Shown here: positions 1 through 21,623 of the stretch, one piece after another
Layout: every line of letters starts with the position of its first letter
How positions within the stretch are numbered: the stretch's first letter is position 1
Source of the DNA: a virus
IMG/VR virus record: IMGVR_UViG_3300030382_000696
Location: 12,022-33,644 of that record
Strand: one strand, 5' to 3'
DNA length: 21,623 nucleotides
Made by a program: the position numbers and the translations under genes
The notes under the pieces: generated by a model
Database searches by the model: none
The model's input: the letters and a program-made list of their open reading frames with translations, nothing else
Told to the model about the DNA's origin: nothing

Positions 1-332
1 TCCGATTTGGGTTGCAAGTGATTCAGCCATGGAGTTTCAATGATTAGTTTCTGTAGGAAAATGGACATGTTATCCGCCCGTTCTTTAGAGGCGGATATAA
101 TCATTATCTTTCGTTCTGGATCTTTGAAAAGAGTCCAAAGTACAAACGCTCCAGTAATCCAACTTTTACCAACACCACGGAAGGCTTGGATCTGGAGACG
201 CTTCGGACCACTCTGTAAGTAGTCTGCAATTGAGTACTGTGCTCGTGTTGGACTAGGTAGGTCAAGTTGTTCCCATAATGCTTGCAGGAATAGTTTGAAG
301 TCGTCTTGTAGGGCGGTTAGGACGTCGGTCAT
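1..332 (-). CDS. terL: Terminase large subunit (T7 gp19-like DNA maturase B), N-terminal part, cut by the window edge
   Basis: This is the ATPase and nuclease motor that packages phage DNA into the procapsid. Translation from the ATG at 332 runs open for 110 codons to the left edge, so only the N-terminal ATPase part is present. A Walker A-type loop, FRGVGKSW, is seen at residues 51-58 after the segment LQSGPKRLQIQA, followed by a hydrophobic strand and DPERKIMIISASKERA, which matches the layout of T7-family large terminases. The start codon overlaps the stop of the preceding 44-aa gene (ATGA), as is usual in this cluster. Family assignment rests on the Walker A context and the position at the end of the late region; the Walker B and nuclease motifs lie outside the window. 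Confidence 0.93.
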   Translation of the reverse strand, partial: MTDVLTALQDDFKLFLQALWEQLDLPSPTRAQYSIADYLQSGPKRLQIQAFRGVGKSWITGAFVLWTLFKDPERKIMIISASKERADNMSIFLQKLIIETPWLNHLQPKS

Positions 333-463
333 ACGTTTTTAGTTGGATCGTTTTTCCAGATGTCGGCCCATTCAAATTTACCGGCAGGGCTTTTTACTGG
401 GATTTGACCAGGTTCTTTAGGCCCACCTTTTGTACCTGGTCCTTTCTTCTTCTTTTTAGTCAT
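329..463 (-). CDS. 44-aa lysine/glycine-rich protein just upstream of the large terminase
   Basis: A short open frame of 44 residues starts at ATG 463 with MTKKKKKGPGTKGGPKEPGQ and ends IWKNDPTKNV. Its start overlaps the stop of the 61-aa gene and its stop overlaps the terminase start, both as 4-base ATGA junctions. That gapless fit between two neighbours is the main evidence that it is translated. The N-terminus is strongly basic and looks disordered; the C-terminal half has a possible helix with FEWADIW. The product is not recognised. Its position could suggest a packaging accessory or a DNA- or RNA-binding peptide, but that is inference only. Confidence 0.7.
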   Translation of the reverse strand: MTKKKKKGPGTKGGPKEPGQIPVKSPAGKFEWADIWKNDPTKNV

Positions 464-645
464 AACGGTTCAAATAGTTCTTGTAAGTTTTTCTTGATAA
501 GCACATCAATCTGCGCTATCTCTTCATCTGTGAATGGTTCTAGTTTCACCACCTTCGCAGGTCCAAAGGAACTGGGTGGTGCAGCCTTACGGGAGAAACT
601 GAAGTTCTCCCCGGCTGCTGTCATTGCTTGGGTTGAAATGGTCAT
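460..645 (-). CDS. 61-aa conserved-looking hypothetical protein of the packaging cluster
   Basis: This 61-residue protein has a low-complexity N-terminal half containing a KAAPPSSFGPAKV stretch. Its acidic, helical C-terminal half includes FTDEEIAQIDVLIKKNLQELFEPL-type sequence, which looks like a short amphipathic helix suited to protein-protein contact. The start overlaps the upstream stop by one base (TAATG) and the stop overlaps the next start (ATGA), so it is tightly coupled on both sides. No domain is recognised. A role as a terminase partner is possible from position alone. Confidence 0.75.
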   Translation of the reverse strand: MTISTQAMTAAGENFSFSRKAAPPSSFGPAKVVKLEPFTDEEIAQIDVLIKKNLQELFEPL

Positions 646-1640
646 TAGTCTGCGCTGTAGTGGTTTTCTAGTAGGTCCGATTCTCTTAATGCCTCTTCAG
701 ATAGTTCTTTCTGAATAGATCTATACTGTTGACCTGCTGTAGTTGGAGTATGCTGTTTTATTTCTTCTATTCTGCCTATGACTTTTGATCTAGACCAGTT
801 TTCCGGTATAGCCTCTAGCATATCCATCTGCTCTACAGTCCAATCAGAGTCATAATGTAAAGATGGTTCGCCTTGATAATGTTGGTGCCATTGTTTTATA
901 TCCTTTCTCCAGTTGCTAGGCATCCCTGTTATATCTGAAACATGCTGATTCATACTACCATATCTAGCCCCCTTCTTTTTATTGTCAGGGCCGTACTCTA
1001 GTTTAGCAGTTCTACCAGTTGTAGCAGTAGTATCTAGTTTATTCACTTTTTGTTTAAGTGGATCACCTGAAGAAAGTAGATTCCGCTGATGTCCAGCATG
1101 CGTTTCTACTGGTTGTAGGCTTGCTGCTTTCTTAGTCCTAGCCCAGCCACTTCTAGCATTCTTTTTATATACTGGTATAAGTTCTTCAGGTATCCCCTGA
1201 CTTCTAAATTCTGATAGTAAATCATCGTCAGATGGTAAGGCTTCTCTAAACCTACGGTTTGCAGTATTAGCTCGTCGGTTAGCTCGTTTTTGAGCTTCTG
1301 TCAGTAATACTCTTTTACTTCTAGGTTTAGGCTGTGGTAGTTTTGTACTGATAGTTTTTAAACCTTGCCTTACCATACGCCTACCGATAGCTGTGTAAGG
1401 ATTTTTATCTAGTGCAAATTCTAAGACTGCTTGACCTATTTCTGCTGGATTATTGATGTCCGGTAGTTGTGATTTTATGGCATCGATAGTTAAATCTAGT
1501 ACTTGCTTACTTTGTATTTCAGCTTCTTTAGGGGTATTAAACCTAATACTCAAACCACTCTGCCTATCTGCAGGTCTACCATGCCATCGGTTCAGCTCTG
1601 ACTGTTCTTTAGCGTCTTCTCGCCATGTTCCTTGTGCCAT
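645..1640 (-). CDS. 331-aa hypothetical protein between small and large terminase; weak nuclease-like features
   Basis: I do not recognise this 331-residue, Arg/Lys-rich protein with confidence. The start at 1640 is preceded by a good ribosome site (AAGGAAG, 5 bases upstream). Residues about 105-140 are very basic (KRANRRANTANRRFREAL). The central part carries THAGHQRNLLSSGD, then a segment with RYGSMNQHVSDITGMPSNWRKDI. The HxGH pairing with later Asn/His residues loosely resembles an HNH-type nuclease core, but order and spacing are not convincing. It is separated from the preceding basic gene by 2 bases and coupled to the 61-aa gene by TAATG. The size and basic charge fit a nucleic-acid-binding packaging or maturation factor, as inference. 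Confidence 0.8.
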   Translation of the reverse strand: MAQGTWREDAKEQSELNRWHGRPADRQSGLSIRFNTPKEAEIQSKQVLDLTIDAIKSQLPDINNPAEIGQAVLEFALDKNPYTAIGRRMVRQGLKTISTKLPQPKPRSKRVLLTEAQKRANRRANTANRRFREALPSDDDLLSEFRSQGIPEELIPVYKKNARSGWARTKKAASLQPVETHAGHQRNLLSSGDPLKQKVNKLDTTATTGRTAKLEYGPDNKKKGARYGSMNQHVSDITGMPSNWRKDIKQWHQHYQGEPSLHYDSDWTVEQMDMLEAIPENWSRSKVIGRIEEIKQHTPTTAGQQYRSIQKELSEEALRESDLLENHYSAD

Positions 1641-1642
1641 AG

Positions 1643-1897
1643 CTACTTCCTTATCTTAAGCCCCTTACCAGGGGCATACTTCTTACCCTTTCTTGGTCTT
1701 GCTCTATTAGTAGAGGGACTCTCTAGTTTCGCCTTACCGGGACCGGTATGGGACGCATCCTTTCCGTCTCCGTTTCCGTAGGTACCAAGTTTTCGATTAG
1801 CTCTGTTAGCATCGACCCTAAGCTTCTTTCCCTTGGCTGTCTTATTATAGGCTTTTTGTTGTGCTTTCCTGTTGCCATTAGCGTACCTTGCTGCCAT
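1643..1897 (-). CDS. 84-aa basic protein with D-x-x-H and N-R signature, HNH-like candidate
   Basis: I chose the ATG at 1897 because it is preceded by a strong GGAGG site 4 bases upstream. A TTG at 1915 would add six residues but would place that site inside the gene. The 84-residue product is highly basic. It contains RANRKLGTYGNGDGKDASHT (about residues 33-52), then a short linker to ESPSTNRARPRKGKKYAPGK. Small phage proteins with a D-x-x-H near the middle and a conserved N-R near the end are often annotated as HNH-like or packaging-associated; that resemblance is by eye only. The start lies 20 bases inside the small terminase candidate gene. Confidence 0.78.
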   Translation of the reverse strand: MAARYANGNRKAQQKAYNKTAKGKKLRVDANRANRKLGTYGNGDGKDASHTGPGKAKLESPSTNRARPRKGKKYAPGKGLKIRK

Positions 1898-2126
1898 ACA
1901 GCCTCCGTTGGACAAGTTCTGGGTCGACTTTCGGCATCACTGATGCCAGTTTGTGTAGCGGATTGCCCTCGTAAGCGACACCACTAATATCATTCTTTAC
2001 TAGCCAATCACAAGCGGCTTTAAGTTCGTGCGCCGTAGCCTCACCACTCTTCACCCTTTTAAGAAACTCTTCTGTGACTAGATTGTGTAATTCGTTAAAT
2101 GTTTCCTCTGTTGCTTTTTTCACCAT
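1878..2126 (-). CDS. terS: Probable terminase small subunit (T7 gp18-like DNA maturase A)
   Basis: The small terminase recognises concatemeric phage DNA and recruits the large subunit. The 82-residue product is close to the length of T7 gp18 (89 aa). It is mostly helical: FNELHNLVTEEFLKRVKSG is followed by a short turn and ATAHELKAACDWLVKNDI, then a C-terminal PELVQRRLYG segment. The pattern of LH..v...l...i.sGea....l..a..wl..N.i is what I associate with podoviral small terminases. The start overlaps the preceding TGA stop and the end overlaps the next gene by 20 bases. Unlike T7, where gene 18 is followed closely by gene 19, four genes separate it from the large subunit here. The call is homology by eye and not certain. 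Confidence 0.72.
   Translation of the reverse strand: MVKKATEETFNELHNLVTEEFLKRVKSGEATAHELKAACDWLVKNDISGVAYEGNPLHKLASVMPKVDPELVQRRLYGSKVR
1902..1906 (-). promoter_or_regulatory. Shine-Dalgarno GGAGG that decides the 1897 start
   Basis: The minus strand reads CGGAGGCTGTATGG, giving a consensus GGAGG four bases before the ATG at 1897. It lies within the 3' end of the upstream small terminase candidate and is among the clearest ribosome sites in the window. Many other genes here depend on stop-start overlap instead. Confidence 0.7.
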
Positions 2127-2491
2127 AATGGTTTCTTACGTGGTTGTACTCTTAATTCGTCAGCAGGGGTCCAACCATGCCATTTTGGTTTAACAGGGCC
2201 TATCATTAAACCACCCCAGTTCTTAGGCTTATCACGTAAAGGGCTCATCGCTTGACCGTTTAGATAGGCCTCTACATTCGCTCTTGCCGCTTCTCTAGGA
2301 TGCTTTGCCCAAGCTTTATCATCAAATCGTCCTGGGTTTTTATTATAATCTGCGGCTGAATCTACAGAAGCTTTATACGCTTTATCAACCCAAGGTTTGT
2401 TATAATTTACAGCAGAATCAGATAATCCATGCTGTTTTTGCATTCTCTGGATCCATTCAATATCTGCTTGTGTAATTGTTTTCTTAGTCAT
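2120..2491 (-). CDS. 123-aa hypothetical protein upstream of the small terminase
   Basis: This 123-residue soluble protein is rich in Trp, Lys and Pro. It opens with MTKKTITQADIEWIQRMQKQ and ends with PADELRVQPRKKPLW. Tyr/Asn/Ala-rich repeats of the type VNYNKPW and ADYNKNPGRFDDKAW occur between residues 27 and 62. No membrane segment or signal peptide is visible. It overlaps the 53-aa gene by 8 bases upstream and the small terminase candidate by 7 bases downstream. I do not recognise its family. It is probably part of the packaging transcript. Confidence 0.8.
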   Translation of the reverse strand: MTKKTITQADIEWIQRMQKQHGLSDSAVNYNKPWVDKAYKASVDSAADYNKNPGRFDDKAWAKHPREAARANVEAYLNGQAMSPLRDKPKNWGGLMIGPVKPKWHGWTPADELRVQPRKKPLW

Positions 2492-2645
2492 TACGTTCCG
2501 GCTCTTTGCTCGGCTTTAGTTTGTTGAGTAGAGTTTGGACACTTTGAATGACGCTATTCTCCTTTAATGGAGACAAAGCAATCAGTTCTGATGCTAGGGC
2601 TACGATCACCCAAAATGCGGGCTCGGATAGAAATAATAGTTCCAT
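2484..2645 (-). CDS. 53-aa small membrane protein
   Basis: The open frame starts at ATG 2645, immediately after the TAA of the 27-aa gene, and ends 8 bases inside the next gene. The product begins MELLFLSEPAFWVIVALASE, a single hydrophobic helix of about 20 residues, followed by PLKENSVIQSVQTLLNKL and a charged tail (KPSKEPERND). This layout fits a one-pass inner membrane microprotein. Similar small hydrophobic proteins occur in cyanophages near structural and lysis genes, which is recollection rather than a search. A lysis-regulating or antiholin role is possible, but no motif proves it. Confidence 0.75.
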   Translation of the reverse strand: MELLFLSEPAFWVIVALASELIALSPLKENSVIQSVQTLLNKLKPSKEPERND

Positions 2646-2729
2646 TTACTTGGTGTCCTTCTTAGGTGCTTTCTTGGTCTCTTTCTTAGCTTTAGCTGCA
2701 GCTTCTCTCTGGTCTGATAGTGTACTCAT
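2646..2729 (-). CDS. 27-aa Lys/Ala-rich microprotein
   Basis: A 27-codon frame starts at ATG 2729, overlapping the stop of the upstream gene (ATGA), and ends with a TAA that abuts the next ATG at 2645. The product MSTLSDQREAAAKAKKETKK plus seven more residues is a highly charged, helix-forming peptide. The evidence for translation is its perfect fit between two coupled genes, because any other start would leave an unusual 80-base gap in a gapless cluster. No function can be assigned. It could also act simply as a coupling leader for the 53-aa membrane protein. Confidence 0.55.
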   Translation of the reverse strand: MSTLSDQREAAAKAKKETKKAPKKDTK

Positions 2730-3211
2730 GGTGTTCCTGTGGTTGTTTTGTTTACTAAGGCAATAGGTACGATGTCACTGCATAAATGCTCGACACGTGA
2801 CCCTGGTCGAAAGGTAAACCCTTTCTGTTGTATCTCAGCACATTTAAGTGCTCTAACTAGCTCATAGTCTAGTCGTAGCTTCTCTTCTTGACGTTTAGCT
2901 ATAGCTTTACATCTATCAATAGTACTCCAGTCCAAAGGGACCATAAAGTTAAGTTGTGCTCCCCACTGGTTACTTTTAACGTAAGCTTCATAGTCCATCG
3001 GTGTAGTGTCATTACCCATATAGAATGGGGATAATGTCATGGTAGGGCCGTTACATACGACCCCTCCTCCGTAGGACTGCCTAGACGGTGCTCCATTGTT
3101 CTGGAACTGTACCGCCTGGTTAGTCACGCTGCCGGTAACGTTTGATTCCGGTGCAGCTGTGTTATACACATCCTCTGCTCTCACAGGACTTAGCGCAGCT
3201 TCGCTGCTCAT
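2726..3211 (-). CDS. 161-aa conserved cyanophage-type protein, probably exported or virion-associated
   Basis: The ATG at 3211 overlaps the stop of the previous gene as TAATG. The frame is open upstream to 3556, but that region is the real coding frame of the previous gene and offers no internal start. The product contains NVTGSVTNQAVQFQNNGAPS, then SYGGGVVCNGPTMTLSPFYMG, DYEAYVKSNQWGAQLNFMVPLD and a C-terminal FTFRPGSRVEHLCSDIVPI. This set of segments is one I associate with a protein family common in marine cyanophages, usually called hypothetical. Four cysteines (VVCNG, DRCKA, ALKCAE, HLCSD) would suit disulfides in an exported protein. A signal-like hydrophobic stretch lies directly upstream in frame but without a start codon. 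Confidence 0.83.
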   Translation of the reverse strand: MSSEAALSPVRAEDVYNTAAPESNVTGSVTNQAVQFQNNGAPSRQSYGGGVVCNGPTMTLSPFYMGNDTTPMDYEAYVKSNQWGAQLNFMVPLDWSTIDRCKAIAKRQEEKLRLDYELVRALKCAEIQQKGFTFRPGSRVEHLCSDIVPIALVNKTTTGTP

Positions 3212-3567
3212 TACTGTGAGAAGACAGACAGCGAGGTAGTAGTAGAGTTTGTGGTGATAGTTCTGTCTATCTCTATTACTTCTACTATTCCGGCTGCTCT
3301 GGTTACAGTCTCTAGTTGATATTGATCCCCAGCTGTATGTACGGTGTAAGTAGTGTTGGAGTCTGTTATATCCCCACTTGGTACTACGTTGGTTCCTGAC
3401 CAACTGTTGTAAGCTCCACCATAGACGTCTGTATCTATGGCTTCTACGATTACTTGTGTAGTTACTGTGGTGGCTTGCATCGACCCCTGTGTGAAGGCCG
3501 GTGTTATCTGTTGTGCCCTTGCTATTGAGGGAATGAGTAGAAGTGGTAGTATCCATAGCTTAATCAT
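3211..3567 (-). CDS. 118-aa secreted protein with signal peptide, cyanophage hypothetical
   Basis: I chose ATG 3567 because AAAAGG lies 8 bases upstream and the protein then opens with a compact signal peptide, MIKLWILPLLLIPSIARA, with likely cleavage after ARA. ATG 3588, seven codons further out, is possible but has no ribosome site. The mature part is Thr/Ser/Val-rich and beta-like, with DVYGGAYNSWSGTNVVPSGD, a TVTRAAGIVEV segment and a Thr-rich end finishing SLSVFSQ. Function is unknown. The downstream gene is coupled by TAATG, and the two proteins may act together in the periplasm or on the particle. Confidence 0.8.
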   Translation of the reverse strand: MIKLWILPLLLIPSIARAQQITPAFTQGSMQATTVTTQVIVEAIDTDVYGGAYNSWSGTNVVPSGDITDSNTTYTVHTAGDQYQLETVTRAAGIVEVIEIDRTITTNSTTTSLSVFSQ

Positions 3568-3838
3568 CTTTTTTACCTTTTCTATCATTGGTAGGCTGAA
3601 TCCCGAACGTAGCTAATGTACCAGTGAAGATACTAGCTATGAAGGTTATATCCTTAGGTACTTGCTCACCTAATCCAGGTATTTCTACATAATTAAGACT
3701 GATGATGAATCCTGCCCAAATTACTACTCCTAGACGTACGAACGTAGATAGAATTGCTAACTGCTCTTCTTTATCATCCATACCGTCCTTCAGTTTAGTC
3801 AGGACATTTTTCTTCTGTGGCAGTTCCGCCTTTTCCAA
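3560..3838 (-). CDS. 92-aa two-helix membrane protein, class II holin candidate
   Basis: The 92-residue product has a charged N-terminus and two hydrophobic helices, at about residues 28-48 (FVRLGVVIWAGFIISL) and 64-80 (TFIASIFTGTLATFGI). These are separated by a short VEIPGLGEQVPKD loop, and the tail DRKGKKDD is strongly charged. This is the general topology of class II holins. In T7 the holin gene 17.5 lies between the tail fibre and the small terminase, the same relative position as here. No endolysin gene is in the window. The call is topology plus position; it could be another small phage membrane protein. The start lies 44 bases inside the proline-rich gene. Confidence 0.7.
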   Translation of the reverse strand: MEKAELPQKKNVLTKLKDGMDDKEEQLAILSTFVRLGVVIWAGFIISLNYVEIPGLGEQVPKDITFIASIFTGTLATFGIQPTNDRKGKKDD

Positions 3839-4247
3839 ATTTCTTCTGAATACGTTTTACAGCCTGCATGAATACAGGTTTGAAGACTTTAACCAGGTAG
3901 TTAAACATAGAAGTAGCAGTCAAAGTAGCGACCACAGAGACCGCAGCAGTTGTTGCTGCAGTCACTACAATCTCTTCCTTTGGAACTGGTATCTCTACAT
4001 CTGTCCAAGGTATAGTTATCTTCTTTACCTCAGGAGCTGCTTGCTCCTTTGGCTTGTCCGTTGTCTCTTCTTCTCCTTCTTTAGCTACACCTACTGGAGG
4101 TGAAAGGTTTTCTGGAGGAGTCACTAAAGGTAGATACTTAGGTAGCTCAGCTTTAGGGATAGAAAGTATAGGACGTGGGAGGATAGGGGCGGCAGGTAGT
4201 ATTTGTGTGGGTAGATTAATAGATGGAAAGATCGGTGGATCATCCAT
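3795..4247 (-). CDS. 150-aa proline-rich single-pass membrane protein, cyanophage hypothetical
   Basis: Residues 1-50 are very rich in Pro and Leu (PPIFPSINLPTQILPAAPIL). An acidic linker follows at 57-75, then a KKITIPWTDVEIPVPKEEIV segment. A hydrophobic helix spans about 93-117 (VVTAATTAAVSVVATLTATS), and a basic tail carries VKRIQKKFGKGG. The segment EIPVPKEEI followed by an Ala/Thr/Val helix is one I have seen in cyanophage proteins of unknown function. The long extended N-terminal part with a membrane helix and basic cytoplasmic end could span the periplasm, so a spanin-like or particle-anchoring role is conceivable but unproven. The start overlaps the previous stop as TAATG. Confidence 0.82.
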   Translation of the reverse strand: MDDPPIFPSINLPTQILPAAPILPRPILSIPKAELPKYLPLVTPPENLSPPVGVAKEGEEETTDKPKEQAAPEVKKITIPWTDVEIPVPKEEIVVTAATTAAVSVVATLTATSMFNYLVKVFKPVFMQAVKRIQKKFGKGGTATEEKCPD

Positions 4248-4759
4248 TACTCAGTAGGCCAAGCCTTCAATGAATTATCTGTGATAAGGGCACAAAGTGC
4301 ATCAGTATCTTCACAAGCCGTGATCTGTGCTTCCCGTTCACCACAGACTATCCGTACTGCTGCACGGTAATCCTTAGTCTTTGTAGGGATTACAGTTGTA
4401 GTTTCAGCGTACCTAGTTACCAACCAATCAGTTGGTGATAACAAAGCAGCAGCATTTTTCTTTTGGTGTGCTATCCATAGAGTCTTTAAACCAGTAGTAA
4501 CACTAGTTACATCACCTTCACCTTTACCATCTTCATCATAAGAAGCGTAGTTGTTTGTATCTTCTAGGGCTTTAGGATTACCTACTCCCCAGTAGAACTT
4601 CTGGTTATAGCTAGGAGTAACAGGATCTGCTACTTCCGTAATACCAATAGCTTGCTTCTCTTTTAGCGAAGTCAACCTAAGCCAATTCCTGGGGTAATTA
4701 ATGTTGTTGTGTGAGAATGCCCTGTCATAAACAAGGGTCTTTCCGTCAAGTTTTAGCAT
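4247..4759 (-). CDS. 170-aa tail-fibre-assembly-like protein
   Basis: The product begins with MLKLDGKTLVYDRAFSHNN and NWLRLTSLKEKQAIGITEVA, then PSYNQKFYWG. A helical part, LKTLWIAHQKKNAAALLSPT, leads into DWLVTRYAETTTVIPTKTKDYRAAVRIV. The LLSPTDWxVxR...E....P....YRaaVR pattern is typical of small proteins encoded just after tail fibre genes, many of them assembly chaperones. Position directly downstream of three fibre-like genes supports this. It sits 6 bases after the LamG/SPRY gene and is coupled by TAATG to the proline-rich gene. Assignment is by pattern, not by alignment. Confidence 0.7.
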   Translation of the reverse strand: MLKLDGKTLVYDRAFSHNNINYPRNWLRLTSLKEKQAIGITEVADPVTPSYNQKFYWGVGNPKALEDTNNYASYDEDGKGEGDVTSVTTGLKTLWIAHQKKNAAALLSPTDWLVTRYAETTTVIPTKTKDYRAAVRIVCGEREAQITACEDTDALCALITDNSLKAWPTE

Positions 4760-4765
4760 AGTTAG

Positions 4766-6787
4766 TTATTCGTTTGATTGAGCGTTAGCATATTTGAAGG
4801 CTCTATTAGTAGTTGCTAACCAATAATAAGTAGTGCCGGAACCATTATTAGTACTTGAATTCCTGATTTTAAAGCCACTTGATAGTGGATCAACATCACT
4901 AGGATCAAAAGTAACTAAAGATGTTGGTGGATCAGAAGTACCAATTTTTAAAGTTGCTGGTGTTGCATTCATCCAGACTGCAGGTCCATCAGCAGCAGCA
5001 TTACCTTCATACTCACCTGACAGTATTGTTGTATCGTCTAAGTTATAAGTATTTAGTGCTTTATAGCCAGTTGGTAGTGTATATTCGAAGGCTCGGGCTC
5101 CGAAGTTAAATTCTAACGTATTGCCTGAAGTGTACTCATAACCTCCAAAGAAGTATGTACGGTCAGACGGCCAAGTATCATAAATGGAATTACCACTATT
5201 TAGGTACGTACCATTCTGATGTACTTTTAATGTTCCGTTATCTAAGTCAAGAGCAAACCCAAAAATATCACCAGCAGAAATAGATCCTGCTTCTATTGTT
5301 GTTTCGGATCCACCTAAGACACGCTTCAGATTTCCAGCGTAATCATAGACTACTAGGTAGTTATTACCGTAGCTACCGCTTAGTTGACCAGTTGATTTCG
5401 TATCATCCCAGATCCCAAAAGCAGAACTAGTAGCACTAGATAATGCAACCTGTTTACCTTCAAAGTACCATTTACCAGTCTTCATACCAATGGTACTTCT
5501 AACACCTTTAAAGGCACTTCCTGAACCTGTGATCGTTAGATTACCATTTGAAAGTGTTGTTGCACTGTCTAATGGGTTCAACGTTGCATAGTTACCACCA
5601 CCATTCAAACTATTATCGTATGGTGCTGCTGGTACATCGGATAGGAGGTCATTACCTGCGCCTGCTGTAGCTGAAAGGTTGTTTATGTGCCAATGATTCT
5701 CGTTGCCAGAGCTGTCGTATCCGAATGTTCCGTGATCAATTAAGATCTGATCATTTATTTCAATAGCCTGGAATCGAGGGTTAGCTCCATCAGAAACTAA
5801 TTGTACTGAAGTTAATGGTGAAGATATTTGAGATGTGATGTCAACCCATGCTGCTGAACCTCCAGATTCTGGTATACCTGTAAGAGTTGTACCATTAGCT
5901 TTGATTACATTATCACCTGTCCCATCCGTTGCTCCATATATTCTTAACTTAGTGAAGGCGATTGAGGTAGATGGGGTCCAGGTAGCTGTTCCGTTAGCCG
6001 TTACTCTCGTCATGTCTGTGATGTCACCATCAAACCCATCGATCCAAGGATGTGATGAGTCAATATCACCAGCACCATCTTCACTATAAATAGTCCCATA
6101 AGCCGGGTCCATCGCGAGATAGAATCCATTAGTACCATATGTTCCTTCGTATTCCTTAGGGACCCATTGACCAGTGGTTGAGTTAGTAAACCCGAAGTCA
6201 GTTGGTGCTTTAGCTGTTCCGTCAATGAAGTGTACGTTAGATATGTAGCCGTCAAAATATTGTGTATTACCGTCATGACGACCGATATTATGCGCGTGAG
6301 CATAATTAAACATATAGTCTACATTCTGCGCTGGATAAGTTGTAGTTGCCATTGATGTTTCCTGTACACCATTGACATACATTTTCAACCTATTTGTATC
6401 TGTGTTTTGAGTAGTATCCATAGCCACGCAGATATGGTAAAAAGCACTTGGATCACGGAACTTTGCGTTAGTTTTTACATCAACACCATTGCCAGCAGAA
6501 GCATCAGTAGCATCAAACTCTAACTCATCACCAGAGGAAAAATAAATCCTTGTGTACCCTGTGCCAGATGGATATAGCTGCATTAAAGTTTGTAAGGCAC
6601 CAAAGTTAGTCCGCTTCACCCAGCCAGACCAGGTCCAAGTCTTCATGTTACCTGCAGCCGCTGGTGTCCAGTTCAAATAAGCACTATCGCCATCATTAAA
6701 CCTAGTTGAACGTTTAACGTTATAAGGATCACCACCTACAACACCGGAGGCACCCGCACGGATGCCTGTATTACTTAGTACTGCCAT
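4766..6787 (-). CDS. 673-aa LamG + SPRY adhesin-like tail or receptor-binding protein
   Basis: This is a large beta-rich protein. Residues about 25-205 form a LamG / concanavalin A-like fold, with MKTWTWSGWVKRT, FYHICVAMDTT, RLKMYVNGVQ and YFDGYISNVHFIDG at the expected places. Residues 356-372 carry GYDSSGNENHWHINNLS, which commonly follows this fold in marine phages. Residues about 437-585 form a SPRY-like domain, with KWYFEGK, AFGIWDD, DIFGFALDLDNGTLKVHQNG, FFGGY and TGYKALNTYNL. Both folds bind carbohydrate or protein surfaces, so host surface recognition is the likely role. It follows the Mtd-N-like gene by TAATG and precedes a fibre-assembly-like gene. It has no signal peptide, as expected for a virion part. 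Confidence 0.85.
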   Translation of the reverse strand: MAVLSNTGIRAGASGVVGGDPYNVKRSTRFNDGDSAYLNWTPAAAGNMKTWTWSGWVKRTNFGALQTLMQLYPSGTGYTRIYFSSGDELEFDATDASAGNGVDVKTNAKFRDPSAFYHICVAMDTTQNTDTNRLKMYVNGVQETSMATTTYPAQNVDYMFNYAHAHNIGRHDGNTQYFDGYISNVHFIDGTAKAPTDFGFTNSTTGQWVPKEYEGTYGTNGFYLAMDPAYGTIYSEDGAGDIDSSHPWIDGFDGDITDMTRVTANGTATWTPSTSIAFTKLRIYGATDGTGDNVIKANGTTLTGIPESGGSAAWVDITSQISSPLTSVQLVSDGANPRFQAIEINDQILIDHGTFGYDSSGNENHWHINNLSATAGAGNDLLSDVPAAPYDNSLNGGGNYATLNPLDSATTLSNGNLTITGSGSAFKGVRSTIGMKTGKWYFEGKQVALSSATSSAFGIWDDTKSTGQLSGSYGNNYLVVYDYAGNLKRVLGGSETTIEAGSISAGDIFGFALDLDNGTLKVHQNGTYLNSGNSIYDTWPSDRTYFFGGYEYTSGNTLEFNFGARAFEYTLPTGYKALNTYNLDDTTILSGEYEGNAAADGPAVWMNATPATLKIGTSDPPTSLVTFDPSDVDPLSSGFKIRNSSTNNGSGTTYYWLATTNRAFKYANAQSNE

Positions 6788-7536
6788 TACTTCACATCCA
6801 GTGAAGCCACAGCATGTACTTTATTAGCTGCTGCTACGATGTAGTCAATACGATCAACAGCAGCTCCAGTGGTTGTTAGCGTTGGTGCAGTCCCACCTGG
6901 GAAATCCCAGTCAGCATGGAAGGCAAGAGTTCTTGACCCTGTACCATCCTGTGTGACAAAGATAGAACCGCTTTGACCTGCAACCTGGTTAGATGGTTGT
7001 CCAAGAGTACGATTACCAGCTAGGGTTACACTATAGTTATTACTAGAGTTAAAATCAATAGCAATAGTAGCTCCATCTGTCAAAGCTGTGATAGTACCAC
7101 GTTGAGCGCCTCCCCAGGTTTGATCAGTAGCTAGTACTGCATCACCTACACCCTTAGCATTTAGCTGTGTTTGGATGTTAGACGTAACTCCATCTGTATA
7201 GTTTAGTTCAGCTGTAGTAGATGTTACCCCGTCTAAAAGGTTCAGTTCAGCTGTAGTAGATGTTACTCCATCTAATACACCTACTTCTGTTGCAGTTAGT
7301 AGGGCTAGTGCTGTAGCTGCTCCTGTTTGGCAGCTAGATAGTGCTGTTAGATCAGCATCAGAAGCCTGTTTACCAGTAACATCTGCTGCTGTAGCCAGAG
7401 GCACACCTCCAGCTGTACTACCGTCATGTACGACAGCTGTCTTCTTATCTGTATCTACAGTGACTTCACCAACTGCTCCTGTGAAGCTACTGTGTTGAGA
7501 GGTAGTACCCCTTCTTAGTTGTAATTTTTTAGCCAT
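6787..7536 (-). CDS. 249-aa second tail-fibre-like protein with Mtd-like N-terminal domain
   Basis: The N-terminal 45 residues, MAKKLQLRRGTTSQHSSFTG through a VGEVTVDTDKKTAVVHDGST segment, match the short domain found at the start of many phage tail fibres and of the Bordetella phage major tropism determinant. Residues about 79-125 contain two to three copies of a 13-residue repeat (DGVTSTTAELNLL). The C-terminal half is beta-rich, with WGGAQRGTITALTDGATIAI and GRTL/FHADWDFPGG-type sequence, and may form a trimeric fibre or knob. It overlaps both fibre-region neighbours by TAATG. It is likely assembled with the T7-type fibre as an attached tip, as inference. Confidence 0.83.
   Translation of the reverse strand: MAKKLQLRRGTTSQHSSFTGAVGEVTVDTDKKTAVVHDGSTAGGVPLATAADVTGKQASDADLTALSSCQTGAATALALLTATEVGVLDGVTSTTAELNLLDGVTSTTAELNYTDGVTSNIQTQLNAKGVGDAVLATDQTWGGAQRGTITALTDGATIAIDFNSSNNYSVTLAGNRTLGQPSNQVAGQSGSIFVTQDGTGSRTLAFHADWDFPGGTAPTLTTTGAAVDRIDYIVAAANKVHAVASLDVK
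7205..7282. repeat. 39-bp direct repeat, two units, coding for 13-aa fibre repeats
   Basis: Two copies starting at 7205 and 7244 share AGTTCAGCTGTAGTAGATGT and continue nearly identical through the unit. They encode DGVTSTTAELN repeats in the second fibre protein. A third, more diverged unit precedes them at protein level (DGVTSN). The near identity at DNA level suggests recent duplication or gene conversion. Confidence 0.8.
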
Positions 7537-9257
7537 TAGAGAGTTCCGAAGTCAATTTGTAAATTTGTACCACTGACAGTTCCTACTTCAGTGAGATTCT
7601 TATCGTTGCAGTCCAGTGCTGCATATAGTTCTGGGGTCTGGTCTTCTATTAAATTAGAGATACCAGTTGTAAGTGAGACCCAAGCACTGCTGTTATAGTA
7701 CTTTAAAATGTTAGCTGTTGAATCATACCAAAGATCTCCCTCATCCAAAGAAGATGAAGGTGCACTTGATGCAACTCTGTAAATATCAGAGAATGAGTTA
7801 ATATCATTAATGTTAGTAGCAACTGTAGTAATATCACTTCCTACCGTTTCAGTCGTTACACTCTCTGTAACTAGACCTAAGTCTTCTGCATAAGTAAGAT
7901 CACCTGCAACAATATTAACGTTAGCAATGTTATTAGCTACAGTAGTTACGTTAGCAGTTGAAGCTAGTTCTCTGTGGAAAGTATAGGTATGTAGGGTACT
8001 TGTAGTCTCTACTAGCATGCCGTTTCCAGCAATATAAGTAGTGCTATTAGCTAGACCGTTGATCGTGACAGTAGCGTTATTACCTACGTTACCGTTAGCG
8101 ATAGTGATTACTCCGCTACCGTTAGATGTTTGGTTACTAGCTAAAGCTTTAATACTAATCAGAGTACCAGTATTATCCTCAGGATCAGGGTTAGCATTAG
8201 GGAAAGAGGTCTCATTAGCAATAGGTACGAAAGCACCAAAATCTTCAACTAAAGTATCGATCCTAGAGTCAACAGCTTTTGCAGTTGGAATCAGTGTTTC
8301 ACTGTCTGACCAAGTCTCAGATCCTAACAGTACAGCAGCTGGATCAAGATGATTGAACTCTACTGCACTATTCTGTATAGCAGCTGTTCCTGTAACATTA
8401 CCTGAACCATCGAATCCTGCAGATGTATAAACTACATCACCAGTCATACCAATGGTTTTGGTTGCACTCAGCTTAGTAGCTTCATCCGCTGTTCCTGCTG
8501 TAGTAGCTTTACCTGATGTATCCTGGTTACCACCAGTGTTAACCCCTGGTAGGTTGATGTTAGCAGAACCATCAAAGGATACACCTCCAATAGTCCTAGC
8601 TGTAGTCAGTGTAGCTGCACTACCTGACGTATTCTGGTTACCAGTAGCATTGACTCCTGGTAGAGCAATATTAGCACTACCGTCAAAAGCTACCCCACCA
8701 ATAGTCTTTGAGGCAGCTAGTTTAGTAGCAGTATCAGCGTTACCTGTTAGGTCGCCTGTAACATCACCCGTGACATCACCCGTGACATCACCCGTGACAT
8801 CACCGGTTAAATCACCAGTAACGTCACCAGTCAATGCCTGACCAGTATGGAATGTGATAAGACCAGTCATAGTACCACCGGTCTTATCTAACTTACCATC
8901 TACAGTAGCAGCCCTATTCTCAGACTCCTGTGTAACATATAGGTTCTGTGTGAAGTTATCGTTCAAGTCAGAAGATCTAATGGCTGAACCCGCATAGAAG
9001 GTTGAAGCCATTGTTTCTGCAGAAGTATCTCTATAGATATGAATATTGTTTGTTCCTGAGACTGGTACTTGACCAGACACAAACTGAATTGATGTAACAG
9101 TAGGGAAGGTGTAATGTGTTGTTTCTGTTTTTGTAGCCCAAGCACCATTCTCGTAGACTTTAACTACGACGTCTGCTTTCTTTAAATATGGGAATGTGAA
9201 GTCGAAGGTAGTGACTTGATTGCCAGTACCATTCTTATAATGTTCAGTTGTAGCCAT
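7536..9257 (-). CDS. T7-type tail fibre protein (gp17-like)
   Basis: Residues 1-115 resemble the T7 gp17 N-terminal particle-attachment domain: an early TGNQVTTFDFTFPYLKKADV, then NIHIYRDTSAET, STFYAGSAIRSSDLNDNFTQNLYV. This domain fixes the fibre to the tail. From residue 125 the protein becomes modular: KTGGTMTGLITF, a run of TGDV/TGDL repeats (142-172), and two to three about 40-residue repeats around TIGGVAFDGSANIALPGVN. The remainder is Thr/Asn-rich and ends with a DEGDLWYDSTANILKYYNSS segment common in marine phage fibres. The gene starts 4 bases after the gp16-like gene, as gene 17 follows gene 16 in T7. The distal part differs from T7, as expected for a host-range protein. Confidence 0.92.
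   Translation of the reverse strand: MATTEHYKNGTGNQVTTFDFTFPYLKKADVVVKVYENGAWATKTETTHYTFPTVTSIQFVSGQVPVSGTNNIHIYRDTSAETMASTFYAGSAIRSSDLNDNFTQNLYVTQESENRAATVDGKLDKTGGTMTGLITFHTGQALTGDVTGDLTGDVTGDVTGDVTGDVTGDLTGNADTATKLAASKTIGGVAFDGSANIALPGVNATGNQNTSGSAATLTTARTIGGVSFDGSANINLPGVNTGGNQDTSGKATTAGTADEATKLSATKTIGMTGDVVYTSAGFDGSGNVTGTAAIQNSAVEFNHLDPAAVLLGSETWSDSETLIPTAKAVDSRIDTLVEDFGAFVPIANETSFPNANPDPEDNTGTLISIKALASNQTSNGSGVITIANGNVGNNATVTINGLANSTTYIAGNGMLVETTSTLHTYTFHRELASTANVTTVANNIANVNIVAGDLTYAEDLGLVTESVTTETVGSDITTVATNINDINSFSDIYRVASSAPSSSLDEGDLWYDSTANILKYYNSSAWVSLTTGISNLIEDQTPELYAALDCNDKNLTEVGTVSGTNLQIDFGTL
8749..8832. repeat. 12-bp tandem repeat, seven units, in the tail fibre gene
   Basis: Seven 12-base units run in frame; three consecutive units from 8761 to 8796 are identical (ACATCACCCGTG on the plus strand). 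They encode TGDV or TGDL steps in the fibre shaft. Exact identity of neighbouring units makes slippage likely, which would change shaft length by 4 residues per unit. Confidence 0.9.
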
Positions 9258-9261
9258 AATG

Positions 9262-12200
9262 TTAATTCAACTTCAGTAGTTGATCCATTTGCGATTGTGT
9301 TTGGGCGGCTCCTTGTGTATCTTGTTCTTGTAATTGCTTATTTCTATACTTTCTGAGTATACTCATGTCAGCATAGTTACTGTTTTCCTGTTCTAAGGCT
9401 TTCCAAGCGATGTTAAATGCATCATTATGCATCTTATTCAGCTGTTGATGTATATAAGTCTTGTTGATTGGAAACTCTTTCTGCATCATGTTGCCCCTGG
9501 CATTCTTATACTGATGCATAAACTTACCAGCTTTATCCTGTTCCATCAGGTTTATCACTTGTTCTTGTAATCCAGCGTGTTGTGCTACCCAATTGTTAAT
9601 CCAGTAACGTTCTGATGGTGTTAGAGGTTGTCCAGTAAACCGATTAGTTCTAAGAGTATTTAAATTATCCCAGCCTGTACCAATTAACCACTCTCTCCAA
9701 GGTTCATGTCCTCCGTTATTCCTGAAGAACGGCATCATAGCATTAGCAGCTGCAGTTAAAGGTTCAGTATAGTTGATAGGTTTACCTGTATAGACATCTA
9801 GTTGATCCTTCAGGTAGTCATTACCGTGAAATAGAAACTTACTGTAATTCAGATGATAGTCTTCTATCTCATTCCTCACATCTTTTAGCTGTGGAGTGAT
9901 AGCTTTGTTTAGTATACTACGGGCACCAGACCAGTAGAATGGTACCAATGGGTCTGTCCACCCTGCAGTGAACCGTTTGATCTGTGTCTGATCCCCACCA
10001 AGTAAACCTGCAAGAGGTCTTAATCCACTAAGGAATGTTTGATTAGTTACATTCATAGTTAAAGCGTGCCAAACCTTCTGGAATCTTTCCTCAGTGATAG
10101 ATGAATCCACACGTTCTGCGTTATACACAGTATCTGCTACTAGGGATAGTATCTGTTGGAATGGTTCTAAACCTTGGTAGCTATACCAAGTACCGTTAAG
10201 ACGGATACTGTTAGGTTTCCAACCTATTCTCTTCATGTCATCCCTTTCATCTTTCTTATGAGATCCATTACCTGTTAGGTTACCGTTGATAGCCATGAAT
10301 CCCGCACCCATTACAATAGATGCACCCATCATTTGACGTCCACGGTATTCATTCTTTAATGTTTGGAATGCTTCTGCACTGACTTCATTGATTCCATGTG
10401 CTTTTAAAGCCTCTGCTACTTGTTCTGGTGTACTAGCTCTAAATACCTTCCTTGCCCTACCCATTGATAGCCCTAAAGCGCTAGCTGGGTTATACGTCCA
10501 AGCTACCTCCAGACCGTTGAGTCCAGTTCTAGGGAACATGAATAGTGGCTTCAGTGCAGGTACAATATCAATCATACCTTCAAGACGCTTAACTACATCA
10601 TTATCTATATTAAGAGCAATCTCACTAGCTGCATGTTTAGCAGCAGTATCAGTTAGAAGTCCTGTTTCATCAAAAGCATTAGCATATAACTGTCGTTGTA
10701 GTTGAGCGAAGTCATCTTGTTTAATCACACCATTAGTAGATTTTAATAGTGTATCATAAGCTTGAGCTCTAACAGAACCACTAGCCATCATTGAGTTCGT
10801 AAACCCATCAATAGCGTGCATTGCATTAACACCAAACCTGGTTACAGCTAAATTGTTATACCATGATGTAGCTCTAGCTAAGTTCAGTAATCCAATCTTA
10901 GCTGCTCTTTCTGCTTTTACTGATAAGCCTCCCCTCTCATACTCCATACGCCAAGCTTCAGCCATACTATCTAAGACTTCAAAGTTATCAGTCTGAGCAA
11001 ACTTAATATCAGACCTACCTCTAAGCATAGCTTGTTCAGGGTTTCTAACTACGTAGTCCCACTCTTGACCCATATGTTTGAGGGCACGTTGGAAGTTCTC
11101 AACGATACCACCATAGGTATACAGTGCTCGTTTGAAGTCAGCTTGTCTAGAACCACTCCATGCTGAACCTGCTAATGCAGATATAGGTTTACCAATAGTT
11201 AGGATAGTGTTACCAGTAAATGCACGTATTGGTGCAAGTCCATTCAGTAAACTGTTGTATCTAACTCCTTGCAATCCTTTAGCTACTAAGCTAGGTGTAC
11301 TAGGATCTAAATCAATGAAAGCTTTACGTAGACTAATGTTCTTCTCAGCCCACCTATGTAGCTTAGCAAGATCATCTACTTTCCCGTTAGTCATATCAAA
11401 TGCCTTCGTAAAAGCATTAAGATACATTGGGTTCTCTCTACCAATTTGCTTAAGTGTGTTAACTACTTCAGCTGCTTGCTCAGTCTCTTTCAGAAGTCCT
11501 TCGTTAAAACCTTCGATCAGTTCTTTCAGCTTCTCTGTCACTCTAGGACTCTTATCCTTTGCCATATCTAGGAGCTTACCTTGGTATCCCCATAGATATC
11601 TGTTAGCACGAGTCTCTTTAGCAACTACTGCTAAGTTATTTAGCATGTTATCGTGTTGCCTAGTAACATCGAGTGTTTCACTTAAAACGTCAGCAGCTCT
11701 AGCAGAGTCAGCTACAGTATCAGCTGCTTGCTGTGTTGCTAGTGCTGAAGCTCTGATCTTATTAGGATCATACATCTCATCAAATACAGTCCTAAAAGCT
11801 TGGGAGTATTCAATGAAGTCTTCATCACTAAGGAACTTCTGACCTAAGGTTACCTTGTTCTTAATCCTATTCATCTTCTCTGCTAAAGCCTTTGTATCCA
11901 TGTTATAGATCTCAGCTACTTTAGCATCTACTGCTTCTTTTAAATCATCAGGTGTGGCTTTCCATTTACCTTCAATCAACCATTCCACATTCTTTGAAGG
12001 TGTCATGGCTGCAGTGATCTCTTCTAATACCTGACCACGTTCTGTACCTGTAGCAGCTGTAGCTAGTCTTCTCATACCTTTAGTAGGTAGTACAGCTCTA
12101 GCACGTCCGTTAGTAGTGTTGACATCATGTAGTATTCTATGGTGATCTACCATAGCTCCTAGTGTATCTCCTTGGGTGTTAGTTACTGCGCGTGCGCTGT

Positions 12201-13416
12201 CCTCTGCAGGATCATGTATGATTGGATCATATTCACCTTGATTGGTTTGCATACGTTCAACAGCTTCATCAGTCAGTGAGTTAGCACGAGCATTAGCAGC
12301 TTCATCAATGTTCCGTGAAAGAGCATCATCAAATGGCATCTCATCAACTTCGATACGTCCACGTTCTGTGACTAGTTCAGCTAACCGTAGTTCATCTGCT
12401 TCACCTAGTTCATCAAGTAGACCGAGTTGATTAATCTGTTCATCTATCTCTTTGATAGCAGGGCTAGTGGTTTGCTGTACAATGTTATCAGCAGCTTTAG
12501 TTAACTGCTCTACTCCTTCAGCATTCTTAGGTATAGCAATTAGACCTGGATCCCATTGTATTTGTGTTCCAGGTTTAACACCTCCTTTCAGTAGTTCATG
12601 CTTCTCAATGTCGTGTTTATGAATCCACGATGCTGCAAACTTATTCTTCTTAGGACGGTTCTTAAAGAAGGTCCTTAGTGCAAAGACACCAGAGATTAAC
12701 TCCCCAGCTCCAGCAAACCCTGCGTTCTCCATAAGGTTGTACCAGCGTCTTTCGTCTGGTCCAGCACCTTCTCTTGTAGCCCAAGGTATGTTCCATCCAA
12801 AGGCATCATTCAGTGCTTTAGCTGCGTTCTCATCTTCAGCAGATGTAGAGGCAGCAACAATAGCTGTGTCAAGACCTATACGTGCTGCTACAGCTCCTGT
12901 AGTTTTAACTGCTGTAGGTAAAGCTGCCGCAAATGGTGCAGCAGCTAACCTAGGTACAATAGCTTGTGGTGCAAGTATGGTAGGCAGTACTACACCAGAT
13001 AACTTACGAATTGTGTGGTTGATTGGGTTAGCGGATTCAGGGTTCTTCTCGTGCCAGAATGGTTTAACATACTGTTCAATTACACCTGACTGTCCGTGTA
13101 AAGCAACGTTCTCTGCCATGCCTGCTAGGCCAACAGCAGTATCACCTAGACCCTGCAACACTGCAATTTTCTGATCTAGTGACTCCTGTTTGTGCTCAAT
13201 GAGATCACCTAAGAATGATTTATCTTCCTGTTCTACTTGGTCTAAGCCTGCTTGTGCAGCTTCAGAAGCACCAGGTACAAAGGTTGGCCCTTGCTTACCC
13301 GCTGCTTCTGGATCTATCTGTGAGATTAATTCTTCTTGTTGGGCTAGTTGCTCTTGTTGAGCTACATACCTATCTTCTTCTAACTCTTGTGCTGAGTCTG
13401 CAAGTGTATATGTCAT
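9262..13416 (-). CDS. 1384-aa internal virion protein (T7 gp16 position), DNA-ejection protein
   Basis: Length and position match T7 gp16 (1318 aa), the large core protein that crosses the cell envelope and helps pull DNA in. The N-terminus is a Gln/Glu-rich helical stretch (AQQEQLAQQEELISQI). Residues about 139-190 form a long Ala/Val/Pro-rich hydrophobic segment (GVVLPTILAPQAIVPRLAAA) that may insert in membrane. The middle is highly helical. Around residues 980-1100 there are GLNGLEVAWTYNPASALGLS and GASIVMGAGFMAINGNL segments. I see no lytic transglycosylase signature at the N-terminus, where T7 gp16 carries one; that activity appears to sit in the preceding protein. The ATG directly abuts the stop of the gp15-like gene. 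Confidence 0.88.
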   Translation of the reverse strand: MTYTLADSAQELEEDRYVAQQEQLAQQEELISQIDPEAAGKQGPTFVPGASEAAQAGLDQVEQEDKSFLGDLIEHKQESLDQKIAVLQGLGDTAVGLAGMAENVALHGQSGVIEQYVKPFWHEKNPESANPINHTIRKLSGVVLPTILAPQAIVPRLAAAPFAAALPTAVKTTGAVAARIGLDTAIVAASTSAEDENAAKALNDAFGWNIPWATREGAGPDERRWYNLMENAGFAGAGELISGVFALRTFFKNRPKKNKFAASWIHKHDIEKHELLKGGVKPGTQIQWDPGLIAIPKNAEGVEQLTKAADNIVQQTTSPAIKEIDEQINQLGLLDELGEADELRLAELVTERGRIEVDEMPFDDALSRNIDEAANARANSLTDEAVERMQTNQGEYDPIIHDPAEDSARAVTNTQGDTLGAMVDHHRILHDVNTTNGRARAVLPTKGMRRLATAATGTERGQVLEEITAAMTPSKNVEWLIEGKWKATPDDLKEAVDAKVAEIYNMDTKALAEKMNRIKNKVTLGQKFLSDEDFIEYSQAFRTVFDEMYDPNKIRASALATQQAADTVADSARAADVLSETLDVTRQHDNMLNNLAVVAKETRANRYLWGYQGKLLDMAKDKSPRVTEKLKELIEGFNEGLLKETEQAAEVVNTLKQIGRENPMYLNAFTKAFDMTNGKVDDLAKLHRWAEKNISLRKAFIDLDPSTPSLVAKGLQGVRYNSLLNGLAPIRAFTGNTILTIGKPISALAGSAWSGSRQADFKRALYTYGGIVENFQRALKHMGQEWDYVVRNPEQAMLRGRSDIKFAQTDNFEVLDSMAEAWRMEYERGGLSVKAERAAKIGLLNLARATSWYNNLAVTRFGVNAMHAIDGFTNSMMASGSVRAQAYDTLLKSTNGVIKQDDFAQLQRQLYANAFDETGLLTDTAAKHAASEIALNIDNDVVKRLEGMIDIVPALKPLFMFPRTGLNGLEVAWTYNPASALGLSMGRARKVFRASTPEQVAEALKAHGINEVSAEAFQTLKNEYRGRQMMGASIVMGAGFMAINGNLTGNGSHKKDERDDMKRIGWKPNSIRLNGTWYSYQGLEPFQQILSLVADTVYNAERVDSSITEERFQKVWHALTMNVTNQTFLSGLRPLAGLLGGDQTQIKRFTAGWTDPLVPFYWSGARSILNKAITPQLKDVRNEIEDYHLNYSKFLFHGNDYLKDQLDVYTGKPINYTEPLTAAANAMMPFFRNNGGHEPWREWLIGTGWDNLNTLRTNRFTGQPLTPSERYWINNWVAQHAGLQEQVINLMEQDKAGKFMHQYKNARGNMMQKEFPINKTYIHQQLNKMHNDAFNIAWKALEQENSNYADMSILRKYRNKQLQEQDTQGAAQTQSQMDQLLKLN

Positions 13417-16311
13417 TTATAAGAACCCCCAGAATTTCTTAGGAGTGATGTTCATCATACCTGGATCTGGTTTTGTAGGCACAGTACCCCACCCTCGTTT
13501 GTTGTATACGCCTAAGCGTTGTTGGTAGAATTGTTTCAAAGCTTCTGCTGTTTTACCTCCTTGACCATAGAAACTAGATCTAGTACCTACTCGGCCTTGG
13601 TTATCAGGTCCGATTAGATTAGGGAATGAAGCCCATGTTGGTGCTAGTTTATCAATGTATTCATCTGTTAACCCATTTGCTCTCAAAGCTTCAGCGGTTA
13701 CACCCATATTATTTAAAGCAGCTTGAGCCATTGCATCCTGGCTTTCAGCGTTAAAGTAAGCTTTAGTTGGATCTAAACCAGCTTGCTTGGCATAGTTGAG
13801 TGCTTCTTTGTATTGATAAGCTCCCATAACTGCTGAACCTGTCTTAGCAGTATAACCATCATCCATGAACTTTGTCTGCCAATCATACATGGTACTTATA
13901 TCCCTCATTCCAAAATCTGTTGGATAACCTGCAGGTTTCTGGAAACCAGCCCAAGTGTTATAACCATCTTTACTGAATGTACCTTCAGCAAATCTAATAG
14001 TATCTTGCAATGCTAATTCTTCAGGGCTATATTTTGATGAATCATAATCTCTAAATCCAGTAGCGTCAGTACTAGTAGTGGTGGCTGACATACTATTTAA
14101 ACCAAGTGCAGACTGTACTGCTGGTCTCACGATTGGCTGGACCCTACCTTGAATAAGATCTCTACCTGTATATGAAGTATCAGTATAGGTAACACCACGT
14201 TGCCAGGCATCTACCATCTCTTGTCTTGTTGTAATACCACTGTCGATGCCTGGATCTTTACCAGTTGCTGCCCACAATGCTGCCTTAAGAACCTGACCTC
14301 TTGATACGTGCCGATCATATTTTTTAATTTCATTTGTCATGGCGACAATTTTAGGATGGTTTGTATACACATCTATGTCTGAGTTCATTAAAGGTCTGTT
14401 TGTGGTTTTCTGGTAGTTACTTAACTTTTGCCATGTATCTATAAGGGTGGTATTGAATTTCTGATTCTTTTCAAGCACTTCTTTGAAGCCGCTTTCGCTT
14501 CCGGTAAGGAAAGCATTGCGATCAACTGTCTCCCTAAATGATTTGTTGAACTCAGACGTACCTTGCTCTCTATGTTTTACACTTTCCCGAGTTAAGGTAC
14601 CTGTTAGCCCTGACCCCTCTATACCCCATTTCTGTTTGTCAACAGCTATGGCTGCTGCTTCTTTAAAATAATCAGTTATGTTCTCTTCAAAGTCAGGTGC
14701 CTCCCTGGCGAATCTTGCCAATTCCCTAAAAGTATCACGCCTTACTTCTTCTGTAATCTCAGGAGCTATTTCAACACCACCAGTATACTTTGGCCATTTT
14801 TCTTTAGCGCCGGCTTCAATAGCTGTATTCACCATAGATCTCTGCGACTCCATAGGTAACTGATAGTCAGGAAGCTTGGCTTGTTCTCCAGCTCTGTTTG
14901 GCTGCCCTGCTGCTCTTGCCTTAAGAGCTTTCTCCACCTTTGGAGTTAGGGGTCTACCACTTTCGCGAACTGCCGCAAGCGCTTGCTGCGCTTGCTCCCT
15001 TTCCATATTACCGATTTCTCGCACACGTTGATCTTCCTGCAGAGCCATGCCGCGGTTATGTTGTATAGTGGTATTCTGTTCTGCTTTTACTTTATCGCGG
15101 GTAGCTTCATCAATAAGTCTTAAGACTGAAGTCCTCTTAGTGGGATCTGCTGCAGCTGTGCCTGGGTTTTGTTTCGACAATAGGAGTCCCCACTCTCTAA
15201 GGTGATTACTACTAATAGCAGGATCATCTTTAGTGATTTCTATAATGTGTGCTACAGTTGCAACCATATCACCTTGAAAGTGTGCTGACCATGTATCAGT
15301 GAAGGCTACAAGGCCTTTTCCTGGTGGCAGGCCTTCGTATTCCCCTGTACCTGCTGCAATCTTACTTATATGATGAATCCCTATTTGGTTGAACTCTGCT
15401 CTTGCAGCCTTCTTATGGTTTGGCAGCGCCTCCGCAGCCATCTTATTATTAAACTTACCATTTGACTTCCTCAACCAAGCTTGCGATTCTGGAGTCAGTT
15501 TATCTAGATAACCTTCAGGGAGATTCTCCTTAGTAAGTCTATTTACTGAATTACTTACGGCTCTCTGGTAACCACGCCAGTCAGAACCATATGTATGTGA
15601 TTGTACATTAGTAGCTGTTTCGTATTGTGCATTTCTACTTGCTGTAGCTATAGCGTTAGACTGCCAAGCCTGTTGTATCTTACCGTCACCACTTGACCAT
15701 AAATTTAAAGCATCTACGGTACTTCTGACTTCTTCCGGTGTTCCGCCTGGATTAAGTCTGATTCCTAGTGCTTGCTTGAATTCTGCTTGAGTAGCAGCTG
15801 ATGAATTCGCTACAGCATCAGACCCCATCATCTTGGCGATGTTTACTCCTACTGCATCCCCTTGAGCCGATACATTATTTACTGCTTCCACTCCTGCCGC
15901 GGACTTAGCTGCAGCGGTCTCCGCCATCATGCCAGCACCGACCTGCACTAAGCTTAGGATGTGAGGTAGAGCTTTCTGTAGTACACTAGGTTCTGCCTCC
16001 TTCTGAGCTTCTTTAGCGTGACGGCGTTGCATAGCAGCCATCTCGCCTTCAAACTGACGCTGCTCTCCTTCATAGATGGCCTTATGATTCTTTAGAAAGA
16101 ACTGATTATTGTCATCTCTATTCTGCTGCTCAACTTTGAACTTATTATTTAAAGCACTTATATACTCTTGAGCATGATTTGCTTTAGTTTGAGCAGTTAA
16201 CTGAATATTCTGTACCTTCTCATTTGCGATCCGTAGATCTTCATTTACTTCTGTACTGATAGGGAGTATATTATAAGAACCATAATTACCCCCTTTCGCA
16301 TAACTCTTCAT
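13417..16311 (-). CDS. 964-aa internal virion protein (T7 gp15 position) with C-terminal lambda R-like lytic transglycosylase domain
   Basis: Position and size fit T7 gp15 (747 aa) plus an extra domain. Residues 1-760 are helical and Gln/Lys/Ala-rich, with a small hydrophobic patch near 115-130. Residues about 767-933 resemble the lambda R (GH104) lysozyme fold: DTIRFAEGTF with the likely catalytic Glu776, then GSAVMGAYQYKEALNYAKQAGLD, FNAESQDAMAQAALNNMGVT and IDKLAPTWASFP. In lambda R the equivalent order is SEGT, GAGRYQ, SPxSQDAVAL and IWASLP. The domain would cut peptidoglycan as DNA is ejected. A GGAAG site lies upstream of ATG 16311, in a 26-base gap, one of the larger spacers in the cluster. 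Confidence 0.88.
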   Translation of the reverse strand: MKSYAKGGNYGSYNILPISTEVNEDLRIANEKVQNIQLTAQTKANHAQEYISALNNKFKVEQQNRDDNNQFFLKNHKAIYEGEQRQFEGEMAAMQRRHAKEAQKEAEPSVLQKALPHILSLVQVGAGMMAETAAAKSAAGVEAVNNVSAQGDAVGVNIAKMMGSDAVANSSAATQAEFKQALGIRLNPGGTPEEVRSTVDALNLWSSGDGKIQQAWQSNAIATASRNAQYETATNVQSHTYGSDWRGYQRAVSNSVNRLTKENLPEGYLDKLTPESQAWLRKSNGKFNNKMAAEALPNHKKAARAEFNQIGIHHISKIAAGTGEYEGLPPGKGLVAFTDTWSAHFQGDMVATVAHIIEITKDDPAISSNHLREWGLLLSKQNPGTAAADPTKRTSVLRLIDEATRDKVKAEQNTTIQHNRGMALQEDQRVREIGNMEREQAQQALAAVRESGRPLTPKVEKALKARAAGQPNRAGEQAKLPDYQLPMESQRSMVNTAIEAGAKEKWPKYTGGVEIAPEITEEVRRDTFRELARFAREAPDFEENITDYFKEAAAIAVDKQKWGIEGSGLTGTLTRESVKHREQGTSEFNKSFRETVDRNAFLTGSESGFKEVLEKNQKFNTTLIDTWQKLSNYQKTTNRPLMNSDIDVYTNHPKIVAMTNEIKKYDRHVSRGQVLKAALWAATGKDPGIDSGITTRQEMVDAWQRGVTYTDTSYTGRDLIQGRVQPIVRPAVQSALGLNSMSATTTSTDATGFRDYDSSKYSPEELALQDTIRFAEGTFSKDGYNTWAGFQKPAGYPTDFGMRDISTMYDWQTKFMDDGYTAKTGSAVMGAYQYKEALNYAKQAGLDPTKAYFNAESQDAMAQAALNNMGVTAEALRANGLTDEYIDKLAPTWASFPNLIGPDNQGRVGTRSSFYGQGGKTAEALKQFYQQRLGVYNKRGWGTVPTKPDPGMMNITPKKFWGFL

Positions 16312-16337
16312 TGTATGTTCTTCCGTAGAAGTTTAAG

Positions 16338-17654
16338 TTAAAAAAATGCATCAAATAGTCCACCAACTGCTGCACCAATAGGGATGCCTAGTGGTCCAAG
16401 CAATCCACTTGCCAGACCTATAGCACCTACAGTTCCACCTATAGCTCCAAACATTCCACCACTTGATCCAGAGGATTGAGCTGATGGTGGTGGTCCTACA
16501 CTAGCTCCCCATACCGGTGGTTCACCTTTCACAGGTAACATAGGATCAATGATTACAGGTTGTGGTAGTTCCATTGGTTTAGGTATTGGTAGTCCCCAAT
16601 CTGGTTGACTCATCCTAGACATGTCAGCTTTTATATTAGCTGAATATTCTTCATGAGTAATCTGTTGGATTCCCCGTTTCTGAGCACCGAAGATACTCAA
16701 TTCTGTTGCTAGTAGTTCTCGTTTCTGTACATCTCTCTTCTCTTCTAGTACATCTCTCTCTACAGTTACCTTACCAGAAGCGATGTCGTTGATCATCTCA
16801 TTATCTTTTAGAGTCTGATCAATACCAAACATTGCTATACTATAAGCAATATCAGTCCTATTCCTTTGATAGGCCTGTGCAGCTCTCTGCATTGCACCAG
16901 CATTAACCATAGCTTGATACTGCCTTGTTACAGACTTACCAGTTTGACCTCTAGCTGATACCTGACCCTCACCTCGCATCTGCTCAATCATTAGCTTCTG
17001 GCTTTCAGTAGATAGCTTACCACGTGCAGTCTCTCTTTCAGATGTTAGCTTCTCTTTCTGACGTTCAGCTTGCAGTTGTTTAGAGAGTCTACCAGCGTCT
17101 AATTCATCTTTTTGATATCCTAGGATCTCCCTTCCTTTCTGATAATCTAAGATGTTCATCTCTTCTTCGAAAGCAGCTTGTTGCTGTCTTTCATGAGTCT
17201 GAGCATTCATTGAGTCCACTGCATAGTTTGCATTGATCTCATTTATCCTAAGCTGATGACCATACAGAACTTCAGACTTATTGTATGCTGACATCTCAGC
17301 GTTATACTTTAACTCTTTAGCTGCAGCTGCATACATGTACTGCTCTTCCTGCATAGCCTTATTGTATCTATTCTGCTCCTCTTGGGCATGCCGTTGAGCT
17401 TGGTTCTGTAATATCCTATGATTATACTGACGCTGGGTTTGTTTCCAATCGTACTCATAAGTATGCGTGTTTTGCTCATGGGCCTTATCAGCGATCTCCT
17501 CATAGCGATCCTCTGGCCCACTTCCTCCTCCACCACCGAAGGATTCCAATCCCATACGAGCGGTGCAGAAGGTTTCTCTATTTATGTCTCCTGGAGGTCT
17601 TAGAGAATCATAGTTCTGATTCCCTATCTCTCCAAACCATTCAAAACTATCCAT
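16338..17654 (-). CDS. 438-aa internal virion protein (T7 gp14 position) with glycine-zipper C-terminus
   Basis: The gene sits where T7 gene 14 lies, but the product is about twice the length of T7 gp14 (196 aa). Residues about 50-330 are charged, Gln-rich and probably a long coiled coil (AEMSAYNKSEVLYGHQLRIN, QLQAERQKEKLTSERE). A Pro-rich linker follows (PIPKPMELPQPVIIDPMLPV). The C-terminus after SSGSSGG is strongly hydrophobic with repeated Gly spacing (GAIGGTVGAIGLASGLLGPL and IPIGAAVGGLFDAFF). T7 gp14 is ejected and forms an outer membrane channel, so a membrane-inserting tail fits. The annotated start overlaps the previous gene by 8 bases; an internal Met (MGLESF, residue 34) is an alternative. 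Confidence 0.85.
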   Translation of the reverse strand: MDSFEWFGEIGNQNYDSLRPPGDINRETFCTARMGLESFGGGGGSGPEDRYEEIADKAHEQNTHTYEYDWKQTQRQYNHRILQNQAQRHAQEEQNRYNKAMQEEQYMYAAAAKELKYNAEMSAYNKSEVLYGHQLRINEINANYAVDSMNAQTHERQQQAAFEEEMNILDYQKGREILGYQKDELDAGRLSKQLQAERQKEKLTSERETARGKLSTESQKLMIEQMRGEGQVSARGQTGKSVTRQYQAMVNAGAMQRAAQAYQRNRTDIAYSIAMFGIDQTLKDNEMINDIASGKVTVERDVLEEKRDVQKRELLATELSIFGAQKRGIQQITHEEYSANIKADMSRMSQPDWGLPIPKPMELPQPVIIDPMLPVKGEPPVWGASVGPPPSAQSSGSSGGMFGAIGGTVGAIGLASGLLGPLGIPIGAAVGGLFDAFF

Positions 17655-18111
17655 GTTTCTTAGGCCTTCTCCTACGTTTACGTTGTTGTTTTGGTTTAAT
17701 TTGCTTTGATATTACTGAGTACTCATGCTCCCAGTTTAGCTTCCTTGTTAGACCTTTCCTGGCCCAAGCTTCTAAATGAGAACATTCAGCAGTTCTAGCA
17801 AAGTCTTCTATAATGTGTAGGTGTTTTATCCAAGTATCAAAGTCTGAGTCCTGGTCTACAGTCCAGACTACAATACGTAGTATACGCTTCCTTGGGTAAT
17901 TAACTACTTCTGCTACCAGTACACTCTTGATTTCGTCATTCTCCACTCCTACCCAAAGGAATTCCTTTTCATTAAGGATCATCTTCAGGATATCAGAGGA
18001 GTGAAGTTCACCAATAGTATGGTCTAGAGCCTCATCTATTAGAGGTCTAACTCTAGGCCATATATCAGGTACGAATTCTGGTTTGACTAGTAGTACTTCT
18101 TGGGTGGTCAT
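17647..18111 (-). CDS. 154-aa GNAT-like acetyltransferase-fold protein (T7 gp13 position)
   Basis: The protein shows a GNAT-like order: an N-terminal helix pair (FVPDIWPRVRPLIDEALDHT), a beta hairpin FLWVGVENDEIKSVLVAEVV, strand RILRIVVWTV, a helix FDTWIKHLHIIEDFARTAEC, then LEAWARKGLTRKLNWEHEYSVISKQI. It lacks an obvious Q/RxxGxG/A acetyl-CoA loop, so it may be a structural relative rather than an active enzyme. Small proteins of this kind sit at the T7 gene 13 position, whose product is needed for virion maturation. The C-terminal 17 residues are very basic (KQQRKRRRRPKKHG), suggesting nucleic acid contact. It starts 4 bases after the gp12-like gene and overlaps the next by 8. Confidence 0.75.
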   Translation of the reverse strand: MTTQEVLLVKPEFVPDIWPRVRPLIDEALDHTIGELHSSDILKMILNEKEFLWVGVENDEIKSVLVAEVVNYPRKRILRIVVWTVDQDSDFDTWIKHLHIIEDFARTAECSHLEAWARKGLTRKLNWEHEYSVISKQIKPKQQRKRRRRPKKHG

Positions 18112-18115
18112 TGTG

Positions 18116-20839
18116 TTAAGTTCTTCTATAGTATCGTGGTGAGTATTGTCCCTCCCACATCATTGATGTAAGTGAGACAGGAAATGGTGAGTTACTAAAA
18201 ACTCTTAAGTCAAAGTTATCTGTACGTTGATGAACGGGTACAGTGAATACTGCTGACTCTTCTAGTGGTACATCGTCTAGTAAATATTCTCCAGCTTCTT
18301 TCACTGGTTGCACATCGTACCAAGTGTCAGTAGTAATAACTACTGTTTCAGCAGGTTTAGCTAGTGTAGTACCTGATGCATCTACTGCACCCATAGGTAC
18401 ATTACCAGCAGTAAACGTAACCGTAGTTCTACCACTAGCGTGTGCTACATTGTAAGTTGAAGTAGGTGCTATAGCCCCATCTATCTTAACTATAATATTA
18501 TCATCTGGATCTAGTTCAGATTGTGTAGTAAATGCAGCTGTACCGTTAGTACCGTTAGTGCTATCACCTGTGAACTCAGATGAAACTCCTGTATATCCTT
18601 TACTCTTCAGCTTAAACCCAATGACGCTGGATAGCCCTACTGCAAACTTCATTCTAGCAATGGTTAATGCAGCAGTGTAATCTAATAGAGTACCTTCTGG
18701 GTTCTGTTTGAAGTATGTCTTAGGTAGCTCTACATCGTAGTTAAACTTGTAACCTACATAAACATCTGTTGCAATAGACTCCCAATCCTCAGTAGGTATT
18801 TTAAAGTAAGGACCCGTACCATCAGAGCCGCGTTCAGGACTTAAGGTGAATCCTGATACAGCACCTTTTAAGATTACTACAGGAGTTAATCCAGTGATAT
18901 CTGCATAAGGTAGGTACACTCTGGAATGGAAATCAGTTGGAGTTGCTGTATTATAATCTACAGAATCTGCTTGAGCATACATATCCATATAAGGATTGAT
19001 CTTTGTACCATCATTAGTAACAACGATAGCATCATCTGGTGACTGACTCAAGTCAGCACTAAGTAAGGAGTACACACCATTGGTTACAGTTACCGACCAC
19101 ATAGTATCAGATTCAATCTCTGAAAACTCTACGGTACCGGGTAGCTGCCATTTAAACCACGCTTGCATGACCACTTGATCACCTGCAACGTGTGTCTTAT
19201 GTAGATATATTGTATCCGAACCTCCATAAAGTGCTATCATGGAGTTCTGTGAATTAGCTATTAAAGTTGTCACAGAGTTAGGTAACCATTCAGAGACTAC
19301 CTTACCAATGTCAAAGATGAGAGGGTTCTCTTCATTACCTCTGGTTGTCATACCAAAGACACGAGTGAAGTTAGATGTCTTACTGATGAATTTAATACTC
19401 AGTCCATCGTCTACTGGAGTTATAACTGAATCCATCTCATAGTTAGAGATGCCACGTATAACTGCTGTAGATGGTGTGAGTATCTTAGCATCAGAGAACA
19501 TCACAAACTGCTGCTTCTCGCTGAACAGGATTAAGCCTTGTGCTGTCTGCAGTACACTGTGTAGTTTAGTAGGTCTAGTACTCGAACAACTCATATCAAT
19601 AGGATCTGAGTCTATCGGTGTGAGTACTGATATACCGTAGAAGTTATAGAAACTACCACTGCTACTCATTATCACATTGTCTTCAGATAAAGCACCTAGC
19701 CTGTTGTTGTGGAAGAAGGTCTGTTGTATCTTCTTACCTACAAAACTTGGGTCAGGGTTTGAAGTAGCATCACCTGCTAACCTGTCAGACCATGCTACCT
19801 TAGAGAATGTGAATGCATTTAAAGTTGTATTCTGTAGCTCATGTGGCATTGTAGAATCATCTAGTCCATTAGATACATCCCATCCTACAGTCTCTCCCCA
19901 GTAACCATTACCACTTGTACCTAAGAGGGGTGTGAACTTAACATAGTATGGGTCAGCTGCACCAGTACTATCAGATCTAATCATGACCTTTCGGTCTGTT
20001 ATTGATTGTGCTGGTAGATTAGCTAAGACACTAACCTCCTCCCTGAATGCTGTTATATTCTCACCGCCTTGGTCGTCTGTTACTGTGACTTCAATATCAG
20101 ATGATGAATGAACCAGCTCTAATGAGGATTCAAGTGCTGTAACAGTGAGGTTTGAAATAGATGCAGCATCGATGAGCTGCTTCAACGCATTACTGTTACC
20201 GTTAGTTTCTAAGATTGATTTAGCTGTGTTAGTTAATACTGTATAACCACTATCTTCTGCTGCAATAGTAGTATGTGTAAATGTTTGAGGTGAGCCACTA
20301 CCTACTTTAATTGTAACCGCATAGGCTGTAGCATACTTAACCTGTTTTAGGAATACAGTAGCATTACGTTTGTCAATTGCACTAGACTTAGTTGAATCTG
20401 CAGCAACTGCCTTAGTCCTGTTGGTAATGATAGTCGTATCTTGTACAGTTAGGACGTCATAGTTATCACGGGTTGTGTCCAGGTAAGCTATAGGGCTACC
20501 AGTATAAGTTACTGCTGCCTCTGTACCATCTGTATTCCAAATCCTGATTGGATCCGATGATGCAAATGCATTGTCTTTGTCTAGTATACATCCTACATAT
20601 GATTCACCTGAGTCCCTTCTAATGAAGAACCACTTAGCATTAACTAAGTCAGGTGCGTTAGCGCTGGAGGATGTATGTATTGATTTAATCCATTTGAATC
20701 CAGGTCTCTTTGTTAACCCAAAGGTTGGATCAGGTAGTGCATTTATACACTCCCTGACTTGACCCGGCATCTTCTTATTATCTGTTTGTTTAGATACCCC
20801 ACCTAAGTAGTTGGGTACTGTCTGTGTTACTGCTGCCAT
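18116..20839 (-). CDS. Tail tubular protein B (T7 gp12-like nozzle)
   Basis: Tail tubular protein B forms the distal nozzle of the short tail through which DNA leaves. The 907-residue product is somewhat longer than T7 gp12 (794 aa). The opening is diagnostic: VTQTVPNYLGGVSKQTDNKK, GQVRECINALPDPTFGLTKR, PGFKWI. Later parts agree, with TFFHNNRLGALSEDNVIMSS, GLILFSEKQQFVMFSD, FKWQLPGTVEFSEIESDTMW and the C-terminal FSNSPFPVSLTSMMWEGQYSPR. It is beta-rich throughout. It overlaps the tail tube A stop by one base (TAATG), as expected for a linked pair in the same particle. Confidence 0.95.
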   Translation of the reverse strand: MAAVTQTVPNYLGGVSKQTDNKKMPGQVRECINALPDPTFGLTKRPGFKWIKSIHTSSSANAPDLVNAKWFFIRRDSGESYVGCILDKDNAFASSDPIRIWNTDGTEAAVTYTGSPIAYLDTTRDNYDVLTVQDTTIITNRTKAVAADSTKSSAIDKRNATVFLKQVKYATAYAVTIKVGSGSPQTFTHTTIAAEDSGYTVLTNTAKSILETNGNSNALKQLIDAASISNLTVTALESSLELVHSSSDIEVTVTDDQGGENITAFREEVSVLANLPAQSITDRKVMIRSDSTGAADPYYVKFTPLLGTSGNGYWGETVGWDVSNGLDDSTMPHELQNTTLNAFTFSKVAWSDRLAGDATSNPDPSFVGKKIQQTFFHNNRLGALSEDNVIMSSSGSFYNFYGISVLTPIDSDPIDMSCSSTRPTKLHSVLQTAQGLILFSEKQQFVMFSDAKILTPSTAVIRGISNYEMDSVITPVDDGLSIKFISKTSNFTRVFGMTTRGNEENPLIFDIGKVVSEWLPNSVTTLIANSQNSMIALYGGSDTIYLHKTHVAGDQVVMQAWFKWQLPGTVEFSEIESDTMWSVTVTNGVYSLLSADLSQSPDDAIVVTNDGTKINPYMDMYAQADSVDYNTATPTDFHSRVYLPYADITGLTPVVILKGAVSGFTLSPERGSDGTGPYFKIPTEDWESIATDVYVGYKFNYDVELPKTYFKQNPEGTLLDYTAALTIARMKFAVGLSSVIGFKLKSKGYTGVSSEFTGDSTNGTNGTAAFTTQSELDPDDNIIVKIDGAIAPTSTYNVAHASGRTTVTFTAGNVPMGAVDASGTTLAKPAETVVITTDTWYDVQPVKEAGEYLLDDVPLEESAVFTVPVHQRTDNFDLRVFSNSPFPVSLTSMMWEGQYSPRYYRRT

Positions 20840-21465
20840 TAGCGATACAATGCGTGGTATGGTTGATAACTCTTATAATAATTTCTACCTGTAGGATGTC
20901 CGAAGAATGTATAGTCACCTTGATTGCATTCATACTCTAAAGCTAAAGCTCTACACTGCATCTCTTTCTGTTGTAGTATCTGGTACTGCTGACCATCACC
21001 TACAATCCTACTAGATACAATAGCTGCTGTTCTAGCTACGATGTAGTCTTGAACAGGTGTGGGTAAGTCTACCCAGTCAAAATGATATACAATGTCTAGT
21101 TTAATATCCCCATTAGCTTCACTGCTAACCTCGTAGGTGTGGTTGTACTTATCATATAGTTTACCTCCTCGTCTAACAACACTCTTATCAAAAGAGTTAG
21201 GGTTCTGTGTTAGATCTACTTGTAGCATATTGTTAGGAATAGAGTATTCCTTGTTTGAATCTGTTTGTTTAGTTACATCGAACTCTGTATTAAAAGTCCA
21301 GCCTTCAGCCTGTACTTCTCGTGACACTTGTAGCAGTGTGTTATATGCAATCGCAACGTCCGGGTTGGTTTGATCGAGCGTAGTTACAGGAGCCTGACCA
21401 ACTGACGCCAGGATCTCATTAATAGCAGGTAGTTCTTCTGTAGCGTTAGTGGTAGGAAAGGCCAT
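20839..21465 (-). CDS. Tail tubular protein A (T7 gp11-like adaptor)
   Basis: Tail tubular protein A joins the portal to the nozzle. The 208-residue product matches T7 gp11 in length (196 aa). Key segments are ELPAINEILASVGQAPVTTL, VSREVQAEGWTFNTEFD, KEYSIPNNMLQVDLTQ, LYDKYNHTYEV, LDIVYHFDWVDLPTPVQDYI and ARTAAIVSSRIVGD, which follow the gp11 family pattern closely. The start lies only 11 bases after the U-tract of the terminator that follows the capsid gene. No purine-rich ribosome site is visible in that short spacer. Confidence 0.95.
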   Translation of the reverse strand: MAFPTTNATEELPAINEILASVGQAPVTTLDQTNPDVAIAYNTLLQVSREVQAEGWTFNTEFDVTKQTDSNKEYSIPNNMLQVDLTQNPNSFDKSVVRRGGKLYDKYNHTYEVSSEANGDIKLDIVYHFDWVDLPTPVQDYIVARTAAIVSSRIVGDGQQYQILQQKEMQCRALALEYECNQGDYTFFGHPTGRNYYKSYQPYHALYR

Positions 21466-21466
21466 A

Positions 21467-21480
21467 GTGTATAAATAAAA
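21467..21480. repeat. AT-rich direct repeat copy 1, downstream of terminator
   Basis: The plus strand reads GTGTATAAATAAAA here, nearly identical to GTGTATAAAATAAAA at 21500-21514, one base longer. The two copies flank the terminator hairpin. On the coding strand each reads TTTTATTT(T)ATACAC. Function is unknown. Confidence 0.7.
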
Positions 21481-21500
21481 AGGGGACCCGAAGGTCCCCG
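21477..21500 (-). terminator. Rho-independent terminator after the capsid gene
   Basis: On the minus strand a perfect 7-base-pair stem GGGGACC/GGTCCCC (21499-21493 and 21488-21482) closes a TTCG tetraloop, directly followed by TTTTT. A C-UUCG-G loop is exceptionally stable. In T7 the terminator T-phi occupies the same place, after gene 10 and before gene 11, where it lowers tail gene expression relative to capsid. This is very likely the functional equivalent, with partial readthrough feeding the tail and packaging genes. Confidence 0.95.
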
Positions 21501-21514
21501 TGTATAAAATAAAA
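21500..21514. repeat. AT-rich direct repeat copy 2, upstream of terminator
   Basis: This is GTGTATAAAATAAAA on the plus strand, the partner of the copy at 21467-21480. It lies between the capsid stop codon and the hairpin. Confidence 0.7.
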
Positions 21515-21521
21515 TAAAAGC

Positions 21522-21623
21522 TTAGAATGCAGCAGCGCCGGCAGCGCCTGGATCTGCACCTGCAACGAGTTCAACACATGCAGCAGGGTTCAGATAATCT
21601 GCTCCCATAGCCAAGCGGCCAAG
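21522..21623 (-). CDS. Major capsid protein, C-terminal 33 residues (gene continues beyond the window)
   Basis: Reading from the right edge gives an open frame of 33 codons ending in TAA at 21522. It starts LGRLAMGADYLNPAACVELV and ends in an Ala/Gly-rich tail, GADPGAAGAAAF. T7-like capsid proteins end with a short AMGxxxLxPEA-type segment, which matches the AMGADYLNPAACVEL part. Position just before a strong terminator and the gp11-like gene is that of T7 gene 10. Only the tail of the gene is visible, so the call depends on this motif and the context. Confidence 0.85.
   Translation of the reverse strand, partial: LGRLAMGADYLNPAACVELVAGADPGAAGAAAF

Follow-up and report, generated by a model that had tools for sequence, protein, structure and literature searches.

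Analysis of the window suggests that the gp15-position ejection protein carries a C-terminal GH104 lytic-transglycosylase domain of ~185 residues, and that this domain is one of several unrelated hydrolases found in a shared slot. This reading best explains the data and is assigned a probability of roughly 85%, the catalytic activity being predicted. It would turn an apparent oddity into a rule: a T7-like branch that carries its wall-cutting tool on the presumed tunnel protein, with the type of tool varying between relatives.

Here, the window is the whole 21,623-nucleotide stretch of DNA analysed, positions 12022-33644 of the 33,644-base IMG/VR virus record IMGVR_UViG_3300030382_000696. By gene content, the phage appears to be a cyanobacteria-type T7-like podovirus. 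Reading of the ORFs outside the window reveals T7-type RNA polymerase, helicase/primase, methyltransferase-like and terminase genes, and gp11/gp12-type tail proteins inside it match PHROG_446 and 457. No capsid or portal gene is seen among the ORFs of the record, which is therefore incomplete. The best named relatives of the gp16-position protein belong to Synechococcus and Prochlorococcus podoviruses, with S-CBP3 at the top (46%); these relatives and the gene content point to a cyanobacterial host.

The order of genes (Table 1) is: gp12-like, a 154-aa ORF, gp14-position, gp15, gp16 and tail fibre. Matches to PHROG_457, 20153 and 6651 occur in that order and are followed by tail-fibre PHROGs, giving the T7-type gp14-gp15-gp16 arrangement, and the gp16-position ORF begins directly past the gp15 stop codon. 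Over the gp15 gene, promoter-like matches stay inside the shuffle range and no terminator was found. The 154-aa ORF (window 17647-18111), which lies between the gp12-type and gp14-position genes, has a counterpart in contig L001 (2430-2891), and in both the C-terminal tail is very basic (KPKQQRKRRRRPKKHG). The tail-fibre protein (window 7536-9257) contains a run of TGDV repeats at about residues 140-175. Further along, the minus-strand ORFs 2726-3556 and 3211-3588 overlap and match different PHROGs (848/1755 vs 650); the overlap within 2726-3588 reflects either a wrong start of the longer ORF or a true gene overlap.

Table 1. Coordinates of the ejection-protein region in the window, with the basis of each assignment.
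Feature	Position	Strand	Basis or remark
gp12-like	18116-20839		PHROG_457
gp14-position protein, 438 aa	16338..17654	(-)	PHROG_20153, E=4e-27, function unknown; by position only
gp15-position ejection protein, 964 aa	13417..16311	(-)	Gene order
N-terminal gp15, residues 2-215	15667..16308	(-)	Only part alignable to L001, 37% identity
GH104 (lambda-lysozyme-like) domain, residues ~752-935	13507..14058	(-)	Window-free HMM (envelope 752-935) and family profile
Codon of predicted catalytic Glu776 (AEGT)	13984..13986	(-)	Alignment with lambda R Glu19
gp16-position ejection protein, 1384 aa	9262..13416	(-)	PHROG_6651 'internal virion protein', E=5e-220, whole length

The sequence-only reading had placed ordered lambda R motifs in C-terminal residues 767-933 of the gp15-position protein. 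That location holds, and both the coordinates (window 14013-13513) and the motifs proved exact: AEGT at 775-778, containing Glu776; MGAYQY at 829-834; AESQDAMA at 855-862; and PTWASFP at 891-897. A direct comparison with lambda R gives weak similarity (blastp 0.013; phmmer --max 0.0017), so the proof of homology is transitive, through the gp15 of contig L102, and profile-based. The window domain matches the L102 C-terminal domain at 33% over 179 aa (E=3e-16), and the L102 domain matches lambda R at 37% over 153 aa (E=1e-24). An alignment of the window with L102 was needed to find related loci: it recovered seventeen loci with the domain, while searches with gp15 or the domain alone as query found none and tblastn of whole gp15 in phages gave no match. 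An HMM built from eight of these 17 loci, with the window excluded, scores the window domain at 70 bits (E=1e-21) and also recovers lambda R, with E=3e-29. The family profile that includes the window matches lambda lysozyme (PDB 1am7 and 3d3d) at 1e-24 and the hub protein of Anabaena phage A-1(L) at 5e-12. The assignment to the lambda R (GH104) type, also made from sequence alone, is thus borne out by a significant profile match of the gp15 C-terminal region to lambda lysozyme. Glu776 falls in the same alignment column as lambda R Glu19, and this column is invariant across nine aligned sequences. A chance match of short motifs is ruled out by this held-out profile and by shuffling; in phmmer against lambda R the domain scores 9.4 bits, and 200 shuffles reach a maximum of 3.8.

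Neither Pfam nor NCBIfam labels the window domain. As they do not label lambda R itself either, the missing annotation represents a gap in these libraries, and the analysis brings to notice GH104 modules that both leave unlabelled. The A-1(L) hub (8kea), in which residues 56-265 form the lysozyme domain, is the best single-sequence PDB match of the window domain (E=1.8e-5). It is also the sole convincing Foldseek neighbour of the AlphaFold model, with probability 1.00 but E=0.016 and TM 0.49, obtained from a weak model (pLDDT 62); the active-site cleft is therefore a putative one.

The T7 virion enzyme had been described in the sequence-only reading as a different fold at the N-terminus of gp16. 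The placement stands, as Pfam SLT is found at the start of T7 gp16; "different fold" is too strong. SLT/GH23 enzymes and lambda lysozyme belong to a common lysozyme-like superfamily, and both are lytic transglycosylases. The accompanying claim that the gp16-position protein of the window has no such motif agrees with every search made: its Pfam scan gives no significant match, PDB searches return no SLT, hhalign with an SLT profile containing T7 gp16 gives a probability of 0.2%, and Pfam SLT finds nothing in the whole record. The AlphaFold model of the gp16 N-terminus is uninformative (pLDDT 42). Across 19 whole phage records, Pfam SLT identifies three sites only: one at the start of T7 gp16, and one inside the gp15-position ORF of each of S-CBP3 and S-CBP4. 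A two-sequence SLT HMM was discarded for this census because it missed even T7 gp16. With SLT absent from gp16 in all 17 cyanopodoviruses examined, gp16-borne SLT appears to be a T7 feature rather than a universal one.

In the cyanopodoviruses examined, a hydrolase usually sits at the gp15 C-terminus. A Pfam survey of the gp15-position proteins of 17 named cyanopodoviruses finds: glucosaminidase in S-CBP1, DSL-LC07 and S-SRP01; SLT in S-CBP3 and S-CBP4; M23 in S-CBP4 and S-SRP01; and Hydrolase_2 (SleB-type) in KBS-P-1A, with S-B28 below the cut-off. Phage_lysozyme2 (tail lysozyme) is present below the cut-off in P60, whose domain is common to Syn5 (1e-38) and S-CBP42 (4e-40), and the S-RIP1 protein has a domain of GH104 type. 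No recognised hydrolase is found in the gp15-position proteins of P-SSP7, P-SSP2, P-GSP1 and 9515-10a. From IMG/VR, 61 gp15/gp16 pairs were extracted. Among 24 diverse gp15 proteins from this source, nine contain glucosaminidase, L102 ends in GH104, L001 ends in an M23-like domain (matching the M23 region of S-CBP4 at 6e-8), and in several nothing is recognised. Motifs suggest that L103 has an SLT-like end and L104 and L107 M15-like ones, but these ends did not pass Pfam. C-terminal GH104 recurs on gp15-position-like proteins of 880-957 aa that a large ORF follows (L102, L115-L119, L120/L121 and L129/L130). The presence of several unrelated wall hydrolases at the same C-terminal site suggests that the shared feature is the slot, not the GH104 domain itself.

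Comparisons between close relatives, drawn from contigs picked by similarity rather than as an unbiased sample, fit a C-terminal exchange slot. The gp16 of the window is 79% identical to that of L001 over the 429 residues held by L001, and the two gp15 proteins end in different hydrolases (GH104 vs M23-like). The gp15 body past the alignable N-terminal part (window 14092-15666, residues ~216-740) has no detectable similarity to L001 gp15, for all the likeness of the adjoining gp16 N-termini, so replacement or divergence in this pair reaches far beyond the hydrolase. In L102, L104 and L107, where gp16 is 52-58% identical, gp15 can be aligned to about residue 740, beyond which the GH104 domain of L102 is replaced by other ends in L104 and L107. 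Separately, the gp15 of L061 (4746-7016) has lost ~240 residues: it has 757 aa, and relatives whose gp16 is 86% identical have about 997.

On balance, these patterns favour a general form of the slot: the cyanopodovirus gp15 C-terminus would be a place where at least six unrelated hydrolases (GH104, SLT, glucosaminidase, SleB-type Hydrolase_2, phage tail lysozyme, M23 and perhaps M15-like) swap between relatives, possibly tuned to host peptidoglycan, with gp16 hydrolase-free. A literature search found no paper describing such a slot for cyanophages. Under this proposal, the choice of hydrolase against host peptidoglycan chemistry becomes testable.

A true relocation, in which the hydrolase left gp16 in this lineage and a lambda R endolysin domain was recruited onto gp15, would account for the SLT of T7 gp16 having no equivalent in the window phage and for the domain belonging to the lambda R family. 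It appears unlikely. The 17 cyanopodovirus relatives are without gp16 SLT and most carry a gp15 hydrolase, which makes the state older than the window phage. The domain swap special to this phage that the sequence-only reading proposed is therefore not upheld: a gp15 hydrolase is usual among the cyanopodoviruses surveyed, and K1E/K1-5 and PhiM1 are known to have one as well. Its second element, recruitment of an endolysin-type domain, fares no better. The nearest annotated matches are Elbi (5e-6), the S-CAM4/ACG-2014j "late control gene D protein" (5e-6) and the A-1(L) hub (2e-4), and their gene context is one of baseplate or hub genes. A tree of 17 domains does not join the window domain to lambda R, though it is poorly resolved, with weak support and long branches. 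As the nearest relatives are thus another gp15 (L102) and virion-associated lysozymes of cyanophages, endolysin recruitment is not supported. GH104-type domains also occur in cyanophage baseplate or hub proteins (L134 1432-4029 and L132 2710-5409; ACG-2014j and A-1(L)), pointing to a widespread virion lysozyme module in cyanobacterial phages.

Loss of catalysis, leaving the lysozyme-like domain as a structural or peptidoglycan-binding part only, is rather improbable. It would fit the long branch of the window domain (1.94 changes per column) and an insertion of ~18 residues relative to its relatives. It would also fit the A-1(L) hub, for which activity is reported for the endoglucanase and peptidase domains, not for the related lysozyme domain (PMC10966104); activity of the window domain consequently cannot be assumed. 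Against inactivity, the domain keeps its predicted catalytic Glu, and none of the EGT, GAYQ, QD and WAS-P motifs is lost. A dual use, in which the gp15 domain doubles as the lysis enzyme since no separate endolysin is seen, draws on the 33.6-kb record having no second GH104 and on eight phage endolysins/lysozymes finding no significant match in it, but is very improbable given the incomplete record, several late ORFs of unknown function at 645-4247 (PHROG_1755, 848, 650, 2714, 9426) and the fusion of the domain to a large structural protein.

A gp15-borne GH104 enzyme would be functionally sensible, and the variability of the slot is of more interest than relocation. In T7, gp14, gp15 and gp16 exit the head in order, and gp15 forms the periplasmic tunnel (PMC8954989). 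By analogy, the gp15-position protein would most likely be packed in the virion core, be ejected into the periplasm and form the DNA tunnel there; its C-terminal domains could then cut glycan strands locally, allowing the tunnel to pass the peptidoglycan. Carried by gp15, a hydrolase would be at work ahead of the arrival of gp16 and would be present in as many copies as gp15. The statement of the sequence-only reading that the placement changes which protein first reaches the cell wall is likewise conjectural. The window gp15 has no significant match to T7 gp15, so the gp15 assignment and the tunnel role are based on synteny, position and size.

The location and principle of a gp15-borne lysozyme are already known. 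PhiKMV gp36 occupies the gp15 position and bears its lysozyme at the C-terminus. Lysozymes are listed in SP6 gp36, K1-5 gp38 and PhiKMV gp36 (PMC5380687); according to a review, the gp15 homologues of K1E/K1-5 carry lysozyme activity, and the hydrolase domain is able to move from gp16 onto gp15 (PMC8954989). In PhiM1, the octameric ejection protein contains a lysozyme-like domain at 718-903 that is seen in the virion by cryo-EM (PMC11440229). This protein (gp42) occupies the gp15 position, and like the K1E/K1-5 homologues it resembles the window in having a lysozyme or lysozyme-like domain there. Classification of the PhiM1 domain as GH104 was rejected, as the GH104 profile gives no match, and PhiM1 differs further in that an internal endolysin-like domain is also present in its gp16-type protein. 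T7 shares gene order and the presumed ejection role with the window, but carries SLT at the N-terminus of gp16 and none on gp15.

At the level of the domain, lambda R (1am7, 3d3d) has the family, catalytic Glu and motif order in common with the window, but is a free lysis enzyme, not virion-borne, and is without the extra insertion. The lysozyme domain of the A-1(L) hub is likewise a cyanophage virion component, but belongs to a contractile-tail hub and lies near its N-terminus. A literature search for GH104 with "internal virion protein" found no paper, and GH104 in this gp15 place seems undescribed in the literature searched, although S-RIP1 already has it there. The protein of S-RIP1, a cultured Synechococcus phage (YP_007676440.1, PHROG_90), resembles that of the window in its C-terminal GH104-type domain and its place upstream of a gp16-type internal virion protein; it differs in having 787 aa, a remainder that is not significantly similar, and a record as hypothetical protein. 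It matches PHROG_90 "endolysin" from end to end, a profile that lambda R also matches, at positions 651-811.
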